From contig NZ_SMBU01000010.1 in the NCBI RefSeq assembly GCF_004342485.1, positions 1-64,000 of the forward strand: a stretch of 64,000 bases of DNA. Direction: 5' to 3'. Below the pieces are notes generated by a model. It saw nothing but the letters and a program-made list of their open reading frames with translations. It did no database searches and was not told where the DNA came from. Below are positions 1 through 64,000 of the stretch, piece by piece. Made by a program: the position numbers and the translations under genes. How positions within the stretch are numbered: the stretch's first letter is position 1; each line of letters opens with the position of its first letter. The DNA comes from Roseateles saccharophilus. GTDB taxonomy: Bacteria > Pseudomonadota > Gammaproteobacteria > Burkholderiales > Burkholderiaceae_C.

Positions 1-95
1 CGTCACTCAGGCACCTCACTCAGGGTGTCCGCGATCGCCTGGAACACTGTCCGCGATCAGCCTGGAATGGGTGTCCGCGATCAGTGGAATACGCA
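1..95. mobile_element. Terminal end of an IS21-family-like insertion sequence (partial)
   Basis: Three copies of TGTCCGCGATC lie at 26-36, 48-58 and 72-82, each followed by a variant of AGCCTGGAATR, so a 22-24 bp unit is repeated three times. Short multiple terminal repeats of this kind, with an outermost end reading TG...CA, are known for IS21-family elements, whose ends carry tandem transposase-binding sites. Read from the outside, the end starts TGCGTATTCCACTGATCGCG at position 95. The body of the element, including any istA/istB genes, lies to the left of the window, so the family call rests on end structure only. It interrupts the integrase gene at its right. Confidence 0.6.
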
Positions 96-1137
96 TGCGC
101 GCCATTGCGCGGAAGCCGTGAGGCGTCATCTCGCCGTTGCCGTAGCCCAGGCGGCGCAGCGCCGTGCGGACGGTGTTCTCGCTCATGCAGCGCTCGCCGG
201 TCAGCAGCGACGGGAAGACGTAGCGGCCATGCCCGGTCAGCGGCTGCAGGTCCTTGAGCGCTTCCACCGCCTGCGTTGCCAGCGGAACGAGGTGCGGCCG
301 GCCGTTGACCTTGCCGTGGACGGTACGCTTCATCTTGGCCGCGGGGATGGTCCACAAGCCGGCCTCCAGGTCGACCTCTGCCCACTCCATCGCGCGGATG
401 TTCCCGGGGCGCTGGAACAACAACGCCGACAGCATTAGCGCCGCCCGGGTCGCCGGCTGGCCCTTGTAGGTGTCCAGGGCCCGCATCAGCTCACCCACCT
501 GGGCTGGCTCCAGGATGGCCGCCATGTGCTTGACGTTGTGGGCGCCGAGGGCGCCACGCAGATCGGCGGCGGGGTTGCCAGCGCAGCGGCCGGTGGCGAT
601 GCCGAACTTGAAGACCTGGCCGGCGTAGCCGCGCAGGTCGTGAGCGATCTGTGTCGCGCCGCGGGCCTCGACCCGGCGGATAACCTCCAGCAGCAGCGGT
701 GCCGTCAGTTCCCCCAGGGGAACAGCGCCGATCCGGGGGAACAGGTCCTTCTCGACATTGCGCAGCCAGTGCTTCGCGTGGTTCTCGCTCCAGCCCTTGG
801 CTTGGCTGGCGTGGAACTCCCGGGCGACAGCCTCGAACGTCTGGGCGCCGCTGGCCTGCGCGGCCACACGCTCCACTCGACGGGCCTGGACCGGGTCGGT
901 GCCCGCCTCACGCGTCTTGCGGGCCTTGTCGCGGCCTTCCCGGGCCTCCTTGAGGCTCACGCCGGGGTAGTTCCCCAGGGCCAGGCGCTTCTCCTTGCCG
1001 CCGAAGCGGTACTTCACGAACCAGCGCTTCGAGCCCGTCGCCGCCACCTCCAGGTATAGGCCACCGGCATCGGCCAATCGGGCTCGGGCTTTGTCAGGCG
1101 GGCAACTCGCGTTGCGGCAGGCGGCGTCAGTGAGCAT
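96..1137 (-). pseudogene. P4-type tyrosine integrase, 3' end cut off by an insertion sequence
   Basis: The N-terminus (about residues 10-90: GGLYLEV, KRWFVKYRFGGKEKRLALGNYP) is the DUF4102 arm-binding domain of P4-like integrases, which catalyse site-specific recombination at tRNA genes. A core-binding domain follows (about 100-190) and then the catalytic domain, with the first Arg in LLFQRPGNIRAMEW and the HxxR box in TPHGFRAMAR. Reading then runs into the insertion-sequence end at base 95 and stops at 16-18 after a foreign tail. The region that should carry the second His and the nucleophilic Tyr, normally some 60-80 residues more, is missing, so recombinase activity should be lost. The ATG at 1137 has AAGG about 12 nt upstream. 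It lies 186 bp from the 3' end of tRNA-Leu on the same strand, the usual position of an island integrase. Confidence 0.85.
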
Positions 1138-1218
1138 GGGGGAACACCTTGGGGGAACGATTTACCCCCAGGCGGGGGAATTTCGATTCGTTCCCCCGAA
1201 TTTTCCCCCTGTTCCCCC
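1138..1218. repeat. Cluster of GGGGGAA motifs upstream of the integrase
   Basis: GGGGGAA occurs at 1138-1144, 1151-1157 and 1174-1180. The reverse form TTCCCCC occurs at 1191-1197, 1203-1209 and 1212-1218, and a further CCCCC lies at 1165-1169. Six directed copies in 81 bp, three in each orientation, just upstream of the integrase start suggest a protein-binding array or an operator. What binds is unknown. Confidence 0.5.
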
Positions 1219-1236
1219 GCTCTGTAAAGAGCCCTT

Positions 1237-1309
1237 GTGAGCGGACGTGACATGAAAAACGCGCCTAAGTCGTTGATCAACCTAGGCGCGTGAGCGGACG
1301 TGAGCGGTC
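1237..1309. repeat. Direct repeats GTGAGCGGAC flanking the tRNA-Leu terminator
   Basis: GTGAGCGGACGTGA is present exactly at 1237-1250 and again at 1290-1303. The second copy runs on as a tandem GTGAGCGGAC GTGAGCGGTC (1290-1309). The repeats bracket a hairpin and sit between the integrase and the tRNA 3' end, where arm-type integrase or excisionase sites are normally found. That function is inferred from position only. Confidence 0.45.
1255..1291 (-). terminator. Rho-independent terminator downstream of tRNA-Leu(TAA)
   Basis: On the minus strand ACGCGCCTA (1283-1291) pairs with TAGGCGCGT (1259-1267) and is followed by a run of five T (1255-1259). It lies 33 bp beyond the tRNA 3' end. Confidence 0.75.
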
Positions 1310-1323
1310 CTGATCTTCTAATT

Positions 1324-1412
1324 TGGTGCCCGGGACGGGACTTGAACCCGTACGCCCCTTTCGAGGCGGCGGATTTTAAGTCCGCTGCGTTTACCGATTT
1401 CGCCACCCGGGC
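1324..1412 (-). tRNA. tRNA-Leu (anticodon TAA)
   Basis: The 89-nt gene has a 7-bp acceptor GCCCGGG/CCCGGGC, discriminator A and an encoded CCA (1324-1326). A long variable arm is typical of leucine tRNAs, and the anticodon loop reads CTTAAAA with anticodon TAA. Its 3' end faces the broken integrase, so it is the likely integration site of the island to its left. A 14-bp repeat, not a copy of the tRNA end, lies beside it. The other island boundary is outside the window. Confidence 0.95.
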
Positions 1413-1438
1413 GGCGGGCGGATTATCCAGGGCCGCGC

Positions 1439-1476
1439 AAAAGAAAACGGGAGATCCGATGACTCGAATCTCCCGT
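1439..1476 (-). terminator. Terminator of the tRNA-Gly/Cys cluster
   Basis: On the minus strand ACGGGAGA (1469-1476) and TCTCCCGT (1447-1454) form an 8-bp stem followed by TTTTCTTTT (1439-1447). It begins 6 bp after the 3' end of the last tRNA-Gly and separates this cluster from tRNA-Leu. Confidence 0.8.
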
Positions 1477-1481
1477 GAATT

Positions 1482-1557
1482 TGGAGCGGGTAACGAGGCT
1501 CGAACTCGTGACCTCAACCTTGGCAAGGTTGCGCTCTACCAACTGAGCTACACCCGC
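1482..1557 (-). tRNA. tRNA-Gly (anticodon GCC), copy 3 in transcription order
   Basis: This is a 76-nt gene with acceptor GCGGGTG/TACCCGC, discriminator T, encoded CCA, a D-arm with GCTCAGTTGGTAGAGC and anticodon loop CTTGCCAAG, giving GCC. It is identical in sequence to the copies at 1606-1681 and 1844-1919. Confidence 0.97.
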
Positions 1558-1605
1558 GCATTTCGTTTCGCCTTGCGGCCAAACATCGGTGCGACCGATT
1601 TTTAC

Positions 1606-1681
1606 TGGAGCGGGTAACGAGGCTCGAACTCGTGACCTCAACCTTGGCAAGGTTGCGCTCTACCAACTGAGCTACACCCGC
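1606..1681 (-). tRNA. tRNA-Gly (anticodon GCC), copy 2
   Basis: The 76-nt gene is identical over its whole length to the other two tRNA-Gly genes in this cluster: same anticodon loop CTTGCCAAG and encoded CCA at 1606-1608. It lies 14 bp downstream of tRNA-Cys on the transcribed strand and 48 bp before the next tRNA-Gly. Confidence 0.97.
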
Positions 1682-1695
1682 ATGGTGTCTATTTC

Positions 1696-1769
1696 TGGAG
1701 GCGCGATCCGGAGTCGAACCGGACTAACCGGATTTGCAATCCGGGGCATAACCGCTTTGCTATCGCGCC
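1696..1769 (-). tRNA. tRNA-Cys (anticodon GCA)
   Basis: The 74-nt gene has acceptor GGCGCGA/TCGCGCC, discriminator T, encoded CCA and anticodon loop TTGCAAA with anticodon GCA. It lies between two tRNA-Gly copies, giving the transcription order Gly-Cys-Gly-Gly on the minus strand. Confidence 0.97.
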
Positions 1770-1808
1770 GCCGTAAACCCAATCAAGGCCGTTGGTGCGA
1801 CCTTGATG

Positions 1809-1833
1809 AAAAAGGGAAGCCGGGGCTTCCCTT
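1809..1833 (-). terminator. Terminator-like hairpin between tRNA-Gly copy 1 and tRNA-Cys
   Basis: AAGGGAAG (1826-1833) and CTTCCCTT (1812-1819) form an 8-bp stem with a 6-nt loop. On the minus strand the stem runs into TTTTT (1809-1813). The position inside a tRNA cluster suggests either termination of the first tRNA-Gly or a processing signal. Confidence 0.6.
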
Positions 1834-1843
1834 CTCTAAAAAC

Positions 1844-1919
1844 TGGAGCGGGTAACGAGGCTCGAACTCGTGACCTCAACCTTGGCAAGGTTGCGCTCTA
1901 CCAACTGAGCTACACCCGC
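1844..1919 (-). tRNA. tRNA-Gly (anticodon GCC), copy 1 in transcription order
   Basis: The 76-nt gene is identical to the two other tRNA-Gly(GCC) copies and has an encoded CCA at 1844-1846. It lies between the lon 3' end (2016) and the terminator-like hairpin at 1809-1833. Confidence 0.97.
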
Positions 1920-2015
1920 ATTGCTTTCGCAATTATCACCAGATCGTTTTAGCGATCTAGCGAAGCTGGCATTGTAATCCATTTTTTGCCCGGATGACAA
2001 GCCAGCGGCACTTCA

Positions 2016-4430
<2,415 letters not shown>

Positions 4431-4453
4431 GAAGACCTCTCTTTCTCAGGCCG

Positions 4454-4481
4454 ATATCGGGCCTGAGGGGGCGATTGCAAG
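4454..4481 (-). promoter_or_regulatory. Sigma-32-like heat-shock promoter of lon
   Basis: On the minus strand CTTGCAA (4475-4481) and CCCGATAT (4454-4461) are separated by 13 bp. They compare with CTTGAAA-N13-CCCCATNT for the heat-shock sigma factor. The predicted start falls about 15-20 nt upstream of the lon ATG. The element overlaps a near-perfect palindrome around CGATATCG. The same architecture with the same spacing is found before clpP. Confidence 0.5.
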
Positions 4482-4500
4482 TTGAGGGCTCAGAGAGTGC

Positions 4501-5772
<1,272 letters not shown>

Positions 5773-5826
5773 GAAACTGCTCTGTGAGAGGCGGGATGCC
5801 TCGAATGATGATAGTTCAAACGATCT

Positions 5827-5888
5827 CGGGGCCCCCGTGGGGATAAGGGCCCCGATTCCGCTGCGAATCCGGGGCCGCCAGCGGCCCC
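5827..5888 (-). other. Two GC-rich hairpins between clpP and clpX
   Basis: CGGGGCCC (5827-5834) pairs with GGGCCCCG (5847-5854), and GGGGCCGC (5871-5878) pairs with GCGGCCCC (5881-5888). Neither is followed by a T run in the direction of transcription, so they look like mRNA-stability or processing structures and not intrinsic terminators. Confidence 0.4.
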
Positions 5889-5895
5889 ACGCACC

Positions 5896-6504
5896 TTACG
5901 GCCGGTGTTCCAGCACCTGGTCGACCAGGCCGTAGCCCTGGGCCTCGGCGGCAGACATGAAGTAATCACGCTCGGTGTCGGCCTGGATTTTCTCCAGGCT
6001 CTGGCCGGTGCGCTCGGCCAGGATGCGGTTCAAGGCGTCGCGCGTCTTCAGGATTTCACGCGCATGGATCTCGATATCGGTCGCCTGGCCCTGGGCGCCG
6101 CCCAGCGGCTGGTGGATCATGACCTTGGCGTTGGGCAGCGAGAAGCGCTTGCCCTTGGCGCCCGCCGCCAGCAGGAAGGCGCCCATGCTGGCCGCCATGC
6201 CCATGCACAGCGTGGAAACGTCCGGCTTGATGAACTGCATGGTGTCGTAGATGGACATGCCGGCCGACACGCTGCCCCCGGGGCTGTTGATGTAGAGCGA
6301 GATCTCCTTGTCGGGGTTCTCGCTCTCCAGGAAGAGCAGCTGGGCGACGACGAGGTTGGCCACCGCGTCATTGACCGGCCCGACCAGGAAGACGATGCGC
6401 TCGCGCAGCAGGCGCGAGTAGATGTCGTAGGCGCGCTCACCGCGACCGGAGGTTTCGATGACCATCGGCACGAGGCCGAGATTGCTGGTGTCGAGGGCGC
6501 TCAT
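5896..6504 (-). CDS. clpP: ClpP, proteolytic subunit of ClpXP
   Basis: ClpP is a tetradecameric serine peptidase of the cytoplasm. The 202-aa protein carries the classic triad: S106 in GMAASMGA, H131 in MIHQPLGG and D180 in TERDYFM. The GGSVSAG oxyanion segment is also present. The start [17 protein letters not shown] is normal for betaproteobacteria. A sigma-32-like promoter is 33 bp upstream. It is followed by clpX. Confidence 0.98.
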
Positions 6505-6536
6505 TCAGATCCTTGAAGACAAAGCGGTAGCAGCTG

Positions 6537-6564
6537 TTATGGGGGCGGATTATGGCCACGCAAG
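6537..6564 (-). promoter_or_regulatory. Sigma-32-like heat-shock promoter of clpP
   Basis: On the minus strand CTTGCGT (6558-6564), a 13-bp spacer and CCCCATAA (6537-6544) fit the heat-shock consensus CTTGAAA-N13-CCCCATNT, with a perfect CCCCAT core. It begins just after the T run of the tig terminator, so clpP can be transcribed independently of tig. Confidence 0.6.
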
Positions 6565-6565
6565 T

Positions 6566-6598
6566 AAAAAGGCGCCGGGCCTCACGGCGCGGCGCCTT
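6566..6598 (-). terminator. Rho-independent terminator of tig
   Basis: On the minus strand AAGGCGCC (6591-6598) pairs with GGCGCCTT (6569-6576), followed by TTTTT (6566-6570). It begins 18 bp after the tig stop codon. Confidence 0.8.
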
Positions 6599-6615
6599 CG
6601 TCAGGCGAAGGGCTC

Positions 6616-7929
6616 TCAGTTACCCGCGGCCATCAGCTCGTCGAACGGCAGGGCCTTGTCGGTCACCTTGGCCGTGGCCAGCACGAATTCCGTGACGTTG
6701 TTCTCGACGACGACGGCCTCGACCTCGGCCATGCGCTCACGGTCGCTCAGGTACCAGCGCATCACTTCGGCAGGCTTCTCGTAGCTCTGCGACAGCTCTT
6801 CGATGTGGGCCTGCAGCTGGGCGGGCTTGGCCTGCAGGTTGTTGGCGCGCACCAGTTCGGCGACGACCAGGCCCAGGCGCACGCGGCGCTCGGCCTGCGG
6901 CTTGAAGATGTCGGCGGGGATCTCGGCCTTGTCGGCATCCTTGACGCCGCGCTTCTTCAGGTCCTCGCGGGCTCCGGCGACCATGCGCTCGGCCTCGCCC
7001 TGCACCAGCGCGTTGGGCACATCCAGCTCGGAGGCGGCGACCAGCGCGTCCATCACGGCACCCTTGTTGCGGGCCAGCACGCGGAACTTCACCTCGCGCT
7101 CGAGGTTCTTCTTGATGTCGGCGCGCAGGGCGTCGACGGTGGCGTCCTTGATGCCGAGGGACTTGGCGAAGGCCTCGTTCACTTCGGGCAGGTGCTGGGC
7201 CTCGATCTTCTTGACGGTGACCAGGAAGTCGGCTTCCTTGCCGGCCACGTCCTTGCCGTGGTAGTCCTCGGGGAACTGCAGCGGGAAGGTCTTGCTCTCA
7301 CCGGCCTTCATGCCGCGCACGGCGGCATCGAACTGCTCCAGCATCTGGCCTTCGCCGATCAGGAACTGGAAGCCCTCGGCCTTGCCGCCCTGGAAGGGCT
7401 CGCCGTCGATCTTGCCTTCGAAGTCGATGCTGACGCGGTCGCCGGCGGCGGCCACGTCGGCGGCGGCGCGCTGGGCGAAGCTGCGGCGCTGCTTGCGCAG
7501 GATCTCGACGGTCTTGTCGATGGCTTCCTCGGTCACGTCGCTGGTGACGCGCTCGACTTCACGGGCGGCCAGGTCGCCGATCTTGACTTCGGGGTAGACC
7601 TCGAAGGTGGCGTCGAAGGCCATCTGGCCCTCGGGAGCCTGGTCCTTCTGCTCGATGCGGGGCATGCCGGCCACGCGCAGTTGGGCTTCGTTGGCGGCGT
7701 TGTTGAAGGCGGCGCCGAGCTTGTCGTTGACGACCTCGTACTGCACCGAATAGCCGTAGCGCTGGGCGACGACGTTCATCGGCACCTTGCCGGGGCGGAA
7801 GCCGTCGGCCTTGACGGTGCGGGCCAGCTTCTTCAGACGGGCTTCGACTTCGCTGTTGATGTCAGCGGCCGCCACGTGCAGGGTGATGCGGCGTTCCAGC
7901 TTTTCAAGGGTTTCGACGGTGACGGCCAT
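6616..7929 (-). CDS. tig: Trigger factor, ribosome-associated chaperone and peptidyl-prolyl isomerase
   Basis: Trigger factor binds nascent chains at the ribosomal exit tunnel. At 437 aa it matches the family (E. coli 432). The N-terminal ribosome-binding domain carries the signature GFRPGKVP near residue 43, the FKBP-type isomerase domain covers about 160-245 ([15 protein letters not shown]), and the C-terminal helical arms follow. A tRNA-Leu gene lies 28 bp upstream on the same strand. Its own terminator separates it from clpP, so the common tig-clpP-clpX run is split into transcription units here. Confidence 0.97.
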
Positions 7930-7957
7930 GATGGACTCGGGAACAGTTGAAGGACAG

Positions 7958-8044
7958 TGGTGCGCGGGGCCGGACTCGAACCGGCACGCCCGTGAAGGCG
8001 TCAGGACCTAAACCTGGTGCGTCTACCAATTTCGCCACCCGCGC
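7958..8044 (-). tRNA. tRNA-Leu (anticodon TAG)
   Basis: The 87-nt gene has acceptor GCGCGGG/CCGCGC, discriminator A, encoded CCA (7958-7960), a long variable arm, and anticodon loop TTTAGGT with anticodon TAG. It is 28 bp upstream of tig on the same strand, so its promoter may also feed tig. Confidence 0.95.
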
Positions 8045-8187
8045 AACGGGTTGGTTCTGATGGGGCTGCCTTGCAGGCAGGCCCTTAGAGACGATTCAGG
8101 CGATTCGGCAAACCGGCGATTGTAGCGACCCCGCGCGACCTGCCCGCCGCCCCCAGGGCGGGGGCGGCAAAAACCCTGAACGCAGGC

Positions 8188-11100
8188 TCAGGCCGGGTCG
8201 CCGATTTCCGTCGGCAGCTGGCTGTGCAGGCGGCTTTGCTCTTCTTCCTCGGGCCGCTCGACGCGGAACCAGGCCGCATACATGGCGGGCAGGGCCAGCA
8301 GCGTCAGCACCGTCGCGACGATGAGGCCGCCCATGATGGCCACGGCCATCGGCCCCCAGAACACGCTGCGCGACAGCGGGATCATGGCCAGCACGGCCGC
8401 CGCCGCCGTCAGCACGATGGGGCGGAAGCGCCGCACGGCGGACTCGACGATGGCCGACCAGTCCGGCACGCCGCGGGCCCGGTCCTGCTCGATCTGGTCG
8501 ATCAGGATGACGGAGTTGCGCATGATCATGCCCATCAACGCGATGACACCCAGCAGCGCGACGAAGCCGAAGGGCCGGTTCAGCACCAGCAGGGCGATCG
8601 CGACGCCTGCAATACCCAGCGGACCGGTCAGGAAAACCAGCATCGCGCGGCTGAAGCTCTGCAACTGCAGCATCAGCAGCGTGAAGGTGATGAAGAGCAT
8701 GACCGGCATGCCGGCGGCGATGGAGCCCTGCCCCTTGCTGCTCTCCTCCACGGCACCGGCAATCTCTATGTGGTAGCCGGTCGGCATCTGCTTCTGCAGT
8801 TCATCGAGCCTGGGCCAGACCTCCTGCGTGACCGTCGCGCCTTGCAGGCCTTCGACGACGTCGCCTTGCACCGTGACCGCGTAATTGCGGCCCTCGCGCC
8901 ACATGACGCCGGGCTCCCAGTCGAAATCGACCTTGGCGACCTGCGCCAGCGGAATGGCACGGCCGGTGCTGGTAGGCACATAGGCACTGCCGAGGTCGGT
9001 GATCACGTTGCGCTCGTCGAGCGGCTGGCGCAGCACGATGTCGATGAGCTTGTCGGCTTCCCGGTACTGGCCGATGACGCTGCCCGACAGCAGCGTGTGT
9101 GCCGCCTGCGCCAGGCTCTGGCTCGTGACGCCCAACGCCCGGGCCTTGTCCTGGTCGACGTTCAGCCGCAAGACCTTGACGTTCTCGTTCCAGTTGTCGT
9201 TGACGCCGCGCATATTGGGGCTGGCGCGCAGGATGTCCTTGGCCTTGTCGGCCCAGTCGCGCACGACCTTGGGGTCGGCGCCCATCACGCGGAACTGCAC
9301 GGGATACGGGACCGGGGGGCCGTTGGGCAGCAGCTTCACGCGGCCGCGCGCCTCCGGGAATTCCGCGGCCAGCACGGCCGGCAGCCGCTTGCGCAACGCC
9401 TCGCGCTCGACCAGGCCCTTGGACAGCAGGATGGACTGCATGACGTTGGTCTGCGGGAATATCTGGTCGAGCGGCAGGTAGAAACGCGGCACACCCGCAC
9501 CCACCCAGGTCGTCACCGTGGCGACGCCCTGCTCCTTCAGCAGGCGCGCCTCGAAACGCTTGGCCAGGGCCTCGGTTTCCTGGATGGTCGAGCCTTCCGG
9601 CAGCCACAGGTCCACCAGCACCTCGGGACGGCTGGAGTCGGGGAAGAACTGCTGCTGCACCCGCGTCATGCCAAGCAACCCAAGCACGAACACCAGCAAC
9701 GTGATGCCGATGGTCTTCCAGCGGTTCTCCACGCACCAGCGCACCAGGGCGCGGAAACGGTTGTAGAACGGCGTGTCGAAGAGTTCATGCACCTCGCCGC
9801 CTGCCGCATGCTTGCTCTTCAGCAGCAGCGCGCCGAGATAGGGCACGAAATAGACCGAGACGCACCAGGAGATGAGCAGGGAAGCCGCCGTCACGGCAAA
9901 GATGGCGAAGGTGTATTCGCCCACCGTCGACTTGGCCAGGCCGATGGGCAGGAAGCCCACCGCCGTGATCAACGTGCCGGTCAGCATGGGCATGGCCGTC
10001 ACGTCGTAGGCGAAGGTGGCGGCGTGCATCTTGTCGTAGCCCTCTTCGAGCTTGCGCACCATCATCTCGACGGCAATGATGGCGTCGTCCACCAGCAGGC
10101 CCAGCGCGATGATCAGCGAGCCCAGCGAGATCTTGTGCAGGCCCACGCCCCAATAGAACATCGCGACGAAGGTGATCGCCAGCACCAGCGGGATCGTGAT
10201 CGCGACGACCAGGCCGGGCCAGATGTCGATGCTGAACTTGTAGCCGGGCCGGATGTGCAGGCCCAGCGAGATGAAGCTGACCGCCAGCACGATGACGACG
10301 GCCTCGATCAGCACGTGCACGAACTCACCCACCGAGGTCGCCACGGCCTTGGGCTGGTCCTGGATCTGCTCGAGTTCGATGCCGCGTGGCAGGTCGCGCT
10401 CGATGGCCTTGGTCGCCACGCCCAGGGCCTTGCCCATCGCGATGATGTCGCCCCCCTTGGCCATCGACACGCCCAGCGCAAGCACCTCCTTGCCGTTGTG
10501 GCGCACCATCGTCGTCGGCGGGTCGACATACTCGCGCTTGATGTCGGCAATGTCTCCCAGACGCAGCTGGCTGGCCACGCCGGTGGCCGGGTTGACCGCG
10601 CGGATGGGCACATCGGCCAAGGCCTGCGGCGTCGTGAACTGGCCCTGCACGCGCATCTGGAAATTGGCGCTGCCAGCATTGAGCACCCCCGCGCCCTCGA
10701 CGGCGTTCTGCGCGCCGATCTGGCCGATGACCTGGTTGAAATCCAGGCCCAGCTGGGCAAGGCGCTTCTGCGAGACCTCGATGAAGAGCTTCTCGGGCTG
10801 AATGCCGAAGATCTCGACCTTGGCCACGTCCTTGACCTGCAGCAGCGCCTGGCGCACGCGGTCGGCGTGCTCGCGCAACTCCTCGCGGCTGAAGCCGTCC
10901 GCCGACAGCGCATAGATCGAGCCGTAGACGTCGCCGAAGTCGTCGTTGAAGACCGGCCCGAGCACGCCCTGGGGCAGCGTCGAGCGCATGTCGTTGACCT
11001 TCTTGCGCACCTGGTAGAACGCGTCGGGCACGTCCTTGGGCGGCGTGTTGTCCTTGAGCTGGAAGAGCGTCAGCGACTCGCCGGGCTTGGTGTAGGAGCG

Positions 11101-11379
11101 GATCTTGTCCGCGTGGTTGACCTCCTGCAGCGTCTTCTCGATCTTGTCGGTCACCTGGTCGGCCATCTGCTGCGCCGTGGCGCCGGGCCAGAAGGCCTGG
11201 ACCACCATGATGCGGAAGGTGAACGGCGGGTCCTCGTCCTGGCCGAGCTGGAAATAGGCCGCAAAGCCCATCAGCATCAGCACCACCATCAGATAGCGCG
11301 TCAGCGCTGGATGCTCCAGCGCCCAGCGCGAGACATTGAAGCCTTCGGCCACGGCGGCCTTGTTCGGAGGGATGTTCAT
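8188..11379 (-). CDS. RND-family efflux permease (AcrB-like inner-membrane pump)
   Basis: This is a proton-driven exporter of the resistance-nodulation-division family. Its 1063 aa match the HAE-type length. TM1 is near residues 28-45 (YLMVVLMLMGFAAYF), followed by a periplasmic porter domain, a TM2-6 cluster around 340-480 with the proton-relay motif GLLVDDAIIAVEMM, a second periplasmic domain, and a final TM cluster ending near 1035. The segment QLGQDEDPPFTFRIMVVQAFWPGAT is typical of the subgroup often annotated as acriflavin resistance protein D. It is 12 bp downstream of the adaptor gene. No outer-membrane factor gene is adjacent, so it probably shares a TolC-type channel encoded elsewhere. 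Substrate cannot be told. Confidence 0.93.
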   Translation of the reverse strand: MNIPPNKAAVAEGFNVSRWALEHPALTRYLMVVLMLMGFAAYFQLGQDEDPPFTFRIMVVQAFWPGATAQQMADQVTDKIEKTLQEVNHADKIRSYTKPGESLTLFQLKDNTPPKDVPDAFYQVRKKVNDMRSTLPQGVLGPVFNDDFGDVYGSIYALSADGFSREELREHADRVRQALLQVKDVAKVEIFGIQPEKLFIEVSQKRLAQLGLDFNQVIGQIGAQNAVEGAGVLNAGSANFQMRVQGQFTTPQALADVPIRAVNPATGVASQLRLGDIADIKREYVDPPTTMVRHNGKEVLALGVSMAKGGDIIAMGKALGVATKAIERDLPRGIELEQIQDQPKAVATSVGEFVHVLIEAVVIVLAVSFISLGLHIRPGYKFSIDIWPGLVVAITIPLVLAITFVAMFYWGVGLHKISLGSLIIALGLLVDDAIIAVEMMVRKLEEGYDKMHAATFAYDVTAMPMLTGTLITAVGFLPIGLAKSTVGEYTFAIFAVTAASLLISWCVSVYFVPYLGALLLKSKHAAGGEVHELFDTPFYNRFRALVRWCVENRWKTIGITLLVFVLGLLGMTRVQQQFFPDSSRPEVLVDLWLPEGSTIQETEALAKRFEARLLKEQGVATVTTWVGAGVPRFYLPLDQIFPQTNVMQSILLSKGLVEREALRKRLPAVLAAEFPEARGRVKLLPNGPPVPYPVQFRVMGADPKVVRDWADKAKDILRASPNMRGVNDNWNENVKVLRLNVDQDKARALGVTSQSLAQAAHTLLSGSVIGQYREADKLIDIVLRQPLDERNVITDLGSAYVPTSTGRAIPLAQVAKVDFDWEPGVMWREGRNYAVTVQGDVVEGLQGATVTQEVWPRLDELQKQMPTGYHIEIAGAVEESSKGQGSIAAGMPVMLFITFTLLMLQLQSFSRAMLVFLTGPLGIAGVAIALLVLNRPFGFVALLGVIALMGMIMRNSVILIDQIEQDRARGVPDWSAIVESAVRRFRPIVLTAAAAVLAMIPLSRSVFWGPMAVAIMGGLIVATVLTLLALPAMYAAWFRVERPEEEEQSRLHSQLPTEIGDPA

Positions 11380-11391
11380 GCGCGCCCCGAC

Positions 11392-12528
11392 TCAGCGAGA
11401 GGCTGCGGGAGCCGCAGGCGCTGCGACGGCGGTCGTGCGCGGCGGCACGTAGCGCTTGACCTTCTGGCCTGGGTTCAGCACATGCACGCCGGCCACGACG
11501 ACCTCCTGGCCGGCATTCAGGCCGCCGGCGATGACGACCTCGTTGCCATCGGCGCCACCCACCCGCACGGCCACCGGCTTCACCGTCATCGACGCCCCGT
11601 CCAGCACCCAGACCGAGGTCTTGCCGGCCTGCTGCATCACGGCCGCCAGCGGCAGCTTGATGATGCCGGCCATTTGCGGCAGGTCCAGCACCACAGTGGC
11701 GGACTGGCCCAGCTTCACGTCCAGCTTGCCGGCATCGGCCTTGATGAGAAAGGTGCGCGTGACCGGGTCCGCCGCGGCGGCCACCTCGCGCAGGGTCAGC
11801 GGCGCGGTCTTGTCGCTGCCCCACAGGCGCACCTTCAGCGCGCCCGGCTGGCTGGCCGCGGCCCTGACCCGGTTGATCTGGTCCTCGGGCACCGAGAAGA
11901 CGATGTCGCGCGGGCCGTCCAGCGCCACACGCACGACCGGCGTGCCGGCGGCCAGCACCTGGCCCGGCTCGGCATCGATGCCGGTGACGACGCCGGCGCC
12001 ATCGGCCAGCAGCTGGGCATAGCCGGCCTGGTTGCCTTGCACGTCGGCCTGGGCCTTGGCCTGTTCGAACTGGGCCTGGGCAGCCTTGAAGGCCGAGTCG
12101 CGTCGCTCCAGTTCGGCCACGCTGATGAAGCCCTGACGCTGCAGGTCGATGAAGCGCTTGTAGTCCTGCCCGGCCTGGTCGCGGTTGGTGCGCGCGGCGG
12201 CGACGGCGGCGGCGGCGGCGGCCTCGGCCAGCTTCAGGTCCTGGCCGTCGATGCGGGCCAGCAGTTGGCCGGCCTTGACGGTGTCGCCCAGGTTCACCGC
12301 GCGGCTCAGCAGCTTGCCGCCGACGCGGAAGGACAGACGCGACTCGATGCGCGGCTTCACCTCGGCCGCATACTCATGGCTGGCGCCGGCCGTGCTGGCG
12401 CTGACGAGTTGGGTGCGCACCGCACGCTCCGGCTCGGGGGCGGCAGCCTGCTTGCCGCAGCCCGACATCAGGGCCGAAAGCAGGACCACCGACAACAGGG
12501 GCGGCGCGAGACGCAGAAGATGGGGCAT
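11392..12528 (-). CDS. RND efflux periplasmic adaptor (membrane fusion protein)
   Basis: The 378-aa protein links the inner-membrane pump to an outer-membrane channel. It has a hydrophobic N-terminal signal with a lipobox-like LMSGC ending at Cys24, suggesting lipid anchoring. A barrel-sandwich half-motif follows (KLLSRAVNLGDTVKAGQLLARIDGQDL, about 75-100), then a coiled-coil hairpin rich in Ala/Gln (about 100-165), and beta-barrel segments to about 350. It ends in an Ala-rich tail. It is the first gene of a two-gene operon with the permease. A TetR-type palindrome lies 36 bp upstream of the start. Confidence 0.92.
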   Translation of the reverse strand: MPHLLRLAPPLLSVVLLSALMSGCGKQAAAPEPERAVRTQLVSASTAGASHEYAAEVKPRIESRLSFRVGGKLLSRAVNLGDTVKAGQLLARIDGQDLKLAEAAAAAAVAAARTNRDQAGQDYKRFIDLQRQGFISVAELERRDSAFKAAQAQFEQAKAQADVQGNQAGYAQLLADGAGVVTGIDAEPGQVLAAGTPVVRVALDGPRDIVFSVPEDQINRVRAAASQPGALKVRLWGSDKTAPLTLREVAAAADPVTRTFLIKADAGKLDVKLGQSATVVLDLPQMAGIIKLPLAAVMQQAGKTSVWVLDGASMTVKPVAVRVGGADGNEVVIAGGLNAGQEVVVAGVHVLNPGQKVKRYVPPRTTAVAAPAAPAASR

Positions 12529-12563
12529 GCAGACCTCAACAGGGTAAAACCGCGGGCCCCAAA

Positions 12564-12587
12564 ATTAGTGACCGGCGGGTCAGTAAT
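12564..12587. promoter_or_regulatory. Palindromic operator upstream of the RND pump
   Basis: ATTAGTGACC (12564-12573), GGCG, GGTCAGTAAT (12578-12587): a 24-bp dyad in which only one symmetric base pair fails to match. It lies between the divergent adaptor and hpnC genes, 36 bp from the adaptor start. The shape, TGACC/GGTCA half-sites with a 4-bp centre, is typical of TetR-family operators before RND pumps. No TetR gene is present in the window. Confidence 0.55.
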
Positions 12588-12659
12588 GTATTCAGACCCC
12601 GGGACAGCTGTCAAACCTCGCGGAATTTCGCTGGAATATCACGGCTTTGCAAGCGAAAC

Positions 12660-13496
12660 TTGAGAACGGACTTGAGCGTCGACCACTACGAGAACTTCCC
12701 CGTCGCGTCCCTGCTGTGCCCGCCGGCACTGCGGCCGGCGGTCGTCGCGATCTACCACTTCGCCCGCACGGCCGACGACCTGGCCGACGAGGGCGACGCG
12801 ACCCCGGCGGAGCGCGTGCAGGCCCTGCGCGACTACCGCGCCGACCTGGCCGCCGTCGTCGCGGGCAGCCCCGCCTCTGCGCGCTGGGCGCGCGTCTACA
12901 CGCCGCTGGCGCGCGAGCTGCACCGGCTGCAGCCCCCGCTGCTGCACGACCTCCTCGACGCCTTCGAGCAGGACCTGGACCCGCCGCGCTACCGCGACCG
13001 CGCCCAACTGCTGGACTATTGCCGCCGCTCGGCCAATCCGGTCGGCCGCCTGCTGCTGGGCCTGTACGGCGTGGGCGACGCGGCCTCGCTGGGTCGCTCG
13101 GACGCGATCTGCTCGGCGCTGCAGTTGATCAACTTCTGGCAGGACTTCAGCCGCGACGGCCCGAATGGCCGGCTCTACGTGCCGCAGGACGACCTGGAAG
13201 GCCACGGCATCAGCGCCGAGGACGTGCTCGCCTGCCGCGACAGCCTTGCGGCACGGGCGCTGATCGCCGACCTCTGCGGCTGGGCGCGCGGGCTGATGCT
13301 GGAAGGCGCACCGCTGGCGCACACGCTGCCCGGCCGTGCCGGCTGGGAGCTGCGCTTGGTCGTGCAAGGCGGCCTGGCCATCCTCGACAAGATCGAGACC
13401 CGCGGCCACGACAGCCTGCTGCACCGCCCGGCGCTGTCGGCATGGGACTTTCCGCGCCTGCTGTGGCGTGCCCTGACAATGCGCCGCACATCATGA
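12660..13496 (+). CDS. hpnC: HpnC, hydroxysqualene synthase
   Basis: HpnC converts presqualene diphosphate to hydroxysqualene in the bacterial three-enzyme route to squalene. The 278-aa protein belongs to the trans-isoprenyl diphosphate synthase family. It carries the first Asp-rich motif in ARTADDLADE (near 40) and the second in INFWQDFSRD (near 160), both expected to bind Mg-diphosphate. HpnC and HpnD are paralogues; the N-terminus SVDHYENFPVASLLCP marks this as HpnC. The start used is TTG at 12660; a second TTG at 12672 is equally possible, as neither has a clear ribosome-binding site. The stop overlaps the hpnD start in ATGA. Confidence 0.92.
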   Translation: MRTDLSVDHYENFPVASLLCPPALRPAVVAIYHFARTADDLADEGDATPAERVQALRDYRADLAAVVAGSPASARWARVYTPLARELHRLQPPLLHDLLDAFEQDLDPPRYRDRAQLLDYCRRSANPVGRLLLGLYGVGDAASLGRSDAICSALQLINFWQDFSRDGPNGRLYVPQDDLEGHGISAEDVLACRDSLAARALIADLCGWARGLMLEGAPLAHTLPGRAGWELRLVVQGGLAILDKIETRGHDSLLHRPALSAWDFPRLLWRALTMRRTS

Positions 13497-14341
13497 GCCC
13501 CGAGCAATACGTCCAGGACAAGGCCGCCGCCAGCGGTTCGAGCTTCTATTACGCCTTCCTCTTCCTGCCGCCGCCCCGGCGCGCGGCCATCACGGCCTTC
13601 TACGCCTTCTGCCGCGAGGTGGACGACGTGGTCGACGAGACCCAGGACGCCGGCGTCGCCGCGACCAAGCTGGCCTGGTGGCGCAAGGAAGCCGCCAGCG
13701 CCTTCGCCGGCCAGCCCACGCACCCGGTCATGAAGGCGCTGATGCCGCACACGGCCACCTACGGCATCCGGCTGGAGCACCTGAACGCCGTCATCGAAGG
13801 CTGCGAGATGGACCTGCAGCAAACGCGCTATCTCGACTTCGCCGGCCTGCAGCGCTATTGCCATCTGGTGGCCGGCATCGTCGGCGAAGTGGCCAGCAGC
13901 ATCTTCGGCCGCACGCAGCCGCAGACGGTCGAATACGCCCACAAGCTGGGCCTGGCCATGCAGCTGACCAACATCATCCGCGACGTCGGCGACGACGCGC
14001 GGCGTGGGCGCATCTACCTGCCGGTGAACGAGCTGCAGCAGTTCGGCGTCAAGGCCAACGAGATCCTGCTGCGCAGCCAGCCCTGGGGTTACAGCGAGCG
14101 CTTCACGGCGCTGATGAAGTTCCAGGCCCAGCGCGCGCACAGTCTCTACGACGAGGCCCTGGCCCTGCTACCCGAGGCCGACCGCGCCGCGCAGAAGCCT
14201 GGCCTGATGATGGCCAACATCTACCGCGCCCTGCTCGTCGAGATCGAACGCGAGGGCTTCCAGGTGCTGCACCAGCGCATCGCGCTGACGCCGCTGCGCA
14301 AGCTGTGGATCGCGATGAAGACCAACTGGCGAGGCCGGTGA
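13493..14341 (+). CDS. hpnD: HpnD, presqualene diphosphate synthase
   Basis: HpnD condenses two farnesyl diphosphates to presqualene diphosphate. The protein has 282 aa. Asp-rich motif 1 is CREVDDVVDE (near 40) and motif 2 is NIIRDVGDDARRGRIYLP (near 165), with YAFLFLPPPRRAAITAFYAFCR at the N-terminus as in HpnD. The ATG at 13493 overlaps the hpnC stop by ATGA and the end overlaps hpnE by GTGA, so the three genes are translationally coupled. Confidence 0.94.
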   Translation: MSPEQYVQDKAAASGSSFYYAFLFLPPPRRAAITAFYAFCREVDDVVDETQDAGVAATKLAWWRKEAASAFAGQPTHPVMKALMPHTATYGIRLEHLNAVIEGCEMDLQQTRYLDFAGLQRYCHLVAGIVGEVASSIFGRTQPQTVEYAHKLGLAMQLTNIIRDVGDDARRGRIYLPVNELQQFGVKANEILLRSQPWGYSERFTALMKFQAQRAHSLYDEALALLPEADRAAQKPGLMMANIYRALLVEIEREGFQVLHQRIALTPLRKLWIAMKTNWRGR

Positions 14342-15633
14342 AGGTTGCCGTTGTCGGCGGCGGCTGGGCCGGCATCGCGGCAGCCGTTGCGCTGGCGGAC
14401 GCCGGCCACGACATCGCCGTCCTCGAGATGGCGCCACACATCGGCGGCCGCGCACGCAGCGTCGCGGGGGAGCCGCCCTACGACAACGGCCAGCACATCC
14501 TCATCGGCGCCTACCGCGACAGCCTCGCGCTGATGCGGCGCCTGGGCGTCGATCCCGGCACCGTGCTGAAGCGCCTGCCGCTGGCCCTGCCCTACCCCGG
14601 CGAGCCTGGCCTGTGCCTGCCGCCCGGCCCGCCGTTGGTCAGCTTCACGCGCGGCGTGCTCGCGCATCACGGCTGGCCGCTCTCCGCGCGCCTGGGCCTG
14701 CTCGCCGCGGCCGGTGGTTGGCTGGCACGCGGCTTTCGTTGCGATGAGGCGCTCAGCGTCGCCGAGCTCTGCGCCGGGCTGCCCGCGGCCGCCAGGCGCG
14801 ACCTCGTCGAGCCCTTGTGCGTCGCCGCGCTGAACACACCCGCCCCGCAGGCCAGCGCCCGGGTCTTCCTGCGCGTGCTGAAGGATGCCCTGTTCAGCGG
14901 CGCCGACAGCGCCGACCTGCTGCTGCCGCGGCGGCCGCTGTCCGAACTGCTGGCCGGGCCGGCGACGGCCTGGCTCGGTGAACGCCTGCGTCTGGGCCGG
15001 CGCGTCCAGTCCATCACGCCCGGCTGGCGCGTCGATGGCGAGGCCTTCGATGCCGTCGTGCTGGCCTGCAGCAGCGTCGAGGCCGCGCGGCTGGCGGGGC
15101 CGCTGGCCCCCGCCTGGGCGGCGACGGCCCAGGCCCTGCGCTTCGAGCCCATCGTCACCGTCTACCTGCACAGCCCCGGCAGCGCCCTGCCCGCGCCGAT
15201 GCTGGCGCTGCGCGAGGGGCCGCAAGCGCCGGCCCAGTTCGTGTTCGACCATGGCCAGCTCGGCGGTGCGCCGGGTCGCTTTGCCTTCGTCGTCAGTGGC
15301 GCGGCGCCCTGGGTCGAGCGGGGCGGCTGCGCCGAGGCCGTGCTGGCCCAGGCGCTGCGCGAGTTGAGCTGGGCCACTCCGCCCGTCATCGACCGGCTGC
15401 TCACCGAGAAGCGCGCCACCTTTGCCTGCACGCCGGGCCTGGCTCGGCCGCCGGCCCGCATCGCACCCGGGCTGTACGCGGCCGGCGACTACATCGCCGG
15501 GCCCTACCCCGCCACGCTGGAAGGCGCCGTGCGGGCCGGCCTCGCCGCGGCTCAGGGTGCGGCCGCAGACGCCGCCGGTGGCGGCACGGGCGCGAAGGGC
15601 GCCGCCAGCGGCTCGCCGACGAAGACGCCCTGA
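14338..15633 (+). CDS. hpnE: HpnE, hydroxysqualene dehydroxylase (FAD-dependent)
   Basis: HpnE reduces hydroxysqualene to squalene. The start is GTG at 14338, overlapping the hpnD stop, which puts the Rossmann FAD motif VAVVGGGWAGIAAAVALADAG right at the N-terminus. The protein has 431 aa, close to the family, with a C-terminal FAD motif GLYAAGDYIAGPYPATLEGAV (about 380-400). The last 82 bp overlap, tail to tail, the 3' end of the gene on the other strand. A squalene-hopene cyclase gene is not in the window, so whether the squalene becomes hopanoid here is open. Confidence 0.93.
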   Translation: MKVAVVGGGWAGIAAAVALADAGHDIAVLEMAPHIGGRARSVAGEPPYDNGQHILIGAYRDSLALMRRLGVDPGTVLKRLPLALPYPGEPGLCLPPGPPLVSFTRGVLAHHGWPLSARLGLLAAAGGWLARGFRCDEALSVAELCAGLPAAARRDLVEPLCVAALNTPAPQASARVFLRVLKDALFSGADSADLLLPRRPLSELLAGPATAWLGERLRLGRRVQSITPGWRVDGEAFDAVVLACSSVEAARLAGPLAPAWAATAQALRFEPIVTVYLHSPGSALPAPMLALREGPQAPAQFVFDHGQLGGAPGRFAFVVSGAAPWVERGGCAEAVLAQALRELSWATPPVIDRLLTEKRATFACTPGLARPPARIAPGLYAAGDYIAGPYPATLEGAVRAGLAAAQGAAADAAGGGTGAKGAASGSPTKTP

Positions 15634-16676
15634 GCCGGCCAGGCGACGCTGTGCCAGTAGGCCTCCAGCGCGCTGACACCCTGGGCATAGGCCTGGATCA
15701 GCACCTGCGGATGCGGGAACTTCTGCAGATGGTTGCAGGGCTCGCTGACGGTGCCGTAGCTGGCCGTCGCGCCGGCGTCTATCCAGTCCAGGATGTTCAT
15801 CTGCCCCTCGCCGGTCGGCCGCTCCAGCTGGCCGCCGAAGGAGGTCAGGTGGTCGGCCAGCGCGCCCGGCAGCCACTCGTGGGCCAGCGGGGCCGGCACG
15901 CGCGCCAGGCCGGTCTCGTAGACCAGGGTGCGGCGCAACTGGGGCAATGCATCGCTCTTCACGCGCCCCACATCGAAGCCGGTCACACCCGGCACGGCGC
16001 CGGCGGGCGGGAAGAGGCGTTCGCGCACATTGCGGTTGGCGTCCGGCGTCGCGGCCAGCCAGGCCATCGCGGGCTCGGCCGCGCCGGCCGCCAGCGTATG
16101 GTCGGACGCGATGCCGCGCTCGATCATCGCCATGGCCGCCGGCACCGAACGCGCCGCCAGCTGCATCGCCGGCCGCAGCCCGAGCACGATCCAGGGCCTG
16201 GCACCGAAGTAGCTGGCATAGGGGCTGGCCCGGGTCGGCGCGCAGCTCTGGGCGCAGACATCGGGCTGCAGGCCCATGCCGAGCGCGCTGGTCAGCGAAT
16301 TGCACTCCACCGCATAGGGCTGGACCCAGGCCAGTGCCAGGCCGTTGACGCTCTCGGGCATCTGGCTGCGGATGGCCTGGTCCAGCGCCGCGAACTCCTC
16401 GCGCGTGAGGCTGGCCCGCTGCGGCAGCTGCACGCGCACGACCTGGGCCGGCGCTATGCCGCGGCGCCTGACGTAGTACTCGCCGATGGCGACCGAATAG
16501 GGATCGGCCGTATTGATGACGACGCCGAGTTCATTGGCCGTGATGCGCCCATACAGGCGAGGCATGCGGCCCCAGTGCGCGTCGCCGGGCGCTGGTTCGG
16601 CGGCCTGGCACACGGCGGCCCAGGCCAGGCAAAGGGCAGCTAGAGCTTGCCACTTAATGAACCCCGCTTTCGCCAT
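15552..16676 (-). CDS. TIGR03790 family protein, exported, function unknown
   Basis: The ATG at 16676 is chosen because it gives a good signal peptide, MAKAGFIKWQALAALCLAW, cleaved after CQA near residue 27. The mature part starts AEPAPGDAHWGRMPRLYGRITANELGVVINTADPYS, which resembles proteins grouped as TIGR03790 in betaproteobacteria. It has 374 aa, no further membrane segment, and four Cys in ECNSL...DVCAQSC that may form disulfides. The Pro/Ala-rich last 20 residues are encoded in the stretch overlapping hpnE. It is divergent from the IclR gene with only 34 bp between starts. Function is not known. Confidence 0.75.
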   Translation of the reverse strand: MAKAGFIKWQALAALCLAWAAVCQAAEPAPGDAHWGRMPRLYGRITANELGVVINTADPYSVAIGEYYVRRRGIAPAQVVRVQLPQRASLTREEFAALDQAIRSQMPESVNGLALAWVQPYAVECNSLTSALGMGLQPDVCAQSCAPTRASPYASYFGARPWIVLGLRPAMQLAARSVPAAMAMIERGIASDHTLAAGAAEPAMAWLAATPDANRNVRERLFPPAGAVPGVTGFDVGRVKSDALPQLRRTLVYETGLARVPAPLAHEWLPGALADHLTSFGGQLERPTGEGQMNILDWIDAGATASYGTVSEPCNHLQKFPHPQVLIQAYAQGVSALEAYWHSVAWPAQGVFVGEPLAAPFAPVPPPAASAAAP

Positions 16677-16710
16677 ACAAAACACCAGCAATCTCCCCCA
16701 CAATGTCGGC

Positions 16711-17481
16711 ATGAAATCCAAAGAGGCACGGCAGACCCCGGCGATCCAGGTGCTGGAGCGCATGTTCGCCCTGCTGGACGTGCTCGCCAGCCACCAGGAC
16801 CCGGTGTCGCTGAAGGCCCTGTCCGAGGCGACCGGCCTGCACCCCTCGACGGCCCACCGCATTCTCAATGACCTGACCCTGGGCCGCTTCGTCGACCGCC
16901 CCGAGGCCGGCAGTTATCGCCTGGGCATGCGCATGCTGGAGCTGGGCAATCTCGTGAAGGCCCGGCTGGACGTGCGCGACGCGGCCCTGCCGGCCATGCG
17001 CGAGCTGCACAAGTTCACCCATCAGCCGGTCAACCTGTCGGTGCGCCAGGGCGACGAGATCGTCTACATCGAGCGCACCTACTCCGAGCGCTCCGGCATG
17101 CAGGTCGTGCGTGCCGTCGGTGGCCGCGCGCCGCTGCACCTCACCTCGGTCGGCAAGCTCTTCCTGTCCGGCGACGACAGCTCGCGCGTGCGCGCCTACG
17201 CGACGCGCACCGGCCTGTCGGGCCACACGCGCAACAGCCTCACCGACATCGGTGCCCTGGAGCGCGAGCTGGCCACGGTGCGCCAGCGCGGCATCGCCCG
17301 TGACGACGAGGAACTGGAGCTGGGCGTGCGCTGCATGGCGGCCGGCATCTACGACGACCAGTCCAAGCTGGTGGCCGGCCTGTCGATCTCGGCGCCAGCC
17401 GACCGGCTCGAGGAAAGCTGGGTCGTGCGGCTGAAGGAAACTGCCGCGCAGATCTCGGCGGCCCTGGGCTACCGGGCCTGA
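16711..17481 (+). CDS. IclR-family transcriptional regulator
   Basis: A DNA-binding regulator of 256 aa. The N-terminal winged helix-turn-helix covers about 10-75 (VSLKALSEATGLHPSTAHRILNDL), and the C-terminal IclR effector-binding domain covers about 90-250 (GRAPLHLTSVGKLFLS, ARDDEELELGVRCMAAGI). The start ATG at 16711 gives MKSKEARQTPAIQVLERMF, the usual beginning. It is followed by a strong terminator and so is a single-gene unit. The divergent TIGR03790 gene, 34 bp away, is the natural candidate target. The ligand is unknown. Confidence 0.9.
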   Translation: MKSKEARQTPAIQVLERMFALLDVLASHQDPVSLKALSEATGLHPSTAHRILNDLTLGRFVDRPEAGSYRLGMRMLELGNLVKARLDVRDAALPAMRELHKFTHQPVNLSVRQGDEIVYIERTYSERSGMQVVRAVGGRAPLHLTSVGKLFLSGDDSSRVRAYATRTGLSGHTRNSLTDIGALERELATVRQRGIARDDEELELGVRCMAAGIYDDQSKLVAGLSISAPADRLEESWVVRLKETAAQISAALGYRA

Positions 17482-17486
17482 AACGC

Positions 17487-17518
17487 AAACGCGGCGCCGA
17501 GGCGCCGCGTTTTGTTTT
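17487..17518. terminator. Bidirectional terminator between iclR-type gene and pbpG
   Basis: AAACGCGGCGCC (17487-17498) is followed almost directly by GGCGCCGCGTTT (17501-17512). On the plus strand TTTTGTTTT follows (17510-17518). The convergent genes end at 17481 and 17531, so the hairpin can serve both. Confidence 0.85.
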
Positions 17519-17530
17519 GAGGCCGGCCGG

Positions 17531-18505
17531 TCAGAGCTTGGCCGACGGCGCCGCGGCCTCGCCGGGCAGCGTCGATGCGAGCCATTTGCGCATGCGCTCG
17601 GCATCGGCAATCCGCGAAGCCCTGCCGCTGGAGTCCAGGAACTCCATGATCAGCTGGCGACCGGCCATGCGGGCCTGCATGACCAGGCACTTGCCGGCCT
17701 CGTTGATGAAGCCGGTCTTCTGCAGACCGATGTCCCACAGCGGGTTGGACAGCAGGCCGTTGGTGGAGCGGAACTGCACCAGGCGCCTGCCCAGGGCCAC
17801 ACGGGCCTCGCGCGAGGTGGACAGGTCGCGCAACAGCGGCACCTGGCTGGTCACGTTGACGAGCTTGGCCAGGTCGGACGCGCTGCTCTGGTTGCGGCTG
17901 GACAGGCCGGTCGGCTCAACGTAGTGCGTGTCCGCCATGCCCAGGCTCTGCGCCTTGGCGTTCATGGCCGTGACGAAAGCATCCAGACCGCCTGGATAGT
18001 TGCGGCCCAGCGCATGGGAGGCGCGGTTCTCGCTGGACATCAGCGCCAGGTGCAGCATGTCGCCGCGCGTCAGCGTCGTGCCGAAGGCCAGGCGCGAGCC
18101 GGTACTCTTCTCGGTGTCCCTGTCCTCTTCCGTCACCGTCAGCTTCTCGTCCATCGGCAGGCCGGCCTCAACGACGACGAGGGCCGTCATCAGCTTGGTG
18201 ATGGAGGCGATGGGCAGCACGGCCTGGGGGTTCTTGGAGAACAGCACCTCGTTGGTGTTCTGGTCCAGCACATAGGCCACGCTGGACTTCAGCGCCAGCG
18301 GGTCGTCCACCTCATGCAGGCCGGCGGTCTGCCCGAAGGTGGGCACGGCGGGCACGACGGCCTGCTTGCGCAGCACGACGGACTTGACCTTGCGGGTCGA
18401 CGAGGCCTTGGCCTTGGACTTGGTGTCGGCGGTGCCTGCCGTGGCCACGCCGGGCAGCGCGGTCAACAGGCTGAGGCTCAAAAGGACGGCGGCAAAAGTC
18501 TTCAA
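17531..18505 (-). CDS. pbpG: D-alanyl-D-alanine endopeptidase (PBP7-type, peptidase S11)
   Basis: A periplasmic enzyme that cleaves D-Ala-meso-DAP cross-links in peptidoglycan. Start: TTG at 18505, giving MKTFAAVLLSLSLLTALPGVATAG, a clean signal peptide with GGGGA 9 nt upstream; an upstream extension lacks sense. Length 324 aa, as in PBP7. Motifs: SxxK as SITK (near 120, ASITKLMTALVV), SxN as SEN (near 178, LMSSENRASHALGR) and KTG in LQKTGFINEAG. A sigma-70-type promoter is visible about 50-80 bp upstream. Confidence 0.9.
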   Translation of the reverse strand: MKTFAAVLLSLSLLTALPGVATAGTADTKSKAKASSTRKVKSVVLRKQAVVPAVPTFGQTAGLHEVDDPLALKSSVAYVLDQNTNEVLFSKNPQAVLPIASITKLMTALVVVEAGLPMDEKLTVTEEDRDTEKSTGSRLAFGTTLTRGDMLHLALMSSENRASHALGRNYPGGLDAFVTAMNAKAQSLGMADTHYVEPTGLSSRNQSSASDLAKLVNVTSQVPLLRDLSTSREARVALGRRLVQFRSTNGLLSNPLWDIGLQKTGFINEAGKCLVMQARMAGRQLIMEFLDSSGRASRIADAERMRKWLASTLPGEAAAPSAKL

Positions 18506-18556
18506 CGGGATCCCCAACAGCTGGACGGCAGTGTAAGTGACGCCAAAAACACTGAC

Positions 18557-18585
18557 AAGATAAGAACTTAAGTGGAATACCTCAA
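18557..18585 (-). promoter_or_regulatory. Sigma-70-type promoter of pbpG
   Basis: On the minus strand TTGAGG (18580-18585), a 17-bp spacer and TATCTT (18557-18562), followed about 50 nt later by the pbpG start. The region is clearly AT-richer than its surroundings. Confidence 0.55.
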
Positions 18586-18885
18586 GTGAACTCTTGCCCT
18601 GCTTCAACACGCTGGGCGCCCCGGGGTCTGCCACCGACTCTTTCGCTTTGCAGCAGGCTTCAAACGCCGGCAAGTAGGCCTGAGCTGACAGGACCCTGCC
18701 ATCGGGTCGGCCCCGAATGCCAAGGATTCCCGCGCCGCGGAGTCCGCACGCTGCCTGCGATTCACCGCTGGGTGCAATTCTGAGGGCGCAGGCTCCCATC
18801 CGAGGCCGGAGCAGCCGGCGTTTTCCGCGCCAGATTCCACGGCGCAGGCCGGCCGATGCGGCACCGCCGCATCGGCCGGTCGCCG
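18586..18885. other. Intergenic stretch with a leuA-proximal hairpin
   Basis: No convincing gene lies between the pbpG promoter and the leuA end. CCGGCCGATGCGGC (18849-18862) and GCCGCATCGGCCGG (18866-18879) form a perfect 14-bp hairpin with a 3-nt loop, 7 bp after the leuA stop. No T run follows on either side, so it may protect the mRNA 3' end or act with Rho. I see nothing else in the remaining 260 bp. Confidence 0.5.
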
Positions 18886-20427
18886 TCAGCCCTGGGCCGC
18901 CACCCGCTCGGTCTTGCTCTGCAGCTTGTTCAAGGCGCTGAGATAGGCCTTGGCCGACGCGACGATGATGTCCGGATCGGCGCCCACGCCGTTGACGATG
19001 CGGCCGGCATGCTGCAGCCGCACGGTCACCTCGCCCTGCGACTCCGTGCTGCCGCCGGTGATCGCGTTGACCGAGTACAGCACCATCTCGGCGCCGGACT
19101 GCACGACGGATTCAATGGCCTGCAGCGTCGCATCCACCGGGCCGTTGCCGTCGCTCTCGGCGCGATGCTCCTGGTGGCCCACTGCGAAGACGATGGCCGC
19201 ATGCGGGCGCTCGCCGGTCTCGCTGCGCTGGGCCAGCGACAGTAGGCGGTAGTGCTCGGCGTCGTTGACGACCGATTCGTCCATGACGAGGGCGACGATG
19301 TCCTCGTCGAAGATCTCGTTCTTGCGGTCGGCCAGGTCCTTGAAGCGCACGAAGGCGGCGTTGATCTCGGCCTCGCTTTCCAGCTCGATGCCCAGTTCCT
19401 GCAGGCGCTGCTTGAAGGCATTGCGACCCGAGAGCTTGCCCAGCACGATCTTGTTGGCGGCCCAGCCCACATCCTCGGCGCGCATGATCTCGTAGGTGTC
19501 GCGCGCCTTCAGCACGCCGTCCTGGTGGATGCCGGACGCGTGCGCGAAGGCATTCGCGCCGACGACGGCCTTGTTGGGCTGCACGACGAAGCCGGTCGTC
19601 TGCGACACCAGCTTGGAGGCCGGCACGATCTGCGAGGTGTCGATGCCGACATCCAGGCCGAAATAGTCGCGCCGCGTCCTGACGGCCATGACCACCTCCT
19701 CGAGCGAGCAGTTGCCGGCGCGTTCGCCCAGGCCGTTGATCGTGCACTCGATCTGGCGCGCGCCGCCGATCTTCACGCCGGCCAGGGAGTTGGCGACAGC
19801 CATGCCCAGGTCGTTGTGGCAGTGCACGCTCCAGATGGCCTGGTCGGAGTTGGGCACCTTCTCGCGCAAACGGCGGATGAAGTCGCCGTAGAGCTCGGGA
19901 ATGGCATAGCCGACCGTGTCGGGGATGTTGATGGTGCTGGCACCCTCCCTGATGACGGCCTCGCAGACGCGGGCCAGGAAGTCGATGTCGGAGCGATAAC
20001 CGTCCTCGGGCGAGAACTCGATGTCGCCGCAGAGGTTGCGCGCGAAGCGCACGGCCAGCGTCGCCTGCTCCAGCACCTGCTCGCGCGTCATGCGCAGCTT
20101 CTTCTCCATGTGGAGTTCACTGGTCGCGATGAAGGTGTGGATGCGCGCGCGGCTGGCGCCGGCCAGAGCCTCGGCGGCGCGGGAGATGTCGCGGTCGTTG
20201 GCACGGGCCAGCGAGCAGACCGTGCTGTCCTTCACCGCCGCGGCGATCGCCTTCACCGCCTCGAAGTCGCCGTTGCTGGAAGCCGCGAAGCCGGCCTCGA
20301 TGACGTCCACGCGCATGCGCTCCAGCTGGCGTGCGATGCGCAGTTTTTCCTCGCGCGTCATCGACGCCCCGGGCGACTGCTCGCCGTCGCGCAGCGTCGT
20401 GTCGAAGATGATGAGTCGGTCGGTCAT
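18886..20427 (-). CDS. leuA: 2-isopropylmalate synthase, short (type 1) form
   Basis: LeuA condenses acetyl-CoA with 2-oxoisovalerate, the first committed step of leucine synthesis. The 513-aa protein starts [20 protein letters not shown], the TIM-barrel catalytic signature; metal ligands are in SVHCHNDLG (near 205) and [14 protein letters not shown] (near 240). The C-terminal LeuA dimer domain (about 390-505) binds leucine for feedback control. The ATG overlaps the stop of the upstream leuA in ATGA, with AGGAG before it, so the two synthases are translationally coupled. Confidence 0.95.
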
Positions 20428-22112
20428 GTCGTTTGCTCCTGGGATGTCGGCATCGCGAAGGCGGGCGTGCGGCTCAGGCCCGACAGGATGGCCTGCATGG
20501 ACGCGCGCACGATGCTGCCATCGATGCCCACGCCGTAACGCGTCTCGTCGCCGACGCGCAGTTCAAGATAGGCCACCGCGCGCGCATCGGCGCCGCTGCC
20601 GATGGCGTGCTCGTGGTAGTCCAGCACCCGCACGGGCAGGCCGGCGCGCGCGCCGAGCGCGTTGACGAAGGCGTCGATGGGGCCGTTGCCCTCGCCCTGC
20701 ACGCGGCCCATCCAGCCACCCAGCATGACCTCGGCCGAGATGCGCATCGCGCCGCCGCCGACCTCGTTCATCTGCGGCTGCAGCACCGCGGTGCCGGCAT
20801 CGCCGATCGCGTACTCGCGCTCGAAGATGGCGTAGATGTCGGCCGCGCTGAGCTCCTTGCCCATGTCGTCCATCACGCGCTGCACGACCTGGCTGAACTC
20901 GATCTGCAGGCGGCGCGGCAGCTCCAGGCCGTACTCGTTCTCGAGCAGGTAGGCGATGCCGCCCTTGCCGGACTGGCTGTTCACGCGGATGACCGCGTCA
21001 TAGCTGCGGCCCAGGTCCTTGGGGTCGATGGGGAGGTAGGGCATGTCCCAAATCTCCCCCTCCTGGCGGGCCGCGAAGGCCTTCTTGATCGCGTCCTGGT
21101 GCGAGCCGGAGAAGGACGTGTAGACCAGGTCGCCGACATAGGGGTGGCGCGGATGCACAGCGATCTGCGTGCAGTGCTCGACGCAGCGGCGCACCTCGTC
21201 GATGTCGGAGAAGTCGAGCTGCGGGTCCACGCCCTGGGTGTAGAGGTTGAGTGCGATGTTGACGAGGTCGACATTGCCGGTGCGCTCGCCGTTGCCGAAC
21301 AGGCAGCCCTCGACGCGGTCGGCGCCGGCCATCAGCGCGAACTCGCCGGCAGCCGTGCCGGTGCCGCGGTCGTTGTGCGGGTGCACGGACAGCACGATGC
21401 TGTCGCGGCGCTCGAGATGGCGGTGCATCCACTCGATCATGTCGGCAAAGATGTTGGGCGTGCTGTGCTCGACGGTGGACGGCAGGTTGATGATGCACTT
21501 GCGCTCGGGCGTGGGCTCCCACACGGCCGTCACCGCGTCGACGACGCGCTTGCTGAAGGCCAGCTCGGTGCCGGAGAACATCTCGGGCGAGTACTCGAAG
21601 CGCCAGTCCGTGCCCGGGCGTGCGGCGGCCAGTGCCTTGATCTGGCGGGCGTGCGAGCTGGCCAGCTCGACGATGCCGTCCTCGTCCTGGCCCAGCACGA
21701 CGCGGCGCATGATGGGCGCGACGGCGTTGTAGACATGCACGATGACGCGCCGGGCGCCGTCCAGCGACTCGAACGTGCGCTCGATCAGATGGGCGCGCGC
21801 CTGCGTCAGCACCTGGATGCTGACGTCGTCGGGGATGTGACCGCCCTCGATCAGCAGGCGCACGAAGTCGAACTCGGTCTGCGACGCGGACGGGAAGCCG
21901 ACCTCGATCTCCTTGAAGCCGATCTTCACCAACTGCTGGAACATGCGCAGCTTGCGCTCGATGTCCATCGGCTCGATCAGCGCCTGGTTGCCATCGCGCA
22001 GGTCGGTGCTCAGCCAGATCGGTGCGCAGGTCAGCACGGCGTCGGGCCAGCGACGGTCGGGCAAGGCGACGGGAGCGAAGGGGCGGTACTTTTGCTGCGG
22101 TTGCTTCAACAT
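20424..22112 (-). CDS. leuA: 2-isopropylmalate synthase, long (type 2) form
   Basis: A second, only distantly related synthase of the same reaction. The start [24 protein letters not shown] at 22112 is typical for type 2 enzymes and has GGAAACC before it; an ATG nine bases upstream is possible. The 562-aa protein has the barrel signature [17 protein letters not shown], metal ligands in [11 protein letters not shown] (near 240) and [13 protein letters not shown] (near 275), and the C-terminal regulatory domain (about 440-550). It is the first gene after the proposed leucine leader and attenuator. Confidence 0.93.
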
Positions 22113-22156
22113 GGTTTCCATCCGGGATGGGTGGGTGGCACAACCGACAGCCTTTG

Positions 22157-22195
22157 AAAACACGAACGGCCCGCTGCGGTTGCAAACGGGCCGTT
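22157..22195 (-). terminator. Attenuator hairpin of the leuA pair
   Basis: On the minus strand AACGGCCCG (22187-22195) pairs perfectly with CGGGCCGTT (22165-22173) across a 13-nt loop, followed by CGTGTTTTC with TTTT at 22157-22160. It sits between the leader peptide and the leuA start, 44 bp from the ATG, where only a conditional terminator makes sense. The T run is short, so termination may be partial. Confidence 0.6.
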
Positions 22196-22226
22196 GGGGT
22201 CAGGATGAGCGTATAGGCGTGACTGA

Positions 22227-22286
22227 CTAGCGAACCCGTGGTTCCTCTAGGGCTAGTAGCAGGCTAATTCGCGTGGCGCGGCTCAT
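22227..22286 (-). CDS. Leucine-rich leader peptide of the leuA operon
   Basis: A 19-codon reading frame, MSRATRISLLLALEEPRVR and a TAG stop. Its four leucine codons within five are CTG CTA CTA GCC CTA; CTA is rare in this genome, where CTG dominates. The frame lies between a sigma-70-like promoter and a terminator-like hairpin before leuA, as in known amino-acid attenuators. ACTAGC (inside the Leu codons) can pair with GCTAGT at the stop, and GAACC with GGTTC, forming a pause structure that a ribosome stalled on the CTA codons would open. No ribosome-binding site is seen; the predicted transcript starts at or within a few bases of the ATG. Translation is not proven. Confidence 0.6.
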   Translation of the reverse strand: MSRATRISLLLALEEPRVR

Positions 22287-22294
22287 GGGTCGGG

Positions 22295-22322
22295 AATCTA
22301 GCACGAAAGCCTATTGATGCAA
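22295..22322 (-). promoter_or_regulatory. Sigma-70-like promoter of the leucine leader
   Basis: On the minus strand TTGCAT (22317-22322), a 16-bp spacer and TAGATT (22295-22300). The predicted transcription start is 22286-22289, practically on the leader ATG. The -35 box lies inside the 3' end of pssA. Confidence 0.5.
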
Positions 22323-23135
22323 GCCGCGTTCATCGGGCTCGTCGGTGCTCGTGGAGATGACGCTGACCGGCCTGCCCTTGGCCTTGCGCCAGCCGTAGAT
22401 CGCATAGCCCGAAAGGCCGTAAACGCAGAAGGCACCGAAGAGAACACGGGCCGGGTCGAGGGCCGCGAGGCCAATGCCAAGCATGATGATGACGAGCACG
22501 ATGAAGGGCACCGAGCGCCGCCGGTCGAAGACTTTGAAGCTGTAGAAGGGCGCATTCGTGACCATCGAAAGCCCGGCGAACAGCGTGATGCCGTAGGCGG
22601 CCCAGGCCTCCCAGCTGCCGGGCTTGACGCCCGCATAGTCCGGGCGGTCCACGGCGGCCCAGATCAGCCCGATGACCAGGGCCGCGGCGGCCGGGCTGGG
22701 CAGGCCCTGGAAGTAGCGCTTGTCGACGACGCCGATGTTGACGTTGAAGCGTGCCAGGCGCAGCGCGGCGCCGGCGATGTAGACGAAGGCCGGGATCCAG
22801 CCCGGCTTGCCCATGTCCTTCAGCGCCCACATGTAGACGATCAGCGCCGGCGCGGCGCCGAAGGCGACCATGTCGGAGAGGCTGTCCATCTGCTCGCCGA
22901 AGGCGGACTGGGTGTTGGTCATGCGCGCGACGCGACCGTCCAGGCTGTCGAGGATGGCGGCGGCAAAGATGGCCACGCAGGCCACCTCGAAGCGGCCGTT
23001 CATGGCCATGACGATGGCGTAGAAGGCGCTGAAGAGCGCGCCCAGCGTGATCGCGTTGGGCAGCGCGTAAATGCCTTTGCGGCGCGGACGGACGGCCGTG
23101 CTCGGCTCGTCGTCTTCGATGGGGTCGGGAGTCAT
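22311..23135 (-). CDS. pssA: CDP-diacylglycerol--serine O-phosphatidyltransferase
   Basis: An inner-membrane enzyme that makes phosphatidylserine from CDP-diacylglycerol and serine. The 274 aa contain the CDP-alcohol phosphotransferase signature as DGRVAR followed by G at 8-9 residues and two Asp (FGEQMDSLSDM), near 65-90, and about seven to eight hydrophobic segments. It keeps its usual neighbours (ilvIHC upstream, leuA downstream), but the psd gene often found between ilvC and pssA in betaproteobacteria is absent here; a NIPSNAP gene on the other strand takes that position. Confidence 0.93.
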   Translation of the reverse strand: MTPDPIEDDEPSTAVRPRRKGIYALPNAITLGALFSAFYAIVMAMNGRFEVACVAIFAAAILDSLDGRVARMTNTQSAFGEQMDSLSDMVAFGAAPALIVYMWALKDMGKPGWIPAFVYIAGAALRLARFNVNIGVVDKRYFQGLPSPAAAALVIGLIWAAVDRPDYAGVKPGSWEAWAAYGITLFAGLSMVTNAPFYSFKVFDRRRSVPFIVLVIIMLGIGLAALDPARVLFGAFCVYGLSGYAIYGWRKAKGRPVSVISTSTDEPDERGLHQ

Positions 23136-23207
23136 AGTCCGTCAGGATAGCTGACAGATCCCGGCAAATGGCGCTCCTAGCATCGCGGCCAACGACAGGA
23201 GACCGCC

Positions 23208-23543
23208 GTGAAGCTCATCGAAGTTCGCACCTACCGGCTCAAGCCGGACTGCGCGGAGCGCTTCGTCGCCGCCGTGCGCGAGGCCCTGCCGCTGGTGCGC
23301 GCCAGCGGCATGGATGTCGTCGCCTTTGGCCGCTCCGACCACGAGGAGGAGAGCTTCTTCCTGGTCCGTGCCTACGCCGACCGCGCGCAGCTCGTCGCCC
23401 AGCAGGACGCCTTCTACGGCTCGGCCATCTGGCGCGAAGGCCCGAGGCAGGCCCTGGTCGACTGCCTGGACAGCTATCTGAACACGCTGCTGTGGCTGCC
23501 CGACGAGGCCGTCGAAGCGCTGCGCGCCAACCACCAGCCCTGA
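23208..23543 (+). CDS. NIPSNAP-family protein
   Basis: A 111-aa protein beginning MKLIEVRTYRLKPDCAERFV, the ferredoxin-like alpha/beta-barrel start of NIPSNAP proteins, with the conserved W near residue 75. The GTG start at 23208 has AGGAG 7 nt upstream. No membrane segment or signal. Family functions in bacteria are poorly defined. It is the only plus-strand gene in an 8-kb block of minus-strand genes and has its own terminator, so it looks inserted into the ilv-pssA run. Confidence 0.8.
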   Translation: MKLIEVRTYRLKPDCAERFVAAVREALPLVRASGMDVVAFGRSDHEEESFFLVRAYADRAQLVAQQDAFYGSAIWREGPRQALVDCLDSYLNTLLWLPDEAVEALRANHQP

Positions 23544-23565
23544 CCCACAGGCCGCACAATGACAG

Positions 23566-23593
23566 AGGCCGGCGCCTTGCGGCACCGGCCTTT
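23566..23593. terminator. Hairpin terminator between the NIPSNAP gene and ilvC
   Basis: AGGCCGGCGCC (23566-23576), loop TTGC, GGCACCGGCCT (23581-23591): ten of eleven pairs. A short T run follows on the plus strand. The genes converge at 23543 and 23615. Confidence 0.6.
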
Positions 23594-23614
23594 GCGATCA
23601 CGCCGCAGCGGCGA

Positions 23615-24658
<1,044 letters not shown>

Positions 24659-25150
24659 TCAGACCCGAAGAATGCGTTCGCCGCGGCCGATGCCCGAGGC
24701 ACCGGTGCGGACGGTTTCAAGGATGGACGCGCGGTCGATCGCGTCGATGAAGGCGTCGAGCTTGCTCGCGTCGCCGGTCAGCTCGATGGTGTAGGTCTTC
24801 TCGGTCACGTCGATGATGCGGCCGCGGAAGATGTCGGCGGTGCGCTTGATCTCCTCGCGCTCCTTGCCGACTGCGCGCACCTTGATGAGCATCAGCTCGC
24901 GCTCGGTGTAGTTGCCCTCGGTGAGGTCGACGACCTTGACGACCTCGATGAGGCGGTTGAGGTGCTTGGTGATCTGCTCGATGACCTCGTCGCTGCCGGT
25001 GGTCACGATGGTCATGCGCGACAGCGAGGCATCCTCGGTCGGCGCGACGGTGAGGCTCTCGATGTTGTAGCCACGGGCCGAGAACAGCGCCACGACGCGC
25101 GACAGCGCACCCGGCTCGTTCTCGATGAGCAAAGCAATGATGTGTTTCAT
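24659..25150 (-). CDS. ilvH: Acetolactate synthase, small (regulatory) subunit
   Basis: IlvH gives the large subunit full activity and valine feedback inhibition. The 163-aa protein has the N-terminal ACT domain (MKHIIALLIENEPGALSRVVALFSARGYNIESL) and the C-terminal domain ending in RGERILRV, the standard length. It lies 164 bp after ilvI, an intergenic gap containing two small GC-rich hairpins. Confidence 0.97.
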   Translation of the reverse strand: MKHIIALLIENEPGALSRVVALFSARGYNIESLTVAPTEDASLSRMTIVTTGSDEVIEQITKHLNRLIEVVKVVDLTEGNYTERELMLIKVRAVGKEREEIKRTADIFRGRIIDVTEKTYTIELTGDASKLDAFIDAIDRASILETVRTGASGIGRGERILRV

Positions 25151-25314
25151 GAGGGATGTCGTCCTTCGCGCTCTTCAGTGCCGGCGGCGGTAACCGCCGA
25201 ACCTTGGCCGCGGGTTCGAATCGTTAAAGGGACTGCCTCGTCGGCTGTTCGCGTCATCCGCCACCGGCCTCAGCACGCGCGGTAACGCGCGCCAGGACCC
25301 GCGGCTTCAGCCGT

Positions 25315-27102
25315 TCACAGGTCTTCCGAGCCCAGCAGCATCTCCGAAATGCCCTTGCCCGCCTTGACCATGGGCCAGACGTTCTCGGTCGGATCGGTGC
25401 GGATGTCGAGGAAGACCGTGCGGTCCTTCAGGCGCATCGCTTCCTTCAGCGCGCCTTCGACGTCGCTCGGCTTCTCGACCAGGATGCCGACGTGGCCATA
25501 GGCCTCGGCCAGCTTCACGAAGTCGGGCAGCGCGTCCATGTAGCTGTGCGAGTAGCGGCCCTCGTAGTCGAGCTGCTGCCACTGGCGCACCATGCCCAGG
25601 TAGCGGTTGTTCAGCGAGACGATCTTGACCGGCGTCTTGTACTGGAAGCAGGTCGACAGCTCCTGGATGCACATCTGGATGCTGCCTTCGCCGGTGATGC
25701 AGAACACATCCGACTCGGGCCGGGCCAGCTTGATGCCCATCGCATAGGGCAGGCCGACGCCCATCGTGCCCAGGCCACCGGAGTTGATCCAGCGGCGCGG
25801 CTGGTCGAACTTGTAGAACTGCGCGGCCCACATCTGGTGCTGGCCGACGTCCGAGGTGATGTAGGTGTCGCGGTCGCGGGTCAGCTTCCACAGCGTGTCG
25901 ACGACGAACTGCGGCTTGATGACCTCGTCCGAACCCTTGTAGGCCAGGCAGTCGCGGCGGCGCCAGTCGTTGATCTGGCTCCACCAGGCGTTGACGGCGT
26001 TCGCGTCCGGCTTGGCCTGGGCCTCCTTGATCTGCGCGATCAGCTCCTGCAGCACGTCCTTGACGTCACCCACGATGGGGATGTCGACGCGCACGCGCTT
26101 GGAGATCGACGAAGGGTCGATGTCCACATGGATGATCTTGCGCTCGACCGAACCGAAGTGCTTGGGGTTGCCGATCACGCGGTCGTCGAAGCGCGCGCCC
26201 ACGGCCAGCAGCACGTCGCAGTGCTGCATGGTCATGTTGGCCTCGTAGGTGCCGTGCATGCCCAGCATGCCCAGGAAGCGCGGGTCGGTACCGGGCATGG
26301 CGCCCAGGCCCATCAGCGTGTTCGTGCAGGGGAAGCCCAGCAGGTCGACCAACTGGCGCAACTCGGCCGTGGCTTCGCCGAGGATGACGCCGCCACCGGT
26401 GTAGATATAAGGTCGCTTGGCCTGCAGCAGCAGCTGCACGGCCTTGCGGATCTGGCCGCTGTGGCCCTTCTTGACCGGGTTGTAGGACCGCATCTCGACG
26501 CGGTCCGGGTAGTGGAAGCTGGTCTTGGCCAGCGACACATCCTTGGGGATGTCCACCACCACCGGGCCAGGACGGCCGGTGCGCGCGATGTGGAAGGCCT
26601 TCTTCAGCGTCAGCGCCAGGTCGCGCACGTCCTTCACGAGGAAGTTGTGCTTGACGATGGGGCGCGTGATGCCGACGGTGTCGCACTCCTGGAAGGCATC
26701 CAGGCCGATCGCCGGCGTGGGGACCTGGCCCGTGATGATGACCATCGGGATCGAGTCCATATAGGCCGTGGCGATGCCGGTGACGGCATTCGTCACGCCC
26801 GGACCCGAGGTCACCAGGGCCACGCCCACCTCGCCGGTCGCACGGGCGAAGCCGTCGGCGGCATGGACGGCGGCCTGCTCGTGGCGCACCAGCACATGCT
26901 GGATGCTGTCCTGCTTGTAGAGGGCGTCGTAGATGTAGAGCACCGCGCCACCGGGGTAACCCCAGAGATGGCGCACCCCTTCGGCCTGCAGGCAGCGAAC
27001 GAGGATCTCGGAGCCGTTGAGCTCCGCGGTGGAGGAATTGGGGGAGGAGGAAGTCGGCTGCGCCAGGGCGGCGCGCTTCAGTTCCGCGGCAGACATATCC
27101 AT
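25315..27102 (-). CDS. ilvI: Acetolactate synthase, large (catalytic) subunit
   Basis: A thiamine-diphosphate enzyme that condenses two pyruvates, or pyruvate with 2-oxobutyrate. Start ATG at 27102 (MDMSAAELK) with AGAGG 9 nt upstream; the first 25 residues are a Ser/Pro-rich extension. Length 595 aa. The catalytic Glu lies in RHEQAAVHAADGFARATG (near 75). The FAD region and the ThDP motif GEGSIQMCIQELSTCFQYKTPVKIVSLNN (near 470) are intact. It opens the ilvI-ilvH-ilvC unit. Confidence 0.96.
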   Translation of the reverse strand: MDMSAAELKRAALAQPTSSSPNSSTAELNGSEILVRCLQAEGVRHLWGYPGGAVLYIYDALYKQDSIQHVLVRHEQAAVHAADGFARATGEVGVALVTSGPGVTNAVTGIATAYMDSIPMVIITGQVPTPAIGLDAFQECDTVGITRPIVKHNFLVKDVRDLALTLKKAFHIARTGRPGPVVVDIPKDVSLAKTSFHYPDRVEMRSYNPVKKGHSGQIRKAVQLLLQAKRPYIYTGGGVILGEATAELRQLVDLLGFPCTNTLMGLGAMPGTDPRFLGMLGMHGTYEANMTMQHCDVLLAVGARFDDRVIGNPKHFGSVERKIIHVDIDPSSISKRVRVDIPIVGDVKDVLQELIAQIKEAQAKPDANAVNAWWSQINDWRRRDCLAYKGSDEVIKPQFVVDTLWKLTRDRDTYITSDVGQHQMWAAQFYKFDQPRRWINSGGLGTMGVGLPYAMGIKLARPESDVFCITGEGSIQMCIQELSTCFQYKTPVKIVSLNNRYLGMVRQWQQLDYEGRYSHSYMDALPDFVKLAEAYGHVGILVEKPSDVEGALKEAMRLKDRTVFLDIRTDPTENVWPMVKAGKGISEMLLGSEDL

Positions 27103-27342
27103 TTTTAGAACCTCTGTGATTTTCTCTAACGAAAAACCATTGGTGCCCCTCCTCTCGTCCTCGTGAGACGGACTCGGAACCTGCGCGTCAACAGATGGGG
27201 CCCCAGTCGGGCGACCACTGAGAGACCATGACTCTTTGTGCGAAGCAACATTATGCCGAGCAAAAACGTTTGAGCCTTCGTATGAAACGAATGCAGTAGC
27301 CAATGCGATAATTCGCTTTGCTGCCCGGATAGCCTCCAAGCC

Positions 27343-27909
27343 TTGGCCACCGACAAAGAACTCAACGATTTCCTGCGTAACGTGGATCGCCGCGCCTTCA
27401 AGCGCACGGCCTACCTCGTCCGCGACGACGATGCCGCCCTCGACATCGTGCAGGACGCCATGATCAAGCTGGCCGAGAACTATTTCGACCGCCCCGCGGC
27501 CGAACTGCCTCTGCTGTTCCAGCGCATCCTGTCGAACGCGACGATGGACTACTTCCGTCGCCAGAAGGTGCGCAACGCGGTCATGACGAATATGTCCGAC
27601 TTCGAGGGCGGCGATGCCGACGGCGACTTCGACCTGCTGGAGATCCTGGAAACCCGGGATGGCGCCATGGGCGCCCAGAGCGCGGCGGACGAGGTCAGCC
27701 GGGCGCAGATCTTGCAATCCATCGAGGCGGAAGTGGAACAGCTGCCGGCGCGTCAACGCGAAGCCTTCCTGCTGCGTTACTGGGAGGAACTGGATGTTGC
27801 AGAGACCGCCTCTGTGATGGGTTGCTCGGAAGGCAGTGTCAAGACGCACTGCTCACGCGCGGTCCACGCGCTGGCCAAGTCCCTCAAGGCCAAGGGGATC
27901 ACGCTATGA
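27343..27909 (+). CDS. ECF sigma-70 factor
   Basis: A 188-aa alternative sigma factor. Region 2 is at about 12-80 (AYLVRDDDAALDIVQDAMIKLAEN, MDYFRRQKVRN) and region 4 at about 130-180 (LPARQREAFLLRYWEELDVAETASVMGCSEGSVKTHCSRA). Start TTG at 27343 gives MATDKELNDFL. It heads an operon whose genes overlap by ATGA: DUF3619, DUF3106, RDD and dgkA. The next gene product, with one membrane helix, is the likely anti-sigma factor. Confidence 0.92.
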   Translation: MATDKELNDFLRNVDRRAFKRTAYLVRDDDAALDIVQDAMIKLAENYFDRPAAELPLLFQRILSNATMDYFRRQKVRNAVMTNMSDFEGGDADGDFDLLEILETRDGAMGAQSAADEVSRAQILQSIEAEVEQLPARQREAFLLRYWEELDVAETASVMGCSEGSVKTHCSRAVHALAKSLKAKGITL

Positions 27910-28388
27910 AGTCGCCAAATCTTTCCACCCGCACTGCCGATCTGGACGCCCGCCTTGACGCGAGCGTCAAGCGCTTCGGGCTGCGCGTCGCCGCCAGCCT
28001 GAACGAGCGCAATGCCGAGCTGCCGCACGACGTGACCGAGCGCCTGCGCTTTGCCCGCGAGCAGGCCCTGGCCCGTGCCGCCCAAGCGCGCGCAGCCAGC
28101 ACCGCGGTGAGCGCAGCCAGCCCCGCCGTGGTGCAGATGGGCGCCACGCTGGCCCTGGGCGGCGGCCCGCGCCGTGCGGGCAGCGACAACGGCCTCTGGG
28201 CCAAGCTCGTCTCGGCCCTGCCGCTGCTGGCGTTGGTGGCCGGCCTGCTGCTGATGCATCGTGGCCAGATCCACCAGCAGATCGTCGCCGCAGCCGAGGT
28301 CGATACCGCCTTGCTCAGCGACAACCTGCCGCCGGCAGCCTTCAGCGACCCCGGCTTCGCGGAATTCCTGAGAGATGGTCAAGAATGA
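27906..28388 (+). CDS. DUF3619 protein, probable anti-sigma factor
   Basis: A 160-aa protein overlapping the sigma gene by ATGA. The N-terminal 95 residues are charged and helical (LDARLDASVKRFGLRVAASLNER); one membrane helix follows (LVSALPLLALVAGLLLMH, about 108-125), and the last 35 residues are outside. This topology directly after an ECF sigma gene is what membrane anti-sigma factors look like. No zinc-binding HxxxCxxC motif is present. The anti-sigma role is inference. Confidence 0.75.
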   Translation: MKSPNLSTRTADLDARLDASVKRFGLRVAASLNERNAELPHDVTERLRFAREQALARAAQARAASTAVSAASPAVVQMGATLALGGGPRRAGSDNGLWAKLVSALPLLALVAGLLLMHRGQIHQQIVAAAEVDTALLSDNLPPAAFSDPGFAEFLRDGQE

Positions 28389-29232
28389 CCGGATGCGCAT
28401 GACCCGAGCTGCGACGCCGCCGCCCGCCCAGCTACCCCGCCTGCTGATAGCCCTGCTGCTCGGCGCGGCGGGGCTTTCTGCTTTTGCGCAGGCGCCCGAG
28501 GCCGCGTCAGCCCCCGAGGCGGCGAGCGCCGTGCCCCCTGCTGCTGCCGCATCGGTCGCGCGCGCTGTCGCCCCGACCACGCCGGTTGCGCCGGCCGTCT
28601 CCGCCCTTGCCGCCGCGCCCAACTGGCAGTCCCTGACGCCCGCGCAGCAAGCCCTCCTGGCACCGCTTGAGCATGACTGGGCCAAGCTCGGCGCCACGCA
28701 GCGCAGCAAATGGGTGAACGCCACGCCCATGCTGGCCTCGCTGCCAGCGCCCGAACTGGCCCGCCTGCACGAGCGCATGCGCGACTGGGCCCACCTGACG
28801 CCGGCCGAGCGCCGTGACGCGCGGGTCGGCTTCCAGGTCGCCAAGCAGATCGACGCCGAGCAGCGCCAGGCCAAATGGGAGGCCTACCAGGCCCTGCCGC
28901 CCGAGAAGCGCCGGGAGCTGGCCGAGAAGGCCGCGGCGCGCCGCAAGGCCCAGGCGGCGGCGCCCGGCCACACGGCCAAGCCGTTGGCCGCCACGCCCAA
29001 GTCCAACATCGTGCCGGCTGCGCCCAAGCTGGTGACGCCGACGCCGGTTACCGGCAGCCTGATCCAGGCCAAGCCGGGCGCCACCACGGTACTGATCACC
29101 CATGCACGTGTGATGCCCAGCCACCATGCCGTGGGCGAGGCCAAGGTCGTCGCAGACCCGGCCCTGGTCGACCCCAAGACCCTGCTGCCCAAGTCGCTGC
29201 AGGCACCCTCGGCGGCCGCTTCGCGCCCATGA
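28375..29232 (+). CDS. DUF3106 domain protein, exported
   Basis: A 285-aa protein with a signal peptide (LPRLLIALLLGAAGLSAFAQ, cleaved near residue 38). An Ala/Pro-rich linker follows, then the DUF3106 domain at about 80-185 (NWQSLTPAQQALLAPLEHDWAKL, RDWAHLTPAERRDARVGF), built on repeated LTPAxR/Q-type helices, and an Ala/Pro/Lys-rich tail. The start ATG at 28375 overlaps the DUF3619 end by 14 bp; an ATG at 28393 or 28399 is also possible. Probably periplasmic; role in the sigma system unknown. Confidence 0.75.
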   Translation: MVKNDRMRMTRAATPPPAQLPRLLIALLLGAAGLSAFAQAPEAASAPEAASAVPPAAAASVARAVAPTTPVAPAVSALAAAPNWQSLTPAQQALLAPLEHDWAKLGATQRSKWVNATPMLASLPAPELARLHERMRDWAHLTPAERRDARVGFQVAKQIDAEQRQAKWEAYQALPPEKRRELAEKAAARRKAQAAAPGHTAKPLAATPKSNIVPAAPKLVTPTPVTGSLIQAKPGATTVLITHARVMPSHHAVGEAKVVADPALVDPKTLLPKSLQAPSAAASRP

Positions 29233-29741
29233 CGGCAACGGCCGACCTGGGCGCCCCGCCCCCGGGCCTGGCGCGCCGGCTCGCTGCCTTCCTCTACGAA
29301 GGCGTGCTGCTGTTCGGCGTGACCTTCTTCGCCGGCTTCCTCTACTCGGTGCTGACGCGCCAGCAGCATGCGATGCAGGGGCGCACCGGCCTCGGCGTCT
29401 TCCTCTTCTTCGTGCTGGGCCTGTATTTCGTCGGCTTCTGGACCCGCTCGGGCCAGACGCTGGCGATGAAGACCTGGCATCTGCGGGTGGTCGACACCGC
29501 GGGCCGCCCGCTGGGCTGGGGCCGCGCCCTGCTGCGCTACTGCCTCGGCTGGCTGTGGTTCCTGCCTGCGCTGCTCAGCGTCTGGGCGCTGGGCCTGCAT
29601 GGCGGCGTCGCCATCTTCGGCAGCCTTGCCGCGGGTGTGCTGGCCTATCTGCTGATCGCCAGGCTGCACCCGCAGCGGCAATTCCTGCACGATACGATCT
29701 GCGGCTCGCGCGTCGTCACCCAGCTTCCGCAGCGCCGATGA
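29229..29741 (+). CDS. RDD family membrane protein
   Basis: A 170-aa protein with the RDD pattern: GLARRLAAFLYEGVLLFGVTFFAGF (TM1), a second hydrophobic helix near 60-75, GQTLAMKTWHLRVVDTAGRPL in the middle, and further hydrophobic stretches near 100-140, ending in FLHDTICGSRVV. The classic Arg-Asp-Asp triplet is altered in TM1 (no Asp pair visible). The family has been linked to ion transport, but no function is certain. It overlaps both neighbours by ATGA. Confidence 0.85.
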   Translation: MTATADLGAPPPGLARRLAAFLYEGVLLFGVTFFAGFLYSVLTRQQHAMQGRTGLGVFLFFVLGLYFVGFWTRSGQTLAMKTWHLRVVDTAGRPLGWGRALLRYCLGWLWFLPALLSVWALGLHGGVAIFGSLAAGVLAYLLIARLHPQRQFLHDTICGSRVVTQLPQRR

Positions 29742-30127
29742 GCAGCCCGCAAGACAACCCCCACAAGGGCCGCACCGGCCTGGACCGCATCATCCACGCC
29801 GCCGGCTACTCCTGGGCCGGGCTCAAGGCCGCCTACTCCGGCGAAAGCGCCTTCCGCCAGGAGACCTGGCTGTGCATCCTGGCTGCGCCGCTGGCCTTCT
29901 GGCTGGCCAAGACCTGGGAGCAGGCCGCACTGCTGCTGGGCTCGCTGCTGGTCGTCATCATCGTGGAACTGCTGAACTCCGCCATCGAGGCCGTCGTCGA
30001 CCGCGTGTCCTTCGAGCGGCACGAGCTGTCCAAGCGCGCCAAGGACATCGCCAGTGCCGCCGTGCTGATGGCGCTGCTGCTGGCCGCCGGCGTCTGGGGC
30101 GCCGCCATCTGGCAGCACCTGCGCTGA
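29738..30127 (+). CDS. dgkA: Diacylglycerol kinase
   Basis: A small inner-membrane kinase that phosphorylates diacylglycerol to phosphatidate. At 129 aa it matches the prokaryotic family (E. coli 122). It has the signature ELLNSAIEAVVDR (near 75) with the catalytic Glu, three membrane helices, and ESAFRQE before TM1. The ATG overlaps the RDD stop. Ending an ECF sigma operon with a lipid-recycling enzyme suggests envelope-stress output. Confidence 0.95.
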   Translation: MSSPQDNPHKGRTGLDRIIHAAGYSWAGLKAAYSGESAFRQETWLCILAAPLAFWLAKTWEQAALLLGSLLVVIIVELLNSAIEAVVDRVSFERHELSKRAKDIASAAVLMALLLAAGVWGAAIWQHLR

Positions 30128-30146
30128 GGATGCAACACTGCGGGCC

Positions 30147-30938
30147 ATGCGCAGGGCCCGAAGCTTCCAACTGCTGCACTCCGGCATGGCCGGCGTGCAG
30201 GCCGTCGCTGCCGACTCCGCGCATGCCTTCGGCCGCCACACGCATGAGGAATTCGGCATCGGCCTGATCGAGCGCGGCGCACAGAAGTCGGCCAGCGGGC
30301 GCGGCGTCGTCGAGGCCGGCGCGGGCGACCTGATCACCGTCAACCCGGGTGAGGTGCACGACGGCAAGCCCTTCGACGCCTCGGGGCGACGCTGGCGCAT
30401 GCTCTATGTCGAGCCGGCCCGCCTGATGGAAGCCGCGGCCGACGTCATGCCGGGCGGCCAATTCGAGTTCAGCGCACCGGTCATCCGCGACGCAACACTG
30501 GTCGCGCGCTTTGCCACGTTGTTCCAGGCGGCCACGGCGGCGCAAGGCGAGGGCTTGCACGCGGAGACCGCCCTGCTGGCCTTCATCGCCGGCCTGCTGC
30601 AGCATGCGCCGCGCGAGCGCCCTGCCCTCGTCGCCGGCGTCCACGCGGCCCGCGAGCGCATGGATGACGACCCCATGGCCACGTCGACGCTCGCCACCAT
30701 GGCCGCTACGGCCGGCCTGAGCCGCCACCAGTTCCTGCGGGCCTTCACCCGCCTGACCGGCCTGCCTCCGCATGCCTATCTGCTGCAGCGTCGCGTGCAA
30801 CAGGCGCGCCGGCTCATCCTTTCCGGCCTGCCGCTGGCCGAGGCCGCCGGGGCCAGCGGCTTCGCCGACCAGAGCCATATGACGCGCTGCTTCGTGCGCA
30901 GCTTCGGCCTCACGCCGGGCGCGCTGGCGCCGGCCTGA
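30147..30938 (+). CDS. AraC-family transcriptional regulator
   Basis: A 263-aa regulator. The N-terminal cupin-like ligand domain covers about 25-100 (HTHEEFGIGLIERG, LITVNPGEVHDGKP), and the C-terminal double helix-turn-helix covers about 165-260 (LATMAATAGLSRHQFLRAFTRLTGLPPHAYLLQRRVQQARRLI). It stands just before a LysE exporter in the same direction (64 bp), the common AraC-LysE arrangement in which the regulator controls the exporter. Confidence 0.92.
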   Translation: MRRARSFQLLHSGMAGVQAVAADSAHAFGRHTHEEFGIGLIERGAQKSASGRGVVEAGAGDLITVNPGEVHDGKPFDASGRRWRMLYVEPARLMEAAADVMPGGQFEFSAPVIRDATLVARFATLFQAATAAQGEGLHAETALLAFIAGLLQHAPRERPALVAGVHAARERMDDDPMATSTLATMAATAGLSRHQFLRAFTRLTGLPPHAYLLQRRVQQARRLILSGLPLAEAAGASGFADQSHMTRCFVRSFGLTPGALAPA

Positions 30939-31002
30939 AATTTCGTTCAAGACGGCGCCCTCGCGGCGCCGCAGCATGGCCCTCCCCTGAAGGAGCGCCT
31001 GC

Positions 31003-31614
31003 ATGAACATCGAATTCCTGACCGTCTCGCTGCTCGTCGTCGCCTCGCCCGGCACGGGCGCGGCGGTGACCATCGCCACCGGCCTGTCGCGCGGCACGCG
31101 CACGGCACTGGTGGCGGCCCTCGGCTGCACGCTGGGCATCGTGCCGCACATGCTGGCGGCCGTGACCGGCCTGGCGGCGCTGCTGCACGCCAGCGCGCCG
31201 GCCTTCGAGGCGGTCAAGTTCGCCGGCGCGGCCTATCTGCTCCTTCTCGCATGGATGACCTGGCGGGAGCGGGGCGTGCTGGAGCTGAAGGCCGACGACG
31301 CCGAACGCTCGGACTGGCAGGTCGTCCGGCACGCCGTGATGGTGAACCTGCTCAACCCCAAGCTGTCGATGTTCTTCGTGGCCTTCCTGCCGCAGTTCAT
31401 CGCCCGGGACGAGGCTGCGCCGACGCTGGCGATGCTGGAACTCTCGGCCATCTTCATGGCGATGACCTTTGCGGTCTTCGCCGTCTACGGCACCTTCGCG
31501 GCGCGCATGCGCGAACGGGTGCTGGGCAGCCCGGCCGTGATGGCCTGGCTCAGGCGCAGCTTTGCGGCGACCTTCGTGGCGCTGGGCGCCAAGCTGGCCC
31601 TGACACAGCGATAG
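31003..31614 (+). CDS. LysE-family amino-acid exporter
   Basis: A 203-aa inner-membrane protein with about six hydrophobic segments. It has the family start FLTVSLLVVASPGTGAAVTIATGLSRG (usually PGP; here PGT), and NLLNPKLSMFFVAFLPQF near 115-135. A ribosome-binding AGGAG lies 8 nt before the ATG. Substrate is unknown; RhtB/LysE relatives export amino acids or small metabolites. Confidence 0.9.
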   Translation: MNIEFLTVSLLVVASPGTGAAVTIATGLSRGTRTALVAALGCTLGIVPHMLAAVTGLAALLHASAPAFEAVKFAGAAYLLLLAWMTWRERGVLELKADDAERSDWQVVRHAVMVNLLNPKLSMFFVAFLPQFIARDEAAPTLAMLELSAIFMAMTFAVFAVYGTFAARMRERVLGSPAVMAWLRRSFAATFVALGAKLALTQR

Positions 31615-31841
31615 TGCGTATTTGGGGCCGAGCGCCGGGCCGCCCCAAGCCGGCCCGTCGGGCGATGTGCGAGCGGCTCGAAGCCGCGAGCGTCGCCGTC
31701 CCCTCGGGGGCTGAGGCCGGACACAAGGCGCCCTGTGGGCGGCTTGTGCCTGCCGAAGAGCTGCGGCGCAAGTCGCAGCGCGGTCTGCAAGACCGATTGG
31801 GCTCGCACGCGTTCAGCGGCGAGACCAGGCGAGGGGCTCGT
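31615..31841. other. Intergenic stretch with repeat-like GC-rich dyads
   Basis: No gene is recognisable in 227 bp. It contains several imperfect inverted motifs, e.g. GAGCGGCT/AGCCGCGAGC around 31669-31692 and CCCCTCGGGGG near 31702. The character resembles the other intergenic stretch at 54047-54160, but no shared long word was found by eye. Confidence 0.35.
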
Positions 31842-33878
<2,037 letters not shown>

Positions 33879-33880
<2 letters not shown>

Positions 33881-35048
33881 GGGGAACAGCAAATCAGCGA
33901 ACGAGACCGGCATTGTCATTCGGGTCGACGAATCGCCCGAGGCCTTGCCGCAAGACCGTTGGGACGCCCTGCTTTCCACCCAGGCGCGGCCGACGCCCTT
34001 CATGCGCCTGGCCTATCTGCGCGCGCTGCATGCCAGCGGCAGCGCCGTGAGCAAGACCGGCTGGCGGCCGCAGTTCGTGTCGCTGTGGCGCGGAGATGAG
34101 CTGATCGCCGCCTGCCCGGCCTGGCTGAAGACCCACAGCTACGGCGAATACGTGTTCGACTGGGCCTGGGCCGACGCCTACCATCGCCATGGCCTGAGCT
34201 ACTACCCCAAGCTGCTGGTGGCCGTGCCCTTCACGCCCGTGCCGGGCAGCCGGCTGCTGGCCGTAGACGACGCGGCCCGCACGCTGCTGGCCCAGGCGCT
34301 GCGCGCGCTGGCCAAGGAAACCGAGGCCTCGTCGCTGCATGTGCTGTTCGGCGACGAGGCCGACCAGGCCGCGCTGGCCGCCGCCGGCTGCACCGCGCGG
34401 GCCGGCGTGCAGTTTCACTGGACCACCCAGGGTGACGCCGACTTCGCCGCCTTCCTCGCGAGCCTGCAGCGCGACAAGCGCAAGAAGATCCAGCAGGAGC
34501 AGCGCCGCGTGCGCGAGGCCGGCGTCACGTTCGAGGCCCGCGAGGGCGCGGCCATCACGCCCGAGGACTGGGACTACTTCTACCGCTGCTACCAGCTCAC
34601 CTACCAGGCCCACCACAGCAAGCCCTATCTGAGCCGCGACTTCTTCGCCCGCATGGCGGCCGACATGCCCGAGCACTGGCTGCTGTTCACGGCCCGCCGT
34701 GCGGGCGAGCGCGTGGCGGCCTCGCTGATCGCGCTGGACCCCGCGCGCCGCGCCGCCTTCGGCCGCTACTGGGGCGCGACCGAGCACGTCCCCTGCCTGC
34801 ACTTCGACGCCTGCTACTACCAGCCGCTGGCCTGGTGCATCGCCCAGGGCTACGAGCGCTTCGAGGGTGGCGCCCAGGGCGAACACAAGATGGCGCGCGG
34901 CCTGCTGCCCACGCCGACCGCCTCCAGCCACTGGCTGGCCCACCCGGCCTTCGCCGACGCGGTCAACGACTTCCTGGCCCGCGAGGGCGCGGCCATGGCC
35001 GGCTACATCGACGAGCTGAACGAACACGCGCCCTACAAGACCGCGTAA
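33879..35048 (+). CDS. GNAT/FemAB-like acyltransferase (peptidogalycan-type, DUF482)
   Basis: A 389-aa protein. The central and C-terminal parts (YWGATEHVPCLHFDACYYQPLAWCIAQGYERFEGGAQGEHKMARGL, about 300-350) match the GNAT-fold family once called peptidogalycan biosynthesis proteins. No signal or membrane segment. The start ATG at 33879 has AAGGGCGAGG 5 nt upstream, inside the nadE coding sequence. Substrate unknown. Confidence 0.8.
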
Positions 35049-35058
35049 GCGGGCTCGT

Positions 35059-35090
35059 CAAAGCAAAAGGCGCCGCAGATGCGGCGCCTT
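35059..35090. terminator. Bidirectional terminator between the acyltransferase gene and ppa
   Basis: AAGGCGCCGC (35067-35076), loop AGAT, GCGGCGCCTT (35081-35090). On the minus strand TTTTGCTTTGA follows, which makes it a good terminator for ppa. Confidence 0.8.
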
Positions 35091-35110
35091 GAGCGGGGCG
35101 GCAAGGCCGA

Positions 35111-35641
35111 TCAGGCCTTGTTGTAGTTCACCATGCCTTCGGTGATCTCGCGCTTGGCGGAGTCCGGGCCTTCCCAGCCCTTGACCTTGACCCACTTGCC
35201 CTTCTCCAGATCCTTGTAGTGCTCGAAAAAGTGCTGGATGGCCTGCAGGCGCATCGGGTTCACGTCCTCGATCTTTTCCCAGTGGCTGTACATCGGCAGG
35301 ATCTTGTTGGTCGGCACGGCCAGCAGCTTGGCGTCGCCACCAGCCTCGTCGTCCATCATCAGCACGCCGAGCGGCCGGCAGGTCACCACGACGCCGGGCG
35401 ACAGCGCGAACGGGGTGATGACCAGCACGTCCACCGGGTCGCCGTCGTCCGCCAGCGTCTTGGGGATGTAGCCGTAGTTGCACGGGTAATACATCGGCGT
35501 GGTCAGGAAGCGGTCGACGAACAGAGCGCCGGTTTCCTTGTCGACCTCGTACTTGATCGGGTCGGCATTCATCGGGATTTCGATGATGACGTTGAACTCG
35601 TCGGGCGCCTTGGCGCCGGGGGACACGTTGTGCAGGCTCAT
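35111..35641 (-). CDS. ppa: Soluble inorganic pyrophosphatase (family I)
   Basis: It hydrolyses cytoplasmic pyrophosphate and drives biosynthetic reactions. The 176 aa match E. coli (175). Metal-binding Asp residues lie in [10 protein letters not shown] and [14 protein letters not shown], with [18 protein letters not shown] near the start. The ATG at 35641 gives MSLHNVSPG; upstream extension is unlikely. It is divergent from the membrane pyrophosphatase hppA, 151 bp apart. Confidence 0.97.
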
Positions 35642-35792
35642 GGTCGTCGTTGTAGTGCTAAGGAAAACCCGGATTCTAGTTTTATGGGTAAACGCTCCCC
35701 TTACACGCCCGACCCGGCCCTTAAGCTCCGCCGCGCAAGCCCCTGCAGACCGCTTGGGGCCATAGATCACACGCACCTGAGGAGACTTGTTC

Positions 35793-37979
35793 ATGTCGAC
35801 GGAGATGGCGCTGTATTTCGCGCTGGCCTGCGGCCTCGCGGCCGTTCTTTATGGTTTCATTCAACGCAGCTGGATCCTGAGCCAGGACGCCGGCAATGCC
35901 CGCATGCAGGAGATCGCCACGGCGATCCAGCAGGGTGCCGCCGCCTACCTGGGACGGCAGTACCGCACCATCGGCATGGTGGGCGTCGTGCTCGCCATCG
36001 CGATCGCGGTGTCGGGCCTGGGCAAGACGACGGCCATCGGCTTCGTCATCGGCGCGGTGCTGTCGGGCATCTGCGGCTTCATCGGCATGAACATCTCGGT
36101 GCGCGCCAACGTGCGCACCGCGCAGGCCGCCTCCAAGGGCATAGGCGCTGCGCTTGACGTCGCCTTCAAGGGCGGCGCCATCACCGGCATGCTGGTCGTG
36201 GGCCTGGGCCTGCTGGGCGTGGGCGGCTTCTACATGGCCATCGGCGGCGGGCATGACAGCCAGGCGCTCAAGCCCATGCTGGGCCTGGCCTTCGGCTCGT
36301 CCCTCATCTCCATCTTCGCCCGACTGGGCGGCGGCATCTTCACCAAGGGCGCCGACGTGGGTGCCGACCTGGTCGGCAAGGTCGAGGCCGGCATCCCCGA
36401 GGACGACCCGCGCAACCCGGCCGTCATCGCCGACAACGTGGGCGACAACGTCGGCGACTGCGCCGGCATGGCCGCCGACCTGTTCGAGACCTACGCCGTC
36501 ACGCTGATCGCCGCGATGGCGCTGGGTGCGCTGATGGTGACGGGCTCGAGCGCCCTGGCCGGCGTGGTCTACCCGCTGGCCCTGGGCGGCGTGTCCATCA
36601 TCGCCTCCATCATCGGCTGCTACTTCGTCAAGGCCAGCGACGGCATGAAGAACGTGATGCCGGCGCTGTACAAGGGCCTGATCGTGGCCGGTGTGCTGAG
36701 CCTGATCGCCTTCTTCTTCGTCACCAAGGCGATGTTCCCCGGCAGCATCGAGCTGACCGGCGGTGGCACGACCAACGCGATGGCCCTGTTCGGCGCCTGC
36801 GCCGTGGGCCTGGTGCTGACGGCCGCGATGGTCTGGATCACCGAGTACTACACCGGCACGCAATACCACCCGGTGCAGCACGTCGCCCAGGCCTCCACCA
36901 CCGGCCACGGCACCAACGTCATCGCCGGCCTGGGCGTGTCGATGAAGTCCACCGCCTTCCCGGTGCTCTTCGTCTGCGCCGCCATCTACTCGGCCTATAT
37001 GCTGGCCGGCCTCTACGGCATCGCCGTGGCCGCCACCTCCATGCTGAGCATGGCCGGCATCATCGTCGCGCTGGACGCCTACGGCCCCATCACCGACAAC
37101 GCCGGCGGCATCGCCGAGATGGCCGAACTGCCCGCCGCTGTGCGCGACATCACCGACCCGCTGGACGCCGTGGGCAACACCACCAAGGCCGTCACCAAGG
37201 GCTATGCCATCGGCTCGGCCGGCCTCGCAGCCCTGGTGCTGTTCGCCGACTACACGCATGCGCTGGAAGCACGCGGCATGCATGTCAGCTTCGACCTGAG
37301 CGACCACAAGGTCATCCTCGGCCTCTTCATCGGCGGCCTGATCCCCTATCTGTTCGGCGCGATGGCGATGGAAGCGGTGGGCCGTGCGGCCGGTGCGGTC
37401 GTCGTCGAGGTGCGCAAGCAGTTCGCCGACGGCGCCATCATGGCCGGCCAGCGCAAGCCCGAGTACGGCGCCGCGGTCGACATGCTGACCACGGCGGCGA
37501 TCAAGGAAATGATCGTGCCCTCGCTGCTGCCGGTGGCCGCACCCATCATCGTCGGCCTCGTCCTCGGCCCGGCGGCCCTCGGCGGCCTGCTGATGGGCAC
37601 CATCGTGACGGGCCTGTTCGTCGGCATCTCCATGTGCACCGGCGGCGGCGCCTGGGACAACGCCAAGAAGCTGATCGAGGAAGGCTTCACCGACGACAAG
37701 GGCGTGCTGCACAAGAAGGGCAGTGAGGCGCACAAGGCCGCCGTCACCGGCGACACCGTGGGCGACCCCTACAAGGACACCGCCGGCCCGGCCGTGAACC
37801 CGCTGATCAAGATCATCAACATCGTCGCCCTGCTCATCGTGCCGCTGCTGCCGATGACGGCCGGCAGCAAGGCGCCCGAGCCCATGCCGGTGCCGGTGCC
37901 GGTCGCCGCCGTGGCGGCCAGCGAGCCTGCTCCCGCGGCCAGCATGGCCGAGCTGCCCGCCTCGGCGGCCTCGCAGTGA
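35793..37979 (+). CDS. hppA: Membrane-bound proton-translocating pyrophosphatase
   Basis: It couples pyrophosphate hydrolysis to ion pumping across the inner membrane. The 728 aa have about 16 membrane helices. The substrate motif is [20 protein letters not shown] (near 190), followed by [19 protein letters not shown]. The motif [10 protein letters not shown] has Lys where K+-dependent enzymes have Ala (GNTTAA), so this is most likely a K+-independent H+ pump. ATG at 35793 has GGAGA 8 nt upstream. The last 38 residues, rich in Pro, Ala and Val, extend beyond the usual end. Confidence 0.95.
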
Positions 37980-38000
37980 AGCCCAGGTAAGTCCCGACTC

Positions 38001-38025
38001 AACGGCCCCTTCGCGGGCCGTTTTT
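38001..38025 (+). terminator. Rho-independent terminator of hppA
   Basis: AACGGCCC (38001-38008) pairs with GGGCCGTT (38015-38022), followed by TTTTT. It begins 22 bp after the hppA stop. Confidence 0.85.
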
Positions 38026-38055
38026 CATGGTGGCCCCAGGGCAGAATCGCAGTTC

Positions 38056-38907
38056 ATGGCGAGCACGGCGATCACGAGGCACGAACTGACGCGGCGACGC
38101 GAGCAATTGCAGGATCTGCGGCGCTACCTCGCCGTGCTGGAAGCCGACCACGACGGCGCCCGCGCCAAGCTGCTGGGCTTTCAGCTGCGCTACCTGGAGG
38201 CCCTGGGCCCGCTGATGCGCGAGCTCGACGAACTCGAGGCCCAGCTCCACCAGGCCACCGCCCTGCTGTCGGATGCGCTGAAGCGCCAGGGCGTGGACGC
38301 CCCCGTGCCGGCCACGCAGCGTGCCAAGGCCTGGCCCGACATCCCCGCCCTGCCCGAGGCCGTGCCCCTGCCGCCCGAGCCCACCGGCCCGCTGACCGAC
38401 CTGCCGCCGCCCAGCCTGAAGACGCTGTACCGGCGCGCGGCCATGCGCTTCCACCCCGACCTGGCGCCCTCGGGCCCCGAGCGTGAGGTCTGCGAGCAGC
38501 GCATGATGGTCGTCAACGAGGCCTATGCCAGCGGCGACCGCAGCCGGCTCGAAACCCTGCTGCTGGCCGCCGGCGAGCTGCCCGAGAAGGTCATCGGCGG
38601 CCCGGCCGACGCGGTGCGTGCCTGGCTGGGCCTGTGCGAGCACATGGTGCAGGGCCGCATCCGCATCGTGCAGGCGCAGACCCTGGTGCTGCAGAACCTG
38701 CAGATGCACCAGCTGCGCATCGCCATAGAGCGCGCCGAAACCGGCGGCATGCGCCCGCTGGACATCATGGCCGCGCGGCTGCGCGCGCAGATCACGGAGC
38801 GCCGCCAGGAGCTCTACATCGGCGAACGCCTGGGCGGCGATGCGAGACTGGCGGCGGATTTTTTGCGCAAGCGCTATCAGCGATTGACGGGCTTGGGGCT
38901 GGGCTGA
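38056..38907 (+). CDS. J-domain protein with coiled coil
   Basis: A 283-aa cytoplasmic protein. Residues 1-90 form a long helical coiled coil (HELTRRREQLQDLRRYLAVLEAD). After a Pro-rich linker comes a J-domain, about 115-165: LKTLYRRAAMRFHPDLAPSG with the HPD tripeptide that stimulates DnaK. Helices follow. It lacks the Gly/Phe and zinc-finger regions of DnaJ, so it is a class III-type co-chaperone. Its client is unknown. Confidence 0.8.
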   Translation: MASTAITRHELTRRREQLQDLRRYLAVLEADHDGARAKLLGFQLRYLEALGPLMRELDELEAQLHQATALLSDALKRQGVDAPVPATQRAKAWPDIPALPEAVPLPPEPTGPLTDLPPPSLKTLYRRAAMRFHPDLAPSGPEREVCEQRMMVVNEAYASGDRSRLETLLLAAGELPEKVIGGPADAVRAWLGLCEHMVQGRIRIVQAQTLVLQNLQMHQLRIAIERAETGGMRPLDIMAARLRAQITERRQELYIGERLGGDARLAADFLRKRYQRLTGLGLG

Positions 38908-38954
38908 GCGCTTCGGCCTGCCCAGCCACCGAGGTCGGCCTCCGGCTTGTTCGA

Positions 38955-39368
38955 TCAGCCGTCGTTCTCGGTCGTCGGGTCCGGTGTAGGCACCAGCTTG
39001 ACGACATTACCAGCCGCGTCCAGCTGCACGAAGATGAGCACCGTACCGCGCCAGGTTCCCAAGTTCACCGTGATCGCCACGGAACCGCCCAATGCCAGCA
39101 GCAGATTGTCACCCTGCGGAACGGGTGAGCTGTTGTCGAGGGTGTGGGTGACCGCAGCCCAGAGGCGCAGTTGCGTGGCGTCGCCGGTCTGGGTGAAGCG
39201 GATGCTGTCATACGACGGCTTGGCAGCGGGAATGACCAGCGGCGAGCTCATAGGCTTGCCCTGCGGGTCGAAGTAGAGAAAGTAGGGCTGGTTGTTACCG
39301 TCAAAACCGGCAGTCAGGGTGACCGGGTAGGGGTTCTTGGTGGTCCCGAGCGATGTGTCAGTAGACAT
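38955..39368 (-). CDS. Small hypothetical protein downstream of a Ser/Thr kinase
   Basis: A 137-aa protein not confidently recognised. AAAGGA precedes the ATG at 39368 by 7 nt. No signal peptide or membrane helix. The composition is beta-prone (YPVTLTAGFDGNNQPYFLYFD; VAITVNLGTWRGTVLIFVQLDAAGNVVKLVP), suggesting a small all-beta fold. It follows the kinase gene by 31 bp on the same strand, so it is likely co-transcribed and could be a substrate or effector of the kinase. That is inference. Confidence 0.65.
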   Translation of the reverse strand: MSTDTSLGTTKNPYPVTLTAGFDGNNQPYFLYFDPQGKPMSSPLVIPAAKPSYDSIRFTQTGDATQLRLWAAVTHTLDNSSPVPQGDNLLLALGGSVAITVNLGTWRGTVLIFVQLDAAGNVVKLVPTPDPTTENDG

Positions 39369-39399
39369 CGGCGATCCTTTGAGAAAGCACAGCGGCGCA

Positions 39400-42024
39400 T
39401 TAGTGGCAGTCCCTGAGCTGGCGCCACAGCTCAGGAACGGGGCTTGCGATACCCGCACGGACCACGGGCTCCCAATAGGCGATGGCCTTGCGGCAGGCTC
39501 CGGCCTGGATGGGCAGTTCATGCAAGTGCACCAGGTGCCAACGCTCAAGTTCCAGAGCTGCACGCGTGCGCAGTTCGCTGTAACGCGGGCGCTGGCTGGC
39601 TGGGTTCCAGGTGGGCGGCAAGGCCAGGGCCTCGTCGATGCGAGCTATCGCGAGACCCGGAGCTAGTTGGCGCGACTCCCAAAGGGCCAGCACGTTCTTG
39701 CTGATCACGGAGGAGGTCTTCATGGAGGCCAGTACACCCTGCAGCGCCCGAGCCTTCGCCTGCAGAACCGGGATCGATGCCACGTTCGCCTGCAGTGAAG
39801 ACAGCAGCACCAACGCCTCCCGGTCCAGCAGCAACCGGCGCCAGCGCTGGTTGCTCGGGTCGCCGGCAACGGCATCTCCCAAAGCGGCCTGAGCACGCGC
39901 ATCGGCGGCCTCAGCCTCCTGGGATTTGCCCAGCTCTGCGAGCGCCCGTGCCCGCCAACCCAGGGCGATCGCCAGGTCCACTTTGGGCAGGAGATCCTGC
40001 GGACGGGCCGCCATCCGCCGGCCAAGCAGGGCAAGCACCTCGTCACTGAATCCGAGCGCTTCGGAGGGCCGACCGCCAGCCACGGCAGTTTCCAGCGCCC
40101 AGACAAGATCGTTGTGGAGCTTCTTCTGATACTCCTCCACGTCGGGATGCTTTGCTTGCAGGCTCCGGGAGAATTCCAGCGCCAGATTGAATTGCCGCCT
40201 CGCTTCGTCCAAGGACAGCGACCTCAGGGCCAGGGTTCCCAAATTGCTTCGAGCATGGGACAACTCCAGCAGCGGTTCGTCAGCGTTCGGCGCCTTGCCG
40301 ACCCACTGCAGGGCGATATCTTGGTAACGCGTCCAATGCTGCAATGCCTGGCCGACCTGCCCCTGCCGCGAAGCCAGCTCCCCCAGCCAGAACTCCAGTT
40401 GCGTCCCCTGACGCAGCACGGTCTCATCCTCAGGCGACTGCCTCTGGGCCTGCTGGAACCACCGCTCGGCCGCAGCCAGCGCATCCGACGCCACGTCGAA
40501 GCGTTCCTTCTGCAGATTGACCTCAGCCAGCATCAGCAGCGCCTTCACACGCTTGAGCAGGTCTTCGGTCGACACCGCCTCGGAAGGGTCCGGGCTGCCC
40601 AACACCTGTAAGGCCTGCTGGCCGATGCCCTCCAGCAGCGACAGCCGCCCCACCGGCCGCAGCTGGCTGGCCACCTCTCCGAGCAGATAGGACAGCAGGT
40701 GTTCGGCCTGCTGTCGCCGCGCCTGGGCCTGGCGCTCGGCCATCTCGGCACGTCGCGCCTGCAGCAGGCTCACCGTCGTCAGCGCCAGCAGCGCGCAGAC
40801 GGCCAGGCCGCCCGCCGCCACCGCCACGCGATGCCGCCGCACGAAGCGACCCAGCACATAGAGGCGGCTGTCCGGCCGCGCGCTGATGGGCTCGTGGGCC
40901 AGCCAGCGGCCCAGGTCATCGGCGAGCGCCTGAGCGTTGGCATAACGCTCGGCCGGCTTCTTCTTCAGCGCCTTGGCGACGATGGTGTCCAGGTCGCCCT
41001 TGAGCAGCCGTGCCTGGCGCGCCAGCGCGGGGTCGGCGGCCTCGGCCGCGGCGCTGGAGAGGCGCCGCGGCCGCGTCTCGACGACGGCCTTCAAGTGGTC
41101 GAGCTGTGTCTGCGTCGCCCCGGCCGTCGGGTGGCGGCCGCCGAGCAGCAGATAGAGCAGCACGCCCAGCGCATAGACGTCGGTGGCCGTCGTCACGTCG
41201 GCCTGCTGCACCTGCTCGGGCGCGGCGAACTGCGGCGTGTAGGCGCTGCCGGCGCGCTGGGTGATCTCGGTGGCGGCGGCGCCGTCCTGGCCCTGGGCCG
41301 CATCGTCCAGCAGCTTGGCGATGCCGAAGTCCAGCAGCTTGACCTGGCCGTCTGCGCTCACCAGGATGTTGCTGGGCTTGAGGTCGCGGTGCAGGATGAG
41401 GCGCGAATGCGCATGGGCCACGGCCGCCAGCACGTCGAGGAAGAGGCGGATGCGGGCCGTGACGTCCAGCGCCTTTTGCTGGCAGTGCTGGTCGATGGGC
41501 AGGCCCTCGACATACTCCAGCACGAGATAGGGCTGGCTGCCGTCGTGCATGCCGGCATCCAGCAACCGCGCGATATGCGGGTGCGAAAGCCGGCCGAGGA
41601 TCTGGCCCTCGCGGGCGAAGCGGGCCGCGCCACCGCTGCCGAACACGCCGGCGCTGAGGAACTTGATCGCAACGTCGCCCTCGAAGCGGCCGTCGGCCCG
41701 GCGCGCCAGCCAAACCGTGCCCATGCCGCCCCGGCCCAGTTCGCGCTGCAGCACATAGGGCCCGATGTGCAGGCCGGTCAGGTCGGGCGGCTCATCGGGT
41801 GCCGCCAGCGTGTCGATGACGGCGCGTGCCGCCGGCGTGTCCAGGAAGCCCTGCATGTCCAGCGCCGCATCGTGGGCCAGCAGGGCCTGGAGCCGGTCGG
41901 CCAGCGCGCCATCCTGCGCGCGCAGGGCCGCCAGGCGCTCGCCGCGCTCGGGCTCGGCCAGGTCCAGCAGCTCGTCGAGCAGGGGGCTCAGCACGGCCCA
42001 CTGTTGCTTGTCGATGGCGGTCAT
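39400..42024 (-). CDS. Transmembrane serine/threonine protein kinase
   Basis: The 874-aa protein has a helical N-terminus of about 85 residues, then a Hanks-type kinase domain, about 90-370: glycine loop GRGGMGTVW, Lys in VAIKFL, catalytic loop HRDLKPSNIL and DFG in LLDFGIAKLL. One membrane helix is near 410-430 (VAVAAGGLAVCALLALTTVSLL). The rest, about 440-874, is helical and TPR-like. ATG at 42024 is preferred; a TTG at 42042 would overlap the sigma stop. With the upstream TIGR02999 sigma factor it forms a pair seen in many bacteria. Confidence 0.92.
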   Translation of the reverse strand: MTAIDKQQWAVLSPLLDELLDLAEPERGERLAALRAQDGALADRLQALLAHDAALDMQGFLDTPAARAVIDTLAAPDEPPDLTGLHIGPYVLQRELGRGGMGTVWLARRADGRFEGDVAIKFLSAGVFGSGGAARFAREGQILGRLSHPHIARLLDAGMHDGSQPYLVLEYVEGLPIDQHCQQKALDVTARIRLFLDVLAAVAHAHSRLILHRDLKPSNILVSADGQVKLLDFGIAKLLDDAAQGQDGAAATEITQRAGSAYTPQFAAPEQVQQADVTTATDVYALGVLLYLLLGGRHPTAGATQTQLDHLKAVVETRPRRLSSAAAEAADPALARQARLLKGDLDTIVAKALKKKPAERYANAQALADDLGRWLAHEPISARPDSRLYVLGRFVRRHRVAVAAGGLAVCALLALTTVSLLQARRAEMAERQAQARRQQAEHLLSYLLGEVASQLRPVGRLSLLEGIGQQALQVLGSPDPSEAVSTEDLLKRVKALLMLAEVNLQKERFDVASDALAAAERWFQQAQRQSPEDETVLRQGTQLEFWLGELASRQGQVGQALQHWTRYQDIALQWVGKAPNADEPLLELSHARSNLGTLALRSLSLDEARRQFNLALEFSRSLQAKHPDVEEYQKKLHNDLVWALETAVAGGRPSEALGFSDEVLALLGRRMAARPQDLLPKVDLAIALGWRARALAELGKSQEAEAADARAQAALGDAVAGDPSNQRWRRLLLDREALVLLSSLQANVASIPVLQAKARALQGVLASMKTSSVISKNVLALWESRQLAPGLAIARIDEALALPPTWNPASQRPRYSELRTRAALELERWHLVHLHELPIQAGACRKAIAYWEPVVRAGIASPVPELWRQLRDCH

Positions 42025-42038
42025 CGCTGCGTGCCGCC

Positions 42039-42593
42039 TCAACCGCGCAGGCTTGTGGCCAGGAAGAGCCGCGCCTTCTGCCAGTCGCGCTGCACCGTGC
42101 GCTCGGTGACGCCCAGTGCATCGGCGATGTCGCGCTCGGGCAGGCCGGCGAAATAGCGCATCTCGACGACCTGGGCCAGGCGCGGCTCGGCCTGGGCCAG
42201 CTCGCCCAGCGCCTCGTGGACCTTCAGCACGTCGTCCTCGGTCTGCGGGGTCTGCTCGGCCACGGCGGTGTTCAGCGTCAGCAGCGCCTGGCCGCCGCCG
42301 CGCCGCTCGGCCTGACGGGCGCGGACGAGGTCGACGACGACGCTGCGCATCGCGCAGGCTGCATAGGCCAGGAAATGCCGGCGGTCCGGGTAGTCGCGGC
42401 CCTGCAGGTCGGCCAGGCGCAGCCAGACCTCGTGCACCAGGGCCGTCGCGTCCAGCAGCGTCACGCCGCCGGACTGGCGCAGATGGCGCCGCGCCTGCCG
42501 GCGCAGGTCGTCGTACAGCGCCGCCACCACCTGGTCGCCCGCGGCCCGGTCGCCCTGCGACGCGGCCTTCAGCATCTGGGTGATGTCTTGCAT
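42039..42593 (-). CDS. ECF-type sigma factor (TIGR02999-like)
   Basis: A 184-aa sigma factor. Region 2 (LLDATALVHEVWLRLADLQGRDYPDRRHFLAYAACAMRSVVVDLVRARQAERRGGG, about 45-105) has the features of the TIGR02999 group, and region 4 (RLAQVVEMRYFAGLPERDIADALGVTERTVQRDW) is at about 135-170. Members of this group typically sit beside Ser/Thr kinases, as here. No anti-sigma gene is visible. The 226 bp upstream hold no gene. Confidence 0.9.
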   Translation of the reverse strand: MQDITQMLKAASQGDRAAGDQVVAALYDDLRRQARRHLRQSGGVTLLDATALVHEVWLRLADLQGRDYPDRRHFLAYAACAMRSVVVDLVRARQAERRGGGQALLTLNTAVAEQTPQTEDDVLKVHEALGELAQAEPRLAQVVEMRYFAGLPERDIADALGVTERTVQRDWQKARLFLATSLRG

Positions 42594-42819
42594 GGCGCGG
42601 ACTCTAGCCGCTGATCGCGCCTGCCTAACCCGCCAGGCCCAGGGAAACCCCTGAAACGCCAGCCGCTCGCCAACATTTTTTTGCGGCGCGTGTCGGGTTT
42701 TGCGTCGCCGCCGCGTTTTTCAACTGTGAGGGTCCAGTCCGCTGCGCGCCAGGGAGGCCGGCAAGGATCGGAGGCAACTGGCGGATGCGGCCCTCACCCC
42801 GTCACAACCCCTGCCCGCC

Positions 42820-43365
42820 ATGTCCCTGGTCAGCCCCTCCGACAGCCCCCTGCCAGCCCCCCGGACGGCGCCCACGCCGCCCCGGCGCGTCGAAACCACG
42901 GTCGAACTCGAGATCGAGCTCATCCGCCATCTGGCCCGCAGCCGCCGCCAGGGCGACCAGATGGCCTTGCTGTGGATCGAGGTCGAGCTGCTGAGCCTCG
43001 TCGGGCAGGCCTCGGCCGACGGCCTTCGCGAAACCGTGGCCCAGGCCCTGGGCGCGCGGCTGCTTTATCGCGTGCGCCGCACCGACTTCGTCTTCCAGGT
43101 GGGCGACACCGGTTTTGCCGTGCTGCTGGACACCGACAAGGCCGGCGCAGAACTGGTGGAGCGCCGCCTGTTCGAGCAGCTGCGCGGCCCCTATGGCCTG
43201 GAGAAGAACCTGGCCCAGGTCCAGATCAGCGTCGGCCTGGCCGTTTCCTCCGAGGCCCACCGGCATGGCAGCGGCCTGCTGCAATGCGCGATCGACGACA
43301 TCTACGCCCGCCCGCAGCCTGCCGCGGCAGCACTGCCGGCTTCGAGCGTGGCCAACAGCATCTAG
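42820..43365 (+). CDS. Degenerate GGDEF-domain protein
   Basis: A 181-aa protein with a GGDEF-like core at about 30-165. ETTVELEIELIRHLARSRRQGDQMALLWIEV aligns with the first helix and strand. RRTDFVFQVGDTGFAVLL aligns with RRSDLVARYGGDEFAVLL, so the active-site GGDEF is replaced by GDTGF. The RxxD inhibitory-site motif, five residues before, is retained. A diguanylate cyclase active site is therefore lost, while a c-di-GMP-binding I-site may remain. Its stop codon overlaps that of livF in CTAG. Confidence 0.7.
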   Translation: MSLVSPSDSPLPAPRTAPTPPRRVETTVELEIELIRHLARSRRQGDQMALLWIEVELLSLVGQASADGLRETVAQALGARLLYRVRRTDFVFQVGDTGFAVLLDTDKAGAELVERRLFEQLRGPYGLEKNLAQVQISVGLAVSSEAHRHGSGLLQCAIDDIYARPQPAAAALPASSVANSI

Positions 43366-44072
43366 ACCTCCAGCCACTCCTTGCGGATGTAGGCATTGCC
43401 GCGCAGCTCGGCGGGGCTGCCCTCGAAGACGATGCGGCCGTGGCCCATCACATAGCAGCGCTCGGAGATCTCCAGCGCGATGGCGAGCTTCTGCTCCACG
43501 AGCAGCACGCCCAGGCCGCGCTTCTTGAGCTCCTTCAGGTACTCGGCCACCAGCTCGACGATCTTGGGCGCCAGGCCCTCGGTGGGCTCGTCGATCATGA
43601 TGAGGTCGGGGTCGCCCATCAGCGTGCGGCACAGCGTCAGCATCTGTTGCTCGCCGCCCGAGAGCACGCCGGCCTCGGTGTGCTGGCGCTCCCGCAGCCG
43701 CGGGAACATGCGGTACATGTCGTCGAAGTTCCAGCGCGCATTCTTGGCGCCGGACTTCTGGCCGAGCAGCAGGTTCTGGTGCACCGTGAGCTTGGGAAAG
43801 ATGTCGCGGTTCTCGGGCACATAGCCCAGGCCCAGGTGGGCGATCTCGTAGGCCTTGCGGCCGATGAGCTCGGCGCCGCCGAACTGCACCGATCCCTTGG
43901 CATCGACCTGGCCCATGATGGTCTTGACCGTCGTCGAGCGCCCGGCGCCGTTGCGGCCCAGCAGGCTGACGATCTCGCCCGGACGCACCTCCATGCTGAC
44001 GCCGTGCAGCACATGGCTCTTGCCGTAGAAGGCGTGGACATTGTCGAGTTTGAGGGTGCGCGCTTCGCTCAT
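43362..44072 (-). CDS. livF: Branched-chain amino-acid ABC transporter, ATPase LivF
   Basis: A 236-aa ATP-binding subunit. Walker A is GRNGAGRSTT (note GRS for the usual GKS/GKT, near 40), the signature is LSGGEQQML (near 135), and Walker B is LIMIDEPTEGLAPK. The Arg in place of the Walker A Lys is unusual in LivF (GAGRST also occurs in betaproteobacterial relatives) and may be normal for this lineage. It overlaps livG by ATGA. Confidence 0.93.
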   Translation of the reverse strand: MSEARTLKLDNVHAFYGKSHVLHGVSMEVRPGEIVSLLGRNGAGRSTTVKTIMGQVDAKGSVQFGGAELIGRKAYEIAHLGLGYVPENRDIFPKLTVHQNLLLGQKSGAKNARWNFDDMYRMFPRLRERQHTEAGVLSGGEQQMLTLCRTLMGDPDLIMIDEPTEGLAPKIVELVAEYLKELKKRGLGVLLVEQKLAIALEISERCYVMGHGRIVFEGSPAELRGNAYIRKEWLEV

Positions 44073-44836
44073 GCCGCCGCCTGTGTTTCTGCCAGCACCG
44101 AGCCCAGATAGGCCTCCTGCACCCGCGCATTCGCGCGCACCGCGTCCGGCGTGTCGAAGGCGATGACCTCGCCGTAGACCAGCACGGCGATCTTGTCGGC
44201 CAGGCCGAAGACGACACCCATGTCGTGCTCCACGGTCAGCAGGGTCTTGCCCTCCGTCACCTCGCGGATCAGCTGGATGAAACGCTTGGTCTCGCTCTTG
44301 CTCATGCCGGCCGTGGGCTCGTCAAGCAGGATGACGCTGGAGCCGCCCGCGATGGTGATGCCGATCTCCAGCGCCCGCGCCTCGGCGTAGGTGAGGTTCA
44401 TGGCCAGCACGTCGCGTTTCTTGTCGAGCTTGATCATCTCGAGGATCTGCTCGGTGCGATCGTTGGCGTCGTCCAGGTCGGCGAGGAACTTCCAGAACGC
44501 GTAGCGGTGGCTCAGGCTCCACAGCACGGCGCAGCGGATGTTCTCGAACACCGACAGCCGCGTGAACAGGTTGGAGACCTGGAAGCTGCGGGACAGGCCC
44601 TGGCGGTTGATCTCATAGGGCTTGCGGCCGTCGATGCGGCGGCCGTGCAGCTGGATCTCGCCAGAAGTGGGCGCAAAGCGCCCGCTGATCAGGTTGAAAA
44701 GCGTGCTCTTGCCCGCGCCGTTGGGGCCGATGATGGCGACGCGTTCGCCGGCCTGCACGGCCAGGTTGGCGCCGCGGATGATCTCGCTCTTGCCGAAGCT
44801 CTTGCGCACGTCGCGCAGTTCGAGGGCGTAAGTCAA
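44069..44836 (-). CDS. livG: Branched-chain amino-acid ABC transporter, ATPase LivG
   Basis: A 255-aa ATP-binding subunit. Start TTG at 44836, overlapping the livM stop, with GGGAGGCG upstream. Walker A is GPNGAGKST (near 38). The signature region reads NLTYAEARALEIGIT where LSYGEQR is usual, a weak C-loop. Walker B is VILLDEPTAGMSKSE. A His-loop is present in LTVEHDMGVVFGLAD. Confidence 0.93.
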   Translation of the reverse strand: MTYALELRDVRKSFGKSEIIRGANLAVQAGERVAIIGPNGAGKSTLFNLISGRFAPTSGEIQLHGRRIDGRKPYEINRQGLSRSFQVSNLFTRLSVFENIRCAVLWSLSHRYAFWKFLADLDDANDRTEQILEMIKLDKKRDVLAMNLTYAEARALEIGITIAGGSSVILLDEPTAGMSKSETKRFIQLIREVTEGKTLLTVEHDMGVVFGLADKIAVLVYGEVIAFDTPDAVRANARVQEAYLGSVLAETQAAA

Positions 44837-46128
44837 AGCGCCTCCCTGCGTTTGATTTCCTTCTCGATGTCTTCCTGGATCTCGCCCCATTCGTGCACAT
44901 AGTGGCGCCGCACCAGCTCGAACAGAGCCGCGCCGACGACGAGCAGCAAGCCCGCGCCGAACCAGGCATCGACACCCGCGCTGTTCAGCGTCGCGCCCAT
45001 GAAGCGCAGCTCCGGGCCCAGGGCCTCGTTGAGCTGGCGGTGGTAGACCATCTCGATCATTGCTGCCGCGCCCACCAGGGCCGCCAGTGCGGTGCCGGCA
45101 AGCGCCAGGTAGGACGTCCACAGCTTCTTCAACTTGCCGAAGGCCGCGACGCGCAGGTTCATCAGGATCAGGCTGGCGAAGCCGCCCGGCGCATACATGA
45201 CCATGAACAGGAAGATCAGGCCCAGGTAGAGCAGCCAGGCCTTCGTCAGCTCCGACAGCAGCACGCCGCAGATGACCATCAGCACCGCGCCGATGATGGG
45301 CCCGAAGAAGACCGTCGCGCCGCCCAGGAAGGTGAACAGCAGGTAGGCGCCGGAGCGCGTCGCATGCAGCACCTCGCCGTTGACGATCTCGGTGTTGATG
45401 GCGCCCAGCCCCCCGGCGATGCCGGCGAAGAAGCCCGAGATCGTGAAGGCCATGAAGCGCACCCAGTGCGTGTCGTAGCCGACGAACTCGACGCGCTCGG
45501 GGTTGTCGCGCACCGCGTTGAGCATGCGGCCGAGCGGCGTGCGCGTCAGCGCGAACATCGCTGCCGTGCAGACGAAGCAATAGACGGCCACGAGGTAATA
45601 GACCTGGATCTGCGGGCCGAACGTGATGCCCAGCACCGCGTTGCCGATGACGCGGTTGCTGGAGATGCCGCCCTCGCCGCCCGAGAACTCCGGCAGCATC
45701 AGCGCCAGCGCGAAGACCAGCTCGCCCACGCCCAGCGTGATCATCGCGAAGGGCGTGCCGGCCTTTTTCGTCGACACATAGCCCAGCAGGGCCGCGCAGA
45801 CCAGGCCGGCCAGGCCGCCGACGAGCGGGATCAGGCTGACCGGCAGGCCCAGCGTGCCGGCGCCGGCCATGTTCAGCGCATGGATGGCCAGGAAGGCGCC
45901 CATGCCGCTGTAGACCGCATGGCCGAAGCTCAGCATGCCGCCCTGGCCGAGCAGCATGTTGTAGGCCAGGCAGGCGATGACGCCGATGCCCATCTGCGTG
46001 AGCATGGTCTGCGCGAGGCCGCTGGTCCAGATGCGCGGCGCGACGAAGAGCGCCAGCGCGAACAGGCTCCAGATGACCCAGCGCCCGACGTTATAGGGCT
46101 TGAAGTGGAATTCGCGGCGCTTGGCCAT
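44833..46128 (-). CDS. livM: Branched-chain amino-acid ABC transporter, permease LivM
   Basis: A 431-aa inner-membrane permease with about ten hydrophobic helices. It has the signatures GQGGMLSFGHAVYSGMGAF and TLGVGELVFALALMLPEFSGGEGG. The last 90 residues add two helices (about 340-360 and 395-410) and a charged tail (EIQEDIEKEIKRREAL), so it is longer than the common 320-360 aa. GGGAGGATTG precedes the ATG at 46128; its A is also the last base of the livH stop. Confidence 0.93.
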   Translation of the reverse strand: MAKRREFHFKPYNVGRWVIWSLFALALFVAPRIWTSGLAQTMLTQMGIGVIACLAYNMLLGQGGMLSFGHAVYSGMGAFLAIHALNMAGAGTLGLPVSLIPLVGGLAGLVCAALLGYVSTKKAGTPFAMITLGVGELVFALALMLPEFSGGEGGISSNRVIGNAVLGITFGPQIQVYYLVAVYCFVCTAAMFALTRTPLGRMLNAVRDNPERVEFVGYDTHWVRFMAFTISGFFAGIAGGLGAINTEIVNGEVLHATRSGAYLLFTFLGGATVFFGPIIGAVLMVICGVLLSELTKAWLLYLGLIFLFMVMYAPGGFASLILMNLRVAAFGKLKKLWTSYLALAGTALAALVGAAAMIEMVYHRQLNEALGPELRFMGATLNSAGVDAWFGAGLLLVVGAALFELVRRHYVHEWGEIQEDIEKEIKRREAL

Positions 46129-47159
46129 CAATCCTCCCGCGTGCCGAGCAGGCCCTTGGGCCGGAAGATCAGGATCAGCACCATCAGCAGATAGGGCAGG
46201 ATCTGGGCCACGTCCTTCAGCGCCAGGCGCAGCACGGGATAGGCGGGCGTGTCGGGCGTGATCGTCAGGCCCAGCGATGTCAGCGCCGAGGCCAGCGACG
46301 CGTCCACCGTCAGCGGCAGCGTCTGCAGCAGGCCGATGACGAGCGAGCCGACGAAGGCCCCCGCCAGCGAGCCGATGCCGCCCACGACGACGACGACGAA
46401 GATGATGGAGCCGACGATGACCGCCATATTGGGCTCGGTCACGAAGGTGATGCCGCCGATGACGCCGGCCAGCGCCGCCAGCGCGCAGCCGCTGCCGAAC
46501 ACCAGCATCAGCACGCGCGGCACGTTGTGGCCCAGGGCCTCGACCATCTCGGGGTGGGTCAGCGAGGCCTGGATGACGAGGCCGACGCGGGTGCGCGTCA
46601 GCAGCAGCCACAGGCCCAGCAGCATCAGCAGCGCCACCAGCATCATGAAGGCGCGCGTCAGCGGGAAGGTGGAGCACAGCGCCGCGGTGCAGAGCTCGGG
46701 CGCGGCCTTGCCGAGCGCGAAGGACATGCCCTGGCCCGGCGCGGAGATGAGGGTGAAGGCCGAGCCCTGCAGCTCGGGCGGCGGCGTGAAGGGCACGGCA
46801 GTGCGCCCCCAGACCAGCTGCACCAGCTCCAGGATGACGTAGGACAGGCCAAAGGTGATCAGCAGCTCGGGCACATGGCCGAACTTGTGCACCCGCCGCA
46901 GCGCCAGCCGCTCGAAGGCCGCGCCCATCGCGCCGACGATGAGGGGCGCCAGCAGCAGGGCCGGCCAGAAACCGATGACGCCGACCAGCGAGTAGGCGAC
47001 ATAGGCGCCCACCATGTAGAAGCTGGCGTGCGCGAAGTTCAGCACGCCCATCATGCTGAAGATCAGCGTGAGGCCCGAGCTGAGCATGAACAGCAGCAGG
47101 CCGGACGACAGGCCGTTCAGCAGGTTGATGAAGACTTGATCCAAGGCGGAGGCCGGCAA
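46128..47159 (-). CDS. livH: Branched-chain amino-acid ABC transporter, permease LivH
   Basis: A 343-aa inner-membrane permease: FINLLNGLSSGLLLFMLSSGLTLIFSMMGVLNFAHASFYMVGAYVAY is the typical LivH start, followed by about seven more helices and the loop TFVTEPNMAVIVGSIIFVVVVVGGIGSLAGAFVGSLVIG. The start is TTG at 47159 with no strong ribosome-binding site, which fits the lower expression expected for membrane subunits. Confidence 0.93.
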   Translation of the reverse strand: MPASALDQVFINLLNGLSSGLLLFMLSSGLTLIFSMMGVLNFAHASFYMVGAYVAYSLVGVIGFWPALLLAPLIVGAMGAAFERLALRRVHKFGHVPELLITFGLSYVILELVQLVWGRTAVPFTPPPELQGSAFTLISAPGQGMSFALGKAAPELCTAALCSTFPLTRAFMMLVALLMLLGLWLLLTRTRVGLVIQASLTHPEMVEALGHNVPRVLMLVFGSGCALAALAGVIGGITFVTEPNMAVIVGSIIFVVVVVGGIGSLAGAFVGSLVIGLLQTLPLTVDASLASALTSLGLTITPDTPAYPVLRLALKDVAQILPYLLMVLILIFRPKGLLGTRED

Positions 47160-47170
47160 GGTCAGGGGAT

Positions 47171-47195
47171 CGCGCCGCCGCTCGGCGGCGGCGCG
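47171..47195 (-). other. GC hairpin between livK and livH
   Basis: CGCGCCGCCGC (47171-47181), loop TCG, GCGGCGGCGCG (47185-47195): a perfect 11-bp stem without a T run, in the 58-bp gap between livK and livH. Such hairpins in transporter operons are known to stabilise the binding-protein mRNA or cause partial termination, so that livK is expressed above the membrane genes. Confidence 0.6.
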
Positions 47196-47217
47196 GCCGG
47201 GTCAGGCAACCAGGCGG

Positions 47218-48471
47218 TCAGCCGGGCCTTTTCATCTGGCAGGAAGTGGGCGTCGAGGACACATAGCTCTCGAACTGCTTCACCGGCGCCAGTGTCATGC
47301 CCGTGTTCTCGGGGCTGTACGGGTACTTCGCATCGGCCTTTTGCCAGACCGAGATGTAGAGGGCCTGCTGCAGCTGGTGATCGGCCTTGCGCATCGTCAC
47401 GTCGCCGTTGAAGCTCTTGACCGTCAGGCCTTCCAGCGTCTTCGCAACCTTGACCGGGTCGGTCGACTTGGCGGCAGCCATGGCCTGGCTCAGCATCAGG
47501 AAGATGTGGTCCACACTGAGCGTGTACATGTCGTCGTTGAACTTGGCCTTGAACTCGTTGGCCAGCTTCTGCGTCTCGCCGCCCATGTTGTAGTGGCTGT
47601 AGGCGACCTGGTAGACACGGCCGGCGCCGCCCTGGCCCAGGGCCGTCGGCGTGCCGGTGACGCCGGTGTAGTAGGTGAAGAACTTGCCGTTGTAGCCGGC
47701 CTCGTTGGCGGCCTTCACGAGCAGGGCCAGGTCGGAGCCCCAGTTGCCGGTGATGACGGTGTCGGCGCCGCTGGCCTTGATCTTGGCGACATAGGGCGCG
47801 AAGTCGCGCACCTGGGCCAGCGGGTGCAGGTCCTCGCCGACGATCTGGATGTCGGGGCGCTTGCGCGCCAGCATCTCCTTGGCGTACTTGGCGACCTGGT
47901 GGCCATGGGCGTAATTCTGGTTCAGCAGGAAGACCTTCTTGACGTCGGGCTGGTCCTTCATGAAGGTGGTCAGCGCCTCCATCTTCATCGAGGTGTCGGC
48001 GTCGAAGCGGAAGTGCCAGTAGCTGCACTTGCTGTTGGTCAGGTCGGGGTCCACCGCCGAGTAGTTCAGGTAGACGACTTCCTTGCCCGGGTTGCGCTCG
48101 TTGTACTTGCTGACCGCGTCGCTCAGCGCCAGCGCGACGCTGGAGCCGTTGCCCTGCATCACGTAGCGGATGCCCTGGTCGGTGGCGGCCTTCAGCAGGT
48201 TCAGCGTCTCGGCGGGGCTGAGCTTGTTGTCGAAGGTGACGATCTCGAACTTCACGCCGGCCGGGTTGCTCTTGTTGAACTTCTCGGCGAGGAACTGGAA
48301 GGTCTTGACCTGGTTCTGGCCGACCGGGCCCATCAGGCCGGACAGCGCGTCGATGTAGGCCAGCTTGACCGTCTCGCCCTTCTGCGCCTGCGCGGCGCCG
48401 GCGCTCAGCGCGAGGGCCGCGGCGGCCGTCAGCATGCGCAAGGGAAAGCGGGTCGAAGTGATGTCGAACAT
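47218..48471 (-). CDS. livK: Branched-chain amino-acid ABC transporter, substrate-binding protein
   Basis: A 417-aa periplasmic binding protein of the leucine-binding type I fold. Signal peptide FPLRMLTAAAALALSAGAAQAQ is cleaved near residue 29. The mature part begins KGETVKLAYIDALSGLMGPVGQNQ. Two Rossmann-like lobes (VVYLNYSAVDPDLTNSKCSYWHFR, VKKVFLLNQNYAHGHQ). Substrate could be a branched-chain amino acid, amide or other small compound. GGAGACAGGC precedes the ATG. It is the first gene of the livKHMGF run. Confidence 0.92.
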   Translation of the reverse strand: MFDITSTRFPLRMLTAAAALALSAGAAQAQKGETVKLAYIDALSGLMGPVGQNQVKTFQFLAEKFNKSNPAGVKFEIVTFDNKLSPAETLNLLKAATDQGIRYVMQGNGSSVALALSDAVSKYNERNPGKEVVYLNYSAVDPDLTNSKCSYWHFRFDADTSMKMEALTTFMKDQPDVKKVFLLNQNYAHGHQVAKYAKEMLARKRPDIQIVGEDLHPLAQVRDFAPYVAKIKASGADTVITGNWGSDLALLVKAANEAGYNGKFFTYYTGVTGTPTALGQGGAGRVYQVAYSHYNMGGETQKLANEFKAKFNDDMYTLSVDHIFLMLSQAMAAAKSTDPVKVAKTLEGLTVKSFNGDVTMRKADHQLQQALYISVWQKADAKYPYSPENTGMTLAPVKQFESYVSSTPTSCQMKRPG

Positions 48472-48557
48472 GCCTGTCTCCTGTTATGGCTCTGGATGTG
48501 AACGAAAGTTAATCCCGCCGGGCTGCGGCGCAGTCCCGGGCTTACCCGACGCGGCGC

Positions 48558-50204
<1,647 letters not shown>

Positions 50205-50338
50205 GCTTGTCTCCTGCCGGTCTTATCGATCCAGTCTAGCCCGCGTGCCCGTGGCTGGCGCGTCACAACCGCGACCCTTCGCCCCCGGGGAAACACCCAG
50301 GCGAGCAGGGTGCAAGACCCCGTCACTAAACTGGTGCG

Positions 50339-51799
50339 ATGAATGCGCTCGACGGCCTCGCCTGGACCAACCGCTTCGCGTCGCTGGGGCCGGACTTCTT
50401 CACCGAACTGCCCGCCCAGGGCCTGCCCGACCCGTACTGGGTCGCGCACAGCCCCGCCTGTGCCGAGGTGCTGGGCTGGCCGGCCGACTGGACGCAGCGG
50501 CCAGGCGCCCTGGCCGCCTTTGCCGGCAACACCAGCTGGCCCGGCATGCGGCCGCTGGCCTCGGTCTACAGCGGCCACCAGTTCGGCGTCTGGGCCGGCC
50601 AGCTCGGCGACGGCCGCGCGCTGTGGCTGGGCGAAGTGGACACGCCGGCCGGCCCGCAGGAACTGCAGCTCAAGGGCGGCGGCCTGACGCCCTACTCCCG
50701 CCGCGGCGACGGCCGCGCGGTGCTGCGCTCGTCCATCCGCGAGTTCCTGTGCTCGGAGGCGATGGCGGCACTCGGCGTGCCGACGACGCGGGCGCTTTGC
50801 ATCACCGGCTCGCGCCTGCCCGTCATCCGCGAAAGCGTCGAGACGGCCGCCATCGTCACGCGCGTCGCGCCCAGCTTCGTGCGCTTCGGCCACTTCGAGC
50901 ATTTCGCCCACCACCAGCAGCTGGACGCGCTGCGCCGCCTGGCCGACTGGTTCATCGCCCACCACGCGCCGGAATGCGCCGACGCACCCGAGCCGGCCGT
51001 GGCGCTGCTGCGCAAGGTGGCGCTGCAGACGGCCGACCTGATGGCCCACTGGCAGTCCATCGGCTTCTGCCACGGCGTCATGAACACCGACAACATGTCC
51101 ATGCTCGGCCTGACGCTGGACTATGGCCCCTTCGGCTTCATGGACGGTTTCGACCCCGGCCATGTCTGCAACCACAGTGACGACCGCGGCCGCTATGCCT
51201 ACGCCCGCCAGCCGGCCGTCGCCTTCTGGAACCTGCATGCGCTGGCTCAGGGCCTGCTGCCGCTGCTGCCCATCGACCGCGAGAAAGACGCGGAGGCCTC
51301 GACCGAGAGGCTGCTGGAGGCCGTCGAGGGCTATCGCGAGCGCTTCGCGAGCCAGATGCTGGCCCGCATGCGCGCCAAGCTCGGCCTCGCCGGCGAGCAG
51401 GACGGCGACCAGGCCCTGGCGGACGACTTCCTGAAGCTGATGGCCGCCTCGCGCGCCGACTTCACGATCAGCTTCCGCCGTCTGTCGCGAGCGCTGTCGA
51501 CACCTGAGCCGCTGCGCGACCTCTTCATCGACCGCGAGGCGCTGGACGCCTGGCTGGCCCGCTGGCGTGCGCGCACGGCGGCCGACGCCGAGGCGCGCAT
51601 GCTGGCCGTCAACCCGGCCGTCGTGCTGCGCAACCACCTCGCCGAGGGCGCCATCCGTGCCGCCCAGCAGAACGATTTCACGGAGATCGAACGGCTGCTG
51701 AAAGTTCTGGGCCGCCCGTTCGACGAACCGGCTCTCCCCAGCGACGCGGCCCTGCCGCCCGACTGGGCCCAAGGCCTCGAAGTGTCCTGTTCATCATGA
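50339..51799 (+). CDS. selO: SelO/YdiU-type protein adenylyltransferase (pseudokinase fold)
   Basis: SelO proteins transfer AMP to protein Ser, Thr or Tyr residues using a kinase fold that binds ATP in flipped orientation and have a role in redox homeostasis. The 486 aa contain [49 protein letters not shown], and the [10 protein letters not shown] catalytic loop. The C-terminus SCSS carries Cys where eukaryotic SelO has selenocysteine. The stop overlaps the msrB start in ATGA. Confidence 0.95.
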
Positions 51800-52215
51800 G
51801 CCACGATTCCAGCAAGACCTACCCCGTCCAGAAGACCGACGCCGAATGGCGCGAGCAGCTCGACGCCATGCAATACCAGGTCGCCCGCCACGCGGCGACC
51901 GAACGCGCCTTCACCGGCAAATACTGGGACCATTTCAAGGACGGCCACTACAACTGCGTCGGCTGCGGCACGCCGCTGTTCGAGTCCGGCACCAAGTTCG
52001 ACGCCGGCTGCGGCTGGCCGAGCTACTGGGCGCCGGTCAACAGCGAAGTCATCGAGCGCATCGTCGACCGCAGCCATGGCATGGTGCGCATCGAGGTGCG
52101 CTGCAACCACTGCGGCTCGCATCTGGGCCATGTCTTCCCCGACGGCCCCGAGCCGACTGGCGACCGCTACTGCATCAACTCGGCCGCCATCGATTTCGTG
52201 AAAGACAATCCTTGA
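51796..52215 (+). CDS. msrB: Peptide-methionine (R)-S-oxide reductase
   Basis: It reduces methionine-R-sulfoxide in proteins. The 139 aa have two CxxC zinc-binding pairs (CVGC and CNHC) and the catalytic Cys in [13 protein letters not shown]. No signal peptide, so cytoplasmic. It overlaps selO by 4 bp, so the AMP-transferase and the repair enzyme are translationally coupled. Confidence 0.97.
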
Positions 52216-52271
52216 ACTCGGGGACAGACCGCCCGAGCGGAGCGCGTCGCTCCGTCTTCGACTGATTTCAC

Positions 52272-52913
52272 ATGAAGTTCCTGCTCGATTTCCTGCCGCT
52301 GATCCTCTTCTTCATCGTCTTCAAGGGCGCCGAAGGCCATGCCGATGCCGCTGCGGCCTTCGCGACCGAGCACTTCGGCTTCATGGTCTCGGGCGGCGTC
52401 GTCGGCGCCCAGGAGGCACCGGTGCTGCTGGCGACCCTGGTCGTCATGGTCGCCACGCTCGCCCAGGCCGCCCTGCTGAAACTGCGCGGCCGCAAGATCG
52501 ACCTGATGCTGTGGATCAGCCTCGTGCTCGTCGTCACGCTGGGCGCGGCCACGGTCTGGTTCCACAACGAGACCTTCATCAAGTGGAAGCCCACCGGCCT
52601 GTACTGGGCGATGGCGCTGGCGCTGTGGATCTCGCAGGCCGGCTTCGGCAAGAACCTGATCCAGTCCATGCTGGGCGCCGAGCTGCAGCTGCCCGATGCC
52701 GTCTGGCTGCGCCTGAACCGCGCCTGGGTGCTGTTCTTCGCGGCCATGGGCGTGCTCAACCTTTATGTGGCCTATCACTTCTCCACCTCGGCCTGGGCCA
52801 ACTTCAAGGTCTTCGGCGTGACCGGCCTCATCGTGCTGTTCACGCTGGCGCAGGGGCTCTACCTGAGCAAGCATCTGCCCGAGTCCGACGAGAGCGGCAA
52901 GCAGCAGCCATGA
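52272..52913 (+). CDS. yciB: YciB/IspZ inner-membrane septation protein
   Basis: A 213-aa inner-membrane protein with five to six helices, starting MKFLLDFLPLILFFIVFKG. Characteristic ATVWFHNETFIKWKPTGLYWAMALALWISQ and LNRAWVLFFAAMGVLNLYVAYHFS. The family is linked to cell envelope integrity and division. The stop overlaps bolA by ATGA. Confidence 0.94.
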   Translation: MKFLLDFLPLILFFIVFKGAEGHADAAAAFATEHFGFMVSGGVVGAQEAPVLLATLVVMVATLAQAALLKLRGRKIDLMLWISLVLVVTLGAATVWFHNETFIKWKPTGLYWAMALALWISQAGFGKNLIQSMLGAELQLPDAVWLRLNRAWVLFFAAMGVLNLYVAYHFSTSAWANFKVFGVTGLIVLFTLAQGLYLSKHLPESDESGKQQP

Positions 52914-53170
52914 TCGCCACCGAAATCGAGGCACGGCTGCGCGCCGAACTGGCGCCGCTGGCCTTCAGCCTGCGCGACGACAGCGCCCAGCACGCCGGCC
53001 ACGCCGGGGCCCGCGAGGGCGGCCACTTTCATGTGACCGTCGTGTCAGAACGCTTTACGGGACTGCAACGCCTGGCGCGTCACCGCCTCGTTTATCATTG
53101 TCTGTCCGACCTGATGCAGCGCGGCATTCATGCGCTGACGATCGACGCCCGAGCCCCGGGCGATCCCTGA
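52910..53170 (+). CDS. bolA: BolA-family protein
   Basis: An 86-aa protein of the BolA fold. IEARLRAELAPLAFSLRDDSAQHAGHAGAREGGHFHVTVVSERFTGLQRLARHRLVYHCLSDLMQRGIHALTIDARAPGD contains the conserved histidine in GHFHV and RLVY helix. BolA proteins pair with monothiol glutaredoxins in Fe-S handling. It is coupled to yciB and followed by a terminator. Confidence 0.93.
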   Translation: MIATEIEARLRAELAPLAFSLRDDSAQHAGHAGAREGGHFHVTVVSERFTGLQRLARHRLVYHCLSDLMQRGIHALTIDARAPGDP

Positions 53171-53191
53171 AGGTCGAGCGTGATCGAACCG

Positions 53192-53218
53192 CGCGCCCAA
53201 TCCGGGCGCGATTTTTTT
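53192..53218 (+). terminator. Rho-independent terminator of yciB-bolA
   Basis: CGCGCCC (53192-53198) pairs with GGGCGCG (53204-53210), followed by A and seven T (53212-53218). It ends 24 bp before the parvulin start, so that gene needs a promoter inside the terminator region or relies on readthrough. Confidence 0.85.
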
Positions 53219-53242
53219 AGCCAGATTCACACCCCTCCATCC

Positions 53243-54046
53243 ATGAAGAAGTTTGCGCTCGCCGCCGTCGTCGCGGCCACCATCACGGCCCTGCTGCCGG
53301 CTGCCGCAACTGCGCAGAACATCGCCACCGTCAACGGCAAGCCCGTGCCCAAGGCGCGCGTCGAGACGCTGATCCAGCAGGTCACCAAGAGCGGCCAGCA
53401 GGTGCGCTCGCCCGAACTGGAAGCCCAGGTCAAGGACGAAGTCGTCCGCCGCGAGATCTTCATGCAGGCCGCCGAACAGCGCGGCGTGCCCCAGACCGCC
53501 GACTTCAAGGCCCAGATGGACCTGGCCCGCCAGATGCTGCTGATCCGCGGCCTGATGGAAGACTTCCGCACCAAGAACCCCGTCTCCGACGCCGACGCCC
53601 AGGCCGAGTACGACAAGTTCAAGGCCACCAATAGCGGCCAGGAATACCGTGCCCGCCACATCCTGGTCGAGAAGGAAGAAGACGCCAAGGCCCTGATCGC
53701 CCAGATCAAGGCCGGCGCCAGCTTCGAGGAACTGGCCAAGAAGAACTCCAAGGACACCGGCTCTGCGCAGAACGGCGGCGACCTGGACTTCGCCAACCCG
53801 AACAACTTCGTGCCCGAGTTCAGCAAGGCCATGACCGCGCTGCAAAAGGGCGAGATGACCCAGGAGCCGGTGAAGAGCCAGTTCGGCTACCACATCATCA
53901 AGCTCGAAGACGTCCGCCCGGCCACCTTCCCGGCCTTCGACGACGTCAAGGCCCAGATCAAGCAGCGCATCGAGCAGCAGAAGATGGCCGAGTTCCAGGA
54001 CAGCCTGATCAAGAAGGCCAAGACCGACTACACCTTCACTAAATAA
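53243..54046 (+). CDS. Periplasmic parvulin-type peptidyl-prolyl isomerase
   Basis: A 267-aa protein with a signal peptide (MKKFALAAVVAATITALLP, cleavage near ATAQ) and an N-terminal SurA-like helical chaperone part (about 25-130). The parvulin domain is at about 135-230 (EYRARHILVEKEEDAKALIAQIKAGASFEELAKKNSKDTGSAQNGGDLDF, FGYHIIKLEDV). It ends in a Lys-rich helix. The likely role is outer-membrane or secreted protein folding. The ATG at 53243 has no clear ribosome-binding site. Confidence 0.92.
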   Translation: MKKFALAAVVAATITALLPAAATAQNIATVNGKPVPKARVETLIQQVTKSGQQVRSPELEAQVKDEVVRREIFMQAAEQRGVPQTADFKAQMDLARQMLLIRGLMEDFRTKNPVSDADAQAEYDKFKATNSGQEYRARHILVEKEEDAKALIAQIKAGASFEELAKKNSKDTGSAQNGGDLDFANPNNFVPEFSKAMTALQKGEMTQEPVKSQFGYHIIKLEDVRPATFPAFDDVKAQIKQRIEQQKMAEFQDSLIKKAKTDYTFTK

Positions 54047-54162
54047 GCCCACCCCCGAGGCGCGTAGCGCCTCCCCCTCAAGGGGGCGCCGTCAGTGGCC
54101 CGGCAAAGCCGGTTCCACGACGGCCGCTGGAAGGGCGGCGGCTGCCTGCGGCAGCGCCTATC
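54047..54162. other. Intergenic stretch with GC-rich dyads
   Basis: Between the parvulin stop and the terminator, several short inverted motifs occur: GGCGCGTAGCGCC near 54060, CCCCCTCAAGGGGG near 54072 and GGCGGCGGCTGCCTGCGGCAGCGCC. No reading frame is convincing. This style of CCCCTCAAGGGG-bearing DNA is common between genes in Burkholderiales. Confidence 0.35.
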
Positions 54163-54201
54163 AAAAGCCCGCTGATTCTCGTCGGCGGGCTTTTTGCTTT
54201 T
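54163..54201. terminator. Bidirectional terminator between the parvulin gene and ybbA
   Basis: AAAAGCCCGC (54163-54172) pairs with GCGGGCTTTT (54185-54194) across a 12-nt loop; TTTTTGCTTTTT follows on the plus strand. Convergent genes end at 54046 and 54202. Confidence 0.85.
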
Positions 54202-54871
<670 letters not shown>

Positions 54872-54873
<2 letters not shown>

Positions 54874-55519
54874 GTGGGGACTGCGGCGGCGGGCGTGGGT
54901 GGCGCACTTTAGCCTGGGGGTGCTGGCCGGCTGGACGTCAGGGATTGCGGCCGCGGCGGCCGAGGCGCCCGTCATCCTCGTCGTCGGCGACAGCCTGTCG
55001 GCCGAATACGGGCTGAAGCCCGGGGACGGCTGGGTGGCCCTGCTGCAGAAGCGCCTGGCCGAGCAGAAGAAGCCGCAGCGCGTCGTCAACGCCAGCATCA
55101 GCGGCGACACGACGGCCGGTGGCCGCAGCCGGCTGCCCGCGGCGCTACGCACGCACAAGCCGGCCATCGTCGTCATCGAGCTCGGCGGCAACGACGCGCT
55201 GCGCGGCCTGCCGCTGTCCAGCACGCGCGACAACCTGACGGCGATGACCAAGGCCGCCCGCGAGGCCGGCGCAAAGCTCATCGTCGTCGGCATGCAGGTG
55301 CCGCCCAACTATGGCGCGGCCTACGGCAAGGAGTTCGCCGGCCTGTTCGAGCAGGTGGCCCGGGAGGCTCACGCCGGCCTGGTGCCCTTCCTGCTGAAGG
55401 GCGTGGCTGAGCGCCCTGACGTGGCGGACTGGTTTCAGCCCGACCGCATCCACCCGCTGGCCAAGGCGCATCCGCTGATGCTGGACAACGTCTGGCAGGC
55501 GCTCAAGCCGCTGCTCTAG
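54872..55519 (+). CDS. tesA: TesA-type thioesterase I / arylesterase (SGNH hydrolase)
   Basis: A 215-aa periplasmic esterase: signal peptide up to IAAAAAE (near 30), block I GDSLSAEYG with the catalytic Ser, block III GGNDALRG with the oxyanion Asn, and block V DRIHPLAKAHPLM with Asp and His. Substrates in the family are acyl-CoA, lysophospholipids and aryl esters. The ATG at 54872 overlaps the ybbA start on the other strand. Confidence 0.93.
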
Positions 55520-55521
55520 GT

Positions 55522-57381
55522 TCAGCGCTCGTTCTGCTTCGGCGGTTCGCTGCCGCGCCGATCCTCACGCTTGTCCTCGCGCCGGCCGTCAGGGCGGCCA
55601 CGCTGCGGGCCGTCGTCGCGCGGCTGGATGCGCTGCTGCGGGACGAATTGCGGCTGGGGCTGGGGCTGGGGTTGCGGCATGGGCTGCGCACGCGGCGGCT
55701 CGGGCATGCGCTGGGGCTCGGCCTGCGGCACGCGGCGCTGCATTTCGTCCCGGCGCATCTGCTCCTCGCGGCGTTGCTGCAACTGCTGGGCCTCGTCGCG
55801 ACGCTGCTGTTCCTCGCGCTGCTGCTGGGCGCGCCAGGGCTGGTTGTCGCCGCGCTGAGGCTGCTCAATGGCCTGGTGGGGCTGCGGGATGGGCTGCTGA
55901 GGCTGGGCGACGGCGGGCATCGCCGGCTGGGGCGCCGGCACGGCCGGCCTGGCATCGCGGCGCGGCAGCTGGGCCTCGCCACGCCAGCCCGCGCCGACGT
56001 CGCGCCCGCCACGATCCCGCGGGCGCTCGACCTCGGCCGGGCGGGTCGGCGCCGCCGGCAGCACGGCGGCCAGCTCGCCGCGGCCGGGAGCCGAGGGCAG
56101 CGGGCGGGCCCAGCCGGGCTCGGCGTTGCGGTCGGGGCCGCGCACGGGCATGGGCTGGATGGCCGCGCCCGGCGCCGGCAGCATGCTGACGGCCGCCGGC
56201 ACGTCGCGGTAGCGGTTGGGGCGCTGCACGGTGACGGGGTCGCGCAGGTCGCGCGGATCGTTGATGCGGTTCACATAGCGCGGGCTGTGGTGGTAGCCCG
56301 GCATATAGACCTCGCGCGGCGCCAGCGGATACCAGCCATAGCTCGGCGGCGCCGCTCGGCTGCCGATGCTGATGCCGACGCTGACGCTCGGCCCGCCCAC
56401 CCAGCCGACCAGGGCCGGTGCGTAGACGGGGCGGTGCACATAGGGCCCGGGGGCCCAGCACCAGCGCCCGCCCCAGCTGACCCAGCGGCCGTAGTGGAAG
56501 GGCGCGAAGCCCCAGGGCGCGTCGTCCACCCAGGTCCAGCCCCAGTGGCGTGACCAGGCCCAATGGCCGTAGCGGTAGGGCGCCCAGTCGGCCACGACGA
56601 TGGCGGTCGGGATCCAGACGCTGCCGTAATCGGGCGAGCTCTCCCAGCGGCCGTAGCGGTCCAGGTCTTCGGCGCCGGTCATCTCGGGCGAGACATAACG
56701 CGCCACAGGGCGGTCGCCCTCCTCGCGGTTCTCGGCCAGCACCCAGTCGCCGAAGGCGTCGCTGTACAAAGGCCCGCGCTCCGCGCGCGGACCGTCGGGC
56801 CACCAGAACTCGATCTGCTCGCCGGTGCCCACCCAGACCGGCTCGGCACCGCGCGCCCAGTCGAAGCGCAGGCGCCCCTGCCACACGTAGACCTTGCTGC
56901 CGCTGTCGAGCTGCTCCACGCGGTACAAGCCCTCGCGCTCGGGCTGCACCGTGCCCTCGCGGGTACGCAGCCGCGTCTCCATCGCGTTCTCGACGCTGCG
57001 CAGCCGCACGGCGACGTCGCCGCGGTCGATGTCCAGCAGGGTCTGGCCCTCGTCGAGCTGGCTCAGCTCCAGGTCGCTGCGCTCGTCGACCCAGATCGTC
57101 GTCGAGCCGACGCGCAGGCTGACGCGGCCCCGGTCGTCGGTGCGCACCCGGTCGCCCTCGCCCACCGTCTGGTTGCGGCTCAGCCGCATCCACTCGCGGT
57201 TCTCGTGGTCGAACAGCCAGGCATCGCCGACGACGTCGACGACACGGGCGGCCCGCGTGGGCGGGTCCCGGTCGGCGTCCTGGGCCTCGGCGGCCGGCGC
57301 GATGGCGAACAGCAGGGCCAGCGCCAGCACGCGCCAGTGGCGGCGGGTCAGCACGAGCTTGGATTCGATGGGCGTGTTCAT
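55522..57381 (-). CDS. FecR/DUF6600-type exported protein with Gln/Pro/Arg-rich tail
   Basis: A 619-aa exported protein: signal peptide ending in AEAQDAD (near 35). FecR-like domain, about 43-170 (RVVDVVGDAWLFDHENREWMRLSRNQTVGEGDRVRT). Then a region of repeated YGRW/YGHW motifs (DRYGRWESSPDYGSVWIP, APYRYGHWAWSRHWGWTWVDDAPWGFAPFHYGRWV, about 240-310), the DUF6600 core. From about 400 on it is low-complexity, rich in Pro, Gln, Arg and Ala, with a QPQPQPQPQ run. The function is unknown; it may be cell-envelope or matrix related. Confidence 0.8.
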   Translation of the reverse strand: MNTPIESKLVLTRRHWRVLALALLFAIAPAAEAQDADRDPPTRAARVVDVVGDAWLFDHENREWMRLSRNQTVGEGDRVRTDDRGRVSLRVGSTTIWVDERSDLELSQLDEGQTLLDIDRGDVAVRLRSVENAMETRLRTREGTVQPEREGLYRVEQLDSGSKVYVWQGRLRFDWARGAEPVWVGTGEQIEFWWPDGPRAERGPLYSDAFGDWVLAENREEGDRPVARYVSPEMTGAEDLDRYGRWESSPDYGSVWIPTAIVVADWAPYRYGHWAWSRHWGWTWVDDAPWGFAPFHYGRWVSWGGRWCWAPGPYVHRPVYAPALVGWVGGPSVSVGISIGSRAAPPSYGWYPLAPREVYMPGYHHSPRYVNRINDPRDLRDPVTVQRPNRYRDVPAAVSMLPAPGAAIQPMPVRGPDRNAEPGWARPLPSAPGRGELAAVLPAAPTRPAEVERPRDRGGRDVGAGWRGEAQLPRRDARPAVPAPQPAMPAVAQPQQPIPQPHQAIEQPQRGDNQPWRAQQQREEQQRRDEAQQLQQRREEQMRRDEMQRRVPQAEPQRMPEPPRAQPMPQPQPQPQPQFVPQQRIQPRDDGPQRGRPDGRREDKREDRRGSEPPKQNER

Positions 57382-57451
57382 GAGCCGATGCTCCTTTACC
57401 GCACGCTAACGCGTGGTGCGTCCGCCTGGTGGACGGCGCTTACAAAGTTTC

Positions 57452-57689
57452 AACCTAGATCCGGCAGTTGGGCGCGTCCGAGGGGCTGGCGAGGCGGCCG
57501 GCTGGCAAGGCGCGCCGACGAAGTGGGTTCCTGCCCACGAGGACAAGCAACGTCGCCAGCGGGCCGAAGCGCCAGCCCAGCGGGCGTGCAGCGCTGCTCA
57601 TCGAAGTGGTGATCGTCGCCGCAGCGCCAAGACCTTAATCGGCCGAGCCTTTCGATGAGTAGCAAGCGGTCAACTGCCGGATCTAGGTT
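57452..57689. repeat. 238-bp element bounded by 19-bp perfect inverted repeats
   Basis: AACCTAGATCCGGCAGTTG at 57452-57470 is repeated exactly, inverted, at 57671-57689. An internal inverted pair CTCATCGAA (57597-57605) / TTCGATGAG (57651-57659) is also present. No transposase-like frame is recognisable inside. No clear target duplication is seen at the borders (GTTTC outside left, CAGTC outside right). The right end touches the first base of the def stop triplet. It fills most of the 307-bp gap between the DUF6600 gene and def. It may be a non-autonomous MITE-like element or a dispersed repeat. Confidence 0.6.
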
Positions 57690-58225
57690 CAGTCATCGGC
57701 GGCCGGGTCGAGCTCGGGGAAGAGCACCGAGGTGAAACCGAACCGCCTGAAGTCCCTGACCCGCATCGGATAGAGGATGCCGTCGAGGTGGTCGCACTCG
57801 TGCTGCACGACGCGGGCGTGGAAGCCCTCGGCGACGCGGTCGATGGAAGCGCCGTCGGCATCGAAGCCGGTGTAGCGGATGCGCTCGTCGCGCTCGACGA
57901 CGCCGCGCAGCCCCGGCACGGACAGGCAGCCCTCCCAGCCCTCGCTGCGGCCGCCGTCCAGCACCTCGATGACCGGATTGATCAGCACGGTCGGCGGCAC
58001 CGGCGGCGCATCCGGATAGCGCGGGTTCTTCGTGTAGCCGAAGATGACCAGGCGCAGGTCCACGCCGATCTGTGGCGCCGCCAGGCCCGCGCCGCTGGCG
58101 GCAGCCATGGTCTCGAACATGTCGGCGATCAGGGCCTTCAGCTCGGGCGTGCCGAACTCGGCGACCGGCCGGGCGACGCGCAGCAGGCGTGGGTCGCCCA
58201 TCTTCAGAATCTCGTGAACGGCCAA
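57689..58225 (-). CDS. def: Peptide deformylase
   Basis: It removes the formyl group from nascent N-terminal Met. The 178-aa protein has the three motifs: GLAAPQIGV (near 45), EGCLSVPG (near 100, with the metal-ligand Cys) and QHECDHLDG (near 145, HExxH). fmt, its frequent partner, is not adjacent. The C-terminus [18 protein letters not shown] ends directly at the inverted-repeat element. Confidence 0.96.
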
Positions 58226-58273
58226 GCGGGCCTCCTTCGGCTATCGTGCCGGGCGATTCTAGAAACCCGCCCC

Positions 58274-59236
58274 ATGCTGCCCGAATTCATCGACGACCTT
58301 GGCCACGGCATCTACGCCATCGACACCGGCTTCCAGCGCCCCCGCTTCGACGCCGCCTTCCTGATCGTCGAAAACTGCCGCGCGGCCTTCATCGACACCG
58401 GCACCAACCATGCCGTGCCGCGCCTGCTGGCCGCGCTGACCGCGCTGGGCCTCACGCCCGAGGCGGTGGACTGGGTCATCCCCACCCATGTGCACCTGGA
58501 CCATGCCGGCGGCGTCGGGCTGCTGATGCAGTCCCTGCCCAATGCCCGCGCCCTGGTGCACCCGCGCGGCCTGCGCCATATGGTGGACCCCAAGGCGCTG
58601 TGGCTGGGCGCGCTGGCAGTCTACGGCGACGCGGAGATGCAGCGCAGCTACGGCCGGCTGGTGCCGGTGCCGGCCGAGCGCGCCGAGGCCAGCCACGACG
58701 GCCAGGTCATCACGCTGGCCGGCCGGCCGCTGCTGCTCATCGACGCGCCCGGCCACGCCCGGCACCACCACGTCATCTGGGACCCCCTCAGCCGCGGCTG
58801 GTTCACCGGCGACAGCTTCGGCCTGTCCTACCGCGAGTTCGACGTCGACGGCCGGCCCTGGGTGCTGCCGACGACGACGCCGGTGCAGTTCGAGCCCGAG
58901 GCGCTGAAGGCCACCGTCATGCGCATGCTGGGCTACGAGCCGCTGCGCATGTATCTCACGCACTACGCCGCCATTGGCGGCTCCGAGGACGAGGTGCGCC
59001 GCCACGCCGGCGAGCTGCTGCTGCAGGTCGAAGAGGTGACGGCTCTCGCCACCTCGCTGCGCGACGCGCCCGACCGCCACGAGCGGCTCAAGGCCGGGCT
59101 GATGGCGAGCTATCTCGCCGGCCTGGCGCGGCGCGGCTGGGCCGGCGACCCGGCCCAGGCGCGCGAATGGCTGGCCACGGACGCCGAACTGAACGCCCAG
59201 GGCCTGGAAGTCTGGCTGGACCGCCCGGCCCGCTGA
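58274..59236 (+). CDS. Metallo-beta-lactamase-fold hydrolase
   Basis: A 320-aa MBL-fold protein: metal motif THVHLDHAGG (near 75; HxHxDH), His in DAPGHARHHHVI, Asp in FTGDSFGLSY, and His in LTHYAAIGG. The C-terminal 90 residues are helical. Resembles glyoxalase II/beta-lactamase-like proteins of unknown substrate. It is divergent from def. The ATG at 58274 gives MLPEFIDDLGHGIYAIDTG. Confidence 0.85.
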   Translation: MLPEFIDDLGHGIYAIDTGFQRPRFDAAFLIVENCRAAFIDTGTNHAVPRLLAALTALGLTPEAVDWVIPTHVHLDHAGGVGLLMQSLPNARALVHPRGLRHMVDPKALWLGALAVYGDAEMQRSYGRLVPVPAERAEASHDGQVITLAGRPLLLIDAPGHARHHHVIWDPLSRGWFTGDSFGLSYREFDVDGRPWVLPTTTPVQFEPEALKATVMRMLGYEPLRMYLTHYAAIGGSEDEVRRHAGELLLQVEEVTALATSLRDAPDRHERLKAGLMASYLAGLARRGWAGDPAQAREWLATDAELNAQGLEVWLDRPAR

Positions 59237-59257
59237 CGGGGCGGCGCGCCCCGCCCC

Positions 59258-59341
59258 GGTGCGTCCGATCGCACCGCAGCAGTGCTGAACGACACCCATG
59301 CCCCGGTCCGCACCGGGGCATGGCGCTGGCACGCCTCTTGC
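59258..59341 (+). promoter_or_regulatory. Sigma-54 promoter and upstream regulatory sites of nirB
   Basis: TGGCAC-GCCTC-TTGC at 59327-59341 matches the -24/-12 sigma-54 consensus (TGGCAC-N5-TTGC) perfectly. GCACC-N5-AGTGC at 59271-59285 resembles an NtrC half-site pair (GCACC-N5-GGTGC) with one mismatch. A dyad GGTGCG-N6-CGCACC lies at 59258-59275. A perfect 11-bp-arm palindrome CATGCCCCGGT/ACCGGGGCATG lies at 59297-59322, just before the promoter. The predicted 5' leader is about 160 nt. Confidence 0.7.
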
Positions 59342-59409
59342 GCTGACCTGGACGGGCGACGAGCGTGAGCCGCCGCCCATCGGACTCCATCGCCAACGAC
59401 GGCGACCCA

Positions 59410-59467
59410 GCGCAACGGCGCGACTCCTCTCAGGCCCCGGTCGAGCAGACAGCTGCTGACGGGGCCT
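59410..59467 (+). other. Hairpins in the nirB 5' leader
   Basis: A small stem-loop GCGC-AACG-GCGC at 59410-59421, then a strong one: AGGCCCC (59432-59438) with GGGGCCT (59461-59467), prolonged inside by GTC/GAC and AGCAG/CTGCT with loop ACAG. It lies 45 bp before the nirB ATG. There is no U tract after it, so it is not a standard terminator. It may regulate elongation or translation. Confidence 0.4.
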
Positions 59468-59512
59468 TCCTACTGGTGGCTGCGGCCACGGCCTGCTTGC
59501 GAAGAACAGACC

Positions 59513-62032
59513 ATGCACATCGTCCTCATCGGCCACGGAATGGTGGGCCAGAAATTTCTCGAATCCCTCGCGGAAGGCAGCGCCTCCCGCGACGTGCAGG
59601 TGACCGTGCTGTGCGAGGAGCCGCGCGCGGCCTATGACCGCGTGCACCTGTCCGAGTTCTTCGCGGGCAAGTCGGCCGAGGACCTGTCGCTGGTGGCGCC
59701 GGGCTTCTTCGAGAAGACCGGCTTCAAGCTGCGGCTCGCGACGAAGGCCATCGCCATCGAGCGCCGCGAGAACACCGTGACGACGGCCGACGGCGAGGTC
59801 ATCCAATACGACAAGCTGGTGCTGGCCACCGGCTCCTACCCCTTCGTGCCGGCCGTGCCGGGGCGCGAGCGCCCGCACTGCCATGTCTACCGCACCATCG
59901 AGGATCTGGAGGGCATGAAGGCCAGCGGCGCCGTGTCCAAGAGCGGCGTCGTCATCGGCGGCGGCCTGCTCGGCCTGGAATGCGCCAAGGCGCTGCGCGA
60001 CATGGGCCTGCAGACGCATGTCGTCGAGTTCGCGCCGCGGCTGATGGCGGTGCAGATCGACGAGACCGGCGGGCGCGTGCTGCGCGAGAAGATCGAGGCC
60101 CTGGGCGTCACGGTGCACACCAACCGCAACACGGTCGAGATCACCGACGGCGCCGCGGCCCGCCACCGCCTCGTCTTCACCGACGGCAGCTGGCTGGAGA
60201 CCGACATGCTGGTCTTCTCCGCCGGCATCCGACCGCGCGACGAGATCGCCCGCCAATGCGTGCTGGCCATAGGCCCACGCGGCGGCGCCGTCATCGACGA
60301 CCACTGCCGCACCAGCGACCGCAACGTCTACGCCATCGGCGAATGCGCGTCCTGGAACGAGCAGACCTATGGCCTGGTCGCGCCCGGCTACGAGATGGCC
60401 CGCGTGGCCGCGCGCCACATCGCCGGCGACGCCGAAGCCGCCTTCCCTGGCGCCGACCTCAGCACCAAGCTCAAGCTGATGGGCGTGGACGTGGCCAGCA
60501 TCGGCGACGCCCATGGCAAGACGGCCAAGTGCCGCAGCTACCAGTACGTGGACGAGCGCAAGCAGGTCTACAAGAAGATCGTCGTCAGCGAGGACGGCCA
60601 GTTCCTGCTCGGCGCCGTGCTGGTGGGCGATGCGGCCGAGTACGGCACGCTGCAGCAGATGGCGCTGAACGGCATCAAGCTGCCGGTCGACCCCGAGTTC
60701 CTGATCCTGCCCAGCAGCGACGGCAAGGCCAAGGCCGGCCTCGGCGCGGACGCCCTGCCCGACAGCGCCCAGCTCTGCTCCTGCAACAGCGTCAGCAAGG
60801 GCCAGATCTGCGCGGCCGTGGGCGAAGGCGCAACCAGCATCGGCGAGATCAAGGCCTGCACGAAGGCCGGCGCCACCTGCGGCGGCTGCGTGCCCCTGGT
60901 CACCCAGGTCATGAAGTTCGAGATGGCCCGGCGCGGCATGGCCGTCAACAACCACCTCTGCGAGCATTTCCCGCATTCGCGCCAGGAGCTGTACCACCTG
61001 GTGCGCGTCGGCGGCATCAAGACCTTCAGCGACCTGTTGGCCAAGCACGGCAAAGGCCTGGGCTGCGACATTTGCAAGCCCGCGGCGGCGAGCATCTTCG
61101 CGTCCTGCTGGAACGCCTTCGTGCTGGAGCCCGAACTGGCCAGCCTGCAGGACAGCAACGACTACTACCTCGGCAACATCCAGAAGGACGGCAGCTACTC
61201 CGTCGTGCCGCGCATGCCCGGCGGCGAGGTCACGCCCGAGGGCCTGATCGCGGTCGGCCTGGTGGCGAAGAAATACGGCCTCTACACCAAGATCACCGGC
61301 GGCCAGCGCGTGGACCTGTTCGGCGCGCGCGTCGAGCAGCTGCCGCTGATCTGGGAGGAGCTGATCGCGGCCGGCTTCGAGAGCGGCCATGCCTACGGCA
61401 AGTCGCTGCGCACCGTGAAGAGCTGCGTGGGCAGCACCTGGTGCCGCTATGGCGTTGACGACTCGGTGGGCCTGGCCGTGGAGCTGGAGAACCGCTACAA
61501 GGGCCTGCGCGCGCCTCACAAGATCAAGTTCGGCGTCTCCGGCTGCACGCGGGAATGCGCCGAGGCCCAGGGCAAGGACGTGGGCATCATCGCCACCGAC
61601 AAGGGCTGGAACCTCTACGTCTGCGGCAACGGCGGCATGAAGCCGCGCCACGCCGAGCTGATCGCCAGCGACCTGACCAAGCCGCAGCTCATCCAGTACA
61701 TCGACCGCTTCCTGATGTTCTATGTGCGCACGGCCGACCGCCTGCAGCGCACCAGCACCTGGCGCGACAACCTCGAAGGCGGGCTCGACTACCTGAAGGA
61801 CGTGCTCATCAACGACAGCCTGGGCCTGGGCGCCGAGCTGGAGGCGCAGATGCAGGCCGTCGTCGACAGCTACCAGTGCGAGTGGAAGACGGCCGTCACG
61901 ACGCCCGAAGTGCGCCAGCGCTTCCGCTCCTTCGTCAACAGCGAGCAGCCCGACGAACAGATCGTCTTCGTGCAGGAGCGCGGCCAGATCCGGCCCGCGC
62001 GTGCCGAGGAACGCGACGAAGCGACCGCCTGA
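59513..62032 (+). CDS. nirB: Assimilatory nitrite reductase (NAD(P)H), large subunit
   Basis: It reduces nitrite to ammonium in the cytoplasm. The 839 aa (E. coli 847) start with an FAD domain (MHIVLIGHGMVGQKFLE) and an NADH domain (VVIGGGLLGLECAKALRDMG, near 150). A BFD-like [2Fe-2S] segment CSCNSVSKGQIC...CGGC is near 425-460. The siroheme/4Fe-4S site has SCVGSTWCRYG and GVSGCTRECAEAQGKDVG, about 640-690. It is the first gene of nirB-nirD-FNT-phosphatase behind a sigma-54 promoter. Confidence 0.96.
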   Translation: MHIVLIGHGMVGQKFLESLAEGSASRDVQVTVLCEEPRAAYDRVHLSEFFAGKSAEDLSLVAPGFFEKTGFKLRLATKAIAIERRENTVTTADGEVIQYDKLVLATGSYPFVPAVPGRERPHCHVYRTIEDLEGMKASGAVSKSGVVIGGGLLGLECAKALRDMGLQTHVVEFAPRLMAVQIDETGGRVLREKIEALGVTVHTNRNTVEITDGAAARHRLVFTDGSWLETDMLVFSAGIRPRDEIARQCVLAIGPRGGAVIDDHCRTSDRNVYAIGECASWNEQTYGLVAPGYEMARVAARHIAGDAEAAFPGADLSTKLKLMGVDVASIGDAHGKTAKCRSYQYVDERKQVYKKIVVSEDGQFLLGAVLVGDAAEYGTLQQMALNGIKLPVDPEFLILPSSDGKAKAGLGADALPDSAQLCSCNSVSKGQICAAVGEGATSIGEIKACTKAGATCGGCVPLVTQVMKFEMARRGMAVNNHLCEHFPHSRQELYHLVRVGGIKTFSDLLAKHGKGLGCDICKPAAASIFASCWNAFVLEPELASLQDSNDYYLGNIQKDGSYSVVPRMPGGEVTPEGLIAVGLVAKKYGLYTKITGGQRVDLFGARVEQLPLIWEELIAAGFESGHAYGKSLRTVKSCVGSTWCRYGVDDSVGLAVELENRYKGLRAPHKIKFGVSGCTRECAEAQGKDVGIIATDKGWNLYVCGNGGMKPRHAELIASDLTKPQLIQYIDRFLMFYVRTADRLQRTSTWRDNLEGGLDYLKDVLINDSLGLGAELEAQMQAVVDSYQCEWKTAVTTPEVRQRFRSFVNSEQPDEQIVFVQERGQIRPARAEERDEATA

Positions 62033-62051
62033 TCAACGCCGAGGAAACGAC

Positions 62052-62375
62052 ATGACCTACACCCCCATCTGCCGCATCGACGACATCCTGCCCGACACCG
62101 GCGTCGCCGCCCGCGTGGGCGACCGCCATGTGGCCGTGTTCCGCATCGGCGCCGAGCGCTTCCATGCCATCGACAACATCGACCCGCGCTCCGGCGCCAG
62201 CGTGCTGGCCCGCGGCCTGGTGGGCAACATCGGCGAGCGCGTCGTCGTCGCGTCGCCGCTCTACAAGAACCATTTCGACCTGAGCACCGGCGAGTGCCTG
62301 GAGGCGCCCGAGCAGTCGGTGCGCGCCCATGCCGTGTGCGTGCAGGACGGCCGCGTGCTGGTGGCACTGAACTGA
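62052..62375 (+). CDS. nirD: Nitrite reductase, small subunit NirD
   Basis: A 107-aa Rieske-like fold subunit: MTYTPICRIDDILPDTGVAARVGDRHVAVFRIGAERFHAIDNIDPRSGA, then SPLYKNHFDLSTGECLE. The Cys-His pairs of true Rieske centres are absent, as usual in NirD. 19 bp after nirB. Confidence 0.94.
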   Translation: MTYTPICRIDDILPDTGVAARVGDRHVAVFRIGAERFHAIDNIDPRSGASVLARGLVGNIGERVVVASPLYKNHFDLSTGECLEAPEQSVRAHAVCVQDGRVLVALN

Positions 62376-62392
62376 AGCAAGAGGAGCAAACC

Positions 62393-63205
62393 ATGGCCTA
62401 CGTCGTCCCCACCGAATTCGTCACCAAGATGGTGGACGCGGGTGAATCCAAGCTGCTGATGTCGACCCGCGACACGCTGATCCGCGCCTACATGGCCGGC
62501 GCCATCCTGGCCCTGGCCGCCGCCTTCGCGGTGTCGGTCAACGTCAACTCCGGCAACCCGCTGCTCGGCGCCCTGCTCTTCCCGGTCGGCTTCATCCTGC
62601 TCTACCTGATGGGCTTCGACCTGCTGACCGGCGTGTTCACGCTGGTGCCGCTGGCCGTGCTGGACAAGCGCCCCGGCGCCACCTGGGCCGGCGTGCTGCG
62701 CAACTGGGGGTTGGTGTTCTGCGGCAACTTCGCCGGCGCGCTGACCGTGGCGGTCTTCATGGCCGTCATCTTCACCTTCGGCTTCAGCGAGGCGCCCAAC
62801 GCCATCGGCCTGAAGATCGGCACCATCGGCGAGAGCCGCACGGTGGGCTATGCGGCCCACGGCGCCGCCGGCATGCTGACCCTCTTCATCCGCGGCGTGA
62901 TGTGCAACTGGATGGTCTCGACCGGTGTCGTCGCGGCCATGATGTCGACCTCGGTGTCGGGCAAGGCCATCGGCATGTGGATGCCGGTGATGGTGTTCTT
63001 CTACATGGGCTTCGAGCACAGCATCGTCAACATGTTCCTGTTCCCGTCGGGCCTGATGCTGGGCGGCAAGTTCACGATCGCGGACTACATGATCTGGAAC
63101 GAGATCCCCACCGTGCTCGGCAACCTCGTCGGCGGCATCACCTTCGTCGGGCTGACGCTGTACTCGACGCACTACAAGACAGCCCCGAAGCGAGTCCTCG
63201 GCTGA
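62393..63205 (+). CDS. Formate/nitrite transporter family channel
   Basis: A 270-aa inner-membrane protein of the FNT family (FocA/NirC) with six helices. GAILALAAAFAVSV, FPVGFILLYLMGFDLLTGVFTL, RGVMCNWMVSTG and GFEHSIVNMFLFPSGL include the family signatures. In this context it most likely brings nitrite in. GAGGAGC precedes the ATG at 62393; the stop overlaps the next ATG in TGATG. Confidence 0.93.
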   Translation: MAYVVPTEFVTKMVDAGESKLLMSTRDTLIRAYMAGAILALAAAFAVSVNVNSGNPLLGALLFPVGFILLYLMGFDLLTGVFTLVPLAVLDKRPGATWAGVLRNWGLVFCGNFAGALTVAVFMAVIFTFGFSEAPNAIGLKIGTIGESRTVGYAAHGAAGMLTLFIRGVMCNWMVSTGVVAAMMSTSVSGKAIGMWMPVMVFFYMGFEHSIVNMFLFPSGLMLGGKFTIADYMIWNEIPTVLGNLVGGITFVGLTLYSTHYKTAPKRVLG

Positions 63206-64000
63206 TGACGTTGCGCCTGTCGGTCGGCCAGCATTCGGAGGCCGGCCGCAAGCCGCTGAATCAGGACTTCCACGGCGTCGCGCAGCCCACCGATGCGCAG
63301 CGCCGCTCCCGCGGCATCGCGCTGGCCATCGCCGACGGCATCAGCAGCAGCGCGGTCAGCCAGGTGGCCAGCGCGGCGGCCGTGCGCGGCTTCCTGGAGG
63401 ACTACTACGGCACCTCGGAGGCCTGGACCGTGGGCCGCGCGGCCCAGTGCGTGCTGGCCGCCACCAATGCCTGGCTGCATGCCCAGACCCAGCGCGGCGA
63501 CGGCCGCTTCGACAAGGACCGCGGCCACGTCTGCAGCTTCAGCGCCCTCGTCTTCAAGGGCCGTGAGGTGCATCTGCTGCATGTCGGCGATACGCGCGCC
63601 TACCGCCTGCACCCCGGCGCGCTGGAGCAACTGAGCCAGGACCACCGCGTGCGCGTGGACGGCCAGACCTATCTCGGCCGCGCCTTGGGCGTGAGCCCGC
63701 ATCTGGAGATCGACCACGCCTGCTGGCCCGCCGAGGTCGGCGAGACCTTTGTGCTCGCCACCGACGGCGCCTACGAGCATCTGGACGCGGCCCGGGTGCA
63801 CGAGGTGCTGGCCGGCAGCGGCGCGGACCTGCAGGCCGCCTCCGAGGCCCTCGTCGCCGCGGCCCTGGCGGCCGGCAGCCCGGACAACGCGACGGTGATG
63901 CTGGCTCGCGTCGAGGCCCTGCCCGCCGCGCTGGCACCCGCCGTCAACCGCGACGGCCTGCGCCTGCCACCGCGCCTGGCCCCGCGCCAGGACTTCGAGG
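63205..64000 (+). CDS. PP2C-type protein phosphatase, likely fused to a kinase (partial)
   Basis: The gene runs off the window; 265 residues are visible. PP2C motifs: NQDFHGV near 20 (metal Asp), IADGISSSAVSQVAS near 45 (metal Asp-Gly), LLHVGDTRAYRL near 130, FVLATDGAYEHL near 185 and PDNATVMLARVEA near 235. In betaproteobacteria and Pseudomonas a bifunctional phosphatase/Ser-Thr kinase is encoded in nitrate/nitrite assimilation clusters, so a C-terminal kinase domain is expected beyond the window. The ATG overlaps the transporter stop. Confidence 0.85.
   Translation, partial: MTLRLSVGQHSEAGRKPLNQDFHGVAQPTDAQRRSRGIALAIADGISSSAVSQVASAAAVRGFLEDYYGTSEAWTVGRAAQCVLAATNAWLHAQTQRGDGRFDKDRGHVCSFSALVFKGREVHLLHVGDTRAYRLHPGALEQLSQDHRVRVDGQTYLGRALGVSPHLEIDHACWPAEVGETFVLATDGAYEHLDAARVHEVLAGSGADLQAASEALVAAALAAGSPDNATVMLARVEALPAALAPAVNRDGLRLPPRLAPRQDFE

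Follow-up and report, generated by a model that had tools for sequence, protein, structure and literature searches.

The enterobacterial leu leader carries rare CUA codons, and Rfam describes it as Leu_leader (RF00512). The leader peptide of Escherichia coli leuL has 28 residues, four of them leucine, according to the relevant passages of PMC6123439, which also cite Vitreschak et al. 2004 for putative branched-chain leaders in various Gram-negative species. Two more distant systems involve leaderless leader peptides. In Streptomyces lividans, as treated in the leader-peptide passages of PMC8079986, leuL1 is a leaderless leucine-rich frame upstream of leuA, the leuA leader has no typical Rho-independent terminator, and other leader peptides are leaderless too; in Sinorhizobium meliloti, the leader peptide trpL of a proteobacterial attenuator is leaderless, and the released leader RNA rnTrpL acts in trans (in the parts of PMC7298713 and PMC10117765 devoted to it). 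Leaderless mRNAs as such are a known minority in betaproteobacteria: the main text of PMC4603805 reports that in Burkholderia cenocepacia the transcription start coincides with the start codon in 72 genes and lies within 10 nt of it in another 42, 24 of them tRNAs, and that of PMC7563307 assigns 4.67% of primary starts in Cupriavidus metallidurans to leaderless transcripts. Neither main text mentions leuA or leader peptides, and among the matches listed in the open-licence literature, judged by title and opening of the abstract, we found no description of a betaproteobacterial leuA attenuator, though Vitreschak et al. 2004 may list some.

Here we analysed a 64,000-nucleotide stretch of DNA (the window), in which a first-pass annotation had proposed leucine attenuation upstream of two leuA genes. 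Comparison with relatives upheld this reading in its leucine frame, rare CTA codons, competing stems and terminator; the annotation missed a −10 box that abuts the leader ATG and a conserved pairing beyond the terminator. We conclude that the locus is very probably a ribosome-mediated transcription attenuator, responsive to charged tRNA-Leu, which governs the leuA tandem from a leader predicted to be leaderless or almost so.

Like leuL as outlined in PMC6123439, this element would place a leucine-codon leader and attenuation ahead of leuA. Unlike leuL, it has a different peptide and sequence with no match to Leu_leader, its leader lacks a Shine-Dalgarno-like word and has a −10 box against the ATG, it would control a tandem of type-2 and type-1 leuA, and it has the extra post-terminator pairing. 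It resembles S. lividans leuL1 in having a leucine-rich frame, predicted to be leaderless here, upstream of leuA; however, that organism belongs to a different phylum, and here the intrinsic terminator is conserved and the antiterminator covaries, where the described S. lividans leader has no typical terminator (PMC8079986, in the passages concerned). With S. meliloti trpL it would share a leaderless leader peptide in a proteobacterial attenuator, but that system responds to tryptophan in an alphaproteobacterium, and the trans action described for rnTrpL is only a candidate in the window (PMC7298713 and PMC10117765, same parts). Leaderless attenuators are thus documented in Actinobacteria and for alphaproteobacterial trp, and our comparison suggests that they are widespread for leucine in betaproteobacteria. 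An Rfam scan of the window returned only tRNAs at the gathering score, leaving Leu_leader unmatched, and a scan around leuA at 11 loci (E <= 1) gave two matches, to other families, below cut-offs and away from the leader.

A leucine leader ahead of tandem leuA genes

The genes and the leader frame lie in the window as follows.

22311-23135, minus strand: pssA (CDP-diacylglycerol-serine O-phosphatidyltransferase; TIGR00473, 112 bits, cutoff 107), the gene upstream of the leader
22227-22286, minus strand: leader peptide frame MSRATRISLLLALEEPRVR, 19 codons, ATG at 22286, TAG at 22229-22227
22248-22262, minus strand: leucine control codons CTG CTA CTA GCC CTA
20424-22112, minus strand: leuA, type-2 2-isopropylmalate synthase, 562 aa (TIGR00970, 761 bits, cutoff 697)
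18886-20427, minus strand: leuA, type-1 2-isopropylmalate synthase, 513 aa (TIGR00973 and NF002087, above cutoff)

The order on the minus strand is acetolactate synthase (assigned by eye from its translation), ilvC, pssA, the leader and the two leuA genes, of which the type-1 gene overlaps the type-2 gene by 4 bases. The comparison drew on 80 named loci, those with the best LeuA matches among 302; a single one (L020) came without upstream DNA, so that 79 relatives and the window make 80 sequences, of which 51 form a nonredundant set (similarity <93%). Among these best 80 of 302 loci, and with the window's own record possibly left aside, Pelomonas aquatica, a member of the Roseateles group of betaproteobacteria, has the closest LeuA of any named relative (97% identity), and the window genome is Roseateles/Pelomonas-like. 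A pssA-like match was found in 79/80 named loci and a type-1-like LeuA downstream of the type-2 leuA in 78/80; judging from these matches, the tandem extends beyond the window's strain.

The 19-codon frame had been annotated with exact sequence and coordinates, and all 79 relatives with upstream DNA have an equivalent, with at least three leucines in five residues and an ATG 133–203 nt 5' of leuA. Counting the window, the 80 peptides are 17–25 residues long and contain 3–6 leucines each. Alignment of the relatives upstream of leuA showed the leucine codons to be conserved, with at least one CTA in 80/80 leaders, and the claim that these CTA codons are rare held by a wide count: CTA makes up 180 of 342 leader leucine codons as against 3 of 3631 in leuA (first 1600 nt of the gene from the 80 relatives). 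We considered whether CTA might be enriched as a by-product of pairing with a TAG stop codon. This is disfavoured, because leaders ending in TGA use CTA about equally (39/76, compared with 141/266 in TAG leaders), and CTA is therefore not merely the partner of the stop codon. The presence of the frame in 79/79 relatives and of the terminator in 80/80 sequences likewise makes the element more than chance, and a chance reading frame is ruled out by this conservation.

The 80 peptides have two main tails, ...EPRVR and ...PHGRRR, and in both the codons of the tail hold the 5' arm of the antiterminator described below (CACGGGTTCGC and CACGGGCGG). The last leucine codon begins 10–11 nt 5' of ACGGG in 67/80 leaders, and the first CTA mostly lies 16–20 nt 5' of it; such spacing would let a ribosome stalled at the earlier CTA codons leave this arm free.

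Two tRNA-Leu genes lie in the window, one with anticodon TAG (7958-8044, minus strand), which would read the leader CTA codons, and one with anticodon TAA (1324-1412, minus strand). A second attenuation leader, ahead of the acetolactate synthase gene, was sought and rejected: the short frames in its upstream stretch (27060-27360, minus strand) hold no branched-chain run.

Promoter position and a predicted leaderless start

Immediately upstream of the leader ATG we identified the following elements.

22317-22322, minus strand: −35-like TTGCAT, 16 nt before the −10, with the pssA stop codon following 3 nt downstream
22295-22303, minus strand: extended −10 element TGC-TAGATT, identified by its conserved position and by its promoter score against shuffles
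22286-22288, minus strand: predicted transcription start, at the A of the leader ATG or 1–2 nt before it, placed from the position of the −10

A TANANT box ends 6–10 nt 5' of the leader ATG in 79/80 sequences (L075 is the one without it; in the 8/80 leaders where several ATGs share one stop, the ATG behind a TAnnnT box was preferred in this count), and 74 of the 79 boxes are preceded by TG at the extended −10 position, which was outside the search pattern. A combined −10/−35/TG score of at least 9 abutting the ATG was reached by 30/51 sequences, as compared to a mean of 0.2 and a maximum of 3 in 300 shuffles. No Shine-Dalgarno-like word precedes the leader ATG in any of the 51 sequences, a weak test in that leuA starts show one in only 18/51. 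Furthermore, the base before the leader ATG is C or T in 79/80, as expected if the A were the first transcribed base. Since the −10 box abuts the ATG and no Shine-Dalgarno-like word is found, we expect a leader mRNA that is leaderless or close to it, with a predicted 5' UTR of about 0–4 nt. A start of this kind makes ribosome loading depend on the very 5' end of the RNA, bypasses Shine-Dalgarno initiation, and is relevant to how leader translation keeps pace with transcription; because start-site maps have been published for Burkholderia cenocepacia and Cupriavidus metallidurans, the prediction is quickly testable.

To place this layout within the order, we turned to the type-2 LeuA matches found in 107/300 order genomes and read 400–440 nt upstream of 89 of them, in sets of 69 and 20. 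A fixed criterion (an ATG frame of 10–45 codons with at least three leucines in five residues and a promoter score of at least 8 abutting the ATG) was passed by 27/69 loci, or 23/65 when the window's family is left out, as compared to 0.10 of 69 in shuffles, and by 5/20 in the second set (the shuffle null covers the 69). Qualifying loci occur in 13 of the 25 families sampled, which is 12 families besides the window's; 57/89 loci fail, among them all those of families f5 (0/6), f20 (0/5) and f34 (0/8). One of the misses in the 69, on a short contig (L136), was counted as such through a misread offset: its leader, MDTRIAFALLLPLFVPCGRR, has TAGATT 8 nt before the ATG. When the promoter test is dropped, a leucine-rich frame is present in 47/69 loci versus 8.9 in shuffles. 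Leaders picked by eye in other families score at least 9 in 15/36 cases versus 0.27 shuffled, with a Shine-Dalgarno-like word in 2/36, and their peptides are diverse (...GLLLRPART, ...LLLRA, ...LALLRP).

The main alternative for the start is that the attenuator is the same and the leader is not leaderless, transcription beginning further upstream (for example by read-through from pssA) and TGnTANANT being a conserved operator or chance. The −35-like element of the window is indeed weak, matching 3/6 positions of the consensus, a stricter promoter scan of 18600-23300 found no promoter, and the upstream genes are co-directional, so that some RNA may read in from pssA. We nevertheless regard this alternative as unlikely, given the near-constant position of the box, the missing Shine-Dalgarno-like word, and the recurrence of the same promoter-ATG arrangement with quite different leader peptides in both sets of loci.

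Four loci of family f4 (L170, L174, L181 and L183) have leucine frames that carry LPIGCRA or LPTGCRA close to the C terminus and are preceded about 7–9 nt before the ATG by TTGACT or TGGACT, not TANNNT, with TTGC about 17 nt further up; these leaders possibly use a different −10. In three loci of other families (L152, L172 and L147), the GC hairpins behind leaderless-type leucine frames show, by eye, no clear U-tract.

Competing structures in the leader RNA

Four regions of the leader RNA would take part in the switch.

22240-22257, minus strand: region 1, 5' side of the predicted pause hairpin (ACTAGC ... GAACC), which would pair with 22236-22226
22233-22239, minus strand: region 2, ACGGGTT, 5' arm of the antiterminator, identified by covariation
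22186-22192, minus strand: region 3, GGCCCGT, 3' arm of the antiterminator and partly 5' arm of the terminator, identified by covariation
22157-22195, minus strand: intrinsic terminator AACGGCCCG / CGGGCCGTT with U-rich tail (regions 3:4)

The GC-rich hairpin that had been annotated 44 nt ahead of leuA is confirmed: its arms (AACGGCCCG and CGGGCCGTT) span 22195-22165 and are followed by CGTGTTTT, a poor U-tract, down to 22157, which 44 nt separate from the leuA ATG (22112), and GGCCC...GGGCC is present in 80/80 sequences. Its core pairs are invariant in the 51 sequences and the stem hardly varies, which is what an arm shared between two partners should show. Folded as a single sequence, the leader is unremarkable (z = −1.74; 12/200 shuffles as good), and a simple scan of 18600-23300 gave four terminator-like sites, the leader hairpin among them, versus 1.7 expected; the case thus rests on comparison and not on folding energy.

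The best-supported pairing is the antiterminator. The first-pass annotation had rated ACGGG:CCCGT (22239-22235 with 22190-22186) a weak candidate; the pairing itself stands, and the reservation does not. In the 51 sequences ACGGGYY:GGCCCGT has an invariant GGG:CCC core, and its outer pair covaries, being A-U in 34, U-A in 5, G-C in 2 and unpaired in 10; 0/2000 shuffles pair this position as well as the observed 41/51, a count unchanged when L024 and L033, first scored at a CGGG earlier than region 2, were recounted at the last CGGG. In an alignment of 29 sequences (30 share one tail type, of which L033, whose CGGG is doubled, was set aside; the remaining 21, with the other tail, were aligned separately), 95.6% of antiterminator cells pair, which 0/500 shuffles equal and slid pairings reach to 21–48%. 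The numbers of doubly changed pairs (1) and pair types (3) in the same alignment are not above shuffles (424 and 410 of 500), because only one antiterminator pair varies on both sides, and all these shuffle tests are inflated by the relatedness of the sequences. The covariation nonetheless points to the antiterminator, since the A of the outer pair is a loop base in the pause hairpin and its partner sits at the edge of the terminator loop, where it could form U-G at best. The alternative pairs are scattered (U-A in Roseateles and Mitsuaria, both in Rhizobacter, G-C in Methylibium), and the switches probably arose in several events.

The pause hairpin is less certain. Its elements are as first noted, ACTAGC (22257-22252) with GCTAGT (22231-22226) and GAACC (22244-22240) with GGTTC (22236-22232), but when the ribosome-free leader is folded, region 2 takes an upstream partner in 31/51 sequences, region 3 in 19/51 and neither in one (L024 and L033 being read in these counts at a CGGG earlier than region 2), so that this hairpin is predicted in many relatives and not in all. 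When the folded segment begins at region 2 and stops after the terminator loop, region 4 being absent, the antiterminator is the minimum-energy structure in 51/51 (last CGGG). A further outer stem from the start codon to beyond the stop (ATGAGC:GCTCAT) was rejected, as only 4/51 sequences beat their own shuffles, although its own pairing beat 2000/2000 partner permutations.

Judged by sequence, the locus has most of what defines a trp/leu-type attenuator, the pause hairpin being the uncertain part. We propose that transcription from the extended −10 promoter would begin at the leader ATG or no more than about 4 nt from it, and that ribosomes would load, with no Shine-Dalgarno sequence to guide them, on an mRNA that is leaderless or almost so. 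If leucine is short, a ribosome would stall at the CTA codons and cover region 1; region 2 (ACGGGYY) would then be available to region 3 (GGCCCGT) while region 4 is still unmade, no terminator would form, and leuA would be transcribed. If leucine is ample, the ribosome would reach the stop codon and cover region 2, allowing the 3:4 terminator to form. With no translation, the pause hairpin (1:2) and then the terminator would form, which would also shield leuA from transcription running in from the upstream genes. Because the antiterminator is the weaker of the two structures, the choice between it and the terminator must be made kinetically.

Post-terminator pairing and the extent of the probable attenuator

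Beyond the U-tract, 26 nt ahead of leuA, the RNA contains a segment complementary to the terminator loop.

22139-22151, minus strand: post-terminator arm GCTG-T-CGGTTGTG, able to pair with terminator loop TGCAACCGCAGC at 22184-22173

In the window the loop:arm helix has eight unbroken pairs, two of them G-U, then a bulge and four more pairs. The longest unbroken run, G-U counted, is 8–13 pairs in 62/80 sequences and 5–7 in 18/80; the pairing beats all 20 shuffles of the sequence's own downstream DNA in 42/51 cases, and own partners beat 2000/2000 partner permutations. Loop and arm covary (GCAACTCGC with GCGAGTTGC, and TCAGCGAC with GTCGCTGA in L112). L054, L109 and L111 have a weak helix or none. 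Because the arm lies at a variable distance from GGGCC (10–28 nt), a dyad acting as a DNA operator is disfavoured.

A loop:arm hairpin replacing the terminator was also rejected: folded as an isolated segment, it is never the lowest-energy structure (0/51), and in nested folds of this segment the terminator wins in 51/51. In nested folds from region 2 onward (L033 read at its earlier CGGG) the terminator wins in 45/51 and an antitermination-type fold in 6/51; with region 4 barred, the antiterminator together with the loop:arm helix is the fold in 45/51, and the helix narrows the median energy gap in folds from region 2 from 10.4 to 7.6 kcal/mol. Since the helix spans the U-tract, it can form in cis only once polymerase has passed the termination site. 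These folds suggest that it is specific to read-through RNA, standing beside the antiterminator and acting on the leuA message rather than on the termination decision; a loop-arm pseudoknot, or pairing in trans by released leader RNA, may be alternative forms of it. A conserved post-terminator helix has no place in the textbook three-hairpin model. We suggest tentatively, as a scenario somewhat short of even likelihood, that leaderless leucine leaders are a common and old control of leuA in the order, and that the window's branch gained a third state in which this helix, formed within read-through RNA or in trans, decides what becomes of the leuA message.

By analogy with Sinorhizobium rnTrpL, the terminated leader might instead be a functional small RNA, perhaps with its peptide, whose terminator loop pairs in trans with the segment in the leuA 5' UTR. 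The conserved, covarying complementarity would suit such a role, and a variable spacer fits RNA pairing better than a DNA site; yet the same pairing can form in cis in read-through RNA, and the short runs and absent or weak helices noted above also count against it, making this reading quite improbable. That attenuation instead works through Rho or through translation of leuA, the leader ribosome exposing rut or Shine-Dalgarno sites, would suit the three other-family loci with hairpins lacking a clear U-tract, but it is highly improbable given the hairpin in every sequence of the window's clade and the covariation of the antiterminator with the 5' side of the terminator.

A covariance model built from the 51 sequences (R1) was searched in the 300 order genomes. 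It matched 12/300 at E < 1e-8, the window's own genome included, and all 12 matches lie upstream of a leuA; nine of them are among the ten same-family genomes and three come from one genus of another family. The remaining 27 of the 39 matched genomes (E 2.6e-5 to 0.01) were treated as noise, and among the 18 such loci fetched (L113–L130) none had a LeuA match. The one same-family genome missed by the model (G208) has a different leucine frame behind a promoter-like box.

The leuA behind the 12 matches is type-2 in eight and was judged type-1 in four (L101, L104, L105 and L106), whose products are 26–27% identical to type-2 and start M(A/S)DKLIIFDTT. In these four same-family genomes the attenuator stands directly before the type-1 leuA, with no type-2 LeuA match at E <= 1e-100; this arrangement suggests either insertion of the type-2 gene into a pre-existing attenuated unit or its loss from one. 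The loop:arm pairing is retained ahead of the type-1 gene.
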